NCBI RefSeq assembly: GCF_000737695.1
Contig: NZ_JPRM01000003.1
Location: 124,001 to 188,000 of the forward strand
Reading direction: 5' to 3'
Origin: Flavobacterium hydatis
Lineage (GTDB): Bacteria; Bacteroidota; Bacteroidia; Flavobacteriales; Flavobacteriaceae
DNA: 64,000 nt
The translations under genes and the position numbers were made by a program. Shown here piece by piece: positions 1-64,000 of the stretch; positions within the stretch are counted from its first letter, which is position 1, and the number at the start of each line of letters is the position of its first letter. A model generated the notes under the pieces. That model saw nothing but the letters and a program-made list of their open reading frames with translations. It had not been told where the DNA came from and ran no database searches.

Positions 1-2
1 AA

Positions 3-416
3 CTTTTATTTTTTGCAACTGCAATTGGTACGGAAAAAGGTCAAAGAGAAACATTACTCGATTCTCCATTTAATACTTTTTATGCAATGCCTTATGGCCA
101 TGTTGAAAGTGAAATTTACGATACTATACGTAATAATCAACTACCAAATTTAAAAATAACAAACTCTTCTTCCTCTTTTATAAATACTATTGATTATCCT
201 GATGGAGAATTAAAAAATAAAATAGATTTTTCTATTAACAAATTAAAGTCCGAAAACATTAATTTGATAAAAATGAGTCCTTTTGAACTAGTGGAATTAA
301 GTCATGCATGGTATTCTTGGAAATTTTATATTGCAAAAGCGAGAAGAAACGGTGCGTACAGTGAGCTAATTCCAAATGAAATCATCAAATCTGAACAAAA
401 GTTTTTTCATTTGTAA
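3..416 (+). CDS. Panacea (DUF4065/SocA-like) domain protein, 5' end outside window
   Basis: The frame is open back to the window edge, so this is the C-terminal 137 residues of a longer protein. Two segments resemble the Panacea/DUF4065 (SocA-like antitoxin) fold. One is the FYAMPYGHVESEIYD stretch, where the family has 'A.pYGPV...iY'. The other is the final LSHAWYSWKFYIAKARR...I..EII segment, where the family has 'L(S/T)H...W..A....I'. Panacea proteins are known as antitoxins that neutralise many unrelated toxins encoded next door (PanAT systems). The following gene starts 12 nt downstream, so the two are probably co-transcribed. The codons are very AT-rich. The family call rests on motif recognition by eye and the N-terminus is missing, so it is moderate. 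Confidence 0.55.
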   Translation, partial: LLFFATAIGTEKGQRETLLDSPFNTFYAMPYGHVESEIYDTIRNNQLPNLKITNSSSSFINTIDYPDGELKNKIDFSINKLKSENINLIKMSPFELVELSHAWYSWKFYIAKARRNGAYSELIPNEIIKSEQKFFHL

Positions 417-428
417 TTTTAATCATTG

Positions 429-2528
429 ATGGAGAATTACATAGACCAGATTATTGCTTGTATAAATGATTTTGAACAAAAGTTTAGCGACTTTCAATCC
501 GTTAACACAACAAGCTCAGATGTTTCAGAAGAAATTCAAATAAGTACTGAAATAGAAGTTTCTAGTGAAACAAGCTCTCAACTCCCAAATATAACAATGG
601 GAGAAATACCAGAAATAGTGGGAGAAATTCAAATAAGTATTGAAGAAGAAATCCCTAGTGAAGCAGACGCTCAACTCCCAAATATAATAGAGGAAAATGC
701 ATTTAATGAATCAAATGAAGATGCTCAAGAGCTTGCAACCGAACTTTTCATACAAGAAATAGAAAATTCAACTATTGACATTGTAAGATTATTTTGCTTT
801 TCTTTATTGTCTGGAGAATATATTTCTATTAGCGATTTATTAAAAAAACTTAAACTAGTCGATGAAAAAGTTAAAGATTTAATAAAAAACGGAGACTTTT
901 TACCAAATAACATTCAGACAAAAATTTTTGAATATACCTCTGCTATAACTATAATAGTAGAAGGATATAAAATTTTCACTCACGACATATCAAACAAATA
1001 TTCTTCTGATAGAATAAACTTTCTATTTTCGGAAAATAATAAATTTGAAAGCATATTAAGAGAAAGTAAATTATCTAAAAAATTACACTCATTAACAGAT
1101 TATTTCTTTTGTCTATTAGGAATTAATCATATTGACCATTGTCCTTCCAACGAAAATGATTACATAACTGATTTATTTGATCTCGAGAAGAAAATAAAAA
1201 ACCTTAAAATACAAGAATACAACGACTTAACTAAAGATATTCTAATTAAAATTAAATTTTTACAACATAAGTGGAAACAGAGAAAAGTTAGCGAAAATCC
1301 TAGTGCTCATCTTTATTTTTCAGATGGCAGTGTAAAAGCAGTTGAAGATTTTAAAGATGAAAATGAGAAATTAAAAGAATGGTGCGAAATTATTCAAACT
1401 CAATATGAACTTATTTCTAAAAATTGGATATACATTTTAGAATTAAGAGTAAAATCTTACAAAAATAGCAAATTAGAGGACCTGAAAATTTCAGAAATCC
1501 ATCAGCTAATAAAATACTATAAAGATGTTAAGCCTAATTCTTCCAAACTTCAGGAAATCTCAACCTTTTTTGAAAATAAAAATGTAGAGACCCTAAGTAG
1601 TTATGATAGATATGTAAACATAATTGAGACAAATTATTCTTTAAATAACTCTTTTTCACTTTTCGTCGCTAGCAACAAAAATAATAATTTTATAAAAGAG
1701 GAATATCTTCTCGTCAAAAAGAGAATAAAAGGTGAAATAAATAATTTTTTTACAGAGTTTAAATATCTTGATTACATTACGAATTTTCTAATTAAAAAGA
1801 TAAATGAAGAAGACAAAATTCGATTTATTGAAGTATATGATGATATTATCAAAGGTCATTGTAAAGAAGAATTTGATTCATATTTTTTAAAAAAAGAATG
1901 GTCTAAACTTAATTTTAATTATGTTTTTATTCTACCTTTTAAAGAGTCATTAGTCCCTAGTAATGTAGATGATTTAACCCATATTTTTTATGCATCTTCA
2001 TTTGTATTACCTCCATCTAATAATCAAATTGAAAACGATTATTTAGATATTAAAGAACAATATGATAAATTGCTTTTATTCGTAGATACAGGAAAATACT
2101 TTAAAAAAGAAATTCAAAAAATTGAAGAGTTGAATAAAGAACTTGACAAAAAAGATTTTAAATCGATTGAAATTATTAGCATTTTTACTGCTATAATTAC
2201 TTTCGTATTATCCTCCATACCAACTTATAAATTTGTTGAAAGTGTATATGAAGCCCTTCTATTTATGCTTTCGTTAGCAACAGCTTTAGGTATATTTATT
2301 ACATTAATTTTATTTTCAACGAGAAATTTATATAAAAACATCTTAGCCTACATCCCTATTGCTTTATTAATCTTAGTCTGTTTTTTTGGGTTTAATACTT
2401 TGACAAATTTTGAGAAGAAAGAATACAAAATAGACCTCGTTACAAATAAAAAACTAGACTCGATTTCTATTGTAAAGGTTGATTCAATTTTAAAAAATAG
2501 AACTATAAAAGTCAAACATGAAAAATGA
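429..2528 (+). CDS. Large acidic protein with three C-terminal membrane helices, function unknown
   Basis: 699 residues from the ATG at 429; a TTG lies directly in front of it. I do not recognise a family. Residues about 15-110 are Glu/Ser-rich, low in complexity, and contain two copies of a 31-residue unit. Residues 110-570 are Lys/Glu/Asn-rich and look mostly helical, ending in a short coiled-coil-like stretch (KKEIQKIEELNKELDKK). Three hydrophobic helices follow at roughly 580-600, 608-629 and 637-657, with a short basic tail of about 40 residues. There is no signal peptide, so the large N-terminal part should face the cytoplasm. It begins 12 nt after the Panacea-like gene. A membrane-acting effector neutralised by that protein is an inference from context only. 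Base composition is more AT-rich than the metabolic genes further on, as expected for an accessory locus. Confidence 0.75.
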   Translation: MENYIDQIIACINDFEQKFSDFQSVNTTSSDVSEEIQISTEIEVSSETSSQLPNITMGEIPEIVGEIQISIEEEIPSEADAQLPNIIEENAFNESNEDAQELATELFIQEIENSTIDIVRLFCFSLLSGEYISISDLLKKLKLVDEKVKDLIKNGDFLPNNIQTKIFEYTSAITIIVEGYKIFTHDISNKYSSDRINFLFSENNKFESILRESKLSKKLHSLTDYFFCLLGINHIDHCPSNENDYITDLFDLEKKIKNLKIQEYNDLTKDILIKIKFLQHKWKQRKVSENPSAHLYFSDGSVKAVEDFKDENEKLKEWCEIIQTQYELISKNWIYILELRVKSYKNSKLEDLKISEIHQLIKYYKDVKPNSSKLQEISTFFENKNVETLSSYDRYVNIIETNYSLNNSFSLFVASNKNNNFIKEEYLLVKKRIKGEINNFFTEFKYLDYITNFLIKKINEEDKIRFIEVYDDIIKGHCKEEFDSYFLKKEWSKLNFNYVFILPFKESLVPSNVDDLTHIFYASSFVLPPSNNQIENDYLDIKEQYDKLLLFVDTGKYFKKEIQKIEELNKELDKKDFKSIEIISIFTAIITFVLSSIPTYKFVESVYEALLFMLSLATALGIFITLILFSTRNLYKNILAYIPIALLILVCFFGFNTLTNFEKKEYKIDLVTNKKLDSISIVKVDSILKNRTIKVKHEK
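531..686 (+). repeat. In-frame 93-nt tandem duplication in the 699-residue protein
   Basis: The stretch 531-593 recurs at 624-686 with an offset of 93 nt (31 codons). Both copies open with GAAATTCAAATAAGTA and end with CTCAACTCCCAAATATA. The encoded units are similar acidic segments (EIQIS...QLPNI). The period keeps the frame, so the linker can expand or contract without breaking the gene. Confidence 0.8.
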
Positions 2529-2691
2529 CGAATTTAAGATTTAGATTTCTTAACTTTTATCTTAATTAACAATTCATAATAGCGCTTATCTCTTAAAAAA
2601 TCAAATCAATACTTCAAATATATTTTAAATTCCAAACTTAACGAATATAATTTTTCTAAATCAGTTTTAAATTGGTTCGATAAAATAATAT

Positions 2692-2767
2692 CAAAGAGCA
2701 CAAAGGTTACGCAAAGCTTAATCAACAGCTTAGCGAACCTCTGCGTCTTTTTTCTTTGCGCTCTTTG
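2692..2767. repeat. Long imperfect inverted repeat (hairpin)
   Basis: The left arm (2692-2718, starting CAAAGAGCACAAAGG) pairs with the right arm (2727-2767, ending TTTGCGCTCTTTG), with an internal bulge in the right arm. The words 'ctttgcg' and 'ctctgcgtc' recur in other intergenic gaps of this window, so this appears to be a member of a dispersed palindromic family. Confidence 0.65.
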
Positions 2768-2831
2768 CGGTTAAATTGAGCGTTATTATTTATGGCTGTT
2801 TTACATGTAAAATAAGCGCGTTAAAGCACTA

Positions 2832-2924
2832 TTAAGCTTCCGCAACCCCAATGCAAGCTTTTTCTATTTGTTTATCAGAAAACGGCTTGATAGGGCGGAT
2901 TTCTAATTCGTACCCATAACGGAT
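2832..2924 (-). pseudogene. Possible C-terminal gene remnant, 30 codons
   Basis: On the minus strand, an open stretch of 30 sense codons follows a TGA and ends in TAA. It reads as plausible protein (IRYGYELEIRPIKPFSDK, then QIEKACIGVAEA) and not as low-complexity intergenic DNA. It has no start codon and no upstream extension, which suggests the tail of a decayed gene. I cannot name the family, and chance cannot be excluded at this length. Confidence 0.25.
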
Positions 2925-3105
2925 TCATGATAAAAGCAAAAAGATATTATTCCTGGTCACAGATTGAAAATTCCCGCTGTTATTACATGTACTCTAACAG
3001 TTGAATCCCAATAGTAGCTCAACAATTTAAAAATATTATATGTTAATTTCTCGCGGAGACTCTTCGTACCTCAGGGTGACAAGTTTGTGTAAAGTATGTA
3101 CAAAA

Positions 3106-3137
3106 AAAAAGCGCCGCAATTACTTGCAGCGCTTTTT
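3106..3137 (-). terminator. Rho-independent terminator of the C1 peptidase gene
   Basis: The arms AAAAAGCGC (3106-3114) and GCGCTTTTT (3129-3137) pair, with an inner GCAA/TTGC extension. Read on the minus strand the hairpin is followed by a run of T. It lies about 20 nt downstream of the peptidase stop codon. Confidence 0.8.
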
Positions 3138-3158
3138 CTAAAATATAAGTGTAAAAGA

Positions 3159-4355
3159 TTATACTCCTAATTTCTTAGCAATATCAGAAGGAAGTCCTCC
3201 TTTGTTTACCATAAGAGCGGTAGTTTTATATTTTACAAAATTTTTGGTCACGAATAAAAACCCTTTGTAATCATTAGTTTCTCCCCAAGAGTTTTTTACG
3301 ATATAGTATTCTTTTCCTGTTTGATCTTTTGCCAAACCAATAATGTGCATTCCGTGATCATCTGTAGTTTGATAGTTATCAAAAGCAGCCTGACGCATTT
3401 CGGCAGTTATTTCTGGTTCTTCTTTTGGTCCGTTAAACATGTTTGCTTTTTCATCTGCAGTCATGTCATCGAATTTTTTAGTAGGTACATACGCTACTCC
3501 ATTTTTCCAGCTAAAGCTTTTTTCACTTACATCTGTAGCCCAAGCAACTGTATATCCTTTTTTTAATGCATTATCAATAACATCGGTCATATCATTAACT
3601 TTTACATTGTAAACTTGATCAAATGACCAGTTGTCTGGCACAGCCAATAATGTTTTTTGGTAATATGGCGCTGTTGTAAATGATGACATCTCTACATACT
3701 CATCTGGATTAATACCTACAATCTCTTTTGCAAATGATTGTGGTGTATAATTTTTTCCTTTGTAAGTAAAGTTTTCAGGCACTTTTCCTAAGTAAGAATC
3801 AATAACTGCTGCGTATGCTTTTTCCCAGTTTGGAGTAAGTTCTCCGTTTGGATTTTTTACTACTGCTGTTAAAACTCCTTCGTTTATAGCTGCCATTTCG
3901 GCAAATTTATTTTTATCTGTTCCGTAGTTTAATCCTGTATATACTTCTCTAGGAACTGCTCCGTATTTTCTGTACATATTAACTACATCATGTAATGAAC
4001 CTCCGTCACCTAATGTTACTGCTCCATGCATACGCACGTAGTTTTTACCTTTTTCTACATACACATTTCTTGCAGAGAAAATTTGAGATAATTCAACAGG
4101 TTGTTTCCCTAGTCTGATCATTTCTGACTCTAAGAAAGAATTTGTTGCATAACTCCAACATGTTCCTGATGAACCTTGAGATTTTACCGATGTTGTTCCT
4201 AAGTTAATTTGCTCCGTAAATTTAAAATTCTCTTTACTTTTTTCGCTAGCATTTAACTTTAAAGAATTAACCAAAATGTCTTGTGCAAAACAACCGCTCA
4301 CTCCTACCATAAAGGCAGATGCAGCGAATACCGATTTCATCGTAATTTTATACAT
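3159..4355 (-). CDS. Secreted C1 (papain-fold) peptidase, aminopeptidase C / bleomycin hydrolase type
   Basis: 398 residues from the ATG at 4355; a TTG two codons upstream is a less likely start. An N-terminal signal peptide (MKSVFAASAFMVGVSGCFA, then QD) directs export. The catalytic cysteine region is GSSGTCWSYATNSF, preceded by the oxyanion glutamine (KSQ). The histidine lies in DDHGMHIIGL and the asparagine in IVKNSWGE, the order of the PepC/bleomycin-hydrolase branch. Cytosolic PepC enzymes are usually about 440 residues, and the signal peptide sets this one apart as a periplasmic or secreted peptidase. It is a single gene with its own terminator, and the divergent neighbour is an AraC regulator 240 nt away. 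Confidence 0.88.
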   Translation of the reverse strand: MYKITMKSVFAASAFMVGVSGCFAQDILVNSLKLNASEKSKENFKFTEQINLGTTSVKSQGSSGTCWSYATNSFLESEMIRLGKQPVELSQIFSARNVYVEKGKNYVRMHGAVTLGDGGSLHDVVNMYRKYGAVPREVYTGLNYGTDKNKFAEMAAINEGVLTAVVKNPNGELTPNWEKAYAAVIDSYLGKVPENFTYKGKNYTPQSFAKEIVGINPDEYVEMSSFTTAPYYQKTLLAVPDNWSFDQVYNVKVNDMTDVIDNALKKGYTVAWATDVSEKSFSWKNGVAYVPTKKFDDMTADEKANMFNGPKEEPEITAEMRQAAFDNYQTTDDHGMHIIGLAKDQTGKEYYIVKNSWGETNDYKGFLFVTKNFVKYKTTALMVNKGGLPSDIAKKLGV

Positions 4356-4595
4356 AATCAATAATTTAAATAGTTGACTAATTAGTAGCCTAGATTTTAT
4401 TTTTGTTACAAAACAATTAAATAATAAATAAATAAACTAGCCTAAAGCAGTTAATTTTTATACAATGTTTTTATTAAGCTATAAAAACTTACAAAATACT
4501 CAAAACAGGTATTCTTTATGTAGCAAACAAATAATATCATTCTATTGTTTCTAAATAAGTAGTATTTTTAATTCCAGCTATGTCACGTAATAAAC

Positions 4596-5399
4596 ATGAA
4601 GATGTACGAACTGGAAAAAGAGAAATACTTAGGGAACACCAAAAACATTTTCAACAATACTCAAGGACTTGCGGTTGTTGAAACGGAGTATCAAAATAAG
4701 GTTTACGAAGGTTGGCATTCGCATAATAATGCACACATAACTCTTTTCCTGAAAGGCGGAACTTCTGAAAAACGAAAAAACTCTAGTGAAACCATTGGCC
4801 CAGGTTCTTTGTTATTTTATCATAGTGATGAATTGCATTTAAATCAAGACACCCTTTTTCCGTCCAAAAACATTAATATCGAAATTGGAGAAGATTTACT
4901 TAAAGAACTTCAAATTAGTGAAGCCATAATCGAAAAATCAGTTCAAAACGCAGCGCTTACTAAATTTCTGATTCTTAAAATCTTTAAAGAATCTCTTGTT
5001 GCCGATACTTTTTCTGGCGATACTATTACCATGCTGTTTGCTCAATTATCTAATAACAATAGTCATCTAGATCGATTTGAAAAAAGTCCGTTTTGGGTAA
5101 AAAGCTTAAACGAATTGCTGAATGATTGCTGGAACGAAAACCCAAGCCTACAAGATTTAGCACAAGTTCTGAACTTAAATCCTATTACGATATCCAAACA
5201 CTTCCCTAGGTATTTTGGTTGTACTTTAGGTGAATACATGCGACGCATTAAAATAAATCGTTCGCTTTCGCTGATAAAATCCGACAATGGTAATCTTACT
5301 GAAATTGGTTTTCAATGTGGTTTTGCGGATCAAAGCCATTTTATAAGAACCTTTAAAAATCAAACTGGTTTTCTGCCTAAACAATTTCAAAAATTATAA
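4596..5399 (+). CDS. AraC-family transcriptional regulator
   Basis: 267 residues. The N-terminal part looks like a cupin-type sensor (GWHSHNNAHITLFLKGG, then GPGSLLFYHSDELH). The C-terminal 100 residues form the two-helix-turn-helix AraC domain: LQDLAQVLNLNPITISKHF, then LTEIGFQCGFADQSHFIRTF and a closing GFLPKQF. The CPBP protease gene begins 78 nt downstream on the same strand, so the two may be co-transcribed. The inducer cannot be read from sequence. Confidence 0.88.
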   Translation: MKMYELEKEKYLGNTKNIFNNTQGLAVVETEYQNKVYEGWHSHNNAHITLFLKGGTSEKRKNSSETIGPGSLLFYHSDELHLNQDTLFPSKNINIEIGEDLLKELQISEAIIEKSVQNAALTKFLILKIFKESLVADTFSGDTITMLFAQLSNNNSHLDRFEKSPFWVKSLNELLNDCWNENPSLQDLAQVLNLNPITISKHFPRYFGCTLGEYMRRIKINRSLSLIKSDNGNLTEIGFQCGFADQSHFIRTFKNQTGFLPKQFQKL

Positions 5400-5477
5400 A
5401 ACAGGCAAATTTCATTCTATTTTTTGGCTTTTGGTCTGAGCTACATTTGCTCGAACTTAAAACTAAACCAAATCAAA

Positions 5478-6344
5478 ATGGAAACTTTTACCACAAAACA
5501 AAAAATATTTAATTTCCCATTAACTAAAATCATCCTTGCTCTAATTATCTGCATGGCGTTTGTGATAATCGGACAACAAATAGCTGGGAAATTATTAGGA
5601 TTAACTCCTCTTGATAAAAATTACCGAAATCTTATTAAAGGAATTATCGTGTCGCTATTGGCAATTACGAGTTATATTATATTCTTTAAAAAATATGAAA
5701 AAAGAGAAGTAACAGAATTATCTACTAACGGAATTGCTCGAAATTTAATCGTTGGAACTCTAATTGGTGCAGTTTTGCAATCTCTGACTATTTTGGTAAT
5801 TTACCTTAACGGAAGTTTTAGCATTATATCGGTAAATCCTGTTTCGTTTATTATAATTCCGCTAACAATTGCTTTTACGATTGCCATTATAGAAGAAATC
5901 CTAATTCGTGGTATCATTTTTAGAGTTATGGAGGAAAAACTAGGAAGTTATATTGCCTTGATTATTTCGGCACTTATTTTTGGAGCATTACATTTACCCA
6001 ATGCTGGCAGTACTTTACTTTCGGGATTGTGTATTGCTGTAGAAGCAGGTTTATTACTTGGTGCTGCTTTTATGTATAGCCGAAATTTATGGTTTCCTAT
6101 AGCGCTACATTTCGCTTGGAATTTTACTCAATCGGGAATATTTGGTGCAATAACTTCGGGAAACGAAAAATCTAATAGTTTATTGGTTACCAAAATAGAA
6201 GGTTCGACTTTTATAACCGGAGGGGAATTTGGTCCGGAAGGCACAATTCAAGCAGCAATATTCTGCACAATTGCCACTGTTATTTTGCTGTTTTTATGCC
6301 ATAAAGAAAACAAAATAATACTCCCTTATTGGAAGAACAAATAG
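5478..6344 (+). CDS. CPBP-family intramembrane metalloprotease (CAAX/Abi type)
   Basis: 288 residues from the ATG at 5478; an in-frame TTG at 5424 would add 18 residues that lack membrane character. About eight hydrophobic segments are visible. The CPBP (Abi) motifs are present in order: EEILIRGIIFR (motif 1, EExxxR), FGALHLPN (motif 2, FxxxH) and HFAWNF (motif 3, HxxxN). These are the glutamate and histidine ligands of an intramembrane protease. Family members act in prenylated-protein or peptide processing and in bacteriocin self-immunity. The substrate here is unknown. It follows an AraC regulator and ends at a strong shared terminator. Confidence 0.85.
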   Translation: METFTTKQKIFNFPLTKIILALIICMAFVIIGQQIAGKLLGLTPLDKNYRNLIKGIIVSLLAITSYIIFFKKYEKREVTELSTNGIARNLIVGTLIGAVLQSLTILVIYLNGSFSIISVNPVSFIIIPLTIAFTIAIIEEILIRGIIFRVMEEKLGSYIALIISALIFGALHLPNAGSTLLSGLCIAVEAGLLLGAAFMYSRNLWFPIALHFAWNFTQSGIFGAITSGNEKSNSLLVTKIEGSTFITGGEFGPEGTIQAAIFCTIATVILLFLCHKENKIILPYWKNK

Positions 6345-6360
6345 GAATTGTTTCTTAAAA

Positions 6361-6390
6361 AAAACCTGATAGCAATTGCTATCAGGTTTT
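6361..6390. terminator. Bidirectional terminator between convergent genes
   Basis: A perfect 13-bp stem (AAAACCTGATAGC / GCTATCAGGTTTT) with an AATT loop. A-runs lie on one side and T-runs on the other, so it can stop transcription from the protease gene on plus and from the barrel gene operon on minus. Confidence 0.85.
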
Positions 6391-6439
6391 AGGACAATTA
6401 TTGAATTAACTAACTAACAGATACTTTTTTTGAAATAGT

Positions 6440-7600
6440 CTAACGAAGCCAATTGCTTCCGAAAACTACATAATATGCCCAATCTTCTGGACCTCTTGCT
6501 ACATCGACTCCCATTCGTAATTTAAACTTTCTGGCAATTAAATATCTAAAACCCGATCCGTAACTATAAACAACTGGTTTAGCAAAAGCTTTGTCCCAAT
6601 TATTAAAAGCGCTTGCCACACCTCCATACCCCATAAGACTCCATCTTCTGTACAAATCCCATCTTAGCTCTGCTTCGGTAACAATACTAGTTTTACCTTG
6701 GTATCTGGCAGAAGGAATACCTCTTAAGTTAATTCCTGGTCGCAGATAAAAAGGAGGATTCCCAAATGCCTGTTCTCCTTCTAGTCTTAGTCCGCCAATT
6801 AATTTTTTAGCAATAGGATAATACCCAATTGCAGATAAATTTACCCTCCAGGCATCATAATCGCTGCCTATTGCATTATCTGACCAGAAAAAGTCAAATT
6901 GAAATCGCATTCCTTTATCTGGTGTAAAGATATTATCACGCCCGTCAAACTGAATAGCTCCACCTAATTGGCTAACTACACTTTTAACATCACTTAATTT
7001 AGCAAATGATGGAAGATTATTTAAATCTGGAAAATTAATTTTAGAATCGAGAAAAAAATACTGAGGCCCTGCGCTCCATTTTCCATTCCTAAACTGTTTC
7101 ATAACCCGAGTATAGAATGCAAATGATTTAAAATTAAGATCGATTTCTTTATCTTTTACGTTGGGTAAATTTTCATAAAAAGACATATTTACATTTCCAT
7201 ACCCTCCTCCTACACGATACAATATTCTTGATTTTATGAAACTTCCTGCTCTAAATGCTCCTGCAACCCAACTTTTGTTTCCGGTATACATTCCCATTGC
7301 TCCTGTTATATCAGGATCTATAAATCTTTTCTTTCCATTTGCATCTATAACCGGGTCGTGCTTTTTAAGAAAAATTGGTAACACTGCACCCCCGATTCCT
7401 CCTAAAGCTGGCTCGGTAATAAGTGTAGGAACAACTATAAAACCATGTGCATAAATTATATAATCACTTAAATCAAAAGCTCCGTCTAGGGAATCTTTCA
7501 TGCTTATATGCTTATGTTCTTTGTCTTGTCCTAGCATTGTTGTCGTTATGAGAACAATAAGAAACAGAAATACTTTTCGGAGTAGGTTTATTTTTTTCAT
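6440..7600 (-). CDS. Outer-membrane beta-barrel of the BamA/Omp85 surface-antigen type
   Basis: 386 residues from the ATG at 7600. A signal peptide (KKINLLRKVFLFLIVLITTTMLGQ) is followed by alternating aromatic beta-strands. The C-terminal half resembles the D15/bacterial surface antigen barrel, with GGAIQFDGRDNIFTPDKGMR, then LRLEGEQAFG and the RGIPSARYQGK segment, and a last strand ending in aromatic/basic residues. No POTRA domains are present, so it is a barrel-only member; such proteins are common in Bacteroidota and uncharacterised. The upstream gene stops 1 nt before this start, so the two are translated from one message. Confidence 0.75.
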   Translation of the reverse strand: MKKINLLRKVFLFLIVLITTTMLGQDKEHKHISMKDSLDGAFDLSDYIIYAHGFIVVPTLITEPALGGIGGAVLPIFLKKHDPVIDANGKKRFIDPDITGAMGMYTGNKSWVAGAFRAGSFIKSRILYRVGGGYGNVNMSFYENLPNVKDKEIDLNFKSFAFYTRVMKQFRNGKWSAGPQYFFLDSKINFPDLNNLPSFAKLSDVKSVVSQLGGAIQFDGRDNIFTPDKGMRFQFDFFWSDNAIGSDYDAWRVNLSAIGYYPIAKKLIGGLRLEGEQAFGNPPFYLRPGINLRGIPSARYQGKTSIVTEAELRWDLYRRWSLMGYGGVASAFNNWDKAFAKPVVYSYGSGFRYLIARKFKLRMGVDVARGPEDWAYYVVFGSNWLR

Positions 7601-7601
7601 A

Positions 7602-8600
7602 TTAAAATCCAAATCGGTAATTTACCGAAGCTAAAATTGAAGAGCGTCCGCCAAAAAAACCTGTTTCGGTTCTAAACTGCCAGTGATGATCTAATTGAAA
7701 TTGTCCGCCCACAGACATACTCCAAGGTGATAATGCTTTCTTTTTGAGTGAATACGAAATTGAAGCATCTTCTGGATCAAGTTTATCTAATTTGTCTTTT
7801 ATTTTATCTGCAATTTGCTTGACAATCACTTTATCTGCAGCAGGCAAATTTTGATACCAAGTTTTATCTTCAACATCAAAATCAGCAGAATTTCCGTTAA
7901 CGCCCAACTCCGAAAGATTAATAGTTCCTTGAGTAACTCTGTTTACAAAGAGTCCCTGAACACCTATCCATGGTGCAAAATTTCTATTTGGTCTCTTTCT
8001 GGACTGAAAAACATATCCAAATCTTGGCGCTAACATTTGTGAATGAATAGCTCCTTCTATCTGATCAAATTTTGTCCATGTATTATTGTAATCTAATGTT
8101 CCAAACACATGTTTATAAGCTCCTCCTAAAGTCATTCCGACTCCAAAAGTTCCTCCTTCAAAATCGACTTTACTACTAAAATTCATTGGTGAAACCACAT
8201 TTACACTTGTGCTTGCCCATGTTTTGCCCACAACGGCATAAATATCTACAAAAGGCAATGCCCAAACATCTATACGTGAAGTAACGGAGTTAAGTGAAGC
8301 TTTGGTTTCTCCAAATTTTACAAAATTAAGAGGAACTAATGGGCTGTTGTTTATTCCTACTTCTAAGTCGCTAATAACAACTTTTTGGCTTCCTGTAAAA
8401 TAATTTATCATTATTCCTATCGGATATGGCAAATCGACTCCTCTTTTGGTAATACGTTGTCCCCAAGCTGGTAATCTATACGCCCAAGTAGATGTTTTTA
8501 TACTATCGGCATAAGCTTGGCGTAAATCTTGTTTTTGGGCAAATACTATATTTTGATTTATGATAATAAATATCAGCACTAATAATACTTTTAATTTCAT
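7602..8600 (-). CDS. Predicted outer-membrane beta-barrel protein, unknown function
   Basis: 332 residues with a signal peptide (MKLKVLLVLIFIIINQNIVFAQ). The rest alternates polar and aromatic residues, as in a membrane barrel (GGTFGVGMTLGGAYKHVFG, APRFGYVFQSR, WSMSVGGQFQLDHHWQFR) and ends with a terminal-strand F (SVNYRFGF). A Lys/Asp-rich segment around residues 245-275 may be an extracellular loop or a periplasmic plug. I do not recognise a named family. It is coupled to the Omp85-like gene 1 nt downstream, so the pair probably works together. Confidence 0.7.
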   Translation of the reverse strand: MKLKVLLVLIFIIINQNIVFAQKQDLRQAYADSIKTSTWAYRLPAWGQRITKRGVDLPYPIGIMINYFTGSQKVVISDLEVGINNSPLVPLNFVKFGETKASLNSVTSRIDVWALPFVDIYAVVGKTWASTSVNVVSPMNFSSKVDFEGGTFGVGMTLGGAYKHVFGTLDYNNTWTKFDQIEGAIHSQMLAPRFGYVFQSRKRPNRNFAPWIGVQGLFVNRVTQGTINLSELGVNGNSADFDVEDKTWYQNLPAADKVIVKQIADKIKDKLDKLDPEDASISYSLKKKALSPWSMSVGGQFQLDHHWQFRTETGFFGGRSSILASVNYRFGF

Positions 8601-8690
8601 ACGTAGGTATATTTAATTACTTATTAGAAATTTCACACCTTTATCGATTAAGCTATTTATACCAATTTTATTATAATTGGTTATCTATTT

Positions 8691-9662
8691 TTATTTCTTG
8701 GTACTAAAAACATGAGCCAGAGTTATAAAAAAAGTATTTCCTTTAAATCTGTTAATAGACTCAACTTCTCCAAACCAGCGTAATCCTGCTGAAGTACTTG
8801 AGCTAATATGAAAGTAATTTACCTCGGCTCCTAAAGCCATAACTCGATCTTTGTTACCCGAAAAAATGTAACTCCCAACAGGTATTTCATCACTTGTTGC
8901 TTTAAACTGCATATAATAAACCAAACCTGCATTAATTATAGATTTTGGAGCTGGTGCATCTGTAGTACCTCCCATTACATAATATGTTTTCCCAAATCCA
9001 CCTTCAAGGCTAAAAAGATCCCCTGTTTTAATATCGGTTCCCTTTTTCTTGCTATTCATTTCATAAGAAGCCAATGCAGATAAATGCAACGTTTTTTTAT
9101 CATTAAAAAAAAGTGTTGTTCCTGCCGATAGTTCATTTATAAACATCCCTAAACCACTATTATCACTGGCTCCAATATCAAATTTTCCTGTTGGTAAATA
9201 CATCGCATAGGTAAAAATAAAATCGGCTTTTTTATTATGCCAACCCAATTGTACAGGTACGATATAAGTATCTGAATAAGCAAAAGAACTTTTTGAACTT
9301 ACATAATTTCCCTGAATTGTATTTGTAGCAAATGGCAACAATGCCGATACTCCATAATTTCCTCCTAAAATCTTAATATCACTTACCCAACTTACACCTA
9401 CAGCAGTAAGAAACATATTTAAGTTTGGATCTGCTACTGCAACATCTCCATCGTCATTTCGTAAAGAAGTTGTGTTATAAAAATAAACAGGTACAAATAC
9501 AGAAAGGGTATTTTCGGGTGTTTGAGTACCCGATTGTAATCCCATCGCTCCTAGGAAATGTCCTCCTTTAAGTTGCGCATTACTAAAAAAAGAAAGTAAT
9601 AAAAGTAGTGTTGTAACAACTGTTTTTATAGATTGTATGTTTCTATTAAATATTGTTTTCAT
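8691..9662 (-). CDS. Outer-membrane protein of the MetA-pathway (phenol degradation-like) transporter family
   Basis: 323 residues with an N-terminal signal sequence ending in SNAQ. Segments such as GGNYGVSALLPFATNTIQG, DIFVTYAMYLPTGKFD-like text and GLGMFINELSAGTTLFF resemble the Phenol_MetA_deg family, a group of about 300-residue barrels annotated as transporters of hydrophobic compounds. The final residues TFFITLAHVFSTKK are a plausible last strand. It lies between the Omp85-like pair and the seven-helix AraC regulator, all on the minus strand, with 90-nt gaps on either side. Confidence 0.7.
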   Translation of the reverse strand: MKTIFNRNIQSIKTVVTTLLLLLSFFSNAQLKGGHFLGAMGLQSGTQTPENTLSVFVPVYFYNTTSLRNDDGDVAVADPNLNMFLTAVGVSWVSDIKILGGNYGVSALLPFATNTIQGNYVSSKSSFAYSDTYIVPVQLGWHNKKADFIFTYAMYLPTGKFDIGASDNSGLGMFINELSAGTTLFFNDKKTLHLSALASYEMNSKKKGTDIKTGDLFSLEGGFGKTYYVMGGTTDAPAPKSIINAGLVYYMQFKATSDEIPVGSYIFSGNKDRVMALGAEVNYFHISSSTSAGLRWFGEVESINRFKGNTFFITLAHVFSTKK

Positions 9663-9752
9663 GATTTTATAATATTTTATTAAATAACTTTAAAACACTT
9701 AATCGATAAAAGAATCCCGTATTACAGGTTCTATCTCGCTCTGTTAATGAAA

Positions 9753-10979
9753 TTATTTTATTGAGAATTCATTTCTGGTCTCAGAAGATATTCGAATAAA
9801 TTTAAAATACTCCGATGGCGATTTACCTGTATGTTTAACAAATGCTCTAAAACAAGTTGTTCTGGATTTAAATCCTGAACCCCATGCCATTCCTTCCAGA
9901 GACAAGTGTTTCCAATCGATATCATTTACTTTATCTTTAAAATATTCGATTCTTTTAAGATTTACATAATCCTGAAAATGAAGATTGTATTCGCTGTTTA
10001 TCAAACTCGAAAGATGATGGACTGGTATTCCTGTTTCTTCGGATAAATCCCGAATGACAAGATTTTTCTTTAAGAAAAGTTTTTTACTAAGAAAGGCTTT
10101 TTCGAGTGTTATCAAATAAGCTATTTTCTTTTCATCTGTAAGTAAACTCAATATTGGCAAAGAGTCCTTTACTTCTTCTACCTTTATGGGGTTGCTGCTA
10201 TAGTTACGCAAAATGGCAACTGGCTCTCGCAAACCATATAAAACCTGAGGTTTAAAATACAACCAGCTCACTGTAAAAAGAAGCATAAAAGATACCATTG
10301 CATTGTAAACAAAATCAATATTAATTATAGAACTACTTAAAAAACGGTGCACAAAAAGTGTCGAAAAAAGTACTATAATCATAATATTAAAAATCCTCAA
10401 CCAATTAATAACCTTGTCATTATAACGCTTAAGTTTACTTGTACTTTTTAAATCAAATTTTAAAATCATTATTGTTTGCACAAAAGCATAACCTAGCCAT
10501 GTTATTATTATGATTAATGGAAATGCAGCATTTACCTTAACAGATAAATAATCGGTCATTTGAATTGTATCTTCATTAAGCAAACCACCTAACTGATTCA
10601 CATATCTATCTGAAAATGAAAACACAATATAAATGAAACACGCTATGAAAGGCGTAAAATGTATCCAATCGTATTTTCTGATCATTTTTCCTGGTAACAG
10701 AACATTTCTGATATATAAAAAAGAACAGGGTGCTACCAAAAAAATAAAAGAACGAGCCATTATAAAGAAATTCGAAAATTCCTTTAATACACTGGCAGAC
10801 AGATAAAAACTATAAATACTTCCTATTGCCAAACTGAACAGACAAAGACTTAAAAAGAAATTCTGATTAAGATTTTTTTTTGTAAAAATGATCACAAACG
10901 AAACAGCAAAACCAGCTATTGATGCGATAAAGAAAAAAAGAGATAGTAATATATAAATCATGGGGAATAGATTTAACAT
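9753..10979 (-). CDS. Membrane-anchored AraC-family regulator (seven-helix sensor plus HTH)
   Basis: 408 residues. The first 235 residues contain about seven hydrophobic helices (from MIYILLSLFFFIASIAGFAV to VSFMLLFTVSWLYF). The C-terminal 110 residues carry an AraC DNA-binding domain (VIRDLSEETGIPVHHLSSLI, then LEGMAWGSGFKSRTTCFRAF and GKSPSEYFKF). This architecture is typical of Bacteroidota membrane-embedded regulators that sense an envelope or small-molecule signal. The first ATG is used; a second at 10961 would remove six residues. It sits inside the run of envelope-protein genes and is a candidate regulator of them. Confidence 0.85.
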   Translation of the reverse strand: MLNLFPMIYILLSLFFFIASIAGFAVSFVIIFTKKNLNQNFFLSLCLFSLAIGSIYSFYLSASVLKEFSNFFIMARSFIFLVAPCSFLYIRNVLLPGKMIRKYDWIHFTPFIACFIYIVFSFSDRYVNQLGGLLNEDTIQMTDYLSVKVNAAFPLIIIITWLGYAFVQTIMILKFDLKSTSKLKRYNDKVINWLRIFNIMIIVLFSTLFVHRFLSSSIINIDFVYNAMVSFMLLFTVSWLYFKPQVLYGLREPVAILRNYSSNPIKVEEVKDSLPILSLLTDEKKIAYLITLEKAFLSKKLFLKKNLVIRDLSEETGIPVHHLSSLINSEYNLHFQDYVNLKRIEYFKDKVNDIDWKHLSLEGMAWGSGFKSRTTCFRAFVKHTGKSPSEYFKFIRISSETRNEFSIK

Positions 10980-11050
10980 TTTATTCTAAAGTGATTTTAC
11001 TCATAAAATCAATATTCTTAAAGACACCTTTAGTTGCCTACATTATAAAA

Positions 11051-11087
11051 CGATTAAACTTATCTAGTAGGGAGATAAGTTTAATCG
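11051..11087 (-). terminator. Perfect 15-bp hairpin, probable terminator
   Basis: The arms CGATTAAACTTATCT (11051-11065) and AGATAAGTTTAATCG (11073-11087) pair perfectly around a 7-nt loop. On the minus strand it is followed by TTTTATA, and it lies 26 nt past the stop of the DUF4136 lipoprotein gene. The stem is AT-rich and the T-tract short, so termination may be partial. Confidence 0.6.
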
Positions 11088-11112
11088 AGTTGTAGTATAC
11101 CCGTTGTAGAAC

Positions 11113-11694
11113 TTATTTTTTTACAACTAAGCCAGGAGGGAATCCGGCTAAAATTTTCTTAACAGAAGTAGTAATAAATTCATCTGGATTGTCTGGTCTT
11201 TTGTCCAGTTCGGTATTACCGATTCCTTGCCAAACCAGTTTTTGTGATTTTGTAGACACGATATCTATTATCAAAGATCCATCAACATAATCATAAGTGT
11301 CATACGTTGTTGTACCTGTTAGCATTCCGCCACCAGCACCCCAATATCCGTACGGACGATACATACCGCCATAACCGTAGAAATTAGAATTTGCTGTAAC
11401 TTGTTTTTTGTCTTTTAAGATTGTAACCGCATTAACTTTTAAATCTGGATTACTAGTTGTTTCTGTAAATCCTTTACTAATCATTTCTGCACGAATTGCG
11501 TTAGTAACTCTATCCACATTTAGCTGGCTTACTTGCCCTTCTTGTGCTTTTAAGTCATAAAGCGCAAATGTTTTGTACTCTGTGAAATTAGCTGCATGGT
11601 CGTAATCGGTTGTAACTTTTACGCTTGGAGCACAACTGTAAATCAAACCCAACACTATAATTGGGATTATGAATAAGGTTCTTCTTGTGTTCAT
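11113..11694 (-). CDS. DUF4136 lipoprotein
   Basis: 193 residues. The lipoprotein signal ends GLIYSC with the lipidated cysteine at residue 21. The body matches DUF4136: a start of the type VKVTTDYDHAANFTEYKTFAL, a middle RVTNAIRAEMISKGFTE, and a conserved LIIDIVSTKSQKLVWQGIGN followed by a C-terminal helix with KKILAGFPP. The middle 'YGGMYRPYGYWGAGGG' loop is Gly/Tyr-rich. DUF4136 proteins are periplasm-facing lipoproteins of unknown role. It is the last gene of the minus-strand envelope run, separated by 268 nt from the DUF6515 gene, so it may have its own promoter. Confidence 0.85.
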   Translation of the reverse strand: MNTRRTLFIIPIIVLGLIYSCAPSVKVTTDYDHAANFTEYKTFALYDLKAQEGQVSQLNVDRVTNAIRAEMISKGFTETTSNPDLKVNAVTILKDKKQVTANSNFYGYGGMYRPYGYWGAGGGMLTGTTTYDTYDYVDGSLIIDIVSTKSQKLVWQGIGNTELDKRPDNPDEFITTSVKKILAGFPPGLVVKK

Positions 11695-11962
11695 TTTATT
11701 AAATTTTAAAGTGATTAGTAAAAAAAATTAGTAAACTATTAAACTCTTAAATAAATGATCAAATTTTGAATGAACGGAAATTCCTGTTAAGAATACTGCT
11801 TTATTTTAGTTAAAACATTCTTAAATTTAAATGGTATTTTCATTAAAGGTAAATTATTTTATTTAATTACCGCAAACAAATTCAATTAAATATTTAACAT
11901 TACAAACTGAATAACAAATATTTACACTCAAATAATGAGCTTTTTTAAATGCTCAGTATTGA

Positions 11963-12688
11963 TTATTTCCCTTGTACTACAACGTAGCTATCCTGACCAT
12001 CTTTAGATATTGGTTGGTAATACACATTGTTATAAAGTAAGTATTTTTGTCCATCTATGGTCTTTTCTTCTGCTCCTTCGGGAAGGTGTGTTACAACTGC
12101 TCCAACCGGTGCTGTTACAACTTTATATTTATCCGAAACTTTGCTATAATAGGTTCCTCCGTAATAATAATACTCAGCTCCCGAGACAGATATTGTTACA
12201 TATCCTTTGGGCAAATCAGATATTGTAGCGCCCAATGGTGCTGGTACAACTTTATACCCTTCAGATTCTTTTACGTAATACACACCATCATCATAATTAT
12301 AGTTTGTATTCTCTACAGATACAATTATGGCAGCGGTAGTTAATGTTGCCAAAAAGAAACCTACAGGATACCATGTTGGTCCCCAAACATACGGTACAAA
12401 CGGATGGTATATATATGGATAAGGCACAGGATAAGGATGAAACGGTACCGGATAGGGTCTCGGATATGGATGCGGCGGCGGTGGCAATGGTCTAGGCGGA
12501 ATTGGCCTAATCGGTTCTGGGCGAGGCATCGGTCTTATTGGCTCAGGACGAGGCATTGGTCTAGGCATCGGGCGTGGGGGTGCAAAATGACCAAAACGCT
12601 GAGCTATAACCGTTTCTGGAGTTATTAATAGCATTGTAAGCAATACCATAATAAATATCGAAATTCTATTTGATTTGTATGATTCCAT
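11963..12688 (-). CDS. DUF6515-type exported protein with a proline-rich arm
   Basis: 241 residues from the ATG at 12688, which opens a clean signal peptide (ISIFIMVLLTMLLITPETVIAQ). An upstream TTG in the same frame would run into the preceding gene. Residues about 30-95 are a Pro/Arg/Tyr-rich arm with repeats of the type PRPMPRPEPIRP. A hydrophobic helix follows (VGFFLATLTTAAIIVSV). Then come three related beta modules built on the pattern YxVVxAPxGAxxxxLPxG...YYYxxxxYY, the DUF6515 signature. It starts 22 nt after the DUF2092 gene, so it lies in the same operon. It may be a cell-surface or periplasm-spanning protein; the function is unknown. Confidence 0.75.
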   Translation of the reverse strand: MESYKSNRISIFIMVLLTMLLITPETVIAQRFGHFAPPRPMPRPMPRPEPIRPMPRPEPIRPIPPRPLPPPPHPYPRPYPVPFHPYPVPYPYIYHPFVPYVWGPTWYPVGFFLATLTTAAIIVSVENTNYNYDDGVYYVKESEGYKVVPAPLGATISDLPKGYVTISVSGAEYYYYGGTYYSKVSDKYKVVTAPVGAVVTHLPEGAEEKTIDGQKYLLYNNVYYQPISKDGQDSYVVVQGK

Positions 12689-12710
12689 AAAGATTCTATT
12701 TATAAATGAA

Positions 12711-13451
12711 TTATTTAACACCTTCTCTTGAAGCAAATTTTATCTTAGATGCCTTAGGAGGAACTTTAAACTCAAACATGGAGTCTGGTAAATCGGAGTT
12801 TATTACCCAATCTTTATAAACAGCTTCGAATTGTGGGCTTCCTTTTTGATCTGTATAAATTATTACCATTTTGAGCGGTAAAAACAAATCATCATTTCCT
12901 ATCCAAAACTGGAAACTTTTGGTTTTATCATGTCCTGCAATATGATAACACTCTTTACCATCGAAGGTTGTTTTTCCTAAAAAGACCAAATCGTCACTAG
13001 ACGATTGGATGTCGCTGGCAAAGGAAGGATAGAAAAAATCAGCTGCCGAAAACTCAATCCCAAACTTTTTACTAACAGCATCTATGGTTTCGATTACAGA
13101 ACCTGGTGCTGTAGTTGTAGCGTAGCTATTATTATCATAAGAATAATAATTTAAGTCCCTTCCATTGTATGATAAAACTCGATTGCCTTTATCTCCACTA
13201 GAACTGACTTTCATTTTCTCAGGAAACTTAATAGTAACTTTATCTGTTATCGCATGTTTTACAAGTCCTAAATTATCTGTAGGAATATCATAAGTCGTTA
13301 CTGCAATAAAACGACAAGATTTTATATCCTGCATTGTTTCGGTGGTGCGATTTAAGATATAAACAGCTGTAGAATCTATACGCTGTTTTTGGGCATTTGC
13401 TGTAATGACCGTAATCATAAATCCGATTAAAAATAAAAACTTCCTATTCAT
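12711..13451 (-). CDS. DUF2092 family exported protein
   Basis: 246 residues with a signal peptide (KFLFLIGFMITVITANAQ). The pattern matches DUF2092, a family with a LolA/LppX-like fold: TMQDIKSCRFIAVTTYDI, then KVTIKFPEKMKVSSSGDK, DLNYYSYDNNSYATTTAPG, and a late DLVFLGKTTFDGKECYHIAG and WIGNDDLFLPLKMVI. LolA-like proteins bind acyl chains in the periplasm, so lipid or hydrophobic-ligand binding is possible but not shown. Neighbours are DUF2252 upstream (36 nt) and DUF6515 downstream (22 nt), both on the same strand. Confidence 0.8.
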   Translation of the reverse strand: MNRKFLFLIGFMITVITANAQKQRIDSTAVYILNRTTETMQDIKSCRFIAVTTYDIPTDNLGLVKHAITDKVTIKFPEKMKVSSSGDKGNRVLSYNGRDLNYYSYDNNSYATTTAPGSVIETIDAVSKKFGIEFSAADFFYPSFASDIQSSSDDLVFLGKTTFDGKECYHIAGHDKTKSFQFWIGNDDLFLPLKMVIIYTDQKGSPQFEAVYKDWVINSDLPDSMFEFKVPPKASKIKFASREGVK

Positions 13452-13487
13452 ACGTTTGTTCTTTACTTATTAATTTTTAATACTGAA

Positions 13488-14888
13488 TTAGCATTCCACT
13501 GGTATTGGCAATCTTCCGGTTTTAATGGCTTCCAGCATCTTTTTATAATCTGCTTCATTTTGGTTTGCATATGAAACTGAGAAATTGGCAATTGCATTTG
13601 CAAACTCATCATTCTTACCTATATAACCTGATAAAAGCGAAGGGTCTCCAGAACGTGCATGTGCTCTTGCCAAAACCCATCCGCAGGCTTTAGCATAATC
13701 CGTAAGATTTTTGGCTTTCATAACTTCAAGAACAGGTTTTACCTTGGCATCCCGAAGTTGCCGTATATAAAAAAACTTACCACTTTCTCCGTCTGTCCAT
13801 CCTAAAAACATATCCGATGCTGACTGCATTAACTTCTGTCCCATCACAATCCGTTCTCCTTGATGTTTATAGATACTTTTGGTTTTTAAATGAGGCTCTA
13901 ATACGCTTTGTCTCGCTTCTTTAAATTGTAAAAAAATAGGTTCGCCTGTGCTCGACATTAGTAAGCTAATTCCGCAAAGTGTTCCTACGCTTCCTACTCC
14001 TACCACTTTTATAACAATATCATGTACCGAATAACGGTTTAGGAGTATTCGCTTATCTTCTGAGAGTGATTTGACATATTTTTTATGAATCGTCTCAGCT
14101 TGTCGCAACATATTTTCTTCATCTTCACCCGTTAAATGATAAATAAGTGGTGGTTCATCTTTAATACGTGCCCGTTTTCCTTCTCTATAAGTCAGTTTTG
14201 CAAACTCTTTTTCATGAGCTGTATATTCAGCCGCTTTTTTTAATCTCTTTTTCTGGAACAATTTTATTTCATCATCACTACCTAATTCTATCAAATCAGC
14301 AAGGTCTATATGTGCATACCATATCTGGAGTGCCGATAACTTGCTATATTCCAGCATGTGTTTTTTATAACTATCAGCAACTATCCAAGCAACTTCTTTA
14401 CATATTTTTGGAGAAAAATTCTTCCATCTTGCTGCGATGGTAAAACTTGTTGCCAATCTTTTTAAATCCCATTCCCAAGGGCCAGGAAGCGTTTCATCAA
14501 AATCATTAATATCAAAAACCAGCTTACGTTCTGGTGTAGCAAATCCTCCAAAATTCATTAAGTGACAATCCCCACAAAGTTGCAGTTCGATTCCTGTAGT
14601 TTGAGTTCTTGCCAAATCGGCTGCCATAATTGCCGCCGCACCTCTGTAAAAAGAAAATGGAGATTCCATCATTCGGCTATAGCGAATGGGCAATAAACTT
14701 TCGACTCTTCCTACACTTGTATTAATTAGTATTTCTACTGGGTCTTGTCTATCTTTTGCAGCTTTCCATTCACGATGTATGGTACGTGGTGTTGCGTTAC
14801 GAATTGCTTTTCCTTTGGCAAATCGTTCCGTTTTTGATACACCTGAATCAAATCTGTTTTCATTGGTTTCTTTGAATTCATCACTCAT
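13488..14888 (-). CDS. DUF2252 family protein, kinase-like motifs in permuted order
   Basis: 466 residues with no signal peptide, so it is cytosolic although its operon partners are exported. It matches DUF2252: FSFYRGAAAIMAADLA, then LCGDCHLMNFGGFATPE and VFDINDFDE. GDCHLMN (106-112) looks like the catalytic loop of aminoglycoside-phosphotransferase-type kinases (D-x-H-x-x-N), and FDINDFDE (125-132) like the metal-binding aspartate segment. A glycine-rich VGVGSVGT (296-303) followed by a strand with a lysine (LQFKEA, K323) looks like an N-lobe, but it comes after the catalytic loop. The enzymatic role is inference. DUF2490 lies 12 nt upstream. Confidence 0.85.
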   Translation of the reverse strand: MSDEFKETNENRFDSGVSKTERFAKGKAIRNATPRTIHREWKAAKDRQDPVEILINTSVGRVESLLPIRYSRMMESPFSFYRGAAAIMAADLARTQTTGIELQLCGDCHLMNFGGFATPERKLVFDINDFDETLPGPWEWDLKRLATSFTIAARWKNFSPKICKEVAWIVADSYKKHMLEYSKLSALQIWYAHIDLADLIELGSDDEIKLFQKKRLKKAAEYTAHEKEFAKLTYREGKRARIKDEPPLIYHLTGEDEENMLRQAETIHKKYVKSLSEDKRILLNRYSVHDIVIKVVGVGSVGTLCGISLLMSSTGEPIFLQFKEARQSVLEPHLKTKSIYKHQGERIVMGQKLMQSASDMFLGWTDGESGKFFYIRQLRDAKVKPVLEVMKAKNLTDYAKACGWVLARAHARSGDPSLLSGYIGKNDEFANAIANFSVSYANQNEADYKKMLEAIKTGRLPIPVEC

Positions 14889-14900
14889 AGCTCCTAAATT

Positions 14901-15680
14901 TTATTTTCTTTTAAAGGGCAAATCTGTCGTAACCGTAACTCGTATCGTATGATTCATTCTGCTAAGACCACTTTCGGTATCGGGTGATTTCCAGAAAATC
15001 TGATTCATATAGCCTACTTCTAATCGTATTTCTCTACGTCTATCAAGACTATACGCCGTTCCTAAATACAATCGGTTTTGGTCTAGATAATTCTCATCAC
15101 TGCTTGCTGCATTGGTTCTTATATGTACCTCATCGTAAACAACCGCAGCCCATCTTTCTTTAAACCATAATTGATATCGCACTTGATACCGCAACGTGTT
15201 TTCGAATTTGTAATAATCAAAATGGTCACTATCACTATTTGGGTCGTCTTTTCTTCCTAACCATCTTTGTTCCATCCTAAAACGTTGTGACCATACTTCT
15301 TTTCCTTCTTTCTTAACGATGCGCCAGATAAATTGTTCGTATATCCTATAATCAGGATTATTGTATGGTAATGAAATTTCGTCATAAGGCAAATCCCATT
15401 GATAAGCAACTCCTGCTCCCAGCCTGTTTCCGTTTTTAAGATAATAATTGGCTCCAACTCTATAAAAAGATCCCTGAAGTTCGGACACCAATTCGTTCCC
15501 TTTAGAATATCCTTCTAATAATAATCCCCATCTTCCATCTTCTTTAAAAGGCAAATACAATTCGTAACCTACCCATGCTGCAACATTCTGCTCCATTTTT
15601 TGGGCGTTTATTTTTACACTTCCAAACAGTGTAAATACAATTACAAAACATATCGTTCTCAAAACATTAGCTACTTTCAT
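14901..15680 (-). CDS. DUF2490 family outer-membrane beta-barrel
   Basis: 259 residues with a signal peptide ending KINAQ. The body matches DUF2490: an opening EQNVAAWVGYELYLPFK, then GRWGLLLEGYSKG and LGAGVAYQWD, a conserved QFIWRIVKKEGKEVWSQRFR leading to RMEQRW, a late VYDEVHIRTN and DQNRLYLGTAYSL. The last strand is IRVTVTTDLPFKRK. DUF2490 proteins are predicted barrels of about 12 strands without known substrates. It sits between the DUF1254 lipoprotein (21 nt upstream) and DUF2252 (12 nt downstream), which indicates one operon. Confidence 0.85.
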   Translation of the reverse strand: MKVANVLRTICFVIVFTLFGSVKINAQKMEQNVAAWVGYELYLPFKEDGRWGLLLEGYSKGNELVSELQGSFYRVGANYYLKNGNRLGAGVAYQWDLPYDEISLPYNNPDYRIYEQFIWRIVKKEGKEVWSQRFRMEQRWLGRKDDPNSDSDHFDYYKFENTLRYQVRYQLWFKERWAAVVYDEVHIRTNAASSDENYLDQNRLYLGTAYSLDRRREIRLEVGYMNQIFWKSPDTESGLSRMNHTIRVTVTTDLPFKRK

Positions 15681-15701
15681 ATTATAGTTGAATCCGTTGG
15701 G

Positions 15702-17153
15702 TTATTTCACTTCTGTAACATCACCCATTTTCCAGGTTTTATCAAAAAATCCTTTTTCAGGTCCGTAGAAACGTGCGAGTAATTCAAACTTGCCTTTAGG
15801 ATCTGTTGGAACCCAGTTTGATTCTTTTCCTGTTGGGGCTTTTGCACCAAAATAAATATCAACGGAACCATCAGGATTAGCTTTAAGTCCAGGTGTTGTA
15901 GATGCCCTGCTGAAATATTTCATGTCTTTGATTAATGCATGAGTTTCGCGGTTATATGCAGTTACTGACCAATATAATTTCACAGGAACATTTGCAGGTA
16001 AATGCAATTGGTATGTTTTTGAACCGTCAAATGACTGCCCTTTATCATCTTTAATGGACATTAGATAAAATTGTCCTGTCCCTAAATGCTTAGCACTAAA
16101 ATAAGCCATCGAATAACTTATTGCCCTTTCGCTTACCGGATAAATGTTAGGCGCCAGATAATTTGCCATGATAGATTTTACAACATCCTGAGAAGCTGGT
16201 AAAGCCCAATTTGTGCCATCATAAAATGGTGGTTTAAAAATAGCTTCATATCCTTTATCCAGATATTGATGTGCATCTTTTATAGCTGCATTTAGAATTT
16301 CTTTTCGCTTGGTATCAGCTGTAAAAGGCTTTCCTTTTTCTATACCGATTGATTTTAAAAAATCAATCATAACTAAATCTCTGGTTAACCAAGGTTCACG
16401 CTGAACAAACTCGTTTAAAACTTCAAAAAAGTGAAAATTGTAAGGAATCGTATTACTGAATTCAACCTCTAGTAAGTCAATAAATTTTGTTGCTGGTGGG
16501 TTTGCTACTTGAGAATAAGGATAAATCTTCACTCGTTTTCCATATTCAACTGCACGTTTAATATCATTTGGACTTCCGTCTGTAAGATTAGATCGAAGTA
16601 TTGCAAAACCGGTATATGTCGATGATGGCATTGGAATATAACCTTGCGGAACTTTTTCTTTATAATTAGGAGGCAAAATGAGATACTTTCCTCCTTTTCC
16701 TTTATCTACTCCAGCAGGTCCTATATCTTCGATAGCTGTTTGCCAGCCATCATCTAGACTTCCTGTTAACGAAGAGGAACCTTCAGCAGGTGGAATTTCT
16801 AATACAACTGGACCTTTTCTTGTATCATACAAAGGGTTAATGTAAATGACATCTGGATTTGGCGTTAATGTCTGATTTTTTGAATTAATTAAACCTGACC
16901 AATAAACAATTTGGTTAAAACTGCCTTTTGTTTTGCTTAGACTTTCATTCAACAACTCAAAATTTACGGCAGGCATTCCCCAAATCACAGCTTCAACAGC
17001 TCGATTATATGTTATTTGCTCATCAATACTTTCAGGTTTAAAAGCTGTTGTCTGTGCAGCTTTACTATCATTGGCCATCTCTGTTTTAGCAGATGGGTTA
17101 TTGCACGATAACAATAGTCCAAGAAAAACAAATGGAAAAATTTTTGTATTCAT
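15702..17153 (-). CDS. DUF1254/DUF1214 lipoprotein
   Basis: 483 residues. The N-terminus is a lipoprotein signal (FVFLGLLLSC, then NNPSAK). The DUF1254 part starts around residue 45: YNRAVEAVIWGMPAVNFELL, then TPNPDVIYINPLYDTRKGPVVLEIPP. The DUF1214 part lies near the C-terminus: YQLHLPANVPVKLYWSVTAYN, then GSVDIYFGAKAPTGKESNW and LLARFYGPEKGFFDKTW. The fold is known from a structure but the activity is not established. These proteins occur across soil and aquatic bacteria, often near sulfatases and porins. It is followed 21 nt later by DUF2490 and preceded by a neuromedin-U-like barrel gene. Confidence 0.85.
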   Translation of the reverse strand: MNTKIFPFVFLGLLLSCNNPSAKTEMANDSKAAQTTAFKPESIDEQITYNRAVEAVIWGMPAVNFELLNESLSKTKGSFNQIVYWSGLINSKNQTLTPNPDVIYINPLYDTRKGPVVLEIPPAEGSSSLTGSLDDGWQTAIEDIGPAGVDKGKGGKYLILPPNYKEKVPQGYIPMPSSTYTGFAILRSNLTDGSPNDIKRAVEYGKRVKIYPYSQVANPPATKFIDLLEVEFSNTIPYNFHFFEVLNEFVQREPWLTRDLVMIDFLKSIGIEKGKPFTADTKRKEILNAAIKDAHQYLDKGYEAIFKPPFYDGTNWALPASQDVVKSIMANYLAPNIYPVSERAISYSMAYFSAKHLGTGQFYLMSIKDDKGQSFDGSKTYQLHLPANVPVKLYWSVTAYNRETHALIKDMKYFSRASTTPGLKANPDGSVDIYFGAKAPTGKESNWVPTDPKGKFELLARFYGPEKGFFDKTWKMGDVTEVK

Positions 17154-17218
17154 TTTTTCTATATTTAAAATAATAAATTTTAATAATTACTCTAAAACTA
17201 AAGGTTTTTAAAACCCGT

Positions 17219-18046
17219 TTATGATCCTAGGAAAACTAAAGCTACAACAGCTCTTAATCCCCAATCTGGTCTTGATGATGATGGCCCGTCTATTGGTATT
17301 AATGGCATTACGGCAAACTGAACCACCTGACTTCCTAATTTTGTGACTGCTCCTATCGAAGGGTTTAAAGAAATATTTGTTGTATTGGCCTCCCAATTTT
17401 GTGTTATCTCTGCATTAACCCCTAAACTGGCACCACTTTTATAACTATGCGAAAGGAAAATCTGGGTATAAAATTGATTAAAGTCACCTCGGTCTTTATT
17501 TCCTGCAACCGACCATATCTGGTTGGCAATAAAACCTACCGAAAGTCCTTTGCCCTGATGCATTATTAATACACTCGGTCCTATCCCAAATTTTTCGGTT
17601 CCCAATAATTTATCTGTTGCTATTGGAACCAAAAAAGCGGGGCCAAATCCGTAAATTAACTTTTCGCTTTTGGGTGCAAGAAAAGCCGTTACGGTGGCAT
17701 CACTCAATCCGAATTGATGTGTATTTTCTCCTGTAATATCTCTCTGATCTACAATTGGAACTATATAACGGGTAATTAAATTTAAGTCATCACTTAATTT
17801 AAAAGGAATTACCGGTTGCACGTTAATTGTATATTTAGATCCATTAAAAGGCCCAATACCATAACTAAGATTATTTTGCAACGGAACACTTATAAGACTT
17901 GCGACTGGATTTGCCAGTTTATCTGCAAGTTCCTGTGCACTTGCCCCTGGTTTTTCTTCTTGTGCAATTATAGTACAGTGTATTAATAAAGTTGCTACTA
18001 TAATTAATACAGTTTTAAGTTTAAAATATGAGCCAGAACATTTCAT
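17219..18046 (-). CDS. Neuromedin-U-like outer-membrane transporter family protein
   Basis: 275 residues with a signal peptide (KTVLIIVATLLIHCTIIAQ). It matches the bacterial family often annotated 'neuromedin U' or 'transporter': ELADKLANPVASLISVPLQ, then NNLSYGIGPFNG, YTINVQPVIPFKLSDDLNLI and TRYIVPIV. The remainder is barrel-like strands ending in LRAVVALVFLGS. The eukaryotic hormone name is a misnomer; these are predicted periplasmic/outer-membrane barrels. It precedes the DUF1254 gene by 65 nt. A hairpin in the 107-nt gap to the HAD gene may lower its expression relative to the upstream genes. Confidence 0.8.
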   Translation of the reverse strand: MKCSGSYFKLKTVLIIVATLLIHCTIIAQEEKPGASAQELADKLANPVASLISVPLQNNLSYGIGPFNGSKYTINVQPVIPFKLSDDLNLITRYIVPIVDQRDITGENTHQFGLSDATVTAFLAPKSEKLIYGFGPAFLVPIATDKLLGTEKFGIGPSVLIMHQGKGLSVGFIANQIWSVAGNKDRGDFNQFYTQIFLSHSYKSGASLGVNAEITQNWEANTTNISLNPSIGAVTKLGSQVVQFAVMPLIPIDGPSSSRPDWGLRAVVALVFLGS

Positions 18047-18090
18047 ATCGCTTTTTTTTATATTTTTTTAATCATCCAAAAACATTAAAG

Positions 18091-18124
18091 GATACAGCTT
18101 TTAAACAAACAAAAAAGCTGTATC
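18091..18124 (-). terminator. Perfect 12-bp hairpin in the operon, possible partial terminator or mRNA end stabiliser
   Basis: GATACAGCTTTT (18091-18102) and AAAAGCTGTATC (18113-18124) pair perfectly around a 10-nt loop, between the HAD gene and the neuromedin-U-like gene. The downstream minus-strand sequence is CTTTAATG, a weak T-tract, so read-through is likely. It may set different levels for the sulfatase/HAD genes and the genes that follow. Confidence 0.45.
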
Positions 18125-18153
18125 GCTTTAAAACCTAACCAAAAACCAAATTA

Positions 18154-19182
18154 TTAGTCTGCAAAAACTTTTTTCCAATCATCTTTCATGTTTATCACAT
18201 GCCAGTTGTTTTTTGCAGCTGCATTCAATGATGCATTATCTTTTTCCTGATAGCTAAATTCTCTTATCGAATCATTATGATTTACCAACATTTGAAATGA
18301 AGGATATTTGTTACCCTGACTATATTTAAGCATAGCAATATCGCCCGCTCCACCTTCATTACCGCAAGCAAAAACAGGACGTTGCCCAATATGCAATTGT
18401 ATGCCCACAGGTTTTCCTTCTTTATCATTAAAATGATCTAAAGCTGGTTCTCTCTGAATAGCATTTTTATCTGAATCGTATTTATATTTAAAAGAAGTTC
18501 CTACAACCTGATCTTTTGGAATTCCATAAAATTCTTCAGAAATTCCACGAACTACTTCAACTGTACCACCGGTTACGATAAACGTCTTAAAACCATTTGC
18601 ACGTAAGTAATTCAACAGTTCCAACTGTGGTTGGTAACGTATTTGTTTTACTGAAACATTTTTACCTGGGTATTTAGCATCTTTATAAAAATCTGCTACT
18701 GATTTTTCAAACTCATCTTCACTCATTCCTGTATGTGTTGCACCTACAAGTTCTATAAGAGCTTTGTCTCCACCTTTTTCAAAATAACTTTTATCTTTTT
18801 CAACTACCGCTTTAAAAGGTTGTTTTTGTGCTAAAGCAGGATTAGCTTCAACCATTTTCTTTACTCGATAAAAAGCAAATAATTCCTGCACATATGGTTT
18901 TTCAGCCCAAAGTGTTCCGTCATTATCAAAAGTGGCGATTCTACTTTCTATCGGAATAAAATCTGGACTTCCCTCTTTGGTTACTTTTTCAACATAAGCA
19001 ATTATGTCCTTTTTTAAAGTTCCATCGTTCCAACTTGGTAGCGGATCTCCACTTGTGGCAACATTTTCAGTACTGTCTTTTGACTTTACAGTTGCGTTTT
19101 CTTCAGATTTATTTTTACATGAAACAAACAAAAATAAAAATAGGGTTGCGAAATATAATTTTCTATACATAATATGATTCAT
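18154..19182 (-). CDS. HAD-superfamily phosphatase, lipoprotein
   Basis: 342 residues. The lipoprotein signal ends FLFVSC (C22). The HAD motifs are present: FDNDGTLW (nucleophile D86, acid/base D88), IVTGG (motif II), a basic region with K, and CGNEGGAGDIAM (motif IV). The cap insertion after motif I (residues 95-190) is Lys/Glu-rich. The residue pattern resembles phosphoserine-phosphatase-like HAD enzymes that many bacteria export. With the upstream arylsulfatase this gives a pair of ester hydrolases anchored in the envelope. The substrate is unknown. A start at 19170 is also possible. Confidence 0.85.
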   Translation of the reverse strand: MNHIMYRKLYFATLFLFLFVSCKNKSEENATVKSKDSTENVATSGDPLPSWNDGTLKKDIIAYVEKVTKEGSPDFIPIESRIATFDNDGTLWAEKPYVQELFAFYRVKKMVEANPALAQKQPFKAVVEKDKSYFEKGGDKALIELVGATHTGMSEDEFEKSVADFYKDAKYPGKNVSVKQIRYQPQLELLNYLRANGFKTFIVTGGTVEVVRGISEEFYGIPKDQVVGTSFKYKYDSDKNAIQREPALDHFNDKEGKPVGIQLHIGQRPVFACGNEGGAGDIAMLKYSQGNKYPSFQMLVNHNDSIREFSYQEKDNASLNAAAKNNWHVINMKDDWKKVFAD

Positions 19183-19239
19183 TAAAAAATTAAGCCCAAA
19201 TTATTAAGGATAACTTAGGCTTAACTTAAGATTATTACT

Positions 19240-20925
19240 TTATTTTTTCTTTTTGGATGTGTCTTGCGTGTCTTCTTTTAGTTGAGGTAAAACATTCTTC
19301 TCAATATAGTTTCGCGCTTTAATATCTCTCATTGCTTCTTCCATAATAGTGTAAGCAGAGAAACTTGGCGGAATTGATCTAGGTGGATAATCTTTAAATG
19401 TTTCTGCAAATACAAGAACATCATGTAATGCTCCATATACCAATGGAACATGATTCATCTGCCAATCCCAGAATGTGTTTGATGTAATATCTGCTCTTTC
19501 AAAAGGATCTTGGTATAAATTGAATATCTTTTGCAAACGTAGTTTTGTAAAAGGTTCCGCCCACACTCCCATTGTACCTGCTAAACGTTGCTCTGCAAAA
19601 ACATATTTATAATCACCTTCACGCAAACCAACTAATAGACCATCATCATCTGTATAAAAGAATTTATCTCTGGCACTTTTTTGAGTTTTACCACGTAAAA
19701 AATTACTTTGGTCGAAGCCATCTAGATGTATTTTATAATTTTTTCCATTTGCAGTATATCCTTTTAAAAGTTTATTAACTATATCTGGCTCTCCCGCAAT
19801 AGAAGCAAAAGTTGGTATCCAGTCATTATGACTCATTAACTCTGTAGTTACAGTTCCTGGCTTAATAACTCCTGGCCAACGTACAATACAAGGAACTCTA
19901 AAAGCTCCTTCCCAGTTGGTATTTTTCTCAGAACGGAAAGGTGTCATAGCTCCATCAGGCCATGTATTCATATGAGGACCGTTGTCTGTTGAGTACACTA
20001 CAATTGTATTATCAGCAATTCCTAATTCATCTAATGCTTTCAAAATGCTTCCTATAGTTTCATCGTGTTCGATCATACCATCAATATATTCACTGTCTCC
20101 ATGTGTATATCTTCCTCTGTGCTCTTTTCTAACGTGTGTACGAAGGTGCATACGAGTAGCATTAAACCAAACGAAAAATGGTTTACCATCTGAATTTTGT
20201 CTTTTAATAAAATCAATTGCTGCTGCAGAAGTTTCATCATCTACAGTTTCCATTCTTTTTTTTGTAAGCGGACCTGTATCTTCAATTTTTTGTTTTCCAA
20301 CTCTTCCAAAACGAGGATCTGTAGTTGCATCATCAACATTTGTTGCTTTACATTTTAACACTCCTCTTGGTCCAAACATTTTTAAATATTCAGGATCTTT
20401 AGGGTAATCTGGCAATTCTGGTTCTTCTTCAGCATTTAAATGATATAGATTCCCAAAGAATTCGTCGAATCCGTTTACTGTTGGTAAACTTTCATTACGA
20501 TCTCCTACGTGATTTTTTCCAAACTGCCCTGTAGCATATCCTAAATTTTTCATAATCCCTCCAACAGATGGGTCTAACTGACTCATACCCATTGGTGCTC
20601 CTGGAAAACCTACTTTAGTAAGTCCTGTTCTAAGACCATGTTGTCCTGTTAAAAAGGCAGCACGTCCTGCGGTACAGCTTTGTTCTCCATAATAATGTAA
20701 AAAACGAATTCCTTCGTTTGCCAAACGATCAATATTGGGTGTAGTGTATCCCATTAATCCATCACTATAGGCACTAATATTGGTAGTTCCAATATCATCA
20801 CCCCAAAGTACCAAAATATTGGGCTTTTTACTGTTTTGAGCCTTCAGCTGGGGAACTGTAAGACATCCCGCCGCAAAAATGAAAATTGCGCCTTTTAATC
20901 CACACTTGTTTAATAATTGTTTCAT
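19240..20925 (-). CDS. Arylsulfatase (S1-type, formylglycine-dependent)
   Basis: 561 residues from the ATG at 20925, which gives a signal sequence; the frame is open further upstream to TTG and another ATG. The sulfatase fold is clear: metal aspartates in LVLWGDDIG, the modification motif C84-T-A-G-R (CxAxR, converted to formylglycine), TGQHG, GKNHVGD and STDNGPHMNTWPDG. The N-terminal AAGC could be a lipobox (C21); cleavage after LKA is the alternative. It lies 57 nt ahead of the HAD lipoprotein and heads the minus-strand run, so it is likely the first gene of the operon. No formylglycine-generating enzyme gene lies in this window. Confidence 0.9.
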   Translation of the reverse strand: MKQLLNKCGLKGAIFIFAAGCLTVPQLKAQNSKKPNILVLWGDDIGTTNISAYSDGLMGYTTPNIDRLANEGIRFLHYYGEQSCTAGRAAFLTGQHGLRTGLTKVGFPGAPMGMSQLDPSVGGIMKNLGYATGQFGKNHVGDRNESLPTVNGFDEFFGNLYHLNAEEEPELPDYPKDPEYLKMFGPRGVLKCKATNVDDATTDPRFGRVGKQKIEDTGPLTKKRMETVDDETSAAAIDFIKRQNSDGKPFFVWFNATRMHLRTHVRKEHRGRYTHGDSEYIDGMIEHDETIGSILKALDELGIADNTIVVYSTDNGPHMNTWPDGAMTPFRSEKNTNWEGAFRVPCIVRWPGVIKPGTVTTELMSHNDWIPTFASIAGEPDIVNKLLKGYTANGKNYKIHLDGFDQSNFLRGKTQKSARDKFFYTDDDGLLVGLREGDYKYVFAEQRLAGTMGVWAEPFTKLRLQKIFNLYQDPFERADITSNTFWDWQMNHVPLVYGALHDVLVFAETFKDYPPRSIPPSFSAYTIMEEAMRDIKARNYIEKNVLPQLKEDTQDTSKKKK

Positions 20926-21677
20926 AATAATAAATTTTGTTAATAAACTTCTACTCATATTAATACTATGGAAATGCAAACTATTAGGTTTAAATTTTAC
21001 CTTTAACCTAAGGGATAAATATGTTTACATTTTTCTTCTTTACTATTCTCATCAAAATCATTACTTATCTAATTTTTAGAATAAAACGCATCAAGTTGAA
21101 TGGAGTTCACCAACTTTTTTATTCCTTTCTAACTAAACTGTCAATAGTTACACTATAAAAACAAAAACACTCATAATCAAATAAATAAGAACAATCTCTT
21201 TAAATCCGAAACAAGAATTTTCTTAAAATTATCATAAGGCAATCAAAATTAAATATTAAAAAAGAGCAACATGAGTAAGATTATCTAACGTTAGTTTCAT
21301 TTTGTAAAATGGAACGCCAAAAAATTCGCTTATTTCGTTTCATTTTTTAATTTGAAACCTTAATAAAAAGCAAATCAATCACTATGTAATCTATAAAGCT
21401 TATTTTATATGGGTAATTTTTGTACGCTTTGTAGTTTTTGTTTTTTTGTGGGAAATGGAAAAAAATGATTAAAATGCCTTTATTAAGAATTTGAAAATGA
21501 AGCCTTCAATCACATAAAAAAAGTTCCATGAAAACTGTTTTCATGGAACTTTTTAATAATTTAAGATTACGTCGAAAAATTAGCCATAATAAGTATGTAA
21601 TTAATTTAAGTTTTACTCTGATGGATTGTCATTATATTTACTTAAATCCCTTACATGAATAAAATAGCTCATAAAAT
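20926..21677. other. Long non-coding gap upstream of the sulfatase operon
   Basis: No gene is visible. It must hold the minus-strand promoter of the sulfatase operon, but I found no convincing TTTG/TAnnTTTG pair. Near 21294-21314 and 21340-21358 there are two short dyads around GTTTCATTTT and GTTTCATTTTTTAATTTGAAAC-type text. A strong hairpin lies at 21518-21554, and a degenerate copy of a palindromic repeat (right arm ACTTAAATCCCTTACATG) at about 21580-21662. Confidence 0.5.
21518..21554 (-). terminator. Strong bidirectional terminator downstream of ssb
   Basis: A 17-bp stem (21518-21534 with 21538-21554, core GTTCCATGAAAA / TTTTCATGGAAC) with a tiny loop, A-run on the left and T-run on the right. 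It lies about 125 nt past the ssb stop on the minus strand, after a degenerate repeat element. Confidence 0.7.
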
Positions 21678-22013
21678 CTATTTATTACCTAATAAAAGTA
21701 ACTCGGTTATAACGACTTCGGTTATAAAACGTTTTTCTCCGTTTTTATCATCGTAACTTCTGTGTGATAATTTTCCTTCTATAGCTATTTCTTTCCCCTT
21801 AACCACATATTTTTCGATAATCTCGGCAGTTTTTCCCCAAGCAACAAGACGATGCCATTCGGTTTTTTCTACTTTTTCTCCTTTGTCGTTTGTATATCTT
21901 TCGTTTGTAGCAATCATTAAATTGGCTAACATTTTCCCTCCTTCTAGGTTTTTAATTTCAGGATCGTTTCCTACGTTTCCTACTAACTGTACTTTGTTCC
22001 TTAATGTACTCAT
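21678..22013 (-). CDS. ssb: Single-stranded DNA-binding protein (short form)
   Basis: 111 residues. A complete OB fold: LRNKVQLVGNVGNDPEIKN, MLANLMIATNERY, then KTEWHRLVAWGKTAEIIEKYVVKG and KEIAIEGKLSHRSYDD. SSB binds single-stranded DNA in replication and repair as a tetramer. The protein stops right after the last strand (TELLLLGNK), so the usual linker and acidic DDDIPF-type tail that recruits partner proteins is absent. Flavobacteria often encode a second, longer SSB elsewhere, so this may be the accessory copy. Transcribed divergently from the nitrilase-like gene. Confidence 0.92.
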   Translation of the reverse strand: MSTLRNKVQLVGNVGNDPEIKNLEGGKMLANLMIATNERYTNDKGEKVEKTEWHRLVAWGKTAEIIEKYVVKGKEIAIEGKLSHRSYDDKNGEKRFITEVVITELLLLGNK

Positions 22014-22137
22014 GGCGTGTATGTTTTAAATATTTAGTATTGAAATGTCTCTCAAATCAACGAGGCAAAGATGCGGCATGATAGTACCGTTAATCGGTTG
22101 GTAACTACTTACTTTCGACTGTAACTAATTGTAAGCG

Positions 22138-22167
22138 TTTGTAAATGGGAATAATTCATTATATTTG
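22138..22167 (+). promoter_or_regulatory. Bacteroidota sigma-ABfr promoter of the GNAT-nitrilase gene
   Basis: TTTG at 22138-22141, an 18-nt spacer, then TATATTTG at 22160-22167, the consensus TTTG-N17-20-TAnnTTTG of Bacteroidota housekeeping promoters. The expected start near 22174 leaves a leader of only about 10 nt before the ATG at 22184. Confidence 0.65.
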
Positions 22168-22183
22168 AGGAAAATCTCACAAT

Positions 22184-23713
22184 ATGCAGGCAAAGATTAA
22201 TAAAGTAGAATTACGGAATTTAGAATTTGAGGACTACAAACAGCTAAAAAATTCTATGGTGGAATCTTATCCTGCCATGGCCGACTCTTACTGGAGGGTG
22301 GAGCATATTGAGAAATTACTCGAAATTTTTCCCGAAGGTCAATTGGTGATTCTTGTAGATGGAAAGGTAGTAGGCTCGGCGTTATCGCTTATTGTCGATG
22401 AAAAATTAGTCGACAAAAGACACAATTATCTACAGATAGTGGGAAACTATACGTTCTCGACTCATAATAAAAATGGTGATATTTTATACGGAATAGATGT
22501 TTTTATTCATCCTAATTATCGTGGTTTACGTTTAGGTAGACGTTTATATGATGCCAGAAAAGAATTATGCGAGCAACTTAACCTGAAAGCTATTGTTTTT
22601 GCAGGCAGGATTCCAAATTATGCACAACACGCTAAAAAATTAAGCCCTAAAAATTATATTGATAAGGTAAAGCATAAAGAATTACATGATCCGGTGCTTT
22701 CGTTTCAGTTAAGTAATGATTTCCACGTTATCCGAATCATGAAAAATTATTTGGAAGGCGATGAAGCTTCGATGGAATTTGCCGTACTCCTAGAATGGAA
22801 TAATGTGTATTATGACGAAAGTCCGAAGTTGATAAACTTAGACAAAAGCATCATCCGACTTGGACTGATTCAATGGCAAATGCGCCAACTTAATAATATT
22901 GAGGCTCTTTTTGAGCAATCGGAGTTTTTTATAGATGTAGTTTCGGGTTACGGAAGTGATTTTGCTTTATTTCCTGAACTGTTTATTGCGCCGCTTATGG
23001 CCGATTACAATCATTTATCTGAAGCTGAAGCGATTAGGGAATTAGCCAGACATTCGGATCCTATTCGTAAACGTTTTCAGGAATTTGCTATTTCATATAA
23101 TATCAATATTATTACTGGTAGTATGCCGTATATGGAAAACGGTAATTTATACAATGTTGGCTTTTTGTGTAAGCGTGACGGAACATCCGAGATGTATAGC
23201 AAAATACATATAACTCCAAACGAGGTACAACATTGGGGTATGAAAGGTGGATCGGAAATTAAAACCTTTGATACGGATTGTGGTAAAATAGGAATTCTGA
23301 TTTGTTATGATGTGGAGTTTCCTGAGGTTTCAAGAATAATGTCTGACGAAGGCATGAATATCTTGTTTGTTCCTTTCCTGACGGATACTCAAAATGCGTA
23401 TGTTAGGGTTAAACATTGTGCGCAAGCCAGAGCAATAGAAAACGAATGTTATGTTGCTATTGCAGGTTGTGTGGGTAATTTGCCTAAGGTGAATAATATG
23501 GATATTCAGTATGCACAAGCGGCTGTTTTTACACCATCGGATTTTGCATTTCCGAGTAACGGGATTAAAGCTGAGGCAACTCCTAATACAGAAATGACGC
23601 TGATTGTAGATGTTGATCTGGATTTATTAAAGGATATTCATGAACATGGTAGCGTAAGGATTTTAAAAGACCGTCGACATGATTTGTATGAAACTAAAAA
23701 ACTAAAGCCATAA
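22184..23713 (+). CDS. GNAT acetyltransferase / carbon-nitrogen hydrolase fusion
   Basis: 509 residues in two parts. Residues 1-200 look like a GNAT acyltransferase domain (VELRNLEFEDYKQLKNSM; the acetyl-CoA loop IHPNYRGLRLGRRLYDARKE). Residues 220-505 are a nitrilase-family C-N hydrolase with the catalytic triad Glu (ALFPELFIAP), Lys (MYSKIHITPNE) and Cys (GILICYDVEFPE). Such GNAT-nitrilase fusions are widespread in Bacteroidota; an amidohydrolase activity on small amides or polyamine-like substrates is plausible but not shown. The promoter is close, and a small gene follows after 10 nt in an apparent operon. Confidence 0.88.
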   Translation: MQAKINKVELRNLEFEDYKQLKNSMVESYPAMADSYWRVEHIEKLLEIFPEGQLVILVDGKVVGSALSLIVDEKLVDKRHNYLQIVGNYTFSTHNKNGDILYGIDVFIHPNYRGLRLGRRLYDARKELCEQLNLKAIVFAGRIPNYAQHAKKLSPKNYIDKVKHKELHDPVLSFQLSNDFHVIRIMKNYLEGDEASMEFAVLLEWNNVYYDESPKLINLDKSIIRLGLIQWQMRQLNNIEALFEQSEFFIDVVSGYGSDFALFPELFIAPLMADYNHLSEAEAIRELARHSDPIRKRFQEFAISYNINIITGSMPYMENGNLYNVGFLCKRDGTSEMYSKIHITPNEVQHWGMKGGSEIKTFDTDCGKIGILICYDVEFPEVSRIMSDEGMNILFVPFLTDTQNAYVRVKHCAQARAIENECYVAIAGCVGNLPKVNNMDIQYAQAAVFTPSDFAFPSNGIKAEATPNTEMTLIVDVDLDLLKDIHEHGSVRILKDRRHDLYETKKLKP

Positions 23714-23723
23714 AAATATCAAG

Positions 23724-24056
23724 ATGGGTACAATAAGAAAGAAACCTTTATTCGAAATATATGTTGAGAATGACTATTTGGTCATTAACAATACTGATTA
23801 TGTTAAGGACAATGGAAGCTTTAAGATTGATAGTATTCTTAATGTGGAGTTGTTACAAAGCTTGTCCATTTGGAACAAGATTATTGAAGTAACTTTTCGT
23901 TTGAACGTTCCCACAAAATCGAATGAATTCCGGATTAATCTGGAGAATGGCTTTAAGGAGATTGTACTAACAAATTGTGATATTAAAGAGGTTAAGAAAT
24001 TAGTTTATGAGATAAATGAACTAATCTTAAATAAGAGAAACAATAATTCTCATTAG
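23724..24056 (+). CDS. Small conserved-looking protein, unknown function
   Basis: 110 residues, no signal peptide or membrane helix. The sequence alternates short beta-type stretches (FEIYVENDYLVI, then SFKIDSILNVELL) with a closing helix (IKEVKKLVYEINELIL). This could be a small pleckstrin-homology-like fold, but I do not recognise a family. It starts 10 nt after the GNAT-nitrilase stop, so it is almost certainly co-transcribed and may act with that enzyme. A structured RNA candidate begins within its stop-codon region. Confidence 0.7.
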   Translation: MGTIRKKPLFEIYVENDYLVINNTDYVKDNGSFKIDSILNVELLQSLSIWNKIIEVTFRLNVPTKSNEFRINLENGFKEIVLTNCDIKEVKKLVYEINELILNKRNNNSH

Positions 24057-24057
24057 C

Positions 24058-24111
24058 CCTGATAGAGCCGATATCCTCGTAACGTAGTGGAGAGATAAAG
24101 GCGAAAGCAGG
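24058..24111 (+). ncRNA. Candidate structured RNA, Flavo-1-like
   Basis: A compact nested structure can be drawn: CCTG (24058-24061) with CAGG (24108-24111); GCC (24067-24069) with GGC (24100-24102); TATC (24072-24075) with GATA (24094-24097); CTC (24076-24078) with GAG (24090-24092), closing an 11-nt loop. The flanks AGCCCTGATAG and GCGAAAGCAGGAA resemble the short conserved sequences of an intergenic element recurrent in flavobacteria, which I associate with the Flavo-1 RNA motif. The family name is from memory; the structure is seen in the sequence. Confidence 0.45.
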
Positions 24112-24191
24112 AACGATGTTAACAAATAAAAGCTATTAACTCGCTCATAATAATAAAATAAATGAGCTGTTTAATATAAAAAAGTGAATCC

Positions 24192-24539
24192 ATGAAAACA
24201 TGCTTGGAGTGCTCTGAAAAAATTGTAGGTCGAGAGGATAAAAAATTCTGCTCGGACAGTTGTCGTAATGCTTATAATAATAAAATAAACAAGGATAGCA
24301 CCAATTTTATGCGTAATGTAAACAATAAGTTACGCAAAAACTATCGCATCTTGTCGGAGTTAAATCCCGACGGAAAATCAAAAGCTACGAGAGATAAAAT
24401 GCTTAGTAGAGGGTTTGATTTTGATTTTTTTACCAATATTATGGATACTAAAAACGGAAATACCTACTATTTTTTATACGACCAAGGATACCTTTCTTTG
24501 GAAAACGATTATTATTTGCTTGTTAAGAAAGAACTATAG
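24192..24539 (+). CDS. Zinc-ribbon protein, unknown function
   Basis: 115 residues. The N-terminus is a four-cysteine zinc finger (CLECSEKI...KKFCSDSCRNAYNNK), followed by a basic helix (FMRNVNNKLRKNYRIL) and a C-terminal half with a FDFDFFTNIMDTKNGNTYYFLYD stretch that may form a small beta unit. Such short zinc-ribbon proteins are common in Bacteroidota and are presumed nucleic-acid or protein binders. Neighbours are the RNA candidate upstream and the M28 peptidase 15 nt downstream, so it is likely the first gene of a two-gene unit. Confidence 0.75.
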   Translation: MKTCLECSEKIVGREDKKFCSDSCRNAYNNKINKDSTNFMRNVNNKLRKNYRILSELNPDGKSKATRDKMLSRGFDFDFFTNIMDTKNGNTYYFLYDQGYLSLENDYYLLVKKEL

Positions 24540-24554
24540 CCCCCCAAATACCAC

Positions 24555-26951
24555 ATGAAAAAAAACATTCCCTCCATTTTATCAATACTAGTCATTATAG
24601 CTGTACTAGCATTTATTTATGTCACTCTTAAACCACAATGGGTTTCTAAGGGTGAAGAAGCTCTTGCCGAATTTTCGACCGACAGGGCTTTGGCTCATGT
24701 AAAAGAGATTGCGCAAAAACCTCATTATGTAGGTTCGGCAAATCATGAGATTGTTGCTCAATATCTTGAGTCGGAACTTAAGGAATTAGGTCTGGAAACT
24801 TCTGTTCAGGAAGGTTTTACAATGAGCGACTGGGGAAATCTGGTAAAATCTAAAAATATTATGGCTCGCATAAAAGGGTCTAATAATAGCAAAGCATTAT
24901 TATTACTGTCTCATTATGACAGTGCTCCGCATTCTTCCTCTCATGGTGCAAGCGACGATGCATCGGGTGTTGCGACGATTCTAGAAGGTGTTCGTGCCTT
25001 TTTGTATAGCAAAGAAAAACATAAAAATGACATCATTATTCTTTTTACTGATGCCGAAGAATTAGGTTTAAATGGTGCTGCTCTTTTTGTAACACAACAT
25101 AAGTGGGCTAAAGATGTAGGTTTGGTTATAAATTTTGAAGCTCGTGGGACTTCGGGACCAAGTTATATGCTGATGGAAACTAATAGCGGAAATGCTGAAA
25201 TGGTTAAAGAATTTGCCGAAGCAAAAACGACTTATCCTGTTTCGAACTCTCTTATGTACAGTATTTACAAAATGTTACCTAATGATACAGACCTAACTGT
25301 TTTTAGAGAACAAGGTAACATACAAGGTTTTAATTTTGCTTTTATAGATGATCATTTTAATTATCATACACAACAGGATGACCTTGCTCATTTAAACAAA
25401 ACAAGCTTAACACACCAAGGTAGTTACTTAATGCCTTTGCTTAAATATTTCTCTAACACTGATTTAAATGATGCACCGACTAAAGAGGATTTTGTTTATT
25501 TTACCATTCCGTTTACATTTATAAATTATCCTTTTTCTTGGGTTTTACCAATGACTCTTGTAGCATTAGGTCTTTTTGTATTTTTGATTTTTATAGGAAA
25601 AGCTAAAAGAATTATCACTTTCAGCAATATGTTTAGAGGTTTTATCCCTTTGCTTGGTGCAATAATTGTTGCTGGTCTTGTTACTTTCTTGGGTTGGAAG
25701 ATCATATTGCAAATTTACCCTCAGTACAATGACTTACTAAATGGCTTTACTTATAACGGCCATGCTTATATTGCTGCTTTTGTTTTACTTACAATTGCTA
25801 TTTGTTTCTCTTTTTACAATAGTTTTTCTGACTGTAAAGTTGCAATAGATCATTATGTAGCTCCTTTATTTTTGTGGATTATCATTAATGGTATAATTGC
25901 AAATAGCTTAAAAGGTGCAGGTTTTTTAATCATTCCTGTTTATTTTGGGTTAATCTTATTAGCAGCTTATATAATCACTCAAAGAATAAACTTATTTATA
26001 AGTCTTTTGTTCAGCATTCCTGCTTTATTGATTATTGCGCCTTTTATCCAAATGTTTCCAATAGGTTTAGGATTAAAAGTACTTTTTGGAAGTGCAATTC
26101 TTACTGCGCTAACTTTTGGATTATTACTTCCTGTTTTTGGCACATTTACTAGAAAAGGAATTTGGGCTTTATTCTTCTTTATTGCTTCTATTGGTTGTTT
26201 TGCCTGGGGTGGTTATACTGCTGGATATGAAAACGGCAAGGCAAAATCGAATAGTTTATTGTATATATACAGCGCAGATACTGACAAAGCCAAATGGGCA
26301 ACTTACGATGTTAACCTAGACGAATGGACTCAAAAATATCTAGGGCAAGACCCAAAAGATGCTATAGCGTTAAACAATCTTCCGCTTTTTAGCAAATACA
26401 GCTCTGGGTTTACTTACAGTACTGATGCTCCAAAAATAGCATTGGCAAGACCAACTATTGCTTTTTTACAAGATAGTGTGAGAGGTAATACGAGATTCTT
26501 AAAAATAAAGATTACGCCTAACAGAAACGTAAATCGTTATGATATTTTTGGAGATCCTAAAATGACTTTCAATAATTTTAAAGCTAATGGTACGGCTCCG
26601 CTTGGACAAAAAGGAAGCCAACTGGAACGAAAAGGCGCTAAAGTATTAAGTTATTATGTTGTAAATAATGAACCACTTATAATGCAGTTTAGCATTGATG
26701 CCAAAACGGTTTTTGACATGACTTTAATCGAGAGTTCTTTTGATTTATTGACAAATCCATTACTGAAGGTGGAGAAAAGAGCTTCTTGGATGATGCCAAC
26801 ACCTTTTGTACTAAACGATGCTGTTGTAATTAAAGAAAAAATAAAACCTTCGGCTGTAGTTTTAGATACTCCCGTAGAGACTACCACAGCCAAAGACAGT
26901 TTAAAAATTGCAAAAGATAGCTTAAGACCGAGCACAATAGTTGTTCCTTAA
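24555..26951 (+). CDS. M28-family membrane peptidase
   Basis: 798 residues. One N-terminal membrane anchor (IPSILSILVIIAVLAFIYVTL), then a zinc aminopeptidase domain with the M28 ligands LLSHYDSAPHSSSHGASDDASG (His, Asp), FTDAEELGL (catalytic Glu pair), INFEARG and FIDDHFNYHTQQDD (final His). Residues about 310-575 hold some eight membrane helices, and the C-terminal 220 residues form an exported beta-rich domain. This layout matches the ER-type M28 membrane peptidases and their bacterial relatives. The active site should lie on the periplasmic side. It is co-transcribed with the zinc-ribbon gene and ends at a hairpin shared with the convergent transporter. Confidence 0.88.
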   Translation: MKKNIPSILSILVIIAVLAFIYVTLKPQWVSKGEEALAEFSTDRALAHVKEIAQKPHYVGSANHEIVAQYLESELKELGLETSVQEGFTMSDWGNLVKSKNIMARIKGSNNSKALLLLSHYDSAPHSSSHGASDDASGVATILEGVRAFLYSKEKHKNDIIILFTDAEELGLNGAALFVTQHKWAKDVGLVINFEARGTSGPSYMLMETNSGNAEMVKEFAEAKTTYPVSNSLMYSIYKMLPNDTDLTVFREQGNIQGFNFAFIDDHFNYHTQQDDLAHLNKTSLTHQGSYLMPLLKYFSNTDLNDAPTKEDFVYFTIPFTFINYPFSWVLPMTLVALGLFVFLIFIGKAKRIITFSNMFRGFIPLLGAIIVAGLVTFLGWKIILQIYPQYNDLLNGFTYNGHAYIAAFVLLTIAICFSFYNSFSDCKVAIDHYVAPLFLWIIINGIIANSLKGAGFLIIPVYFGLILLAAYIITQRINLFISLLFSIPALLIIAPFIQMFPIGLGLKVLFGSAILTALTFGLLLPVFGTFTRKGIWALFFFIASIGCFAWGGYTAGYENGKAKSNSLLYIYSADTDKAKWATYDVNLDEWTQKYLGQDPKDAIALNNLPLFSKYSSGFTYSTDAPKIALARPTIAFLQDSVRGNTRFLKIKITPNRNVNRYDIFGDPKMTFNNFKANGTAPLGQKGSQLERKGAKVLSYYVVNNEPLIMQFSIDAKTVFDMTLIESSFDLLTNPLLKVEKRASWMMPTPFVLNDAVVIKEKIKPSAVVLDTPVETTTAKDSLKIAKDSLRPSTIVVP

Positions 26952-26971
26952 GATACGGTTTACACAAAAAA

Positions 26972-27010
26972 ACAAATCCCAAATTATCAAACTGATAGTT
27001 TGGGATTTTT
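26972..27010. terminator. Hairpin terminator overlapping the end of the convergent EamA gene
   Basis: AAATCCCAAATTATCA (26974-26989) pairs with TGATAGTTTGGGATTT (26993-27008) with one G-T pair, followed by T-rich sequence. It terminates the M28 gene, and its left arm contains the stop codon of the minus-strand EamA gene, so the last residues of that protein are encoded by the hairpin. Confidence 0.7.
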
Positions 27011-27943
27011 GTTTACTACAAGTAAGCATTCTTCATTTATTGTTATTGGTTTTTCCTTCTTTTTATAGTTGATGATAAAAACTCCTAGAATAATCAGCAC
27101 AGTAGCAATTATAAAATCAATAGTGATTACTTCGTCTAGCAACAACCAGCCTAAAAACACTGCTATTATAGTATTGATGTACGACAAAATAGAAATTTGA
27201 ACCGCCGTAACTCGCTTTATCGCATAATGGTAAGAGAAGAATGCGAGTACTGAACCAAAAACTGATAGATATAAAGCTGCCGAAATGCTTCTTAAACTCC
27301 ATGAACTTATATCTGGATTGGGCGAGAAAATAAAAGCCAAAACAAGTTGAACCAAAGTTGCTATTGCAAATTGGTAAAACAAATTGAGTGCGATTGTATT
27401 CGATTTATGCGCATGAGCTTTGGTATAAATTGTTCCTGAAGCCCAACCAAAAATTGCCATGCTTATAAATATAAGCCCGTGTTGGTAATTAGAATCTAAA
27501 AAATCTCCAAGTCCATCCTTGAATATAAAAACCACTCCCGAGAATCCGATTATTACACCTACAAACCCTTTTAAACTTGCTTTTTGTAAACCAACAAAAA
27601 CGCTCCCAATAAAAATAAGTATGGGAGATAATGCGCTCATTACCGATGCAAGTCCGCTTGGTAAGGTTTGTTCGGCAATTGTTGTAAACCCATTTGCAAT
27701 AACAATCATTAATAAAGACGGAATTAGCTGATGTCTGAAATTTGTCCAACCAATCCATTTAAGTTCTTTTTTAAATAGTAAAATAATCATTACTATTAAT
27801 CCTGCCAATCCCTGCCTAATAGAGGTTACAAACCAAGGCGGAATCGTTTCGACTGCAACCCGAATTCCTAAAAAGGTTGTTCCCCATACTATTCCTACTG
27901 TTGCCAAACAGAGTAATAATTTATAATCTGGACTTTTTTCCAT
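26987..27943 (-). CDS. DMT-superfamily (EamA) transporter
   Basis: 318 residues, ten hydrophobic helices in two EamA repeats: CLATVGIVWGTTFLGIRVAV opens repeat one and GWASGTIYTKAH opens repeat two, with ILSYINTIIAVFLGWLLLDE near the end. DMT/EamA proteins export or import small metabolites, often amino acids; the substrate is unknown. The terminal KEKPITINEECLLVVNK stretch is a cytoplasmic tail. The stop codon lies within the terminator hairpin of the convergent M28 gene. A second, distant EamA gene is at 33.2 kb. Confidence 0.88.
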   Translation of the reverse strand: MEKSPDYKLLLCLATVGIVWGTTFLGIRVAVETIPPWFVTSIRQGLAGLIVMIILLFKKELKWIGWTNFRHQLIPSLLMIVIANGFTTIAEQTLPSGLASVMSALSPILIFIGSVFVGLQKASLKGFVGVIIGFSGVVFIFKDGLGDFLDSNYQHGLIFISMAIFGWASGTIYTKAHAHKSNTIALNLFYQFAIATLVQLVLAFIFSPNPDISSWSLRSISAALYLSVFGSVLAFFSYHYAIKRVTAVQISILSYINTIIAVFLGWLLLDEVITIDFIIATVLIILGVFIINYKKKEKPITINEECLLVVNKNPKLSV

Positions 27944-28047
27944 TATAATGAAATTATGTTTTTTTAATAAATGTGGCTTTAGCCAAATAACAAAGTATTA
28001 ATATTATTGGTTTCTAGAAGTTTCATAGATTTTAAATCAATTATTCA

Positions 28048-28443
28048 TTAACAAGCGCATTCAATTTTCAATCCAGCTTGTTTTCCATTTGTGCCTTCGG
28101 TAGCATAACCGTCAAATTTCCACCATTCGATTCCGCCCAATAATTCTTTTACCCTAAAACCCAGTCGTGTCATATTAAGAGCGCCTTTTGTCGATGCGTT
28201 ACAACCAATCCCATCGCAATAGGTTACATACAAAATTTCTTTATCAAGGTGTTTTGTACTTTCAATGGTCATTTCGCGATGCGGAATATTAATCGCTCCT
28301 GGTATATGCTCGGCTTCAAACCCAAAAGCTTTTCGGGCATCGAGTGCAATTACTTTTTCCCCATCGTTTAATGCATCAAATAAATCTGATGAATCCATTT
28401 CAAATGCAAGTTTGTTTTGGTAATACTTAATTTGGTCTTCCAT
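28048..28443 (-). CDS. Single-domain rhodanese-like protein
   Basis: 131 residues. Rhodanese motifs: VIALDARKAFGFEAEHIPGAINIPH (N-terminal strand and loop) and the active-site loop YCDGIGCNAST, where the first Cys is the expected persulfide carrier and a second Cys lies four residues on. The C-terminus KIECAC adds two more cysteines. Rhodaneses transfer sulfane sulfur. It is divergent from a MetR-like regulator gene 147 nt away, which may control it and would fit a sulfur or methionine link. Confidence 0.85.
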   Translation of the reverse strand: MEDQIKYYQNKLAFEMDSSDLFDALNDGEKVIALDARKAFGFEAEHIPGAINIPHREMTIESTKHLDKEILYVTYCDGIGCNASTKGALNMTRLGFRVKELLGGIEWWKFDGYATEGTNGKQAGLKIECAC

Positions 28444-28590
28444 TGTAGTATTGTTTTTAGTTATTTAACAATCCAAAATTAGAGCAACCACAACTGTAAT
28501 AAAAACGAAAAGAATTCATCTATTGCATTACTTTTTTTCATGCAAATGCAAGAGTAAATTTTTGTTCCTTTGTGTAAACAACGCTCAAAA

Positions 28591-29490
28591 ATGGAAATAA
28601 GACATTTACGATTAATAAAAGCAATTGTCGAAGAAGGAAGTATTACCAAGGCTATTGATAAACTACATCTCACTCAATCGGCATTAAGCCACCAACTAAA
28701 GGAGGCAGAGTCTCAATTGGGTACCAAAATTTTCCTGAGAGCAAATAAGAAATTAGTCTTAACCAAAGCTGGTGAAAAGTTATATGGGATTTCTAATGAA
28801 ATTCTAGACAAAATATCAGAAACGGAGCTAGAAATAAAACAAATGGTTTTTGGCGAATATGGCGAAATCCGTATTAGTACCGAATGTTTTTCCAGCTATC
28901 ATTGGCTGCCATCTGTCTTAAAGCAATTTCACTTTGTATATCCAAATATTGAACTCAAAGTTGTAACCGAAGCTACACATCATCCGTTACAAAAATTATT
29001 AGAGAATGTAATAGATATTGGTATTGTAAGCGATCTTATAAAAGATGATAGAATAAAATATCTGGAACTTTTTCAGGATGAATCTGTAATGGTTGTTTCC
29101 GAAAACCATCCTTGGGCAAATAAAAAATACGTTGTAGCCGAAGATTTTACCAATGAGCATCTGATTATTCATTCGCTACCTATGGAAACAGTTACAATTC
29201 ATCAAATGTTTTTGGCTCCAGCCAAAGTAACTCCAAGAAAAATAACGCCATTGCCACTTACCGAAGCTTCTATCGAAATGATTAAGGCCGATATGGGAGT
29301 TATGTCGATGGCAAAATGGGCAGTATTGCCATATTTGAAAAATAGTCCGTTAAAAGCGGTAAAAATTGGCAAAAACGGATTAAAAAGAAAACATTTCATC
29401 GCAATTAGACAAAGCAAAGAATATCCAGACTATTTTAATCATTTTATAGAATTTTTACAAACCGAAATTCACCATCAATGGAATTTATAA
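28591..29490 (+). CDS. LysR-type regulator, MetR-like
   Basis: 299 residues from the ATG at 28591; an in-frame TTG 21 nt upstream is less likely. The N-terminal winged HTH (IRHLRLIKAIVEEGSITKAI, then LHLTQSALSHQLKEAESQLG) and the C-terminal substrate-binding domain resemble MetR, including the ISTECFSSYHWLPSVLKQF segment and ATHHPLQKLL. MetR controls methionine biosynthesis with homocysteine as co-inducer. No met gene is in view, so the target is open. The divergent rhodanese gene is the obvious candidate. Confidence 0.85.
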   Translation: MEIRHLRLIKAIVEEGSITKAIDKLHLTQSALSHQLKEAESQLGTKIFLRANKKLVLTKAGEKLYGISNEILDKISETELEIKQMVFGEYGEIRISTECFSSYHWLPSVLKQFHFVYPNIELKVVTEATHHPLQKLLENVIDIGIVSDLIKDDRIKYLELFQDESVMVVSENHPWANKKYVVAEDFTNEHLIIHSLPMETVTIHQMFLAPAKVTPRKITPLPLTEASIEMIKADMGVMSMAKWAVLPYLKNSPLKAVKIGKNGLKRKHFIAIRQSKEYPDYFNHFIEFLQTEIHHQWNL

Positions 29491-29511
29491 TACGAGATTG
29501 CAACAAAAGTT

Positions 29512-29591
29512 AACCATATAAGTAATGTAAGTAAATATAAGCATGACTAATAAATGTAAAACTTAAATAAACTTACATTACTTAAATGGTT
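29512..29591. repeat. Palindromic repeat, AACCATATAAGT family
   Basis: The left arm AACCATATAAGTAATGTAAGT lies at 29512-29532 and the right arm at 29571-29591 pairs with it at 20 of 21 positions. Related elements occur at 49341-49405 and, degenerate, at about 21580-21662. The dispersed copies in gaps suggest a REP-like or mobile palindromic family rather than a gene-specific terminator. Confidence 0.65.
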
Positions 29592-29704
29592 GAAAAATCT
29601 CATTGAATTATAAAGAAGTTTTAATAATGGTAAACTTTGCGACTTTGCGAGACAATTTACAAATAGCATAAAAGAACAAACACAAACTGATTACAAGAAA
29701 CAAA

Positions 29705-30529
29705 ATGACAAAAATTAGTATTTTAGGATGTGGATGGTTAGGATTTCCTTTGGCGAAAGCCATGATTACAAAAGGCTTTTCGGTAAACGGATCTACAACC
29801 TCAACAGAAAAATTATCGATATTGGAAGAATCTGGGATTAGTCCGTTTTTAATAAATATTAATCCTAACGAAGAGAATCCGCCTTTCGGCAAAAGTACAT
29901 CAGGACAAATTGAAGCTTTTTTGAATGAAAGCAGTATTCTTATTATCGATATTCCGCCCAAGTTGCGTGGCGAAAACGCAGATAGCTTTGTAGATAAAAT
30001 CGCTTTTCTGATTCCACTTATCGAAAAATCAACTATTGAGAAAGTACTTTTTATAAGTTCGACATCTGTTTATGGTGAAAGTGATTTATTGATAACCGAA
30101 GAAACAAAACCTGATGCCGATACTGAAAGTGGAAAACAATTGATAATTGCCGAAACCCTTTTGCAAAGCAATTCCAATTTTAAAACTACTGTTCTGCGTT
30201 TTGGCGGTTTAATTGGTGAAGACCGAAACCCAATTAAATTTCTTGCCGGCAAAGGAAATGTTGAAAACCCCGATGCGCCTATCAACTTTATTCATCAGGA
30301 AGATTGTATTGGTATTATCCTAGAAATCATAGCATCCGACTCATGGAATGAAACTTTTAATGGCGTTGCTCCTTTTCATCCTATGCGTAAGGAATATTAC
30401 ACCCAAAAAGCAGCCGAAAAGAATCTAACTCCTCCTAAGTTTAATCACGACAAAGAAAGTTTTAAAAAGGTTATTTCGAGTACAAAAATAGAAACGGTAC
30501 TTGGGTATAACTTTGTTAAAAAGCCTTAA
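29705..30529 (+). CDS. NAD-dependent epimerase/dehydratase (SDR) family protein
   Basis: 274 residues. The Rossmann N-terminus ISILGCGWLGFPLAKAMITKG carries the nucleotide-binding glycines. Segments VLFISSTSVYGE and PINFIHQEDCIGIILEII match atypical/extended SDR proteins of the NAD-dependent epimerase group (YeeZ/ActC type), in which the usual Tyr-x-x-x-Lys is reduced. The substrate is unknown. Single gene, with repeats on both sides. Confidence 0.8.
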   Translation: MTKISILGCGWLGFPLAKAMITKGFSVNGSTTSTEKLSILEESGISPFLININPNEENPPFGKSTSGQIEAFLNESSILIIDIPPKLRGENADSFVDKIAFLIPLIEKSTIEKVLFISSTSVYGESDLLITEETKPDADTESGKQLIIAETLLQSNSNFKTTVLRFGGLIGEDRNPIKFLAGKGNVENPDAPINFIHQEDCIGIILEIIASDSWNETFNGVAPFHPMRKEYYTQKAAEKNLTPPKFNHDKESFKKVISSTKIETVLGYNFVKKP

Positions 30530-30895
30530 AGAGGTTCAAAGGTTTTTGAAAAAAGGTTCAAAGACGCAAAGGTTTTCTGTAGAGACGCACCGCAGTGCGT
30601 CTACGTAATATAGGTTTTCCATAATCTGAACGTATGCGAGGCGGAGCCCTACAAGTAACTAACATAACGTATTCCTCTAGATTGTGGAGCAACTAACGGA
30701 GATCCCTCAATTCTTCGGGATGACAGGATTGTCTACATAACCATAGCCCATGGTTTCAACCATGGGATACCAATTAAGATAATACGCTACAATAATACAT
30801 TGCGCTCCAACGGTTGAAACCGTAGGCTATGGTTGTAATGTGTTATCAATTACTCACGAACTAGTCTACAGATTGTTTTGCTGACAAAAGACAAT
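30530..30895. other. Non-coding gap filled with palindromic repeats
   Basis: 366 nt without a gene. It contains 'caaagacgcaaagg' words of the same type as 2.7 kb, a hairpin AGACGCAC/GTGCGTCT at 30583-30602, 'gaggcggagccctac' similar to a palindrome inside trhO (60.8 kb), and the AACCATAGCC inverted repeat at 30739-30834. Confidence 0.6.
30739..30834. repeat. Nested palindromic inverted repeat, AACCATAGCC family
   Basis: The left arm at 30739-30766 (AACCATAGCCCATGGTTTCA, then ACCATGGG) matches the reverse complement of the right arm (30807-30834) at 24 of 28 positions. Each arm is itself a short palindrome (CCCATGGTTT/AACCATGGG; CCAACGGTT/AACCGTAGG). A cloverleaf-like transcript could form. 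Confidence 0.65.
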
Positions 30896-30934
30896 AAAAA
30901 AAGGGGCTGCTTTAATAAAGCAGCCCCTTTTTTT
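30896..30934 (-). terminator. Terminator of the first M13 peptidase gene
   Basis: An 18-bp stem with core GGGGCTGCTTT / AAAGCAGCCCC, 3-nt loop, A-run on the left and T-run on the right. It lies 13 nt past the stop of the peptidase on the minus strand. Confidence 0.9.
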
Positions 30935-30946
30935 GTAAACTAGATA

Positions 30947-33007
30947 TTACCAGATTTTAACTCTTTTCTCTGGTTCTATGTACATTTTATCTCCTTTTTT
31001 AATAGAGAATGCTTCATAGAAAGAATCCATATTCTGGATAGGCACATATCCACGGTACATTCCTGGAGAGTGCGGATCTACTTTTACTTGATTTTTTAAA
31101 GCTTCATCACGTGATTTAGTTCTCCAAACTGTAGCCCAAGAAATAAAGAAACGTTGCTCTGGAGTTAATCCGTCGATTAAACCAGGATTACCATTTGCTT
31201 TTAAGTACAATTGTAAACCATCATAAGCAGCATTTACTCCACCTAAATCTCCAATGTTTTCACCTAAAGTAAATTTACCATCTACGTGAACTCCTGGAAG
31301 TGGCTCTAATGCACTATATTGATCTGCAAGAGCAGTTCCTAATTTTGTAAATTCTTTCAAATCATTTTCTGTCCACCAATCAACAAGGTTTCCATCTGCG
31401 TTATAACGTGCACCAGCATCATCAAAACCATGAGAAATTTCATGTCCTATTACAGCACCGATTCCACCATAATTTACAGCTTCGTCTGCTTGGTAGTTGT
31501 AAAAAGGAGGTTGTAAAATAGCTGCAGGGAATACAATTTCGTTATACGATGGGTTGTAATATGCATTTACCGTTTGTGGAGACATTCCCCATTCAGTCTT
31601 ATCAACTGGTTTTGTCAAATCAGAAAGTCCTTTATTAAAACTCCATCTTGAATAGTTTTTCATGTCTTCAAAATAGCTTCCTCCTTCTGCAAGGCTTTTA
31701 ACTTCTAAAGCTGAATAATCTATCCATTTATCAGGATAACCAATTTTTATAGTAATCTTGTTTAATTTTTCAATCGCTTTAACTTTAGTTTCAGCAGACA
31801 TCCAAGTTAAATTATTGATTCTGTTTTGGTAAGCCAAGATTACATTCTGAATCATTTTCTCTGCCTTCGCTTTAGCTTCAGCTGGGAATAATTTCTCTAC
31901 ATATAATTTACCTAAAGCCTCACCTATTGTTTGGTTTACAACCTGAAGTGCTCTTTCTTCACGCGGACGTTGTTTGATTGCTCCAGTTAACGTCTTTCCG
32001 TAGAAATCAAAGTTTGCACTTTCGATATCAGTAGATAATTGTGATGATGATGCACTCAATAAAGACCATTTCATATATTCTTTCCAAGCAGCAAGATTAT
32101 TTTCTTTGAAAACAGTTTCCAAAGCTTTCATATATCTTGGTTGCAATACAACAACAGTATCCACTTTAGCCATTCCAATTCCCGTAAGGTAATTTTTCCA
32201 GTTAATAGTTGGTGTCATTTTTTGCAAATCAGCAATCGAAGTCGGATTGTATTGTAATCTGCTATCTCTGCGCTCTACTCTATCTAATCTTGGTTTAGAC
32301 ATTTCGATTTCTAATGCTAATATTTTCGCTGCATTTTGTTTTGCTGCTGCAGGAGTTTCTCCTATAAATTGCAACATTCTAGCTACGTGAAGCACATATT
32401 TTTCACGTTTTTCTTTTGAATCTTTTTCTTCAGATGTGTAATAATCTTTATCTGGTAAACCTAATCTACCTAAACCAAGACTTACAGAGTTTTTATTACT
32501 GTTTTTTTCATCAGCACTTACATATACTCCAAAAAATCCAATTCCGCCAATAGGCTCCGTTTCAATTAAAAACTTCTCTAAATCAGCAACATTTTTTATT
32601 GCATCGATTTTTTTAAGATATGGTTTTAAAGGCGTAATTCCTTGTTTGTTTCTTCCTACTGTATCAAGGATTGCATTAAAAAGGTTTATTGCTTTTCCCT
32701 GATCTGTATTCGATTTATATTTTGGATCTTTTGATGCTTCTTTTAAAATAGCCAGCGAATTTGCATCTGTACTCTTCAGCAATTCATTAAAACTTCCCCA
32801 TGTAGTTCTGTCTTTAGGAATTTCGGTTTTATCTAACCAAGTTCCATTTACATAACGAAAGAAATCTTCACTTGGCTTAACTTTTTTATCCATTAAGGAT
32901 ACATCAATTCCAGAAGCTGAAGGTGCCTGACTTTGAGCCTGACACATTGCAAAACCCAACACTGCTGGTATTGCAAATAGCAAATTCTTACTATTGTTCT
33001 TTTTCAT
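30947..33007 (-). CDS. M13 (neprilysin/PepO-type) metallopeptidase, copy 1
   Basis: 686 residues with a signal peptide (LLFAIPAVLGFAMCQAQ). The zinc site VIGHEISHGFDDAGARY (HExxH) is followed by the third ligand region GENIGDLGGVNAAYDG and the conserved NAYYNPSYNEIVFPAAILQPPF strand. The C-terminus ending KRVKIW is conserved with copy 2. M13 enzymes cleave short oligopeptides and are secreted or periplasmic in bacteria. Copy 2 lies 1.35 kb away on the same strand, beyond a GTG-start transporter, and has the same length. Confidence 0.93.
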   Translation of the reverse strand: MKKNNSKNLLFAIPAVLGFAMCQAQSQAPSASGIDVSLMDKKVKPSEDFFRYVNGTWLDKTEIPKDRTTWGSFNELLKSTDANSLAILKEASKDPKYKSNTDQGKAINLFNAILDTVGRNKQGITPLKPYLKKIDAIKNVADLEKFLIETEPIGGIGFFGVYVSADEKNSNKNSVSLGLGRLGLPDKDYYTSEEKDSKEKREKYVLHVARMLQFIGETPAAAKQNAAKILALEIEMSKPRLDRVERRDSRLQYNPTSIADLQKMTPTINWKNYLTGIGMAKVDTVVVLQPRYMKALETVFKENNLAAWKEYMKWSLLSASSSQLSTDIESANFDFYGKTLTGAIKQRPREERALQVVNQTIGEALGKLYVEKLFPAEAKAKAEKMIQNVILAYQNRINNLTWMSAETKVKAIEKLNKITIKIGYPDKWIDYSALEVKSLAEGGSYFEDMKNYSRWSFNKGLSDLTKPVDKTEWGMSPQTVNAYYNPSYNEIVFPAAILQPPFYNYQADEAVNYGGIGAVIGHEISHGFDDAGARYNADGNLVDWWTENDLKEFTKLGTALADQYSALEPLPGVHVDGKFTLGENIGDLGGVNAAYDGLQLYLKANGNPGLIDGLTPEQRFFISWATVWRTKSRDEALKNQVKVDPHSPGMYRGYVPIQNMDSFYEAFSIKKGDKMYIEPEKRVKIW

Positions 33008-33034
33008 TTTTAAATACGGTTTTATAGTTACTCA

Positions 33035-33042
33035 CAAACTTA
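33035..33042 (-). promoter_or_regulatory. -7 box (TAAGTTTG) of M13 copy 1
   Basis: On the minus strand TAAGTTTG fits TAnnTTTG. The upstream text (AACGTTTTATTAAAAATAAT, then AACAA) is homologous to that of copy 2, so both copies share a duplicated promoter region. No perfect TTTG -33 box is seen. Confidence 0.5.
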
Positions 33043-33217
33043 TTGTTATTATTTTTAATAAAACGTTAATTTTTGTTAGATTTAAGTTTGTAAATCGATT
33101 GGTCTACCTTTTGAAAATTTGTTACATATTTAGATTAAAAAATGTAAGCAAAAAGTAAATTATATGATATTAATTCAAAATTATTTCTGAATATTTACAT
33201 CATAAAACGATCAGTAC

Positions 33218-34141
33218 GTGAGAGCTAAAATTCAGCAGGCATTTTCTAACAAAATAGAATCTATTGGTTTACCAATACTCGCTTTATGCTGGGTTAGTTT
33301 TTTTTGGGGAACAACATGGTTAGCATCCAAAGAAGGCGTAAAACATATGCCCGCGTTACAACTCGCAACTATCCGACAATTTATAGGCGGAATTTTATAC
33401 GTTGGTTATTTCATACTCAAGAAAGAACCTTGGCCAAAAGGAAAACAATGGCGAACTATCTTGGTTTTAAGCATCCTGAATTTTGTTTGCAGTAACGGTT
33501 TAAGTACTTGGGGCGTAAAATATATTAGTAGTGGTTTGGGTGCGATTATTGGCGCTATTTTCCCAATCTGGATTGTGGTTATTTGTTTCTTTAAAGGAGA
33601 ACGAATTGCCCGACTTGCCGTTGCGGGAATCTTAATATGTTTTCTAGGCGTTTGTATCATTTTTAGTGATCACTTAACCGATTTCCTAAATCCTCAATTT
33701 CAATTCGGAATCTTCTTATCTGTAGCTTCAACTATAACTTGGGCTTTCGGGATTTTACATACCATGAAAAAAGCAGCTAGCTTTAATCCTTATTTTAGTT
33801 TGGGATTGCAAATGCTTATTTCCAGTTTTATTCTTTTTGGTATAACCGAAACATCTGGAATTAATATTCCTTTTAATTTAATCCCTGCAGTTTCTTGGTG
33901 GTCAATTGCCTATTTGGTTATTATCGGGTCGGTTCTAACCTTTATTGCATTTATCTATACATTGCAACATTTACCAAAAGAAGTTAGTAGTATTTATGCT
34001 TACATTAATCCTATTGTTGCCATTTTGTTAGGTTTCATCCTTTTTGACGAAACACTTACTCTCGCCATTGTTATTGGAGTTTTGGTAACTTTAATTGGTT
34101 TGTATTTGGTAAATTCTTCTATTAGAAAGATAAAGAAATAG
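33218..34141 (+). CDS. EamA (DMT) transporter, GTG start
   Basis: 307 residues, ten hydrophobic helices in two EamA repeats (LALCWVSFFWGTTWLASKEG; ASTITWAFGILHTMKK). The frame begins with GTG at 33218 and no ATG lies near; the next Met (MPALQLATIR) falls inside the first repeat, so GTG is taken as the start. It is inserted between the two M13 peptidase genes in the opposite orientation. A link to peptide or amino-acid traffic is possible but only by position. Confidence 0.8.
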   Translation: MRAKIQQAFSNKIESIGLPILALCWVSFFWGTTWLASKEGVKHMPALQLATIRQFIGGILYVGYFILKKEPWPKGKQWRTILVLSILNFVCSNGLSTWGVKYISSGLGAIIGAIFPIWIVVICFFKGERIARLAVAGILICFLGVCIIFSDHLTDFLNPQFQFGIFLSVASTITWAFGILHTMKKAASFNPYFSLGLQMLISSFILFGITETSGINIPFNLIPAVSWWSIAYLVIIGSVLTFIAFIYTLQHLPKEVSSIYAYINPIVAILLGFILFDETLTLAIVIGVLVTLIGLYLVNSSIRKIKK

Positions 34142-34230
34142 ACTAATTAGACTTCTTAGATTATTAGACTGGCTTAGACTTTTAGAATTCTTAAATATTA
34201 GCATTTAAGAAAAATAGATTTTAAGCACAA

Positions 34231-34307
34231 AATACTTAATACTTAATACTTAATACTTAATACTTAATACTTAATACTTAATACTTAATACTTAATACTT
34301 AATACTT
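34231..34307. repeat. Heptanucleotide microsatellite, 11 copies of AATACTT
   Basis: Eleven uninterrupted head-to-tail copies of the 7-mer AATACTT, between the EamA gene and the terminator of M13 copy 2. A 7-nt unit is typical of slippage-prone tracts. It lies outside coding sequence and just downstream of two converging genes. Confidence 0.9.
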
Positions 34308-34312
34308 AAATA

Positions 34313-34346
34313 AAAAACGGCTGCCTTATTAAAGACAGCCGTTTTT
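34313..34346 (-). terminator. Terminator of the second M13 peptidase gene
   Basis: AAAAACGGCTG (34313-34323) pairs with CAGCCGTTTTT (34336-34346); on the minus strand a T-run follows. It lies 12 nt past the peptidase stop. Confidence 0.88.
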
Positions 34347-34357
34347 GTATTTTTATT

Positions 34358-36418
34358 TTACCAAATCTTAACTCGTTTTGATGGTTCTATATACATCCCA
34401 TCTCCTGGTTTTATAGAAAATGCATCATAAAAAGCATCTACATTTTGCAACGGCACATAAGCTCGGTACATTCCCGGAGCGTGTGGATCTGTTTTAACCT
34501 GACTTTTTATTGCTTCATCACGGCTCTTAGTTCTCCAAACTGTTGCCCAAGAAATAAAGAAACGTTGTTCTGGTGTAAAACCATCTATTAATCCAGGGTT
34601 TCCATTGGCTTTCAAGTATAATTGCAATCCATCATAAGCTGCATTTATACCACCTAAATCGCCTATGTTTTCACCCAATGTAAACTTTCCGTCTACGTGA
34701 ATTCCAGGTAAAGGCTCTAATGCACTATATTGATTTGCCAATGCAGTTCCTAAAGCTGTAAATTGTTTTAAATCATCAGCTGTCCACCAGTCCACTAGAT
34801 TACCATTTGCGTTATAACGCGCACCCGAATCATCAAAACCATGAGAAATTTCATGACCAATTACAGCACCAATTCCGCCATAATTTACTGCTTCATCAGC
34901 TTGATAATTGTAAAATGGTGGTTGCAAGATAGCTGCTGGAAATACAATTTCGTTATACGATGGGTTGTAATACGCATTTACCGTTTGCGGAGACATTCCC
35001 CAAACCGTTTTATCTACAGGCTTTTTATATTTAGCAATATCCTGATTATAGTTCCATTTGGCTAGGTTAATACTATTATCAAAATAACTTCCTCCCTCAG
35101 ATACATCTTTAATAACCAACTCGCTATAATCTTTCCATTTGTCAGGATAACCAATTTTTATGGCAATTTTATTCAGTTTTTCAATTGCTTTAGTTTTAGT
35201 TTCTGCAGACATCCAAGGCAAATTGGTAATACGATTTTGGTACGCCAAAACTACATTCTGAATCATCTTTTCGGCTTTTACTTTAGCTTCAGCTGGAAAC
35301 ATTTTCTCAACATACAGTTTACCCAAAGATTCTCCAACCACTTGGTTTATTACCTGAAGTGCTCTTTCTTCTGCTGGACGTTGTTTTATTGCTCCAGTTA
35401 ATGTTTTTCCGTAAAAATCAAAACTAGCATCTTCTATTTGTGTAGTTAACTGCGAAGATGTTTTGTTTAACATACTCCATTTTAAATACTCTTTCCAAGC
35501 CCCTACTTTATTTTCGGTAAAAATGGTTTGTAATGCTTTCATGTAACGAGGTTGCGTTACAATAATCGTATCTATTTTTACCATTCCTATACCCGCAAGG
35601 TATTTATCCCACTGTATTGCAGGAGTCATTTTTTTAAGATCAGCAACAGCCGTCGGATTATATTGCAGTCTTCCGTCTCTACGCTCTACACGATCTAACC
35701 TTGGTGAAGACATCGCAATTTCTAAAGCTAAAATCTGTGCAGCGTTTTCTTTTGCCTTTTGTGGAGTCTCCCCTATTAATTGCAACATTCTTGCAATATG
35801 GGTTTCATACTTAGCACGTTTTTCTTTAGAGTCCTTATCTTCAGACACATAATAATCTTTATCCGACAATCCTAATCTACCTACGCTTAAGCTAACCGCA
35901 TTTACATTACTATTCTTTTTATCTGCTCCGATATAAAATCCAAAGAAACCAACGCCTCCCTGAGATTCCATTTCTGCTAAGAAATTCTGCAAATCGGCTA
36001 CATTTTTAATCGCATCAATTTTCTTTAAGTAAGGTTGAAGCGGTGTAATCCCTCTTTTATTTCTTCCTACAGTATCTAAGATTGTATTAAAAAGTGCAAT
36101 TGCTTTTCCTTGATCGGTATTCGATTTATATTTTTGACTTTTTGAAGCTTCTTTCAAAATTGCCAAAGCATCGTTGTCTGTCTTTTGGCGTAATTCATTA
36201 AAACTTCCCCAAGCGTTTCTATCACTAGGAATCTCGGTTTTGTCCACCCATGTCCCATTTACATATCTAAAGAAATCCTGACTTGGCTTAACATTTTTAT
36301 CCATTAAGGAAACATCAATTCCTGATGTTTTTGGCGCCGTGCTTTGCGCCTGACACACTGCAAATCCTAACATTGCTGGAATTGCAAACAACAAATGCCT
36401 GTTAATTTGTTTTTTCAT
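34358..36418 (-). CDS. M13 (neprilysin/PepO-type) metallopeptidase, copy 2
   Basis: 686 residues from the ATG at 36418; an upstream in-frame extension to 36448 overlaps the promoter box and is rejected. It starts with a signal peptide (HLLFAIPAMLGFAVCQAQ) and has the same zinc site (VIGHEISHGFDDSGARY, GENIGDLGGINAAYDG). It is highly similar to copy 1 throughout, with divergence concentrated around the GGSYFDNSINLAKWNYNQD segment. The pair is a recent-looking duplication with conserved length and promoter region; a small difference in substrate range is the likely reason for keeping both. Confidence 0.93.
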   Translation of the reverse strand: MKKQINRHLLFAIPAMLGFAVCQAQSTAPKTSGIDVSLMDKNVKPSQDFFRYVNGTWVDKTEIPSDRNAWGSFNELRQKTDNDALAILKEASKSQKYKSNTDQGKAIALFNTILDTVGRNKRGITPLQPYLKKIDAIKNVADLQNFLAEMESQGGVGFFGFYIGADKKNSNVNAVSLSVGRLGLSDKDYYVSEDKDSKEKRAKYETHIARMLQLIGETPQKAKENAAQILALEIAMSSPRLDRVERRDGRLQYNPTAVADLKKMTPAIQWDKYLAGIGMVKIDTIIVTQPRYMKALQTIFTENKVGAWKEYLKWSMLNKTSSQLTTQIEDASFDFYGKTLTGAIKQRPAEERALQVINQVVGESLGKLYVEKMFPAEAKVKAEKMIQNVVLAYQNRITNLPWMSAETKTKAIEKLNKIAIKIGYPDKWKDYSELVIKDVSEGGSYFDNSINLAKWNYNQDIAKYKKPVDKTVWGMSPQTVNAYYNPSYNEIVFPAAILQPPFYNYQADEAVNYGGIGAVIGHEISHGFDDSGARYNANGNLVDWWTADDLKQFTALGTALANQYSALEPLPGIHVDGKFTLGENIGDLGGINAAYDGLQLYLKANGNPGLIDGFTPEQRFFISWATVWRTKSRDEAIKSQVKTDPHAPGMYRAYVPLQNVDAFYDAFSIKPGDGMYIEPSKRVKIW

Positions 36419-36441
36419 ATTTGTTTTTAGTTTAGTATTTA

Positions 36442-36449
36442 CAAACATA
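36442..36449 (-). promoter_or_regulatory. -7 box (TATGTTTG) of M13 copy 2
   Basis: TATGTTTG on the minus strand fits TAnnTTTG and lies 24 nt ahead of the ATG. The preceding AACATTTTATTCAAAATAAT, then AACGA, is homologous to the region ahead of copy 1. Confidence 0.5.
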
Positions 36450-36632
36450 TCGTTATTATTTTGAATAAAATGTTAACGATTGTACGATTTTTAGCCAGAA
36501 AAATCAAAAATATCTAGTTGTTTCATAACAAAACAATTAATACTACAATACATTCTTATCTTCTTGGCAGAAATCACCTGCTATAATTTGGTTAAAAAAA
36601 ACAATGTTACCGTATTTAAAAAGAGGTTTTTG

Positions 36633-36640
36633 TACTTTTG
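36633..36640 (+). promoter_or_regulatory. -7 box (TACTTTTG) of the SCO gene
   Basis: TACTTTTG fits TAnnTTTG and is followed by CCCC, common in flavobacterial promoters. The ATG is only 16 nt downstream, so the leader is very short. A TTTG -33 box at the right distance is not evident. Confidence 0.45.
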
Positions 36641-36655
36641 CCCCAAATTTTGTTT

Positions 36656-37321
36656 ATGAAATCTTTACTCTATAAGTACAGGAAATTTTTCTTGGTCCTA
36701 TTCGTATTTTCAGCCGTCACAATTTCATTGTTTTATTCAGCATTAAAACCGAAGAAAACATTGCCTATTTTTAATCCAGCCGATGTAAACCCAGAACTGG
36801 TTGATAGCACTATGCAATACAAAAGCAAGTATCATACAATTGCCGATTTTTCGTTTGTAAACCAGAATGGCGATACGATTACTCAAAAAGATTATGATGG
36901 AAAAATATACGTAGCCGATTTCTTTTTTACTACTTGTGGTTCAATCTGTCCTAAAATGACAGCAAATCTTGCCGATGTACAAAAAGCGGTTTTAGATAAT
37001 CCTAAAGTAAAATTACTTTCGCATACCGTATTCCCAGAAACTGATAGTATTCCTGTTCTAAAAGCATACGCTGTAAAAAATGGTGTTGTAGATAGTAAAT
37101 GGAATTTGGTTACTGGCGACAAAAAAGAAATTTACACCATGGCAAGAAAATCTTATTTGGCTGTAAAACTAGGAAGACCTGACCAATTGTACGATATGGT
37201 ACATACAGAGAACTTTATTTTGGTAGATCAAAAAAGACGCGTACGTGGTTTTTATGACGGAACCAAGAAAGAAGATATTCAAAAACTTATAGAAGATATT
37301 AACTTTTTGTGTACCGAATAA
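36656..37321 (+). CDS. SCO1/SenC family protein (copper-binding thioredoxin fold)
   Basis: 221 residues from the ATG at 36656; a TTG 18 nt upstream lies in the promoter. An N-terminal membrane anchor (FFLVLFVFSAVTISLFYSAL) precedes a thioredoxin-like domain with the SCO metal site: CxxxC in FFFTTCGSICPKM and the distant His in MVHTENFILVD. SCO proteins load copper onto cytochrome oxidase subunit II or handle periplasmic thiols. It stands at the left edge of the metal gene region, 180 nt before feoA, and is likely separate in transcription. Confidence 0.85.
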   Translation: MKSLLYKYRKFFLVLFVFSAVTISLFYSALKPKKTLPIFNPADVNPELVDSTMQYKSKYHTIADFSFVNQNGDTITQKDYDGKIYVADFFFTTCGSICPKMTANLADVQKAVLDNPKVKLLSHTVFPETDSIPVLKAYAVKNGVVDSKWNLVTGDKKEIYTMARKSYLAVKLGRPDQLYDMVHTENFILVDQKRRVRGFYDGTKKEDIQKLIEDINFLCTE

Positions 37322-37504
37322 CTTTACGGTTTTAAATTTCCTCTCAAAATCGTTAAATCTCTGAATAAATGGTTTTCATTTAACTTTTAGAAGAGGCAAT
37401 CCTATATGTGAATTATATCTTAAAACATTGAAACCATAGGGGAAAACTGGCTTAAATCAATATTAAATGATTAATATTGCAATATTAATTCAATCTAAAT
37501 AAAC

Positions 37505-37735
37505 TTGAAACATTCTATCCACACCCTGAAAAAAGGCGAAAAAGCCATTATCAAAGAATTTGATATTGATTTAGTTCCGTTGAAATTATTAGAAATGGGT
37601 TGCTTGCCAGGTAACATGGTCGAATTGCTTCAAATTGCTCCGTTCGGAGATCCTTTATATTTGAATATTAATGGTTCGCATGTGGCTATTCGAATAGAAA
37701 CGGCACGTGTAATAGAAGTAGAAATAATCAAATAG
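37505..37735 (+). CDS. feoA: FeoA, cytosolic SH3-like partner of FeoB
   Basis: 76 residues starting at TTG; no ATG lies upstream in frame, and the next would remove the first strand. The FeoA SH3-like pattern is present: HTLKKGEKAIIKEFD, LKLLEMGCLPGNMVELLQIAPFGDPLYLNI and a final HVAIRIETARVIEVE. FeoA assists ferrous iron uptake through FeoB. The feoB ATG is 9 nt after the stop, so they are one operon. The TTG start may keep FeoA low relative to FeoB. Confidence 0.85.
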   Translation: MKHSIHTLKKGEKAIIKEFDIDLVPLKLLEMGCLPGNMVELLQIAPFGDPLYLNINGSHVAIRIETARVIEVEIIK

Positions 37736-37743
37736 AATTTGCA

Positions 37744-39843
37744 ATGAGTATTCAAAATATAAATGTTGCCTTAATCGGTAATCCAAATACAGGAAAAACT
37801 TCAGTTTTTAATCAATTAACAGGTCTTAATCAACAAGTAGGAAACTATCCAGGAATTACTGTTGAGAAAAAGATGGGATTTTGCAAATTACCAAATAACA
37901 TTAAAGCCAACATTCTCGATTTACCGGGAACATACAGTTTAAATGCCAGCTCTATTGATGAGAATGTGGTAATTGAACTTTTATTAAACAAAAACGACAA
38001 ATTATATCCAGATGTAGTACTTGTTGTTACAGATGTTGAAAATCTAAAAAGAAACTTACTTCTTTATACTCAGATAAAAGATCTTGAAATCCCAACAATA
38101 TTAGTCATTAACATGGCTGATAGAATGGAATCTAAAGGGATTACTCTAGACATCCCATATCTAGAGGAACATTTAAAAACAAAAATTGCTTTAATAAGTT
38201 CTCGTAAAGGTCACGGAATCGATGAGCTTAAAAACTTGATTGTTTCTTATAAAACTATTCCGAACGAACCGTGCTTAAACGCATCGGTTATTGACCCGGA
38301 GTATTTTAAGAGTTTACAACACGCTTTCCCAAACCAGTTATTATACAAACTGTGGTTGGTAATTACTCAAGATGTGAACTTCTTGAATTTAGATAGAAAC
38401 GAAGTTAGAAGTACGTTTACCAAATCGCATTCAGAGTTAAAACGTTTGCAACAAAAAGAAACCATCAAGAGGTATCAATTTATAAATGATGTCCTAAAAG
38501 AAGGTTTAAAAGTAGACCATACTGTTGCTAAAGATTTCCGTGCAAAACTAGACCGTGTATTAACCCACAAAGTTTGGGGTTACGCCATCTTTTTTGCCAT
38601 CTTGTTTATTATTTTTCAATCCATTTTCCAATGGTCAACAATACCAATGGACTTTATCGATAGTACGTTTGCATCATTAAGCACAATAGTTGCAGAAAGA
38701 TTGCCAAGCGGAATCTTAACCGACTTATTATCTCAGGGAATTATCCCAGGAATTGGCGGAATCTTGATATTTATTCCGCAAATTGCCTTTTTATTCCTCT
38801 TTATTTCCATACTTGAAGAAAGTGGTTATATGAGTCGTGTGGTTTTCCTTATGGATAAAATCATGCGCAAATTTGGACTATCAGGAAAAAGCGTTGTGCC
38901 TTTAATTTCAGGAACTGCTTGTGCAATTCCGGCAATTATGGCAACTCGTAATATCGAAAACTGGAAAGAAAGATTAATCACGATTTTAGTAACACCATTT
39001 ACAACTTGTTCGGCTAGATTACCTGTTTATGCTATTATTATTTCATTAGTAATACCAGACGAGCGTATTTTTGGATTCCTAAATATGCAAGGATTAACAT
39101 TAATGTTATTATATCTTCTAGGATTTGGGATGGCGATTTTGTCTTCTTATATCTTAAATAAAATACTAAAAATAAAATCCAAAACATATTTTGTAGTCGA
39201 AATGCCTAACTACAAAATGCCTTTATTCAAGAACGTTGCTATTAATGTTGTTGAGAAAACTAAAGCATTCGTTTTTGGAGCAGGAAAGATAATCTTGGCT
39301 ATATCGGTTGTTTTATGGTTTTTAGCCTCATACGGACCAGGAAAGAACTTTAATGATGCTGAAGCTATCGTAACCGAAAGACACAAAGAGAAGCCTCTAG
39401 ATGACTTTGAATTTGAAGAAGCAGTTGCATCTCAAAAAATAGAAAACTCTTATATCGGTTTAATGGGTAAAACCATCGAACCTGTAATATCACCATTAGG
39501 ATACGATTGGAAAATTGGTATTGCAATTATAAGCTCATTTGCAGCCCGTGAAGTATTTGTGGGAACGCTTGCAACTATTTACAGTGTAGGTGGTACCGAT
39601 AATGAAACGACCATAAAAAACAAAATGAAAGAAGAAATCAATCCGCAAACGGGTGAAAAAATCTTTAATTTTGCTTCAGGAATCTCATTGTTACTCTTTT
39701 ACGCCTTTGCATTACAGTGCGCAAGTACACTTGCAATTACCAAAAAAGAAACAAACTCTTGGAAATGGCCAATGGTTCAGCTCGTGTTAATGACCGGCTT
39801 TGCATACATTACTGCCTTACTGGCTTTTCAACTACTAAAATAA
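37744..39843 (+). CDS. feoB: FeoB, ferrous iron transporter
   Basis: 699 residues. An N-terminal G domain has GNPNTGKTS (G1, 12-20), the G3 DLPGTY region and NMAD (G4); a helical GDI-like domain follows. About ten membrane helices carry the conserved Fe-channel text FTTCSARLPVYAIIISLVIP and a later GKTIEPVISPLGYDWKIGIA, with SSFAAREVFVGTL. FeoB imports Fe2+ across the inner membrane driven by GTP. It lies in an operon with feoA upstream (9 nt) and the FeoB-associated small protein downstream. Confidence 0.95.
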   Translation: MSIQNINVALIGNPNTGKTSVFNQLTGLNQQVGNYPGITVEKKMGFCKLPNNIKANILDLPGTYSLNASSIDENVVIELLLNKNDKLYPDVVLVVTDVENLKRNLLLYTQIKDLEIPTILVINMADRMESKGITLDIPYLEEHLKTKIALISSRKGHGIDELKNLIVSYKTIPNEPCLNASVIDPEYFKSLQHAFPNQLLYKLWLVITQDVNFLNLDRNEVRSTFTKSHSELKRLQQKETIKRYQFINDVLKEGLKVDHTVAKDFRAKLDRVLTHKVWGYAIFFAILFIIFQSIFQWSTIPMDFIDSTFASLSTIVAERLPSGILTDLLSQGIIPGIGGILIFIPQIAFLFLFISILEESGYMSRVVFLMDKIMRKFGLSGKSVVPLISGTACAIPAIMATRNIENWKERLITILVTPFTTCSARLPVYAIIISLVIPDERIFGFLNMQGLTLMLLYLLGFGMAILSSYILNKILKIKSKTYFVVEMPNYKMPLFKNVAINVVEKTKAFVFGAGKIILAISVVLWFLASYGPGKNFNDAEAIVTERHKEKPLDDFEFEEAVASQKIENSYIGLMGKTIEPVISPLGYDWKIGIAIISSFAAREVFVGTLATIYSVGGTDNETTIKNKMKEEINPQTGEKIFNFASGISLLLFYAFALQCASTLAITKKETNSWKWPMVQLVLMTGFAYITALLAFQLLK

Positions 39844-39849
39844 TGTATC

Positions 39850-39975
39850 ATGATACAGGAAATAATAGCATTTGGAATTTTATTCATCTCTATCGCATTT
39901 TTAATTCGTAAGTTTTTCTGGAAATCTTCTAAAAAGAAAGATAACTGCGGAGGAAGTGATTGTGGATGTCACTGA
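39850..39975 (+). CDS. FeoB-associated Cys-rich membrane protein
   Basis: 41 residues, starting 6 nt after the feoB stop. A single N-terminal membrane helix (EIIAFGILFISIAFLIRKFFW) is followed by a Lys stretch and a short tail with three cysteines and a histidine (CGGSDCGCH). This is the layout of the FeoB-associated Cys-rich protein family, a functional stand-in for FeoC in Bacteroidota; it may bind iron near the FeoB exit. The gene is easily missed by automatic calling because of its length. Confidence 0.85.
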   Translation: MIQEIIAFGILFISIAFLIRKFFWKSSKKKDNCGGSDCGCH

Positions 39976-40001
39976 GAAAAGGTACTGAGGTACTAAGAAA
40001 C

Positions 40002-40055
40002 AAAGGTTCAAAGGTTGCTCGGTTTATGTTTAAACTCGACAATCTTTGAACCTTT
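40002..40055 (+). terminator. Hairpin past the feo operon
   Basis: AAAGGTTCAAAGGTTG (40002-40017) pairs with CAATCTTTGAACCTTT (40040-40055) with one mismatch, then TTCTTT. The left arm is a copy of the GGTTCAAAG words found in other repeat gaps, so it is both terminator and repeat. Confidence 0.5.
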
Positions 40056-40106
40056 TCTTTACACGATTTTTTCATCCTGAGCCGTGTCGAAGGACGTACG
40101 AGGCTT

Positions 40107-40335
40107 CGACAGAGTTTATCCTGACAAAATTACGAATAGAAAATCCGTTTTTATCCGTGTCTTCGCTTTTGCGAATCTGTTTAATCCGCGTTCTATTTAC
40201 GATGAAGTTTGTGGGCTCCGACAGAGTTTATCCTGACAAGATTACGAATAGAAAATCCATTTTTATCCGTGTCTTCGCTTTTGCGAATCTGTTTAATCCG
40301 CGTTCTATTTACGATGAAGCTTGTGGGGCTTCGAC
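40107..40335. repeat. 112-nt tandem duplication of a dispersed repeat
   Basis: The unit starting CGACAGAGTTTATCCTGACA at 40107 recurs at 40219 with an offset of 112 nt and very few differences. A third partial copy starts at 40332. Each unit contains TTTTTATCCGTGTCTTCGCTT, kin to the 'ttttatccgcgttttcgcc' text at 48.76 kb. No open gene overlaps it on plus. Confidence 0.85.
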
Positions 40336-40410
40336 TCCGCTCAGCCTGACAAGATTGAGTAATAAAAACCTGACTTTACTAAGACTGAAACTGAATACTG
40401 CGACTGAAAA

Positions 40411-41064
40411 CTACTGTACCTTCACAAAAAGATTCGAAGCTATTTTATTAGAAATCGTTAGTTCCTTATCGTTTACTTTAATTTTTAATGACAAATCGAA
40501 GCTTTCTTTTGATACACATTCGATTTTTGAACCTAAAGCAATTTCTTGTTTGTCTAGATATTGCAAGAATTCCGATGAAGTATCTTTTACGCCTACGCAA
40601 ACACCAACTTGATTCTCTACAAGTTCAGATAGTAATTGCTTTTCGACTTTAATGATTCGACCATGAGCATCAGGAATTGGATCTCCGTGTGGGTCTTCGG
40701 TAGGATTACCCAGAAAATCATCCAACTTATTAATTAATTGTTCTGATTTAATGTGTTCTAATTGTTCAGCAATATCATGTACTTCATCCCATGAAAAATC
40801 TAGTTTATCTACAAGAAATACTTCCCACAAACGATGTTTACGCACAATCATCTTGGCAGCTAATTTTCCGTTATCGGTTAATGAAACCCCTTGGTATTTT
40901 TTATAATTTATCAAATCCTTTTCGGATAGTTTTTTTAGCATATCTGTTACCGATGAGGCTTTTGTTTCCATCATTTCGGCAATAGCATTTGTACTAACCT
41001 CAGCTTCAGAAGAAGTGGTTAAATGATAAATAGCTTTAAGATAGTTTTCTTCTGAGAAAGTCAT
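40411..41064 (-). CDS. DtxR-family metal-dependent regulator (MntR/IdeR type)
   Basis: 217 residues. An N-terminal winged helix (SEENYLKAIYHLTTSSEAEV, then TNAIAEMMETKASSVTDMLKKL and GVSLTDNGKLAAKMI) is followed by the dimerisation and metal-binding region LWEVFLVDKLDFSWDEVHDI, AEQLEHIKSEQLINKLDDFLG and NPTEDPHGDPIPD. A small C-terminal SH3-like domain ends the protein. DtxR/MntR proteins bind palindromes and repress metal uptake genes under metal surplus. It lies 190 nt downstream of mntH on the same strand. The TTTAG-N6-CTAAA dyads at mntH and at the TonB-receptor gene are likely its targets. Confidence 0.88.
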   Translation of the reverse strand: MTFSEENYLKAIYHLTTSSEAEVSTNAIAEMMETKASSVTDMLKKLSEKDLINYKKYQGVSLTDNGKLAAKMIVRKHRLWEVFLVDKLDFSWDEVHDIAEQLEHIKSEQLINKLDDFLGNPTEDPHGDPIPDAHGRIIKVEKQLLSELVENQVGVCVGVKDTSSEFLQYLDKQEIALGSKIECVSKESFDLSLKIKVNDKELTISNKIASNLFVKVQ

Positions 41065-41170
41065 TTGATTTTAGATTTTAGAATGTTGATTTTAGATTTC
41101 AAATTTAGAAAACTTCACGTCTTTGCTTATCTGAATCTTTATCTCACTAATGAAACGTTTATTTTATTTT

Positions 41171-41232
41171 GAGGTTCTAAGAATGTGAGGTTCTAAGCTT
41201 TTTTAAGAATCTAAAAAAAACCTTAGAACCTT
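41171..41232 (-). terminator. Hairpin downstream of mntH
   Basis: Two direct copies of GAGGTTCTAAG (41171-41181 and 41187-41197) can each pair with CTTAGAACCTT (41222-41232). On the minus strand this follows the mntH stop by 24 nt. The words are shared with the repeats at 40.0 and 53.5 kb. Confidence 0.5.
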
Positions 41233-41255
41233 GGCAACTCAGTACCTCAGCAACT

Positions 41256-43124
41256 TTATTTAACAATAAACAAAGGTATCGAAATTTTATGACGCAACTT
41301 ATCGACTGTGGTACCAAAAAGCAAATCTTTAAACCCAGTATGTCCATGAGTTCCCATTACCAGAATATCAAAACTTCCTTTGTTTACAATGATTGGAATG
41401 ATATTGTTGGGTTTACCAAATCCAAGTTCGGTTTCAATCTTGAATCCTTTTGCCATGAGCATATCTTTATATTCTAGCAGCAGTTTTTCATCGATTGTGG
41501 TTTCGTGATCGTCTACATTTTGACCATACATATGAGCGCCAACTGTTTCGACCACGTGAATTAAAGTATAATTAGCATCTATTCCTCCCAACTCAAAAGC
41601 ACTATTAATTGCAGCTTCATCCGCATTAGAGAAATCAACTGTAATGGCGATATTCTTCTTGCTATACGTTTCTTTTACTGAAAAATGCAAGCTAAGATTA
41701 TGAGGTGAATGATTCTGAATGTTAGATTTAGCTTTGGCAACAAACGGTTTCACAACAATATAAAGCAGCAAAACCAAAAACGCTATTGCCAGCGGCACAA
41801 CGGTAAGCCAAAGCACAATCGGATTTTCCGAAGCTGCTAACCAGCCACTTATTTCATCAAAAACTAATTTTCCATTTAACGAAACGATGATTAAGGCAAT
41901 TATCCATGCTGTAACCTGAGTTAGTCGACCAATGTGAAACCCTTTCATCTTAGTTTTATCACTCACAAAGTGTATCAACGGAATTATAGCAAACCCTAAT
42001 TGCAAACTCAATATTACCTGACTTAAAATCAATAATTTTCCCGTGACGCTTTCCCCATAAATCAGGATTACGATTACTGCTGGAACAATTGCAATAATAC
42101 GAGTTAAGATTCGGCGTACCCAAGGCTGGATTCTCAGGTTTAGATATCCTTCCATAACAATCTGTCCTGCTAGAGTTCCTGTAATAGTAGAACTTTGCCC
42201 AGCAGCAATTAATGCTACAGCAAAAAGGATTGGCGCCCATTTGGTTCCTAAAAGTGGTTCCAGAAACTTATGCGCATCTTGAATCTCGGCTACCTCAAAC
42301 ATTCCGTTACGATGAAAAGTAGCTGCCGCTAAAATTAAAATGGCAGCATTTACAAAAAAAGCAAGATTAAGCGCAATTGTCGAATCAATAAAATTATATT
42401 TTAATGCTTGCTTGATTCCTGCGGTGCTGCGGTCAAACTTTCTTGTTTGAACCAAAGAGGAATGCAAGTATAAATTGTGAGGCATTACTGTTGCACCAAT
42501 AATTCCGATTGCAATATATAAAGCAGCAGAATTTGGTATAGATGGTATCAGTCCGTAAATAACTTTATCAAGTTCGGGCTCCGCAAAAATCATTTCAAAA
42601 ACAAAAGAAAACCCAATTATTGCAACCAGAACGATGATAAAAGCTTCCATCTTTCGGATGCCTTTATTGATAAGAAACAACAACAAGAAAGTATCAAGAA
42701 CAGTTATTAGAACTCCTTCGATAAGCGGAATATCAAATAACAGATTAATACCAATTGCCATTCCTAAAACCTCAGCAAGATCGCAGGCTGCAATAGCCAC
42801 CTCGGCAAGAATATATAATATATAATTGATGAATTTAGAATAGGTTTCTCTCGAAGCCTGTGCCAAATCGCGTTGGGTTACGATACCTAATCGGGCACTA
42901 AGACTTTGTAATAACAAAGCCATTAAATTACTCATTAACAAAACCCAAAGCAAGGCATACCCAAACTGACTTCCTCCTGCAATATCGGTCGCCCAGTTTC
43001 CCGGATCCATGTAACCGACACTCACCAAATAAGCTGGTCCAAAAAATGCTAATATTTTTCTAAATACTGAGGTTTTATTTTGCGTATGAACCGATTGGTT
43101 AACTTCTTCAAGAGATTTAGTCAT
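41256..43124 (-). CDS. mntH: Nramp divalent-metal transporter fused to a universal stress domain
   Basis: 622 residues from the ATG at 43124; an upstream extension in frame overlaps the promoter. The Nramp domain (about 1-440) has the metal site DPGN (40-43), and TVMPHN in helix 6, within eleven hydrophobic helices. The C-terminal 150 residues are a universal-stress-protein fold (KNIAITVDFSNADEAAINSA, and the nucleotide loop VMGTHGHTG). Nramp proteins import Mn2+ or Fe2+ with protons. The Usp tail, common in Bacteroidota homologues, may sense nucleotide or energy state. A perfect promoter and a DtxR-type dyad lie upstream. Confidence 0.9.
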   Translation of the reverse strand: MTKSLEEVNQSVHTQNKTSVFRKILAFFGPAYLVSVGYMDPGNWATDIAGGSQFGYALLWVLLMSNLMALLLQSLSARLGIVTQRDLAQASRETYSKFINYILYILAEVAIAACDLAEVLGMAIGINLLFDIPLIEGVLITVLDTFLLLFLINKGIRKMEAFIIVLVAIIGFSFVFEMIFAEPELDKVIYGLIPSIPNSAALYIAIGIIGATVMPHNLYLHSSLVQTRKFDRSTAGIKQALKYNFIDSTIALNLAFFVNAAILILAAATFHRNGMFEVAEIQDAHKFLEPLLGTKWAPILFAVALIAAGQSSTITGTLAGQIVMEGYLNLRIQPWVRRILTRIIAIVPAVIVILIYGESVTGKLLILSQVILSLQLGFAIIPLIHFVSDKTKMKGFHIGRLTQVTAWIIALIIVSLNGKLVFDEISGWLAASENPIVLWLTVVPLAIAFLVLLLYIVVKPFVAKAKSNIQNHSPHNLSLHFSVKETYSKKNIAITVDFSNADEAAINSAFELGGIDANYTLIHVVETVGAHMYGQNVDDHETTIDEKLLLEYKDMLMAKGFKIETELGFGKPNNIIPIIVNKGSFDILVMGTHGHTGFKDLLFGTTVDKLRHKISIPLFIVK

Positions 43125-43143
43125 TTCATAAAAATTATTAAAG

Positions 43144-43173
43144 CAAATATATACAAAAATAGTATTGCTCAAA
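43144..43173 (-). promoter_or_regulatory. mntH promoter
   Basis: On the minus strand TTTG (43173-43170), an 18-nt spacer and TATATTTG (43151-43144) give a perfect Bacteroidota promoter. The start should fall near 43137, leaving a leader of about 12 nt. Confidence 0.7.
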
Positions 43174-43180
43174 TATTTTT

Positions 43181-43196
43181 TTTAGCCTTGTCTAAA
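43181..43196. promoter_or_regulatory. DtxR-type dyad upstream of mntH
   Basis: TTTAGCCTTGTCTAAA is a 5-6-5 palindrome (TTTAG / CTAAA). It lies just upstream of the mntH -33 box, at about -51 from the expected start. The same site with two changes overlaps the TonB-receptor promoter at 46324-46339. Confidence 0.6.
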
Positions 43197-43208
43197 TCTT
43201 AAATGATT

Positions 43209-43586
43209 TTATAAACAATTCGGACACAATCCCGAAAGGGTAAAATTTACGTCGTTGACCTTGTAATTACGGGGAATTATATAGCTTGGTTGCACGTTTT
43301 CCATACAAGTAACTTTCAAACATTTTTCACAACTAAAATGTACGTGATTATGAATATGAACATGATTTGCATGATGACATTTGGCATACTTGATAGTACC
43401 GTCAAGATTGACGATTTTATGAATAACATCTTCGTTTACCAATCGATCTAAAATTCTATAAATGGTAACGCGATCACATAAATCTTGGGTAAGTTTATGA
43501 ATCTCTGAATGGGACAATGCCGTGTCTGAATTAGTAATTAATTCTAAAATGGCTCCCTTAGCCGCGGTATTACGGGTAACTTTCAT
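43209..43586 (-). CDS. Fur-family metal regulator (Zur-like by context)
   Basis: 125 residues from the ATG at 43586. An ATG at 43616 would add ten residues but sits inside an operator palindrome. The Fur fold is seen: NTAAKGAILELITNSDTALS, then EIHKLTQDLCDRVTIYRILDRL (recognition helix), the His cluster KCHHANHVHIHNHVHF and the structural CxxC pairs SCEKC and LCPNC. Fur-family proteins bind DNA with Fe, Zn, Mn or Ni. Divergent merC and a COG0523 GTPase suggest zinc, hence a Zur assignment by inference. Two matching 15-bp dyads lie in the shared promoter. Confidence 0.85.
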   Translation of the reverse strand: MKVTRNTAAKGAILELITNSDTALSHSEIHKLTQDLCDRVTIYRILDRLVNEDVIHKIVNLDGTIKYAKCHHANHVHIHNHVHFSCEKCLKVTCMENVQPSYIIPRNYKVNDVNFTLSGLCPNCL

Positions 43587-43600
43587 ATGTAAAATATTAA

Positions 43601-43615
43601 CGCAACATAGTTGCA
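43601..43615. promoter_or_regulatory. Fur-family operator, site 1
   Basis: CGCAACATAGTTGCA is a 5-5-5 dyad with one mismatch. It is the same as site 2 at 13 of 15 positions and lies in the 84-nt gap between the regulator and merC, 36 nt centre to centre from site 2. Confidence 0.6.
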
Positions 43616-43630
43616 TTTAAAATTATTTTC

Positions 43631-43651
43631 TATATTTGCAACATTATTGCA
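43631..43651. promoter_or_regulatory. merC promoter overlapping Fur-family operator, site 2
   Basis: TATATTTG (43631-43638) is a plus-strand -7 box; TTG at 43611 serves as a weak -33. The perfect dyad TGCAACATTATTGCA (43637-43651) covers the -7 end and the start site. A minus-strand TATATTTG at 43657-43664 may serve the regulator gene itself, so one operator could shut both directions. Confidence 0.6.
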
Positions 43652-43670
43652 TTAAGCAAATATACACGAA

Positions 43671-44030
43671 ATGAAAACAAAAACAATCTTTAATTGGGAC
43701 TTATTAGGAATTTCGAGCGCATCTATCTGCTTGATACATTGCTTAATTTTTCCCATCATCACAATCATTCCTTTAGGGATCAGTCACAATCCTTTAATCG
43801 ATTTATTATTTGTTTCAATAGGATTCTTTGCTGTTGTAAAAATAATAAAGAAATCCAATCTTTTGGTAAGTAGTATCCTTATTCTGTCGTTAACGCTAAT
43901 TTTTGCAAGTATTCTCATAGAAATAGTGTTAGATGTACATTCCTATTTAATCTACATTGGGGGAACTGGTATGATTATCGGACATTTTTTAAATTATAGA
44001 AATCATAATAAAAGAAAAGCAAATGAATAA
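43671..44030 (+). CDS. MerC-domain inner-membrane protein
   Basis: 119 residues, four membrane helices. The N-terminal [20 protein letters not shown] carries the cysteine pair that marks MerC-domain metal-transport proteins. MerC was first seen in mercury operons, but in Bacteroidota these proteins often sit in zinc regulons. The stop overlaps the GTPase start by 8 nt, so they are translationally coupled. The promoter is under a Fur-family dyad. Confidence 0.8.
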
Positions 44031-45231
44031 ACTACCTGTAACTGTATTAAGCGGATTTCTTGGAGCTGGAAAAACAACTTTGCTTAATCATATTCTGCAC
44101 AACAAAGAAGGTTTAAAAGTTGCTGTGATCGTTAATGATATGAGCGAAGTAAATATTGATGCACAACTAGTAAAAAACGAACACACATTGTCCCGCACCG
44201 AAGAAAAACTGGTCGAAATGAGCAATGGATGTATTTGCTGTACATTACGAGAAGATTTAATGATTGAAGTAGAAAAACTGGCTAAAGAAAATCGCTTTGA
44301 TTATTTACTTATCGAAAGTACTGGAATTAGCGAACCTATTCCTGTTGCACAAACATTTTCTTTTGTAAATGAAGATGAAAACATCGATTTATCACGCTTT
44401 AGTTATGTCGATACAATGGTTACGGTTATAGATAGTTTAAACTTCTTCAAAGATTTTAGTTCTGCCGAAACATTACAAGAAAGAAATGCTTCGGATATAG
44501 AAAACGATAACCGAACAATTGTGAATCTTTTGGTAGATCAGGTAGAATTTGCCAATGTAATTATCCTGAACAAAACGGATTTAATAAATCCTGAATCACT
44601 ACAAACACTTAAAGCTTATATACAAAAACTAAATCCCGTTGCCAAAATACTTACTTCGATTTTAGGCAAAGTTAATCCAGCTGAGATTATAAATACAGGA
44701 TTATTCAATTTTGAAGAAGCCGAGAACTCAGCAGGATGGATTAGGGAATTAGAAGGAATTCATACACCCGAAACCGAAGAATACGGAATAAGTTCATTTG
44801 TGTTTCGTGATCCAAAACCGTTTCATCCACATCGCTTTTGGCATTTTATTAAATCTGATTTCCCTTCAAATATAATTCGTAGTAAAGGATTATTATGGAT
44901 GGCATCTCGTCCTGAGCAAGCCATAAACTGGAGTCAGGCAGGAGGATCAATGAAAGCAGAGGGAGCTGGTGTCTGGTGGGCAAGTATGCCGCTTGGCGAA
45001 CGTATGTCTTATAACAATTTTGTAGAATTTCAGGATATAATCGAAGAACGCTGGACTTCCGATTTTGGCGACCGACTTAATGAGATTGTTTTTATTGGTC
45101 AAAAAATGAATGAAGAAAAAATCACCAAAGAACTAAAAAAGTGCCTTTGCTCCGAAGATGAAATTATTGATTATCAAAAAGGAAGTTTCTCAAAAAAAGA
45201 CCCTTTCCCCATACCTAGAATCTTTTCATAA
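44023..45231 (+). CDS. COG0523 GTPase, zinc metallochaperone type (ZigA/YciC-like)
   Basis: 402 residues. Walker [10 protein letters not shown] (11-19), the metal motif C70-I-C72-C73 (CxCC), the family ESTGISEP and NKTD are all present. The CobW C-terminal domain is [26 protein letters not shown]-like, with a [19 protein letters not shown] segment. COG0523 members of this length under Zur control are zinc chaperones that help cells in zinc shortage. It overlaps merC by 8 nt, and the oxidoreductase gene follows after 17 nt. Confidence 0.88.
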
Positions 45232-45248
45232 ACAATAAATACAAAACG

Positions 45249-46160
45249 ATGATAGACAATAATAAATATGATGTTATAATAATTGGAGGTAGCTACGCAG
45301 GGTTTTCTGCAGCAATGGCATTAGGTCGTTCCTTGCGCAAAGTATTAATAATAGATAGCGGGAAACCTTGTAACCATCAAACTCCATATTCACATAATTT
45401 TATAACGCACGATGGCAAGAAACCTTCGGATATTAATGCTAAAGCAAAAAAACAAGTCCTAAAGTATTCAACAATAACTTTCTTAGAAGCAAAAGCAACT
45501 AAAGCTATAAAGACTGAAAATGATTTTGAAATAGAAACAGAAAAAGGAGAAACATTTACTTCCCGAAAATTACTTTTTACAACAGGATTAAAAGATATAT
45601 TTCCAGAAATTAATGGGTTTGCAGAATGCTGGGGAATTTCAATATTACATTGCCCATATTGCCACGGATATGAGGTTAAAAATGAAAAAACCGGCATTGT
45701 TGCAAACGGGGATATCGGATATGAATTTACTAAGATGATTTCGAACTGGACAAAAAACTTAACTGTTTTTACGAATGGCAAACCTACCTTAACAGAAGAG
45801 CAAATCGGTATTCTTAAAAAAAATAATATAACTGTCGTAGAAAATGAGATTGATTATTTCCAGCACAATGAAGGTAAACTAATGAATATCGTTTTTAAAA
45901 ATGGAACTAAAACCGCTATAAAAGCACTTTATGCCAAACCTCCTTTTGAACAACATTCTCTTTTACCACAGGAATTAGGTTGCGAAATAACAGAACAAGG
46001 TTTAATAAAGGTTGACAGTTTCCAAAAAACAACCGTTGCTGGCATTTATGCAGCAGGCGACAATAGCACATTTGGTCGTTCGCTTGCTCTTGCAGTTTCA
46101 TCGGGATCTGTGGCTGGTGCATTAATAAATAAAGAACTTATCGAAGAAGATTTTGTTTAA
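45249..46160 (+). CDS. FAD-dependent thioredoxin-reductase-like oxidoreductase
   Basis: 303 residues. FAD site IIGGSYAGFSAAMALGRS, redox pair C135-P-Y-C138 in ILHCPYCHGYEV, and the closing GIYAAGDNS. The NADPH site around residues 150-160 is weak (GIVANGDIGYEF), as in thioredoxin-reductase-like proteins without the usual GxGxxA. Third gene of the merC unit, it ends at a terminator. A thiol-redox role in metal-starved cells is an inference from the operon. Confidence 0.85.
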   Translation: MIDNNKYDVIIIGGSYAGFSAAMALGRSLRKVLIIDSGKPCNHQTPYSHNFITHDGKKPSDINAKAKKQVLKYSTITFLEAKATKAIKTENDFEIETEKGETFTSRKLLFTTGLKDIFPEINGFAECWGISILHCPYCHGYEVKNEKTGIVANGDIGYEFTKMISNWTKNLTVFTNGKPTLTEEQIGILKKNNITVVENEIDYFQHNEGKLMNIVFKNGTKTAIKALYAKPPFEQHSLLPQELGCEITEQGLIKVDSFQKTTVAGIYAAGDNSTFGRSLALAVSSGSVAGALINKELIEEDFV

Positions 46161-46238
46161 TTACAATCAGAAAATAACATTTTAAGAATTTTGGGTTTTG
46201 TTAAATTCCAATTGTTTTGGTTTGCGGTTGGAATACTA

Positions 46239-46271
46239 AGCGGTTCATTCTTAATAATGAATCGCTTTTTT
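46239..46271 (+). terminator. Terminator of the merC operon
   Basis: AGCGGTTCATT (46239-46249) pairs with AATGAATCGCT (46256-46266) with one G-U pair; a run of T follows. Confidence 0.75.
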
Positions 46272-46303
46272 TAATGCAAAAATATATTTTTAAGCATTAG
46301 AAT

Positions 46304-46339
46304 TTTGTTTATCAAATATAATTTTTAGATTTGTCTAAA
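46304..46339 (+). promoter_or_regulatory. TonB-receptor promoter with overlapping DtxR-type dyad
   Basis: TTTG (46304-46307), an 18-nt spacer and TAGATTTG (46326-46333) form a canonical promoter. The dyad TTTAGATTTGTCTAAA (46324-46339) covers the whole -7 box, the expected position for repression. It matches the mntH dyad in 14 of 16 bases. Confidence 0.65.
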
Positions 46340-46355
46340 ATATAATTTAAATAAA

Positions 46356-48632
46356 ATGAAATATTTATTTACAATACTACTGTTTTCAATACTTCAGGTT
46401 TCTTTTTCACAAAATACTAGTTCAATTTCAGGAAAAGTATTTATTGAAAATCAAGAAACACCACAAGCTAATGTCCAATTATTAAAAACAAATTATAAAA
46501 CCCAAACCGATAGTTTAGGTAATTACAAATTAGAAAGTATTCCACAAGGAAATTATAAGATTCAGATTTCATCACTCGGTTTACAAACCATAACCAAAAC
46601 TATATTGGTTAAAGAAAATCAACCACTTATTTTAGATTTTGAATTATCTAATGACGAAAACGAACTAAACGAAGTAGTAATTTCCGGAACTTTAAAAGCC
46701 GTAAAAAGATTAGAAAGTGCCGTTCCTGTAGAGGTTTATTCGCCAGTTTTTTTCAAAAAAAATCCTACTGCAAATATTTATGAAGCATTACAAAACGTAA
46801 ACGGTGTTCGACCTCAACTTAATTGTGGCGTATGTAACACAGGAGATATTCATATAAATGGTCTCGAAGGTCCTTACACTGCTGTAATGATTGATGGAAT
46901 GCCAATTGTGAGTAGTTTATCCACTGTTTATGGATTGTCTGGAATTCCGAATTCATTAGTCGAAAGGATTGAAGTTGTAAAAGGTCCAGCCTCATCTTTA
47001 TACGGAAGTGAAGCTGTTGGAGGTTTAATAAATATTATCACCAAAAGCGCAGCAAACGCCCCCACTTTCTCAGCCGATGTTTTTACTACAAGTTGGTTAG
47101 AAACAAATGTAGATTTAGGAGTAAAATTTGATGTAGGTAAAAAAGCAACAGCATTATTAGGCGTAAACTATTTTAACTACAATCAGAGAATCGATAACGA
47201 TAATGATGGTTTTACCGATGTTACGTTACAAGATCGTATTTCGGTATTCCAAAAATGGACTTTTAAAAGAAAAGAAAACAGACTCTTTACCATTGCCGCA
47301 CGCGGAATGTACGAGGATCGTTGGGGTGGTGATGTACGCTGGGAGAAAAAATATCGTGGTGGCGACGAAATTTACGGGGAGAGTATTTACACCAAACGTG
47401 GGGAACTTATAGGAAGCTACCAATTACCTACAAAAGAAAAACTAGTATTCTCTTTTTCTGGTAATGTACATTATCAAGACAGCCGCTACGGAACTACATC
47501 TTATATTGCAAACCAAAAAATAGGTTTTGCACAACTTACCTGGGATAAGAAAATTAGAAGTAACGATTTGCTTGCCGGAATAGCTTCTCGTTACACTTAT
47601 TACGACGACAATACAACTGCTACATTACTGCAAGGGCAAAACAATCCAGAGAAAACATGGTTACCGGGTATTTTCCTGCAAGACGAAATAACCCTCAACG
47701 AGAAAAATAAAATTCTATTAGGGCTTCGTTACGATTACAACTCTATTCACGGGAATATCATAACTCCTAGATTTGCTTATAAACTAAAATTCAACGACAA
47801 TAACATTCTTCGTTTTAATGCAGGAACAGGATATAGAGTTGTGAATTTATTTACAGAAGACCATGCTGCGTTAACTGGCTCAAGAGAAGTAGTAATTGCA
47901 AACAATCTGAATCCTGAAAAATCGGTCAATGCCAATTTAAACTACATCAAAAAAATATACTTCCCAAGCGGAACATTCGTAGGAATAGAAACTACAGCCT
48001 TTTATACTCGATTTAGTAATAAGATAGTTTCAGATTATATAACTGATCCAAACAAAATTATTTACGACAACATTAATGGTTATGCAGTAAGTCAGGGAAT
48101 CAGCACAAACATTGACGTGAACTTTACTAACGGATTAAAACTAATTACTGGCGCTACAATTATGGATGTTTCCAATGTACAGGACGGAGTTCGAGAAAGA
48201 CCATATCTAACAGAGAAATTTACAGCAACTTGGAGTATTTCATATAAAATAGATCCGATAGATTTAGCTATAGATTATACTGGAAATCTTTACAGTCCTA
48301 TGAAATTACCATTGTTAAGCGATACCGATCCAAGAAGTCCAAATTCCCCTTGGTATAGCCTACAAAACATTCAGTTTACGTATACAGGTTGGAGGAATTT
48401 TGAATTGTATGCAGGAATTAAAAACCTACTTAACTTTACACCTAAGCGAAACAATCCGTTCTTGATTTCGAGAACTAATGACCCTTTTGACAAAAATGTA
48501 GAATACGCACCAAACGGAACGGTACTTGTAACACCGAGCAACCCGTATGGTTTAACATTCGACACAACTTATGTTTACGGGCCAAACCAAGGAATACGCG
48601 GTTTCTTTGGATTACGATATAACTTGAGATAA
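46356..48632 (+). CDS. TonB-dependent outer-membrane receptor, probable metal uptake
   Basis: 758 residues. Signal peptide (MKYLFTILLFSILQVSFSQ), a CarboxypepD-regulatory-like domain (about 23-105), the plug (NEVVISGTLKAVKRLESAVP, then NCGVCNTGDIHINGLEGPYT, VERIEVVKGPASSLYGSEAV and GGLINIITK), and a 22-strand barrel ending GFFGLRYNLR. The CGVC motif in the plug is unusual and offers a thiol pair to a metal. The DtxR-type dyad over the promoter ties it to the same metal as mntH, most simply manganese or iron. The cognate substrate is not proven. Confidence 0.9.
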   Translation: MKYLFTILLFSILQVSFSQNTSSISGKVFIENQETPQANVQLLKTNYKTQTDSLGNYKLESIPQGNYKIQISSLGLQTITKTILVKENQPLILDFELSNDENELNEVVISGTLKAVKRLESAVPVEVYSPVFFKKNPTANIYEALQNVNGVRPQLNCGVCNTGDIHINGLEGPYTAVMIDGMPIVSSLSTVYGLSGIPNSLVERIEVVKGPASSLYGSEAVGGLINIITKSAANAPTFSADVFTTSWLETNVDLGVKFDVGKKATALLGVNYFNYNQRIDNDNDGFTDVTLQDRISVFQKWTFKRKENRLFTIAARGMYEDRWGGDVRWEKKYRGGDEIYGESIYTKRGELIGSYQLPTKEKLVFSFSGNVHYQDSRYGTTSYIANQKIGFAQLTWDKKIRSNDLLAGIASRYTYYDDNTTATLLQGQNNPEKTWLPGIFLQDEITLNEKNKILLGLRYDYNSIHGNIITPRFAYKLKFNDNNILRFNAGTGYRVVNLFTEDHAALTGSREVVIANNLNPEKSVNANLNYIKKIYFPSGTFVGIETTAFYTRFSNKIVSDYITDPNKIIYDNINGYAVSQGISTNIDVNFTNGLKLITGATIMDVSNVQDGVRERPYLTEKFTATWSISYKIDPIDLAIDYTGNLYSPMKLPLLSDTDPRSPNSPWYSLQNIQFTYTGWRNFELYAGIKNLLNFTPKRNNPFLISRTNDPFDKNVEYAPNGTVLVTPSNPYGLTFDTTYVYGPNQGIRGFFGLRYNLR

Positions 48633-48688
48633 ACAGTTATTGCAACAGATTGCACATATTAAAAGAAGTTAGTAGCGAAAAAAGAACG

Positions 48689-48808
48689 CTGATAAAACGG
48701 ATTTACAAAAGTAAAGACGCGGATAAAAACAGATTTAAAAAAAGTTAAAAAAAGTTAAAAAAATCCGTTTTTATCCGCGTTTTCGCCTTAGCGAATCCGT
48801 TTTATCCA
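48689..48808. repeat. Long palindromic repeat
   Basis: The left arm (about 48689-48735, TGATAAAACGGATTT, then ACGCGGATAAAAACAGATTT) pairs with the right arm (48761-48808, ending CGAATCCGTTTTATCCA). Between them lies a run of AAAAAAAGTT units. The right arm is related to the 112-nt units at 40.1 kb. Confidence 0.65.
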
Positions 48809-48869
48809 AATTCATTTTAAGCCAAAGATGAACCTTTGCGGTTAAATTTTCACTTTAAAAACAAAACAA

Positions 48870-49334
48870 ATGAAAAAGCTAATACTAATTATTCTCTTCT
48901 TAGGAATTACCTCTACTGGTTTTGCTCAACTAAGCTTCTATTCGTTTGAACAAATAGATAGCTTACAGCAAATTCAGAAACGAAAAGTTATCGTTTTTAT
49001 CCATACCGATTGGTGTAAATATTGTCAGGCAATGAAAAATTCGACTTTCAAGAACGAAACAATAATAACACAACTCAACAACAATTTCTATTTTGTTGAT
49101 TTTAATGCCGAAGAAAAAAGAACAATCCATTTTAATAATCAAACCTTCAATTACAAACCAAACGGGAATTCAAGCGGAGTTAATGAATTAGCGATTCAGC
49201 TAGGAACAGTAAACAATCAAATAACTTATCCCATTGTTTGTGTTCTAAATCCCGAAAACGAAATCATATTTCAAGATACAAGTTATCGCAATGCAAAAGA
49301 CTTTGAAGTGATTTTGGCGAAGCTGAAGGGATAA
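48870..49334 (+). CDS. Exported thioredoxin-fold protein
   Basis: 154 residues with a signal peptide (KKLILIILFLGITSTGFAQ). The active-site text HTDWCKYCQAMKNSTF gives a CKYC redox pair of the thioredoxin/DUF255 type, and the cis-proline region is ITYPIVCVLNPE. It probably works on periplasmic thiols or metal-binding cysteines, perhaps on the TonB-receptor locus just upstream. The large palindromic repeat in the 237-nt gap makes co-transcription with the receptor uncertain. Confidence 0.82.
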   Translation: MKKLILIILFLGITSTGFAQLSFYSFEQIDSLQQIQKRKVIVFIHTDWCKYCQAMKNSTFKNETIITQLNNNFYFVDFNAEEKRTIHFNNQTFNYKPNGNSSGVNELAIQLGTVNNQITYPIVCVLNPENEIIFQDTSYRNAKDFEVILAKLKG

Positions 49335-49340
49335 AAAATT

Positions 49341-49405
49341 AACCATATAAGTTATATAAGTCCATTTAAGCAAAACTTATATTTACTTAAATCACTTACA
49401 TGGTT
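49341..49405. repeat. Palindromic repeat, AACCATATAAGT family, copy 2
   Basis: Left arm 49341-49361 (AACCATATAAGTTATATAAG) and right arm 49385-49405 pair at about 17 of 21 positions. The same family is at 29512-29591. Confidence 0.6.
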
Positions 49406-49477
49406 ATAAATAATTTCATCGATTAAACCCAACGAACTAAAATTACCTATTTTTGATAAAAATAGATTTCCCACAAC

Positions 49478-50632
49478 ATGAAGCATTACGATTACATTTT
49501 TACAGGAACCGGTTTATCTGCAATGATGACGGTTTATAAAATGGTGTTATCTGGGAAGTTTGCCGAAAAATCTATTTTATTAATTGATGAAGACGCCAAG
49601 AAAACCAACGACCGAACTTGGTGTTTTTGGGAAAAAGGACAATCAATCTGGGAGAATACTATTTCAAAAAAATGGGATTCGGCATTATTTGCCAACGAAA
49701 ACTTTAAACGTAATTTAGAGTTAAAGCCTTACCAATACAATCAAATTCGCGGTTTAGATTTTAACAACTCTGTTTTCGAACTAATAGGAAAACAAGAAAA
49801 CATCACTTTCTTAAACGACAAAGTAACCGATATTAACGAACTTGAAACTCATGTTTTTGTTGCAATCTCAACAAATACGTTTACTTGCAACCAGCTTTTA
49901 AACAGCATTTATAATAAAGCATTGGTTGAAAGTCAACAAAAATATCCCGTTTTACAACAGCATTTTATCGGATGGTTTATCAAAAGTAAGCAAGCCGCTT
50001 TAAATCCGGAACAAGTTACCTTCATGGATTTTTCGGTTGTACAAAAAGGAAACACGCGTTTTATGTATGTTTTACCAACATCTACAACCGAAGCTTTATT
50101 CGAATATACTTTGTTTTCACATTCTCTTTTAGAAAAGCAAGAATACGAAGCGGAGATTAAAAACTACATCAGGAATCTAGGCATTCATGATTATGAAATA
50201 ATCGAAAAAGAACAAGGATGCATCCCGATGACTTGCTACCCTTTCTGGAAAAGAAATACTAATCGTGTGCTGAATATTGGTACAGCTGGCGGTTGGACCA
50301 AAGCAAGCACAGGTTATACTTTTAAGAAGTCCGATAAAAAATCAACACAATTAGTGTCGTTTCTTGAAACACAAACTGATTTCAGAAAATTTCATCAAAA
50401 AGGTAAATTCTGGTTCTATGATTTGCTTTTATTGGATATTCTCGATAGAAACAATGAACTCGGAAGTTCCATTTTTTCAGATATGTTTCAGAAAGGCAAT
50501 CCTGCATTGATTTTTAAATTCTTAGATGAAGAAACGAACTTAATCGAAGATGTTAAAGTTATTTTAAAGTGTCCAAAAACACCATTTATTAAAGCGTTAT
50601 TTAGAGTGGTTTTTCTTTCAAATAAATTCTAA
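49478..50632 (+). CDS. crtY: Lycopene beta-cyclase family protein
   Basis: 384 residues. An FAD/NAD-binding start FTGTGLSAMMTVYKM is followed by NDRTWCFWEKG, typical of CrtY-type lycopene cyclases, and by FMDFSVVQKGNTRFMYVLPT, CIPMTCYPFWKRNTNRVLNI, and GTAGGWTKASTGYTF. The enzyme closes lycopene ends into beta-rings to give beta-carotene, the route to zeaxanthin in flavobacteria. No other carotenoid gene is in the window. The TPR gene follows 16 nt later. Confidence 0.85.
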   Translation: MKHYDYIFTGTGLSAMMTVYKMVLSGKFAEKSILLIDEDAKKTNDRTWCFWEKGQSIWENTISKKWDSALFANENFKRNLELKPYQYNQIRGLDFNNSVFELIGKQENITFLNDKVTDINELETHVFVAISTNTFTCNQLLNSIYNKALVESQQKYPVLQQHFIGWFIKSKQAALNPEQVTFMDFSVVQKGNTRFMYVLPTSTTEALFEYTLFSHSLLEKQEYEAEIKNYIRNLGIHDYEIIEKEQGCIPMTCYPFWKRNTNRVLNIGTAGGWTKASTGYTFKKSDKKSTQLVSFLETQTDFRKFHQKGKFWFYDLLLLDILDRNNELGSSIFSDMFQKGNPALIFKFLDEETNLIEDVKVILKCPKTPFIKALFRVVFLSNKF

Positions 50633-50648
50633 CTTTAAATCTTAGCAA

Positions 50649-51446
50649 TTGAAAAAAATTATTTTAGTTCTCCCTTTTTTTATCACAATGCTTTCTTTAG
50701 GTCAAATGCCAAAAGACAAAGCTCAAGAAGCTATTGTTAAACAAGCTTTAGACAGTTGTGCTTACAAACACAATTATGCAATTGCAATGTCGGAATGGCA
50801 AAATTGCATAGATGAAGGCTTAAAAAAAGACAGTACAATAGCCTATTTGTGGCAGCAAAAAGCAATGCCCTATTTTAAATGTAAAAAATATGAAATCGGA
50901 ATGCCATTTCTAGACAAAGCTGTTTTATATGATAAGCAGGAATGGTTGCCTTATAGAGGCTTTATGAAATGTATTTTCACAAAAACATGCAGAGATGCCA
51001 TTAAGGATTTAGAAGAATCTATAGCTCTTTATGGCAACGGATATAGAATGGATCATCCGTATAGTTTTTATATTGGGCTTTGTTACTTACAACTAAACGA
51101 ATATGACAAAGCAGAAAAACTTTTTGATGATTATGTAAATGACATTTATAAAAACAGACAACAACTAGAACATCCCACAGCCTATTTTTACCAAGGAATA
51201 GCCAAATATGAACTAAAAAAATGGGACGAAGCTATTGCTATTTTTGATAAAGCCTTGAAGATTTATCCGCAATTTTCGGATGCGAAATGTTACAAAGCAA
51301 TTTGTATGCTTAAACAAGGAAAACCAAAAGAAGAAGTTATTGCTTTATTCAATGCTGGAAAAGAAGATGCTGCGAAAGGTTTTACAATTAATGAAGACAA
51401 TACAATTTACGAGACCTACCCATATCAAGTAAAGTTCCCCAAATAA
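50649..51446 (+). CDS. Exported TPR protein, TTG start
   Basis: 265 residues. It starts at TTG: the residues that follow (KKIILVLPFFITMLSLGQ) form the signal peptide and no ATG lies upstream in frame. Several tetratricopeptide-type helix pairs are visible (YDKAEKLFDDYVNDIYKN; WDEAIAIFDKALKIYPQFSDA, then KCYKAICMLKQGK). Probably a periplasmic scaffold. It begins 16 nt past the cyclase stop, so the TTG may lower its translation from a shared message. Function unknown. Confidence 0.78.
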   Translation: MKKIILVLPFFITMLSLGQMPKDKAQEAIVKQALDSCAYKHNYAIAMSEWQNCIDEGLKKDSTIAYLWQQKAMPYFKCKKYEIGMPFLDKAVLYDKQEWLPYRGFMKCIFTKTCRDAIKDLEESIALYGNGYRMDHPYSFYIGLCYLQLNEYDKAEKLFDDYVNDIYKNRQQLEHPTAYFYQGIAKYELKKWDEAIAIFDKALKIYPQFSDAKCYKAICMLKQGKPKEEVIALFNAGKEDAAKGFTINEDNTIYETYPYQVKFPK

Positions 51447-51467
51447 CCTTTAATCAACAAAATACTG

Positions 51468-51504
51468 AAATCTGCAAAGTCTCTCGACTTTGCAGATTTT
51501 TTTA
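51468..51504 (+). terminator. Terminator of the lycopene cyclase - TPR unit
   Basis: AAATCTGCAAAGTC (51468-51481) pairs perfectly with GACTTTGCAGATTT (51486-51499) around TCTC, followed by TTTTT. Confidence 0.9.
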
Positions 51505-51811
51505 TACCCAAATAGCTCCATATAATTCTTGAATTCGCTAAGATCTTTTTATCGAAAAAAGTAGTGCATACCTTGAAAACTGAGGTTAATTCGGCAAACA
51601 AAAAAAGCAAATTATTCATTTAGCAATATCGTTTGCCAGAACAATAATGTCTTATTCTTGTACTTTAAGGTTTTTTTGAGGCGATTACGAAGGCTCATTG
51701 CTATCTAGCTTTGCAAATTCAAAATAATGTTCAATTCATTATTAAAGAAACCAAAGTTGAGAGAAAAAAAATGAATAAAAAATCTACAATTAATGATGTA
51801 GATATAATGTA

Positions 51812-51827
51812 ATCGTTCATTAACGAT
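51812..51827. promoter_or_regulatory. Putative ArsR operator ahead of regulator 1
   Basis: ATCGTTCATTAACGAT is a perfect 6-4-6 dyad 20 nt before the ATG. The same site in the same position stands ahead of regulator 2 with two changes. Confidence 0.6.
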
Positions 51828-51847
51828 AATGAATAAATTGGAAAATT

Positions 51848-52276
51848 ATGGGAGTTACTAAACACTTAAATTTTGATATAGAAACAAACGCAATAGGAAA
51901 AATTTGTAAAGCACTTGGACACCCAACGCGAATACAAATTATGACTTTGTTATGGAAAAAAAACAACAGAACTTGTGGAGAAATCGTTGAATTAATTCCG
52001 CTGGCACAATCAACAATATCAAAACATCTATTAGAATTAAAAAAAGCAAATCTTGTAACTGTAAAGAATGAAGGAAAGAAAACAATTTATTCTATTGATG
52101 TTGAAAATATACAACTGCTTAAAAAATATTTGAGTAGTTATCTTTCGACTATCGAAGTTCCTGAACAAAGTAAGACTACGGTTTTAGAAACCAGACATAA
52201 AATAAGAGGTCGAAATAGTCATTATAAACAATACAACTATCAATTCCCTGATAAAATAATAAAACAGGCAATGTAA
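51848..52276 (+). CDS. ArsR/SmtB-family regulator, tandem copy 1
   Basis: 142 residues. The winged helix reads IGKICKALGHPTRIQIMTLL, then TCGEIVELIPLAQSTISKHL and LLELKKANLVTVKNEGKKTI. One cysteine (NRTCGEIV) lies in the position where metal-sensing ArsR proteins often have one, but no CxC pair is seen. A C-terminal extension of about 40 residues (VPEQSKTTVLE...YNYQFPDK) is conserved in copy 2 and is unusual for the family. It is divergent from copy 2 at the linker and the last 15 residues. Autoregulation through the dyad upstream is likely; the ligand is unknown. Confidence 0.85.
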   Translation: MGVTKHLNFDIETNAIGKICKALGHPTRIQIMTLLWKKNNRTCGEIVELIPLAQSTISKHLLELKKANLVTVKNEGKKTIYSIDVENIQLLKKYLSSYLSTIEVPEQSKTTVLETRHKIRGRNSHYKQYNYQFPDKIIKQAM

Positions 52277-52454
52277 ATATTCCTGATTTCCCCATTGAAA
52301 AACCATAAAGTAAAAGAAAATTTGAAGGAAAGTATAGCTTTATCTTCGACTTAAAAATAAACTTTAAACTATTACAAAAACTTTATCCCGTAATTAAAAT
52401 TCTTGCTTTTAAACTTTGTAACTTTACAATTAAGACTAATGTATATTTAGTGTA

Positions 52455-52470
52455 ATCGCTCAATAACGAT
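52455..52470. promoter_or_regulatory. Putative ArsR operator ahead of regulator 2
   Basis: ATCGCTCAATAACGAT, the same layout as the site ahead of copy 1, 22 nt before the ATG. A TATATTTA just upstream may be part of the promoter. Confidence 0.55.
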
Positions 52471-52491
52471 AATAAATTAATTTGCAAATTT

Positions 52492-52935
52492 ATGGGAGTT
52501 ACTAAACACTTAGATTTTGATATCGAGACAAAAGTAATAGGGGAAATTTGCAAAGCACTAGGTCATCCTACGCGAATTCAGATTATGACCTTACTCTGGA
52601 AAAAAAACAACAGAACTTGTGGTGAAATCGTTGAATTAATTCCCTTAGCACAATCAACAATATCCAAACATTTATTAGAATTAAAGAAAGCAAATCTTGT
52701 TATTATAAAAAATGAAGGAAAAAGAGTCGTTTACTCGGTTGAAGTCGACAACATGCAAATACTTAAAAAATATCTAAGCAGTTATCTTTCAACTATTGAG
52801 GTTCCTGAGCAAAATAAGTCAACCGTTTTAACAACTAAACATAAAACAACAAGTTTAAATGGTCGCTTAAAACAATACAACTATCAATTTCCTGATAAAA
52901 ATAAAACAGCAACTAAAGACATTTCAGATTCTTAG
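52492..52935 (+). CDS. ArsR/SmtB-family regulator, tandem copy 2
   Basis: 147 residues, with the same domain as copy 1 and roughly four residues in five identical over the first 110. The conserved C-terminal extension ends YNYQFPDK like copy 1, then diverges. The upstream leader (about 52360-52431) is homologous to the leader of the bacilliredoxin gene, while the operator region matches copy 1. This suggests duplication of a unit that included flanking DNA. Copies may repress each other and the bacilliredoxin, as inference. Confidence 0.85.
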   Translation: MGVTKHLDFDIETKVIGEICKALGHPTRIQIMTLLWKKNNRTCGEIVELIPLAQSTISKHLLELKKANLVIIKNEGKRVVYSVEVDNMQILKKYLSSYLSTIEVPEQNKSTVLTTKHKTTSLNGRLKQYNYQFPDKNKTATKDISDS

Positions 52936-53062
52936 CTGTCTAAAATTCACGAAATAGGGAAAAATTCAAAAGAATATTATACTATATGATTAGATCTAAA
53001 AACAAACACTAAACTATAACAAAACTTTATACCGGAATTAAAGTTCATGTTTTTAAACTTTG

Positions 53063-53070
53063 TAACTTTG
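53063..53070 (+). promoter_or_regulatory. -7 box (TAACTTTG) of the bacilliredoxin gene
   Basis: TAACTTTG fits TAnnTTTG. The preceding 60 nt match the leader of ArsR copy 2, where the box reads TAACTTTA (52419-52426). The ATG is 34 nt downstream. Confidence 0.5.
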
Positions 53071-53103
53071 CAATTCTTAAAGTTAAACTAAAAAATAAAA
53101 AAT

Positions 53104-53514
53104 ATGTATCCAGAAGAAATGGTAAAACCAATGCAAGCTGAATTAACAGCAGCAGGTTTTCAAGATTTACATAGTGCAGCAGAAGTTGATAACGCAATCA
53201 AATCAGAAGGAACAACATTAGTAGTTGTAAACTCTGTATGTGGTTGTGCAGCAAGAAACGCACGTCCAGGAGCAAAAATGAGTTTAGATGGTGCTAAAAA
53301 ACCAGACCACTTAATTACTGTTTTTGCAGGTGTTGACAAAGAAGCTGTAGATGCAGCAAGACAACATATGTTCCCTTTTCCTCCATCATCACCAAGTATG
53401 GCTTTGTTTAAAAACGGAGAATTAGTTCACATGCTAGAGCGTCACCACATTGAGGGTCGCCCAGCTGAATTAATCGCTGAGAATTTGCAAGATGCGTTTA
53501 ACGAGTTTTGCTAA
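53104..53514 (+). CDS. BrxA/BrxB-family bacilliredoxin
   Basis: 136 residues, thioredoxin-like fold of the YphP/YqiW family with the redox motif C46-G-C48 in VNSVCGCAARNARPG. The end LERHHIEGRPAELIAENLQ is family-typical. In Bacillus these proteins remove bacillithiol from mixed disulfides. Whether this organism makes bacillithiol or uses another thiol cannot be read here. Located after two ArsR regulators with a homologous leader, so it may respond to thiol or metal stress. Confidence 0.9.
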   Translation: MYPEEMVKPMQAELTAAGFQDLHSAAEVDNAIKSEGTTLVVVNSVCGCAARNARPGAKMSLDGAKKPDHLITVFAGVDKEAVDAARQHMFPFPPSSPSMALFKNGELVHMLERHHIEGRPAELIAENLQDAFNEFC

Positions 53515-53527
53515 TTTTTAAGGGACT

Positions 53528-53701
53528 AAGGTTCTGAGTTGCTGAGGGACTAAGATACTAAGGTTTTAGGCTCAAAGTAACAAAGATTCAGAGGCACAAA
53601 GATTAAAAAAAAGAGGTTGTTCAATCAGAACAACCTCTTTTTTTGTTTTAAACTCTTTATCAAAACCTTAGTATCTTAGTCCCTCAGCAACTCAGAACCT
53701 T
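53528..53701. repeat. Perfect 40-bp inverted repeat enclosing a terminator
   Basis: The left arm (53528-53567) starts AAGGTTCTGAGTTGCTGAGG, and the right arm (53662-53701) is its exact reverse complement over 40 nt. A second hairpin sits inside (53605-53622 with 53628-53644, core GAGGTTGTTC / GAACAACCTC), with A- and T-runs, so the brxA and tolC-type genes terminate there. The right arm covers the stop codon of the OMF gene. Confidence 0.88.
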
Positions 53702-55067
53702 AGAAGCTCCATCCCCCACCAAGTGCTTTATACAATTGTACCATAGAACTTAGCTGACTTTGAGACAACTGCGATAAACTCAATTGTGCTTGAAATAGAT
53801 TGCTTTCTACATCTAAAACTTCCAGGTAAGAGACATAACCGCTATCATATCTTTCATAGGACAGTTTATAGTTAATTAAGGCCGCTTGCACTTGTCTGTT
53901 GCGTGCAGCCCATTCCTCTTTATATGTTTTAATGTCTTGTATCGATTGTTCCACTTCTATTACAGCATTAATGTATGTTTTTTGGTAGCTAAATTTTAGT
54001 TCTTCTGCCTGTTGCTTATAAATTTCGACTCTTCGCTTATTTCTTCCAAAAGCAAATATGGGACCAGCGATTCCAGCAGAAGCATTTTGCGAGTACGAAC
54101 TTCCTAAAAACAAATTACTTAAATCGGCACTGGCAAATCCACCAATCGCAGCAAGATTAAGAGAAGGAAATCGCATAGCCTGAGCAGTTCCGATTCTCTC
54201 ATTTGAAGCTTTATATTTTAATTCCGCAGCTTTTACATCTGGCCTGTTTTCAAGTAATGAAGAAGGTATCGATAACGGAATTTCGCTTACAATTCGTAAC
54301 TCAGTATTCGATTTACCTCGTGGAATTTCGGTAGGAAGTTGTCCTGTTAGCAGCGATATTAAGTTTTCCTGAAATGTTATTTGTCTTTTTATGTTTGGAA
54401 TAGTAGCTTCTGCAATAGCAACCTGCTGTTCAATTTGAACTTTATCGACTTCAGAGATATAACCGCTTTCAAATCTTTTAGTTATAATATCATAATATTT
54501 CTCTCTGGTAGAGAGCGTTTGTTTCGCAATTTCCAGTTGATTATCTAAATTTCGCATCTGAAAATATGCTGTAGCGATACTGCTTACAATATCTGACAAA
54601 ACAACTTTTCGTGCTTCTTCTGTAGCGAGAAGTTCATTTTGTGTCGCATTATTTTCATGACGGTATTTTCCCCAGAAATCAATTTCCCATGACATACTCG
54701 CTCCCACATTTGATGGAGTTAAGTTTTTTTCATTGCTGTTTATGGTTGCTCCGTATTGAAATGTGGGCAATAAATTTGTTTTAGAATAGCCTAACTGTGC
54801 TCTAAGCTGATCAATTCTCGCGACAGCAATTTTTAGATCATAATTATTTTGAAGGCCTTTTGTAATCAGATCTTTTAAAACATCATCATTAAATAAATCA
54901 AACCATTTTAAGTTGGTTACAGAAGCCAGAGTATCTAAATTTCTTTCGTTTTTATAAGAATCGGATTTTTGCTGTTCGGGTTTTGTATATTTTGGTCCCA
55001 CCATACAGCCCACCGGTAATAGCGAAAGTGTAAATATAACTACGATTATTTTGTATTTCTTAATCAT
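53700..55067 (-). CDS. RND efflux outer-membrane factor (TolC/NodT type)
   Basis: 455 residues from the ATG at 55067, which opens a lipoprotein signal ending LLPVGC (C21). The frame extends further upstream into the RND gene, but that start is unlikely. Two long helical repeats of the OEP fold are seen (LIAVARIDQLRAQLGYSKTN-like and YKEEWAARNRQVQAALINYK). The ATG overlaps the RND stop by 8 nt, so it is coupled. Together with the upstream genes it forms a tripartite pump through the outer membrane. Confidence 0.9.
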   Translation of the reverse strand: MIKKYKIIVVIFTLSLLPVGCMVGPKYTKPEQQKSDSYKNERNLDTLASVTNLKWFDLFNDDVLKDLITKGLQNNYDLKIAVARIDQLRAQLGYSKTNLLPTFQYGATINSNEKNLTPSNVGASMSWEIDFWGKYRHENNATQNELLATEEARKVVLSDIVSSIATAYFQMRNLDNQLEIAKQTLSTREKYYDIITKRFESGYISEVDKVQIEQQVAIAEATIPNIKRQITFQENLISLLTGQLPTEIPRGKSNTELRIVSEIPLSIPSSLLENRPDVKAAELKYKASNERIGTAQAMRFPSLNLAAIGGFASADLSNLFLGSSYSQNASAGIAGPIFAFGRNKRRVEIYKQQAEELKFSYQKTYINAVIEVEQSIQDIKTYKEEWAARNRQVQAALINYKLSYERYDSGYVSYLEVLDVESNLFQAQLSLSQLSQSQLSSMVQLYKALGGGWSF

Positions 55068-58000
55068 GATCTGTAGTTTTTGAGTCCATATTATTTTCGG
55101 ATATTTTGACCGTATCATCTTTCTTTTTTCCGATGTTTTCGATCATGACAAATAAACCGGGTACAATTAATACGCCCAGTACAGTAGCAATTAACATACC
55201 GCTAAATACTGCCATTCCCATTACAATACGAGCTTGAGAGCCAGCTCCTGTAGCAGTTAAGAGTGGAACAACACCTAGAATAAAAGCAAAAGCTGTCATT
55301 AATATTGGTCGAAAACGAAGTTTTGCAGCAACCATTGCCGATTCATAAAGAGGTTTACCTTTTTCATATTCTTCTTTGGCAAACTCAACAATAAGAATAG
55401 CATTTTTAGCTACTAACCCGATTAGCAATACCAGTCCAATTTGAGCAAAAACATTGTTGACATAAGCATCACTTCCAATTCTAGCTAAAAGCAGTCCTAA
55501 AAATGCCCCAAATACGGCAAATGGAGCTCCAAGCAGAACACTAAAAGGCAATTTCCAACTTTCATACTGCGCAGCGAGAATCAGAAAAACAAATACTAAT
55601 GCCATTAGAAAAACAGAACCTCCGCCGGGCGAATGTTTTTCTTGATATGAAAGGTTGATATAATCATAACTCATATCTGCTGGCAAAGTTTGTTTAGCTA
55701 CTTCTTCCAGAGCTTCTAATGCTTGGGCACTACTATAGCCATCGTTTGGTGCACCTCCTATTTCAGCAGATCGAAATAGATTTAATCGATTGGTGAAATC
55801 TGGACCTGTAACTTTTGTTGCGGTAACTAATGTTGATATTGGCAGCATATCGCCATCATTATTTTTGATATAAATTAAATTTAAGTCTTCGGGCTTAACT
55901 CTATTAGCCGCTTCACCTTGTATATAAACTTTGTACTGACGCCCAAAACGATTAAAATCATTGACATAACTTCCACCCAAAAAAGCACCCAATGCTTCTG
56001 TAACTTTCGAAACAGGCACACCTAATTTCATAGCTTTTTCGTTGTCAATATCTAGTTTAATTTGTGGAGAACCAGCATTAAAAGTGGTATAAATACGTTT
56101 TATTTCAGGGCGCTTCTGGGCAGCTGCAATAAAGGCTTGTGTTTGCTCTGCTAAATACTGCGGCGGATTACCTCCTCTGTCCTGAATCATTAAACTAAAA
56201 CCTGCCGATGCACCAAGACCCTGAATTGCTGGCGGACCAAACGCAAAGGCAGTTGCAGTAGTTATTTGAGTTGCAAGTTTTTTATTTAATCGATCGATAA
56301 ATTGTTTTGCAGTTTCTTCTCTATCTTCCCAAGGTTTTAAGGAGATAAAAACAAAAGCACTGTTAGGTTGGTATGAATTGGTAAGCATACTAAACCCATT
56401 TATTGTGGTGTAAGACAGTATCGATTTTTCTTCTTTCAGAAAGCTGTCTACTTTTTTCGATACTTCATCTGTACGCTGTAATGAAGATGCTGGCGGTAAA
56501 GACAAATTAACTAACACATAACCTTGATCTTCCTCAGGAATAAATCCTAACGGTATTTTTTTGCCCAATAATACAACTGAGGCTAAAATGACTACCAGCA
56601 AAATGACTATTCGGGTTGCTTTTTTAGCAAAAAAAGTGGCTCCTGATATATATTTGCCTGTAACTTTTTCGAATATTCTATTAAACCCTGCAAAAAACTT
56701 CGATAGCCATCCTGTTTGTTCTTCGATTGGTTTTGTTGGTTTTAATAACATAGCACATAAAGCAGGGCTCAATGACAAAGCACTAAAGGCAGAAAATGCT
56801 ACAGATACTGCAATGGTTATGGCAAACTGCTGATAAAAACGACCTGTAATTCCCGGAGTCATAGCAACAGGTACGAATACAGCAATTAAGATTAAAGCAA
56901 TTGCGATTACTGGCCCAGATACCTCTCGCATGGCTTGAATTGTTGCTTCTCGCGGACTTTTGCCTTTTTCGATATGATGTATTACAGCTTCTACAACCAC
57001 AATTGCATCATCGACTACGATACCAATAGCTAATACTAATCCTAAAAGCGAAAGTGTATTGATAGAGAATCCTAATAACGGGAAAACGGCAATTGTTCCA
57101 ATTAAGGAAACAGGAACTGTTATAAGCGGAATTAATGTGGCGCGCCAATTTTGAAGAAAAATAAACACTACCAAAATAACTAATAAAACAGCTTCAAAAA
57201 GGGTATGGACAATATCCTCAACTCCAGCTGTAATAGCAAGAGTTGTATCTAAGGATTCTTGGTACTCAATGTCTTTTGGGAATTTTTCAGACATTTCTTT
57301 CATAGCATTTTTTGCTAATGCAGCTACATCGAGAGCATTACTACCGGGCATTTGATAAACTGCAATTACCGCACTAGGAGAACTGTTTCGACGTGCAGAA
57401 GAACTATAATTTTCTGTACCTAATTCGATTCTGGAAATATCACTAAGTAAAACCTGAGCGCCGTCTTTTTTGCTTCGAACAACGATTTCTCCAAATTGCT
57501 TTTCGGTTACTAGTCGATCTTGTAATGTAACACCATAAGTAAACTCGGTTCCTGGTGGTGCTGGCTCAGCTCCAAATTTTCCTCCGGGGCTAATCATGTT
57601 TTGAGCATTCAATGCATTTTTTACATCATCAACAGTAACACCTAGTTTGCTCATCACATCGGCTTTTAGCCAAACACGCATTGAATAGTCGCTTCCTCCA
57701 AATAAGGAAACTTCTCCAACACCTTTTATACGAGCCAATTGATCTACAATATTGATACTGGCATAATTATTTAAAAATTTAGCATCATATTTTGGATTGG
57801 TCGAGGTAACCGTAAATAACATCATCGGGAATGACAGCGACTTCTTTACCACAACACCTTGTTGCTTCACGCTTGAGGGCATAAAAGGAGAAGATTGATT
57901 CTGCCTGTTTTGCGTAAGCATATTAGCATTATCCAAATTGGTACCCACATCAAAAGTTACCTCAATAGTACAAGCTCCGTCTGAGGTATTGGTAGATTTC

Positions 58001-58233
58001 ATGTACAACATGTTTTCTACGCCATTTACTTTTTGTTCAATTGGTGTGGCAACGGCTTGTTCAACATTCAACGCATTGGCTCCTGTAAAACTTGTAGTTA
58101 TTTTTACAACAGGCGGATTGATGTCAGGATACTGTGAAATAGGTGTTTTTTGTAATGCCAATAACCCAAGTATTACAATAATAATACTAATGACAATAGC
58201 AACGATTGGTCTTCGAACGAAAAATTCTCCCAT
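55060..58233 (-). CDS. RND multidrug efflux transporter (AcrB/HAE1 type)
   Basis: 1057 residues. Twelve membrane helices in two halves, with large periplasmic loops. N-terminal FFVRRPIVAIVISIIIVILG and NTLSLLGLVLAIGIVVDDAIV (helix 4, the paired aspartates DD of HAE1 pumps) and the second-half LIGLVAKNAILIVEFAKEE are diagnostic. RND pumps export drugs, detergents and lipophilic compounds using protons. It is the middle gene of the MFP-RND-OMF operon; 18 nt separate it from the adaptor. No TetR-type repressor is adjacent. Confidence 0.95.
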   Translation of the reverse strand: MGEFFVRRPIVAIVISIIIVILGLLALQKTPISQYPDINPPVVKITTSFTGANALNVEQAVATPIEQKVNGVENMLYMKSTNTSDGACTIEVTFDVGTNLDNANMLTQNRQNQSSPFMPSSVKQQGVVVKKSLSFPMMLFTVTSTNPKYDAKFLNNYASINIVDQLARIKGVGEVSLFGGSDYSMRVWLKADVMSKLGVTVDDVKNALNAQNMISPGGKFGAEPAPPGTEFTYGVTLQDRLVTEKQFGEIVVRSKKDGAQVLLSDISRIELGTENYSSSARRNSSPSAVIAVYQMPGSNALDVAALAKNAMKEMSEKFPKDIEYQESLDTTLAITAGVEDIVHTLFEAVLLVILVVFIFLQNWRATLIPLITVPVSLIGTIAVFPLLGFSINTLSLLGLVLAIGIVVDDAIVVVEAVIHHIEKGKSPREATIQAMREVSGPVIAIALILIAVFVPVAMTPGITGRFYQQFAITIAVSVAFSAFSALSLSPALCAMLLKPTKPIEEQTGWLSKFFAGFNRIFEKVTGKYISGATFFAKKATRIVILLVVILASVVLLGKKIPLGFIPEEDQGYVLVNLSLPPASSLQRTDEVSKKVDSFLKEEKSILSYTTINGFSMLTNSYQPNSAFVFISLKPWEDREETAKQFIDRLNKKLATQITTATAFAFGPPAIQGLGASAGFSLMIQDRGGNPPQYLAEQTQAFIAAAQKRPEIKRIYTTFNAGSPQIKLDIDNEKAMKLGVPVSKVTEALGAFLGGSYVNDFNRFGRQYKVYIQGEAANRVKPEDLNLIYIKNNDGDMLPISTLVTATKVTGPDFTNRLNLFRSAEIGGAPNDGYSSAQALEALEEVAKQTLPADMSYDYINLSYQEKHSPGGGSVFLMALVFVFLILAAQYESWKLPFSVLLGAPFAVFGAFLGLLLARIGSDAYVNNVFAQIGLVLLIGLVAKNAILIVEFAKEEYEKGKPLYESAMVAAKLRFRPILMTAFAFILGVVPLLTATGAGSQARIVMGMAVFSGMLIATVLGVLIVPGLFVMIENIGKKKDDTVKISENNMDSKTTDHD

Positions 58234-58251
58234 AATACTATCTTGTATAAA

Positions 58252-59397
58252 TTATTTAGCTACTCCAGCTTCAGTCTGACCTAATTTCCATTGAATTACT
58301 TTTGGTGTAATAACACTTCCATTCTTTAATAACGAAGTACCTCCCATGGCTATTTTATCTCCAGGTTTTAAGCCATCTTCAATAACGTATCCATCTTTTA
58401 CCGATGGGCCTGGTTTTACGATCTGCATATTGACTTTATTGTCTTTTCCTAGAACATAAACCTGATAAATGCCTTGTACTTCTATAACAGCTCGCTGCGG
58501 AATCACAATTGCATTTTTACGAACATCTGTAAGCAAACCAATTTTTACATATTGTCCCGGACGCAGTAATTTGTCTGGATTTGTAAATGACGCTTCAAAT
58601 GTTATGGCGCCAGTAGAAGGATCAATCTGTCTGTCGGCAAAACTAACTTTACCCGTTTCAGGATAAGTCGAGCCATCTGATAATTTTAGCGAAACTATTG
58701 CACCAGATCCTTTTAAAGCAGAACCTGGTTTATTGAATTCTCTAAATAAACGAAGAAATTCCTGTTCGCTCATTGTAAAACGAACTCTTACATCGCCTAG
58801 ATCAGAAATTGTATTTAGAACAGATGCCGCACCAGGTCTCACATAATCACCAACTCTTACTTTTGATATTCCGATTAAACCTGAAATAGGCGCTAGAATT
58901 TGGCAATAACCCAATTCTATTCTTGAGTTTTCTAAAGATGCTTGTGACGCTTTAATTTGAGCTTGTGATGCATTGTAGGCTGATTTTGCCGAAATTAATT
59001 CTCTCTGACTAACAGCATTTATCTTAGCTAATGGTGCAATCATGTCTAAGTCTGATTTTGTTTTTGCCAAACGCGCTTGTGATTCTGCCAATGTTCCTTC
59101 AGCTTCAGCAACTTTTGCGTTATAAGGCAACGGATCAATGCTGTACAATAACTGACCTTTAGTTACAAAAGCACCTTCCTTAAAATTTAAACTTGTAATG
59201 ATACCATCCACTCGCGGATTTATTTGAATATCTGATTGCCCGTATGTTTGTCCAGTATATTCAGATTCAACGTTTACATCCTGATTCAAAACGGTAAGGA
59301 TAGAGATTTCTAGTGGTTTAGGTGCTGGTGGGGTTTCTTTTTTGCAGGCTGTAAGAAAGAAAAGAATTAGAATTGCTGAAAGGTAAATTTTGTTCAT
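58252..59397 (-). CDS. RND efflux periplasmic adaptor (AcrA/MFP type)
   Basis: 381 residues with a lipoprotein signal (ILILFFLTAC, C18). Order is lipoyl half (SDIQINPRVDGIITSLNFKE, and LAPISGLIGISKVRVGDYV), helical hairpin, then the beta-barrel and membrane-proximal domains (DRQIDPSTGAITFEASF; IVIPQRAVIEVQGIYQVYVL). First gene of the efflux operon. A minus-strand -7 box (TAGCTTTG) lies at 59453-59460, 56 nt upstream. Confidence 0.93.
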   Translation of the reverse strand: MNKIYLSAILILFFLTACKKETPPAPKPLEISILTVLNQDVNVESEYTGQTYGQSDIQINPRVDGIITSLNFKEGAFVTKGQLLYSIDPLPYNAKVAEAEGTLAESQARLAKTKSDLDMIAPLAKINAVSQRELISAKSAYNASQAQIKASQASLENSRIELGYCQILAPISGLIGISKVRVGDYVRPGAASVLNTISDLGDVRVRFTMSEQEFLRLFREFNKPGSALKGSGAIVSLKLSDGSTYPETGKVSFADRQIDPSTGAITFEASFTNPDKLLRPGQYVKIGLLTDVRKNAIVIPQRAVIEVQGIYQVYVLGKDNKVNMQIVKPGPSVKDGYVIEDGLKPGDKIAMGGTSLLKNGSVITPKVIQWKLGQTEAGVAK

Positions 59398-59452
59398 TTT
59401 TAATTTATATTAAGATGCATTAATATTTAACTAATTAAGAACCAATTAAGTC

Positions 59453-59460
59453 CAAAGCTA
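59453..59460 (-). promoter_or_regulatory. -7 box of the efflux operon
   Basis: TAGCTTTG on the minus strand fits TAnnTTTG. The -33 area is T-rich without a clear TTTG, and no repressor palindrome stands out in the 328-nt divergent gap. Confidence 0.4.
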
Positions 59461-59658
59461 AGTTAACATTTTTTTAATAAAAAAGTAAAAAAAGTGTATT
59501 TCATTTTTCTTTGCCTCAAAAAGCATGTATTTGATTGATTATCAGTAATTATTAAGGTTTTAAGTGGACGATAAACAAAACTGTGTGAATTTATCCAGCT
59601 TTTTAATCAAAAAAATCAGATAAAATGTTAATAGAATTTTTAATCTCAAAATAAACCT

Positions 59659-59666
59659 TATTTTTG
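59659..59666 (+). promoter_or_regulatory. -7 box of trhO
   Basis: TATTTTTG followed by CACC fits TAnnTTTG; the same box with the flank GCC stands before trhP (61269-61276). A small dyad GAATTC-N7-GAATTC (59672-59690) lies at the expected start of the leader. Confidence 0.5.
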
Positions 59667-59725
59667 CACCCGAATTCAAAAAGTGAATTCATATTTTAAT
59701 TTCTTAACTTAAAACTGTTTATAGC

Positions 59726-61114
59726 ATGCAACTGTATAACACTTTGAGCGCAGAAGAAAGAGCCATCATGATTGATGATGCTGGTAAACAACGATTAACG
59801 TTGTCTTTTTATGCGTATGCCAAAATTCAAGATCCCAAAAAATTTCGCGATGATTTATTTGTAGCCTGGAACAAGCTCGATGCTTTAGGCCGAATTTATG
59901 TTGCTAACGAAGGTATAAATGCTCAGATGAGTATTCCTGCCGAAAATTTGGAAGCTTTTAGAGAAACTCTTGAAATCTATGATTTCATGAAAGGTATACG
60001 ATTGAATGAAGCAGTAGAACATGATGACCATTCATTTTTAAAATTAACCATTAAAGTTCGTCACAAAATTGTCGCTGACGGTTTAAACGACGAAACTTTT
60101 GATGTTACTGATATAGGCGTTCACCTGAAAGCCAAGGAATTCAATGAAATTCTTGATGATCCAAATACCATTGTTGTTGATTTTAGAAATCACTATGAAA
60201 GTGAAGTTGGGCATTTTAAAGGAGCTATTACTCCAGACGTAGAAACTTTTAGAGAGAGTTTACCAATAATAAACGATCAACTTCAGAATCATAAAGAGGA
60301 TAAAAACCTGGTAATGTATTGCACAGGTGGAATTCGTTGTGAGAAAGCTAGTGCTTACTTTAAGCATCAGGGTTTTAAAAATGTTTATCAATTAGAAGGC
60401 GGAATCATTAATTACGCCAAACAAATTGAAGCTGAAGGTTTAGAAAGTAAGTTCATTGGGAAAAACTTTGTATTCGATAATCGTCTTGGCGAAAGAATCA
60501 CCGAAGATATTATTTCGCAATGCCATCAATGCGGAAAACCTTGCGACAATCACACCAATTGCGAGAATGACGGATGTCATTTGTTGTTTATTCAATGTGA
60601 TGATTGCAAAACTGCAATGGAAAATTGCTGTTCTACAGAATGTTTAGACATTATACACATGCCACTAGTTGATCAGGTTCGATTGAGAACTGGAAAACAA
60701 GTTGGAAATAAAGTTTTTAGAAAAGGAAAATCAGATAGTTTGAAATTCAAACATTCTGGAGAGTTACCTAACGCTTCTTTGGCTACGGCAGAAACCCGAG
60801 GCGGAGCCGAACGGAGCGTAGCTAAACCAGTCGATATTCGCCAAAAAATAAAAGTAAAAAAAGTACTTCTTGGTAAAGCAGAGCATTATTATGTAAAAGC
60901 GCAAGTAGGTCTTTTTACTATCGAAAATCATGAACTAAACACTGGTGATACCATCTTAATCTCTGGTCCTACTACAGGAAATCAAGAATTGGTTTTAGAA
61001 AAAATGATTGTTAATGAAGAAGTTGCTACTATTGCTAAAATTGGCGATAGAGTTACTTTTGAGGTTCCATTTAGAATTAGATTGTCTGATAAGGTATACA
61101 AGATTTTAGATTGA
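59726..61114 (+). CDS. trhO: TrhO tRNA uridine-34 hydroxylase with an added TrhP-type C-terminal domain
   Basis: 462 residues; plain TrhO proteins such as E. coli YceA are about 350. TrhO makes 5-hydroxyuridine at position 34 of tRNA with oxygen. The N-terminal ferredoxin-like part (LSFYAYAKIQDPKKFRDDLF, YVANEGINAQMSIP) is followed by a rhodanese domain with C199 in MYCTGGIRCEKAS, and a Cys-rich zinc-like region (CHQCGKPCDNHTNC...CCSTEC). After a linker, residues 375-462 form a domain about 53 percent identical by eye to the C-terminal domain of TrhP next door. This domain is not part of canonical TrhO. The linker holds a GC-rich palindromic repeat. Confidence 0.92.
   Translation: MQLYNTLSAEERAIMIDDAGKQRLTLSFYAYAKIQDPKKFRDDLFVAWNKLDALGRIYVANEGINAQMSIPAENLEAFRETLEIYDFMKGIRLNEAVEHDDHSFLKLTIKVRHKIVADGLNDETFDVTDIGVHLKAKEFNEILDDPNTIVVDFRNHYESEVGHFKGAITPDVETFRESLPIINDQLQNHKEDKNLVMYCTGGIRCEKASAYFKHQGFKNVYQLEGGIINYAKQIEAEGLESKFIGKNFVFDNRLGERITEDIISQCHQCGKPCDNHTNCENDGCHLLFIQCDDCKTAMENCCSTECLDIIHMPLVDQVRLRTGKQVGNKVFRKGKSDSLKFKHSGELPNASLATAETRGGAERSVAKPVDIRQKIKVKKVLLGKAEHYYVKAQVGLFTIENHELNTGDTILISGPTTGNQELVLEKMIVNEEVATIAKIGDRVTFEVPFRIRLSDKVYKILD
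60779..60825. repeat. Palindromic repeat inside the trhO coding region
   Basis: Arms TTGGCTACG (60779-60787) and CGTAGCTAA (60817-60825) pair with one mismatch; between them lies CGAGGCGGAGCCGA. The segment is markedly richer in GC than its surroundings and adds about 16 codons in frame (ATAETRGGAERSVAK). The core GAGGCGGAGCC is also seen in the repeat gap at 30.6 kb. Confidence 0.6.
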
Positions 61115-61164
61115 ATTTAATATGAGTGTTGCGGCATTTATGCTAAATTTTGATAATATAGAAC

Positions 61165-61195
61165 AAAGCCCACTGTTTCAATCGTGGGCTTTTTT
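61165..61195 (+). terminator. Terminator of trhO
   Basis: AAAGCCCAC (61165-61173) pairs with GTGGGCTTT (61184-61192), then TTT. It lies 50 nt past the stop, so trhP has its own promoter. Confidence 0.85.
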
Positions 61196-61229
61196 AATAA
61201 TATACTACAAATAATTTTTAAAATATAGA

Positions 61230-61247
61230 CTATGATATAAATCATAG
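61230..61247. promoter_or_regulatory. FNR/CRP-like dyad upstream of trhP
   Basis: CTATGATATAAATCATAG is a 7-4-7 dyad with the core TGAT-N4-ATCA of FNR-type sites (consensus TTGAT-N4-ATCAA). Its centre lies about 44 nt before the start predicted from the -7 box, the usual place for class II activation. Confidence 0.5.
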
Positions 61248-61268
61248 GAATCTAATCTATACCCACAT

Positions 61269-61276
61269 TATTTTTG
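61269..61276 (+). promoter_or_regulatory. -7 box of trhP
   Basis: TATTTTTG fits TAnnTTTG and is followed by GCC, like the trhO box. No TTTG at the -33 spacing, which would fit dependence on an activator at the adjacent dyad. Confidence 0.5.
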
Positions 61277-61298
61277 CCATTTGAATAATAAATCAAAA

Positions 61299-62540
61299 AT
61301 GGCAATTAACAATAAAATTGAACTTATGGCTCCCGCAGGGAGTTTTGAGTCACTTCAGGCTGCGCTAGATAATGGTGCTGATTCTATTTATTTTGGTGTA
61401 GAACAACTCAACATGAGAGCACGTTCAACCGTGAATTTCACCATGGATGATTTGCAAGAAATTGCCAATCGTTGCGCTACCAAAAAAGTACGAAGCTATC
61501 TTACTTTGAACACTATTATTTACGATCATGATTTATCGATTGTAAAAACATTACTAAACAAAGCCAAAGAAGCCAATATTACTGCTGTAATTGCATCTGA
61601 CCAAGCTGTAATTGCAATGGCAAGAACAATTGGTATGGAAGTACATATCTCAACCCAACTTAATGTTACAAATATCGAAACCATAAAATTCTACAGTTTA
61701 TTTGCAGATACAATGGTTTTAAGTCGTGAATTGAGCTTACGTCAGGTAAAAAGTATCACAGAACAAATTGAGAAAGAACAAATAAAGGGCCCGAACGGAA
61801 ATTTAGTCGAAATCGAAATTTTCGGACATGGTGCTTTATGTATGGCTGTTTCGGGTAAATGTTATTTGAGTTTACATTCGCATAACTCCTCAGCAAATCG
61901 TGGCGCTTGCAAGCAAAACTGCCGTAAAAAATATACCGTTATAGATCAGGAAACAGGTTTCGAAATCGAAGTCGATAACGAATACCTTATGTCTCCTAAA
62001 GATTTATGTACGCTAGACTTCCTTGATCAGGTAATCGACTCTGGAATTCAGGTTCTTAAGATAGAAGGCCGTGGTCGTGCACCCGAATATGTAGCAACGG
62101 TAATAAAAGCCTACCGCGAAGCTATTGATGCTTACTATAATGGAACTTTCTCTAAAGAAAAAATTGCAGTTTGGATGGAAGCTTTAAACACCGTTTACAA
62201 TCGTGGTTTTTGGTCAGGATATTATCTTGGACAAGAATTAGGAGAATGGAGTGATATTCCGGGATCAGCAGCAACCCAAAAGAAAGTCTATGTAGGTAAA
62301 GGAACTCATTTCTTTCCAAAAGCTGAGGTTGGGCAATTTAAAATTGAAGCTTACGATATTAAAATTGGAGACAGAATTCTTGTAACAGGACCAAGCACAG
62401 GAGCTCAGGAAATGGTAATCGACGAAATGTTCGTAAACGACATTGTAGCCGATAAAGCTACAAAAGGCGATGATTGTACCTTCAAATTACCTTTCAGAAT
62501 CAGAATGTCTGATAAATTATATAAAATCGTAGAGGCATAA
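61299..62540 (+). CDS. trhP: TrhP, prephenate-dependent tRNA uridine-34 hydroxylase (U32 peptidase family)
   Basis: 413 residues from the ATG at 61299. U32 signatures: APAGSFESLQAALDNGADSI, then YFGVEQLNMRARSTVNFT, and IEIFGHGALCMAVSGKCYLS. The four cysteines in ALCMAVSGKC and GACKQNC are the expected iron-sulfur ligands. Residues 326-413 are the U32 C-terminal domain (KVYVGKGTHFFPKAEVG...PFRIRMSDKLYKIVE). TrhP makes the same 5-hydroxyuridine as TrhO without oxygen, using prephenate. The stop overlaps the ferredoxin ATG by one base. Confidence 0.92.
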   Translation: MAINNKIELMAPAGSFESLQAALDNGADSIYFGVEQLNMRARSTVNFTMDDLQEIANRCATKKVRSYLTLNTIIYDHDLSIVKTLLNKAKEANITAVIASDQAVIAMARTIGMEVHISTQLNVTNIETIKFYSLFADTMVLSRELSLRQVKSITEQIEKEQIKGPNGNLVEIEIFGHGALCMAVSGKCYLSLHSHNSSANRGACKQNCRKKYTVIDQETGFEIEVDNEYLMSPKDLCTLDFLDQVIDSGIQVLKIEGRGRAPEYVATVIKAYREAIDAYYNGTFSKEKIAVWMEALNTVYNRGFWSGYYLGQELGEWSDIPGSAATQKKVYVGKGTHFFPKAEVGQFKIEAYDIKIGDRILVTGPSTGAQEMVIDEMFVNDIVADKATKGDDCTFKLPFRIRMSDKLYKIVEA

Positions 62541-62770
62541 TGGTTATTATTACTTTACAAAGAGATAAATGTATTGGTTGTAACTACTGTGTAGAAATGG
62601 ATCCAGTACATTTTCAGATGTCAAAAAAAGACGGGAAATCAGTTTTGATACATTCGGTAAACGCTAAAGGTTTTTTTACTTTAAAATCTCCCAATCATGC
62701 CATTGTCGAAAGTTGCGAACTAGCAGCAAAAGCTTGTCCTGTAAAGATTATTACGGTCAAAGAAACATAG
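62540..62770 (+). CDS. Single-cluster ferredoxin, coupled to trhP
   Basis: 76 residues. CIGCNYC (CxxCxxC) near the N-terminus and CP in AKACPVKII give the four ligands of one 4Fe-4S cluster, of the monocluster bacterial ferredoxin type; an extra Cys lies in ESCELAAK. Its ATG overlaps the trhP stop (TAATG), which argues for a tight functional link. The simplest role is to pass electrons or help assemble the TrhP cluster. This is an inference from coupling and from the known iron-sulfur dependence of TrhP. Confidence 0.9.
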   Translation: MVIITLQRDKCIGCNYCVEMDPVHFQMSKKDGKSVLIHSVNAKGFFTLKSPNHAIVESCELAAKACPVKIITVKET

Positions 62771-62795
62771 ATATACTTGACATTATTATAAATTT

Positions 62796-62820
62796 AAAGA
62801 GCCACAAATTGTGGCTCTTT
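62796..62820 (+). terminator. Terminator of trhP-ferredoxin
   Basis: AAAGAGCCAC (62796-62805) pairs with GTGGCTCTTT (62811-62820) around a 5-nt loop, then TGTTTTT. Confidence 0.85.
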
Positions 62821-62889
62821 TGTTTTTCACGAAAATAGTTAGTCTTATATTGCTTAGCAGTGCTTTTGCAAATAATTCTTAGGAATATC

Positions 62890-63555
62890 TTACCAAATCT
62901 TCCACCATGGTTTACTTTCAATTTTCACTTTTTTATCGATTATTATTCCAATAATCCATACTTCATCCTCAACTTCTGTCATTGTAAACGCTAGTCCTTC
63001 ATTCTTGTTTATCCCAAAATCTTGATTTGGCTGAACCATTAACTGGGATATTCCTGTTTTATTTAAATGATTATACTTTATAATACGCCCCCAAACTAAT
63101 TCGGGTGTTGTATCATTATCTTTTGATAATAGTAATATTTTTATATCGTCAGGAAAACCTTCAGCCCTAAAAGGATCAAGAGTTTCATCCCTTCTAAATT
63201 CAGTTAAATCATCTCTATCGTAGCTTTCGATGTACAATGGTTTAACTAATTCATAATCACCTAAAAATTTGTCCTCTATTACTTGAAAAAGAGTTTGTGA
63301 AAATTGAGCGTGTCGTATAATAACTCTAATTTCCTTATCACGAGGAGAGTCCGTAAATACTATTTCGTCATCAACATTGTTAAATAATTTCACAACCTCC
63401 AATGTAGTTCCTGCCACATGGTCAATATAAACAAATCCCAAGATGTTATCACCGACAAAATCAGCTAACATATTTACTAATGCAGGATAATTTTGGTAAT
63501 TATTAATCGTAATCCATTGTCCCCAAATTTCATTCTCTTTTTTTGGTTTGTTCAT
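62890..63555 (-). CDS. Hypothetical protein, no recognised family
   Basis: 221 residues, no signal peptide or membrane helix, acidic overall. Predicted mixed alpha/beta with text such as ILGFVYIDHVAGTTLEVVKLF, then IRVIIRHAQFSQTLFQVIED, LVWGRIIKYNH and VWIIGIIIDKKVKI. The tail IESKPWWKIW is tryptophan-rich. The pattern recalls small cytosolic proteins encoded beside secretion-system effectors, but no family was recognised. It follows a truncated gene in the same direction, 24 nt apart, so the two are probably co-transcribed. Confidence 0.7.
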   Translation of the reverse strand: MNKPKKENEIWGQWITINNYQNYPALVNMLADFVGDNILGFVYIDHVAGTTLEVVKLFNNVDDEIVFTDSPRDKEIRVIIRHAQFSQTLFQVIEDKFLGDYELVKPLYIESYDRDDLTEFRRDETLDPFRAEGFPDDIKILLLSKDNDTTPELVWGRIIKYNHLNKTGISQLMVQPNQDFGINKNEGLAFTMTEVEDEVWIIGIIIDKKVKIESKPWWKIW

Positions 63556-63579
63556 CGTTATTGTTTTTTCTGTTTCTTA

Positions 63580-64000
63580 TTATTTTTTTTCAGCAATGTT
63601 CTCAGTAAATTTTCCACTTATCCAACCTCGTAATTTTTGGTCTTTAAAATCAAAACTAACAGGATTACATTCGCCAGCAATGGCACTTTTTTCTATTTCT
63701 ACAAAAAGCCAGGTACGCTCTGCTTCTACTTTCTCTGCAAGTACTTTAATGGTTGACTTTTGTTTTAATTTTGCTATAATATTTGTGCCTTCCTCACAGG
63801 TAAAAACAAAATCATCAACTCCTTTTTTACCTGTTGCTTTTATTATTGGAGAATAACGTACGTTATAATTATCTATAGTATTCCTTACAAAACGTGGTGT
63901 CGCTAAATAAACTACTGGAAGCAACATTGCATTCTTTTCTTGTACATATTCATCATTTGTTAATACATAGTTCTCTTCTAGTAACGCAGCATTTTTACCA
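63580..64000 (-). CDS. Hypothetical protein, 5' end outside window
   Basis: The frame is open to the window edge, so the listed 139 residues are the C-terminal part; the first visible residues read GKNAALLEENYVLTNDEYVQ. The second half (NIIAKLKQKSTIKVLAEKVE, then RTWLFVEIEKS and LRGWISGKF) has the look of an SH3-like beta-barrel. No family recognised. It lies 24 nt upstream of the other hypothetical gene in the same direction. Confidence 0.65.
   Translation of the reverse strand, partial: GKNAALLEENYVLTNDEYVQEKNAMLLPVVYLATPRFVRNTIDNYNVRYSPIIKATGKKGVDDFVFTCEEGTNIIAKLKQKSTIKVLAEKVEAERTWLFVEIEKSAIAGECNPVSFDFKDQKLRGWISGKFTENIAEKK

Follow-up and report, generated by a model that had tools for sequence, protein, structure and literature searches.

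The window, meaning the whole 64,000-nucleotide stretch of Flavobacterium hydatis DNA analysed here, carries near its right end a trhO-like gene whose linker holds a short inserted element. The gene, the parts of the element and the sequences next to it are as follows.

59726..61114, forward strand: host gene, a TrhO-like tRNA U34 hydroxylase ORF of 462 residues with a C-terminal extension (ORF list, Pfam).
60778..60787, forward strand: left arm of the palindrome of the preliminary description, consisting of ancestral trhO codons outside the element (orthologs lacking the insert).
60794..60823, forward strand: inserted element of 30 nt, ACCCGAGGCGGAGCCGAACGGAGCGTAGCT, codons 357-366 (TRGGAERSVA), missing in 19 other orthologs and belonging to a genus-wide family.
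60794..60799, forward strand: constant left part ACCCGA (conserved columns; fixed by the search pattern around variable hairpins).
60800..60808, forward strand: variable hairpin 1, here GGC-GGA-GCC (its middle pair changes in a compensatory manner; the whole segment is swapped in other species).
60809..60817, forward strand: constant GAACNGAGC, whose AGC is the 5' arm of hairpin 2 (conserved columns, gapped search).
60815..60823, forward strand: constant mini-hairpin 2, AGC-GNA-GCT, here with a GTA loop (conserved columns, G-first loop).
60824..60826, forward strand: AAA codon immediately after the insertion point, on its 3' (target) side, also present in empty trhO and pyrF sites.
60854..61111, forward strand: C-terminal extension, approximate limits, with homology to the C-terminal end of the U32 peptidase-family gene next to it.

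Pfam assigns the domains UPF0176_N, Rhodanese and Rhodanese_C to the TrhO-like ORF, and its solved relatives are 9j5o (residues 18-307) and 4f67 (residues 23-255). Residues 377-461 are 53% identical to the C-terminus of the U32-family ORF next door (61281-62540). In a protein search, 20 of 25 TrhO relatives cover the extension in the alignment; in the other five, which belong to other families of the order, the alignment stops at approximately residue 325-340. TrhO and the U32 enzyme TrhP are both tied to U34 hydroxylation, so the common extension could plausibly be a shared tRNA- or partner-binding domain.

A GC-rich, stop-free segment does lie in frame between the Rhodanese_C part and the C-terminal extension, as the preliminary description had it, but its boundaries had been misread; comparison with 19 orthologs gives 10 codons (30 nt), not the claimed 16 or so (47 nt). 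Comparing the linker among relatives for presence or absence, as that description proposed, bore out the idea. Only one of 20 whole-length orthologs drawn by a protein search of relatives, the F. hydatis gene of the window, has the ten extra codons, and the nearest relative (G004, 97% identical) is insert-free and reads ...SLATAE-KSVDI. The insert starts on a codon boundary (codon 357), between ...SLATAE and K (...GCAGAA / AAA); the empty site of G004 reads GCCGAG^AAATCAGTC at the DNA level. Seven other trhO genes have an insert at the same site (L005, L012, L013, L094, L108, L157 and L160), a biased sample, as they were found via the element. At trhO and likewise at pyrF (GGA^AAAGAA) the net gain is 30 nt with no duplicated bases, and AAA is already there in the empty sites of both genes (G004 and others for trhO). 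AAA or AAT directly follows the element in all 20 copies read in ORFs of at least 180 residues. Because element and target have an A in common, the cut may lie one base further right. In an alignment of 83 instances, for which the search pattern itself fixed 25 inner bases, conservation spans AC(C/T)CGAGG to GCTAA(A/T); outside the element the printed columns stay at or below 0.51 bit, and those nearest that value, at -10 to -8, favour A. The family form is AC(C/T)CGA, a variable hairpin and GAACNGAGCGNAGCT, directly before AA(A/T).

The inverted repeat described earlier, TTTGGCTACG / CGTAGCTAAA (60778-60787 / 60817-60826), is present, but it is partly accidental and its left arm falls outside the element. 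That arm is made of the codons of SLATA, which also occur in insert-free relatives (TTTGGCTACA in G004), and as these codons are ancestral the palindrome is largely accidental; in the insert-bearing trhO genes of L012 and L013 the match is only partial (TTTGGCTACA vs GGAGCTAAA). RNA folding of the 66-nt region is modestly better than that of shuffles (z -2.0; 4 of 200 shuffles equally good). The element is in fact built of two modular mini-hairpins, with no single long palindrome. The word GAGGCGGAGCC is exact at 60798-60808, and a repeat at 30.6 kb had been taken to share it. There are two exact copies in the 64 kb (window shuffles give a mean of 0.13 at one mismatch) and no more than these two in the whole 5.88-Mb genome, where the reversed control occurs once. 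The word at 30638 is an isolated 11-mer; it was rejected as a sister element, and full-element searches of the genome match the trhO copy only.

The expected further copies were thus absent from the same genome (at up to three mismatches), but many exist across the genus. A 23-mer at up to two mismatches is found in 30 of 199 genus genomes, and a 32-nt consensus at up to three mismatches in 154 of 398 Flavobacterium genomes, with up to 15 copies (G021); the reversed pattern has no match in any of the 398. A chance GC-rich insertion private to F. hydatis would fit the lack of a second copy in that genome, but it is refuted by this congeneric family and its clean control, and its probability is practically nil. 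When hairpin 1 was left free (7-37 nt permitted) between the constant ends, a gapped search matched 55 of 199 genomes with no match in the control, the most copies, 59, being in G016. The exact 28-base pattern occurs in 111 stretches of a collection holding one genome for each of 84,980 species: by title 79 are Flavobacterium, 10 Flavobacteriaceae, 8 Bacteroidetes/Bacteroidota MAGs and 14 others. Twelve of these others are MAG contigs of 31-40% GC labelled Limnohabitans, Nitrotoga, Klebsiella and Bifidobacterium, which are probably mis-binned flavobacterial contigs; the remaining two are Chryseobacterium koreense and a Lentimicrobium MAG. Order-wide, the gapped pattern without mismatches is present in 5 of 395 genomes, three of the same genus and two of another family. 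No such element in Flavobacterium was found in the titles and abstract openings of the open-access papers listed in literature searches, most subscription papers falling outside them.

Covariation was examined in 115 distinct sequences from 150 listed consensus matches, a set not controlled for kinship. The middle pair of hairpin 1, formed by columns 8 and 14, reaches a mutual information of 0.75, against 0.21 for the next of the 496 column pairs. The pair is GC in 91 sequences, CG in 18, AT in 2, TA in 1, TG in 1 and mispaired in 2; a single inherited change would not readily give the three pair types beyond GC and its wobble, and the three-mismatch limit of the search works against seeing double changes. 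Columns 3 and 20 have a weaker C-G/T-A association, and hairpin 2 is too invariant in the 115 sequences to give a signal. The same constant ends also enclose quite different hairpins: GACCCATTGGAACAAATGGGTC and relatives in G016, GGCTTTTGCC in G013 and GGCGAAAGCC in G168. Of 38 distinct variable segments in the loci read, 31 close with at least three pairs (G-T counted), and the mean of 3.7 pairs per segment compares with 0.6 after shuffling, where none of 1000 means went above 1.03. With the first two loop bases of hairpin 2 left free, G came first in 44 of 45 distinct elements. Such covariation would also be expected of an RNA. We lean to folded DNA because, as the available text of PMC4686876 describes, DNA mini-hairpins with a GNA or GNNA loop on a G-C stem are extraordinarily stable. 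The mini-hairpin d(GCGAAGC) treated there likewise has a GNA loop, a closing C-G pair and a free N; its setting in that text is aptamer chemistry, whereas here the hairpin is part of a putative mobile element.

Merging of the loci that hold the exact pattern, in genus genomes and the species collection, left 123 instances with distinct context. Sixty-four lie in stop-to-stop ORFs of at least 180 residues, in 28 clusters, and 59 lie outside. The ORF criterion is mechanical and a leader copy passed it: L093, in the trhO cluster, lies upstream of the trhO start codon. Neither this copy nor L083, a +1-frame copy at the edge of its ORF, counts as evidence of coding. The 64 copies are read in + frame 0 in 59 cases, in minus frame 1 in four and in +1 in one. 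Since +0, +1, -0 and -1 are all normally open, the excess of + frame 0 is not due to stops. Three of the four minus-frame-1 copies are in the signal-peptide region of a nucleotidase; a reversed element stands in frame near a 5'-nucleotidase-like signal peptide (GLAPLCSAAPRVSL) in L088, L163 and L164. In the favoured frame the added peptide, TRGxAExSxA, is short and hydrophilic. The host proteins are unrelated to each other. Twenty representative ORFs (seven further cluster representatives were left out) were scanned against NCBIfam; 18 have matches at E <=1e-10 and 13 score above the curated cut-off, namely pyrF, mutY, truA, a TroA-like receptor, argS, infB, ade, priA, rho, lipA, leuS, parB and glmM. 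Several element-bearing genes are, we assume, probably essential.

Length and location go together. The 63 copies read from the gapped search are 28-43 nt long (canonical 30 nt). Of the 22 whose length is a multiple of three, 17 are in ORFs of at least 180 residues, all in + frame 0; among the 41 of other lengths, three are in such ORFs, in three different frames and probably by chance overlap, and 38 are outside (17/22 vs 3/41, Fisher p 2e-8). This sample includes 40 stretches hand-chosen from the listed matches, several for length and hairpin, their gene context being then unknown, and 8 of the 17 coding copies occupy gene sites already in the set of 123. From this frame filter, insertion is most simply gene-blind, with selection acting afterwards.

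pyrF provides a sample drawn by protein and not by element. It was found in 100 of 101 genus genomes and 90 loci were read, 10 low-ranked or partial ones being left out. Five have the full insert (+30 nt), three a half insert, one another insert and 80 none (L267 and L290 scored so by the pattern test only), and one (L293) is unread. The inserts are all at one codon junction. The half forms are 15 nt, five codons (TRGEA, TKGEA and SRVEV), and are the expected remnant of a deletion between the two GCGNAGC words. At the same junction, pyrF of L236 (G017) has a different four-codon insert, NVSDSLGGKELY, where others read NTNGKELY. An old full copy, L235, keeps 9 of 10 residues of a typical copy with 3 of 10 third codon positions changed. 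In this sample, silent-site conservation is 0.80 in the element vs 0.62 in the flanks, from five copies only; the 96-100% obtained for pattern-found copies was discarded, being built in by the search pattern. A pyrF DNA tree of 96 rows (9 included because they carry the element), which has long-branch warnings, requires at least 11 changes to explain presence of the element, gains and losses being inseparable. Copies in one gene share their variable bases above chance (four positions, each with 0-3 of 2000 shuffles), so the distribution is partly inheritance of old insertions combined with loss rather than fresh jumping. We read it as old inherited insertions that were lost repeatedly, perhaps along with a little re-insertion or exchange of alleles; movement is not directly observed in it.

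The single reading frame of 59 of the 64 long-ORF copies, together with the residues kept in L235, could point to a selected protein module, in which TRGxAExSxA is a useful tag or linker that spread for its peptide. Against this, the free positions 11, 20 and 26 are second codon positions, at which the residue changes (G/E/A/V, R/Q/L), and the hairpin has been maintained through compensatory changes that in some cases alter residues. A peptide module also sits badly with unrelated host proteins, with the 59 of 123 copies outside long ORFs and with lengths that are unable to keep the frame. We regard it as highly improbable.

We consider it likely that the insert belongs to a selfish repeat of Flavobacterium that is miniature, non-autonomous and structure-forming. 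A repeat of mobile type is supported by the presence/absence pattern, by the unrelated sites across the genus and by in-frame copies in many genes. The observed features are the constant ends, the swappable hairpin, the AA(A/T) side, the gain of 30 nt in trhO and pyrF and the scattered, unrelated sites inside and between genes. Insertion would be gene-blind, and selection would purge frame-shifting copies and those whose added peptide does harm. The remaining copies would drift, become shorter when their two GCGNAGC words recombine, or be lost. With less certainty, the element may move as folded single-stranded DNA, given the GNA triloop of the constant hairpin, and a trans-acting enzyme may recognize the hairpins and read the AAA/TTT side as target. 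The ten residues added to TrhO, which lie in the linker ahead of its extra C-terminal domain, are probably near neutral.

The analysis turned up no mobilizing enzyme: neither Y1_Tnp nor RVT_1 is present in all carriers tested. An IS200/IS605 or RAYT-type mini-element would be single-stranded DNA moved by a Y1 transposase that cuts beside TTT/ATT on the other strand. The lack of target duplication in trhO and pyrF, the one-sided target, the small hairpins and the asymmetric ends all agree with this, Y1_Tnp is found in 144 of 199 genus genomes, and a Y1 gene lies beside trhO in G179, G006 and G014. However, G016 (98% complete), with the most copies, has no Y1_Tnp match, nor have the carriers G029, G030, G034 (60% complete) and G038. 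Twelve Y1 loci, taken from more than 150 Y1 matches among those listed and scanned for approximately 1.5 kb on each side, are all element-free, whether at up to 8 mismatches to the canonical sequence or, once the hairpin was left free, at up to 4 changes in the constant parts. The three trhO-side Y1 genes are flanked by a different palindrome, of type CCCACGGTTTCAACCGTGGG. We judge this route unlikely. Y1 genes of approximately 150 residues follow trhO directly or closely in L012 (830-1174), L038 (2898-3239) and L048 (3173-3517), and the window itself holds, at about 30745-30830, a palindrome CCCATGGTTTCAACCATGGG similar to the CCCACGGTTTCAACCGTGGG type.

The same evidence bears on the REP sequences. 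The GTAG/CGTC REP are families of 20-40 bp hairpins with RAYT transposases, and intragenic ones occur inside replication, repair and tRNA pseudouridine synthase genes, according to the available text of PMC3733652; 'flavobacter' does not occur in the main text of that paper. Short hairpin repeats in families, some of them intragenic, are thus a shared trait. In contrast to REP, the present ends are AC(C/T)C and AGCT, with no conserved GTAG or CGTC (GTAG arises only if the free loop base is T), AA(A/T) is fixed on one side, and the RAYT-type (Y1_Tnp) gene, which many carriers have, is missing from others.

A reverse-transcribed, SINE-like mini-element, a folded RNA whose 3' AAA primes at TTT, would account for an end directly before AAA/AAT, and 8 of the 18 genomes tested have RVT_1, among them G016, G120 and G092. 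The other 10 have no RVT_1 match, and these include the carriers G168 and G148 (both 100% complete) as well as G013. Rfam gives no family at threshold in the 3.3-kb stretch, with one sub-threshold match elsewhere in it, and GNA loops are known for their hyperstability in DNA. We take this origin to be very unlikely. Spread of a fold-back sequence by replication template switching or gene conversion, with no dedicated enzyme, is in keeping with the low copy number in most genomes, the microhomology at AAA and the 15-nt half forms; but the unrelated sites, sharp 30-nt ends and constant termini suggest recognition over chance switching, and we hold such spread to be quite unlikely.

Returning to the selfish repeat, the earlier comparison with palindromic elements in rickettsial genes holds for its core idea, a repeat that landed in coding DNA and is tolerated there, but not for size and end structure. 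RPE are 105-146 bp long with terminal inverted repeats and long stem-loops, and have been found as intragenic insertions in 19 reading frames of Rickettsia, as stated in the available text of PMC2229807. Both kinds occur between genes and in frame in conserved protein genes (here 64 of 123 in ORFs of at least 180 residues). Unlike RPE, the present element is 30 nt (28-43) with two mini-hairpins and no long stem-loop, and the Flavobacterium ends AC(C/T)CGA / GNAGCT are not complementary and form no terminal inverted repeat. It works like an RPE and fails the defining features tested; the two are set apart by description and not by sequence comparison. MITE are also non-autonomous, short and scattered, but the present element lacks terminal inverted repeats and, in trhO and pyrF, target duplication. 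The protein-coding palindromic repeats of Wolbachia are reportedly in-frame selfish repeats of a class comparable to RPE; PMC2229807 cites a report on them and another from Methanocaldococcus.

In-frame selfish repeats are already known from Rickettsia and Wolbachia, and intragenic REP from several other bacteria. What is described here is a new genus-wide family of protein-coding mini-repeats with a demonstrable frame filter: the element is much smaller, the genus is large and free-living, and copies of a length not divisible by three, rare in genes, provide a natural control. It is possible, although we lean slightly the other way, that they form a new class of non-autonomous mobile DNA, of Flavobacterium and a few related genera, in which constant single-stranded ends and a GNA mini-hairpin accompany a swappable second hairpin, what moves is the folded single strand, and versions with a length of 3n give recurrent ten-residue inserts in conserved proteins of free-living bacteria. 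The inserts of pyrF, trhO, mutY and truA in many species are comparable cases of tolerating ten extra residues, and the constant ends with the swappable hairpin are a concrete handle for finding the mobilizing enzyme.

Copies outside long ORFs stand in a 7-nt periodicity, with a lag-7 self-match of 0.33-0.38 in the flanks vs 0.27 at 700-900 nt; the heptamer arrays are, for example, of AAAGTCG or AAACCTG, and the element stands before AAA. Apparent 7-nt direct repeats (at least 6 of 7 matches) surround 11 of the 59 copies outside long ORFs vs 2 of the 64 inside; we read them as pre-existing heptamer arrays, although they could be true target duplications. Around 18 G016 loci, a search for a recurrent gene (ORFs of at least 80 residues) gave one long match only, between L339 and L344 (241 residues, 59%; 2 of 18). 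The same loci have 82 pairwise DNA matches longer than 70 nt, of which the 40 listed are mostly 70-210 nt and one is 791 nt.

Arrays with the unit AAANNNN (AAAGTCG, AAACCTG, AAATCGT, AAATTCC) are seen in intergenic loci such as L339, L342 and L347, and their NNNN varies from one genome to another. The trhO linker of L054 (G001) has another insertion, a heptamer array (CCAACAC)n coding for PTPNTQHPIPNTQHPTS-like residues. A second hairpin repeat, approximately TACCTGAAGTCCACYGGACTTCCTCCTYTTAATNTC and itself before AAA, lies directly or shortly upstream of the element in L024, L101, L120, L121, L123, L130, L132, L134, L146, L152 and L170; L101 and L130 each have two tandem copies of it, and changes in its stem are compensatory (AAGCCCACTGGGCTT, CTGCCACTGGCAG).
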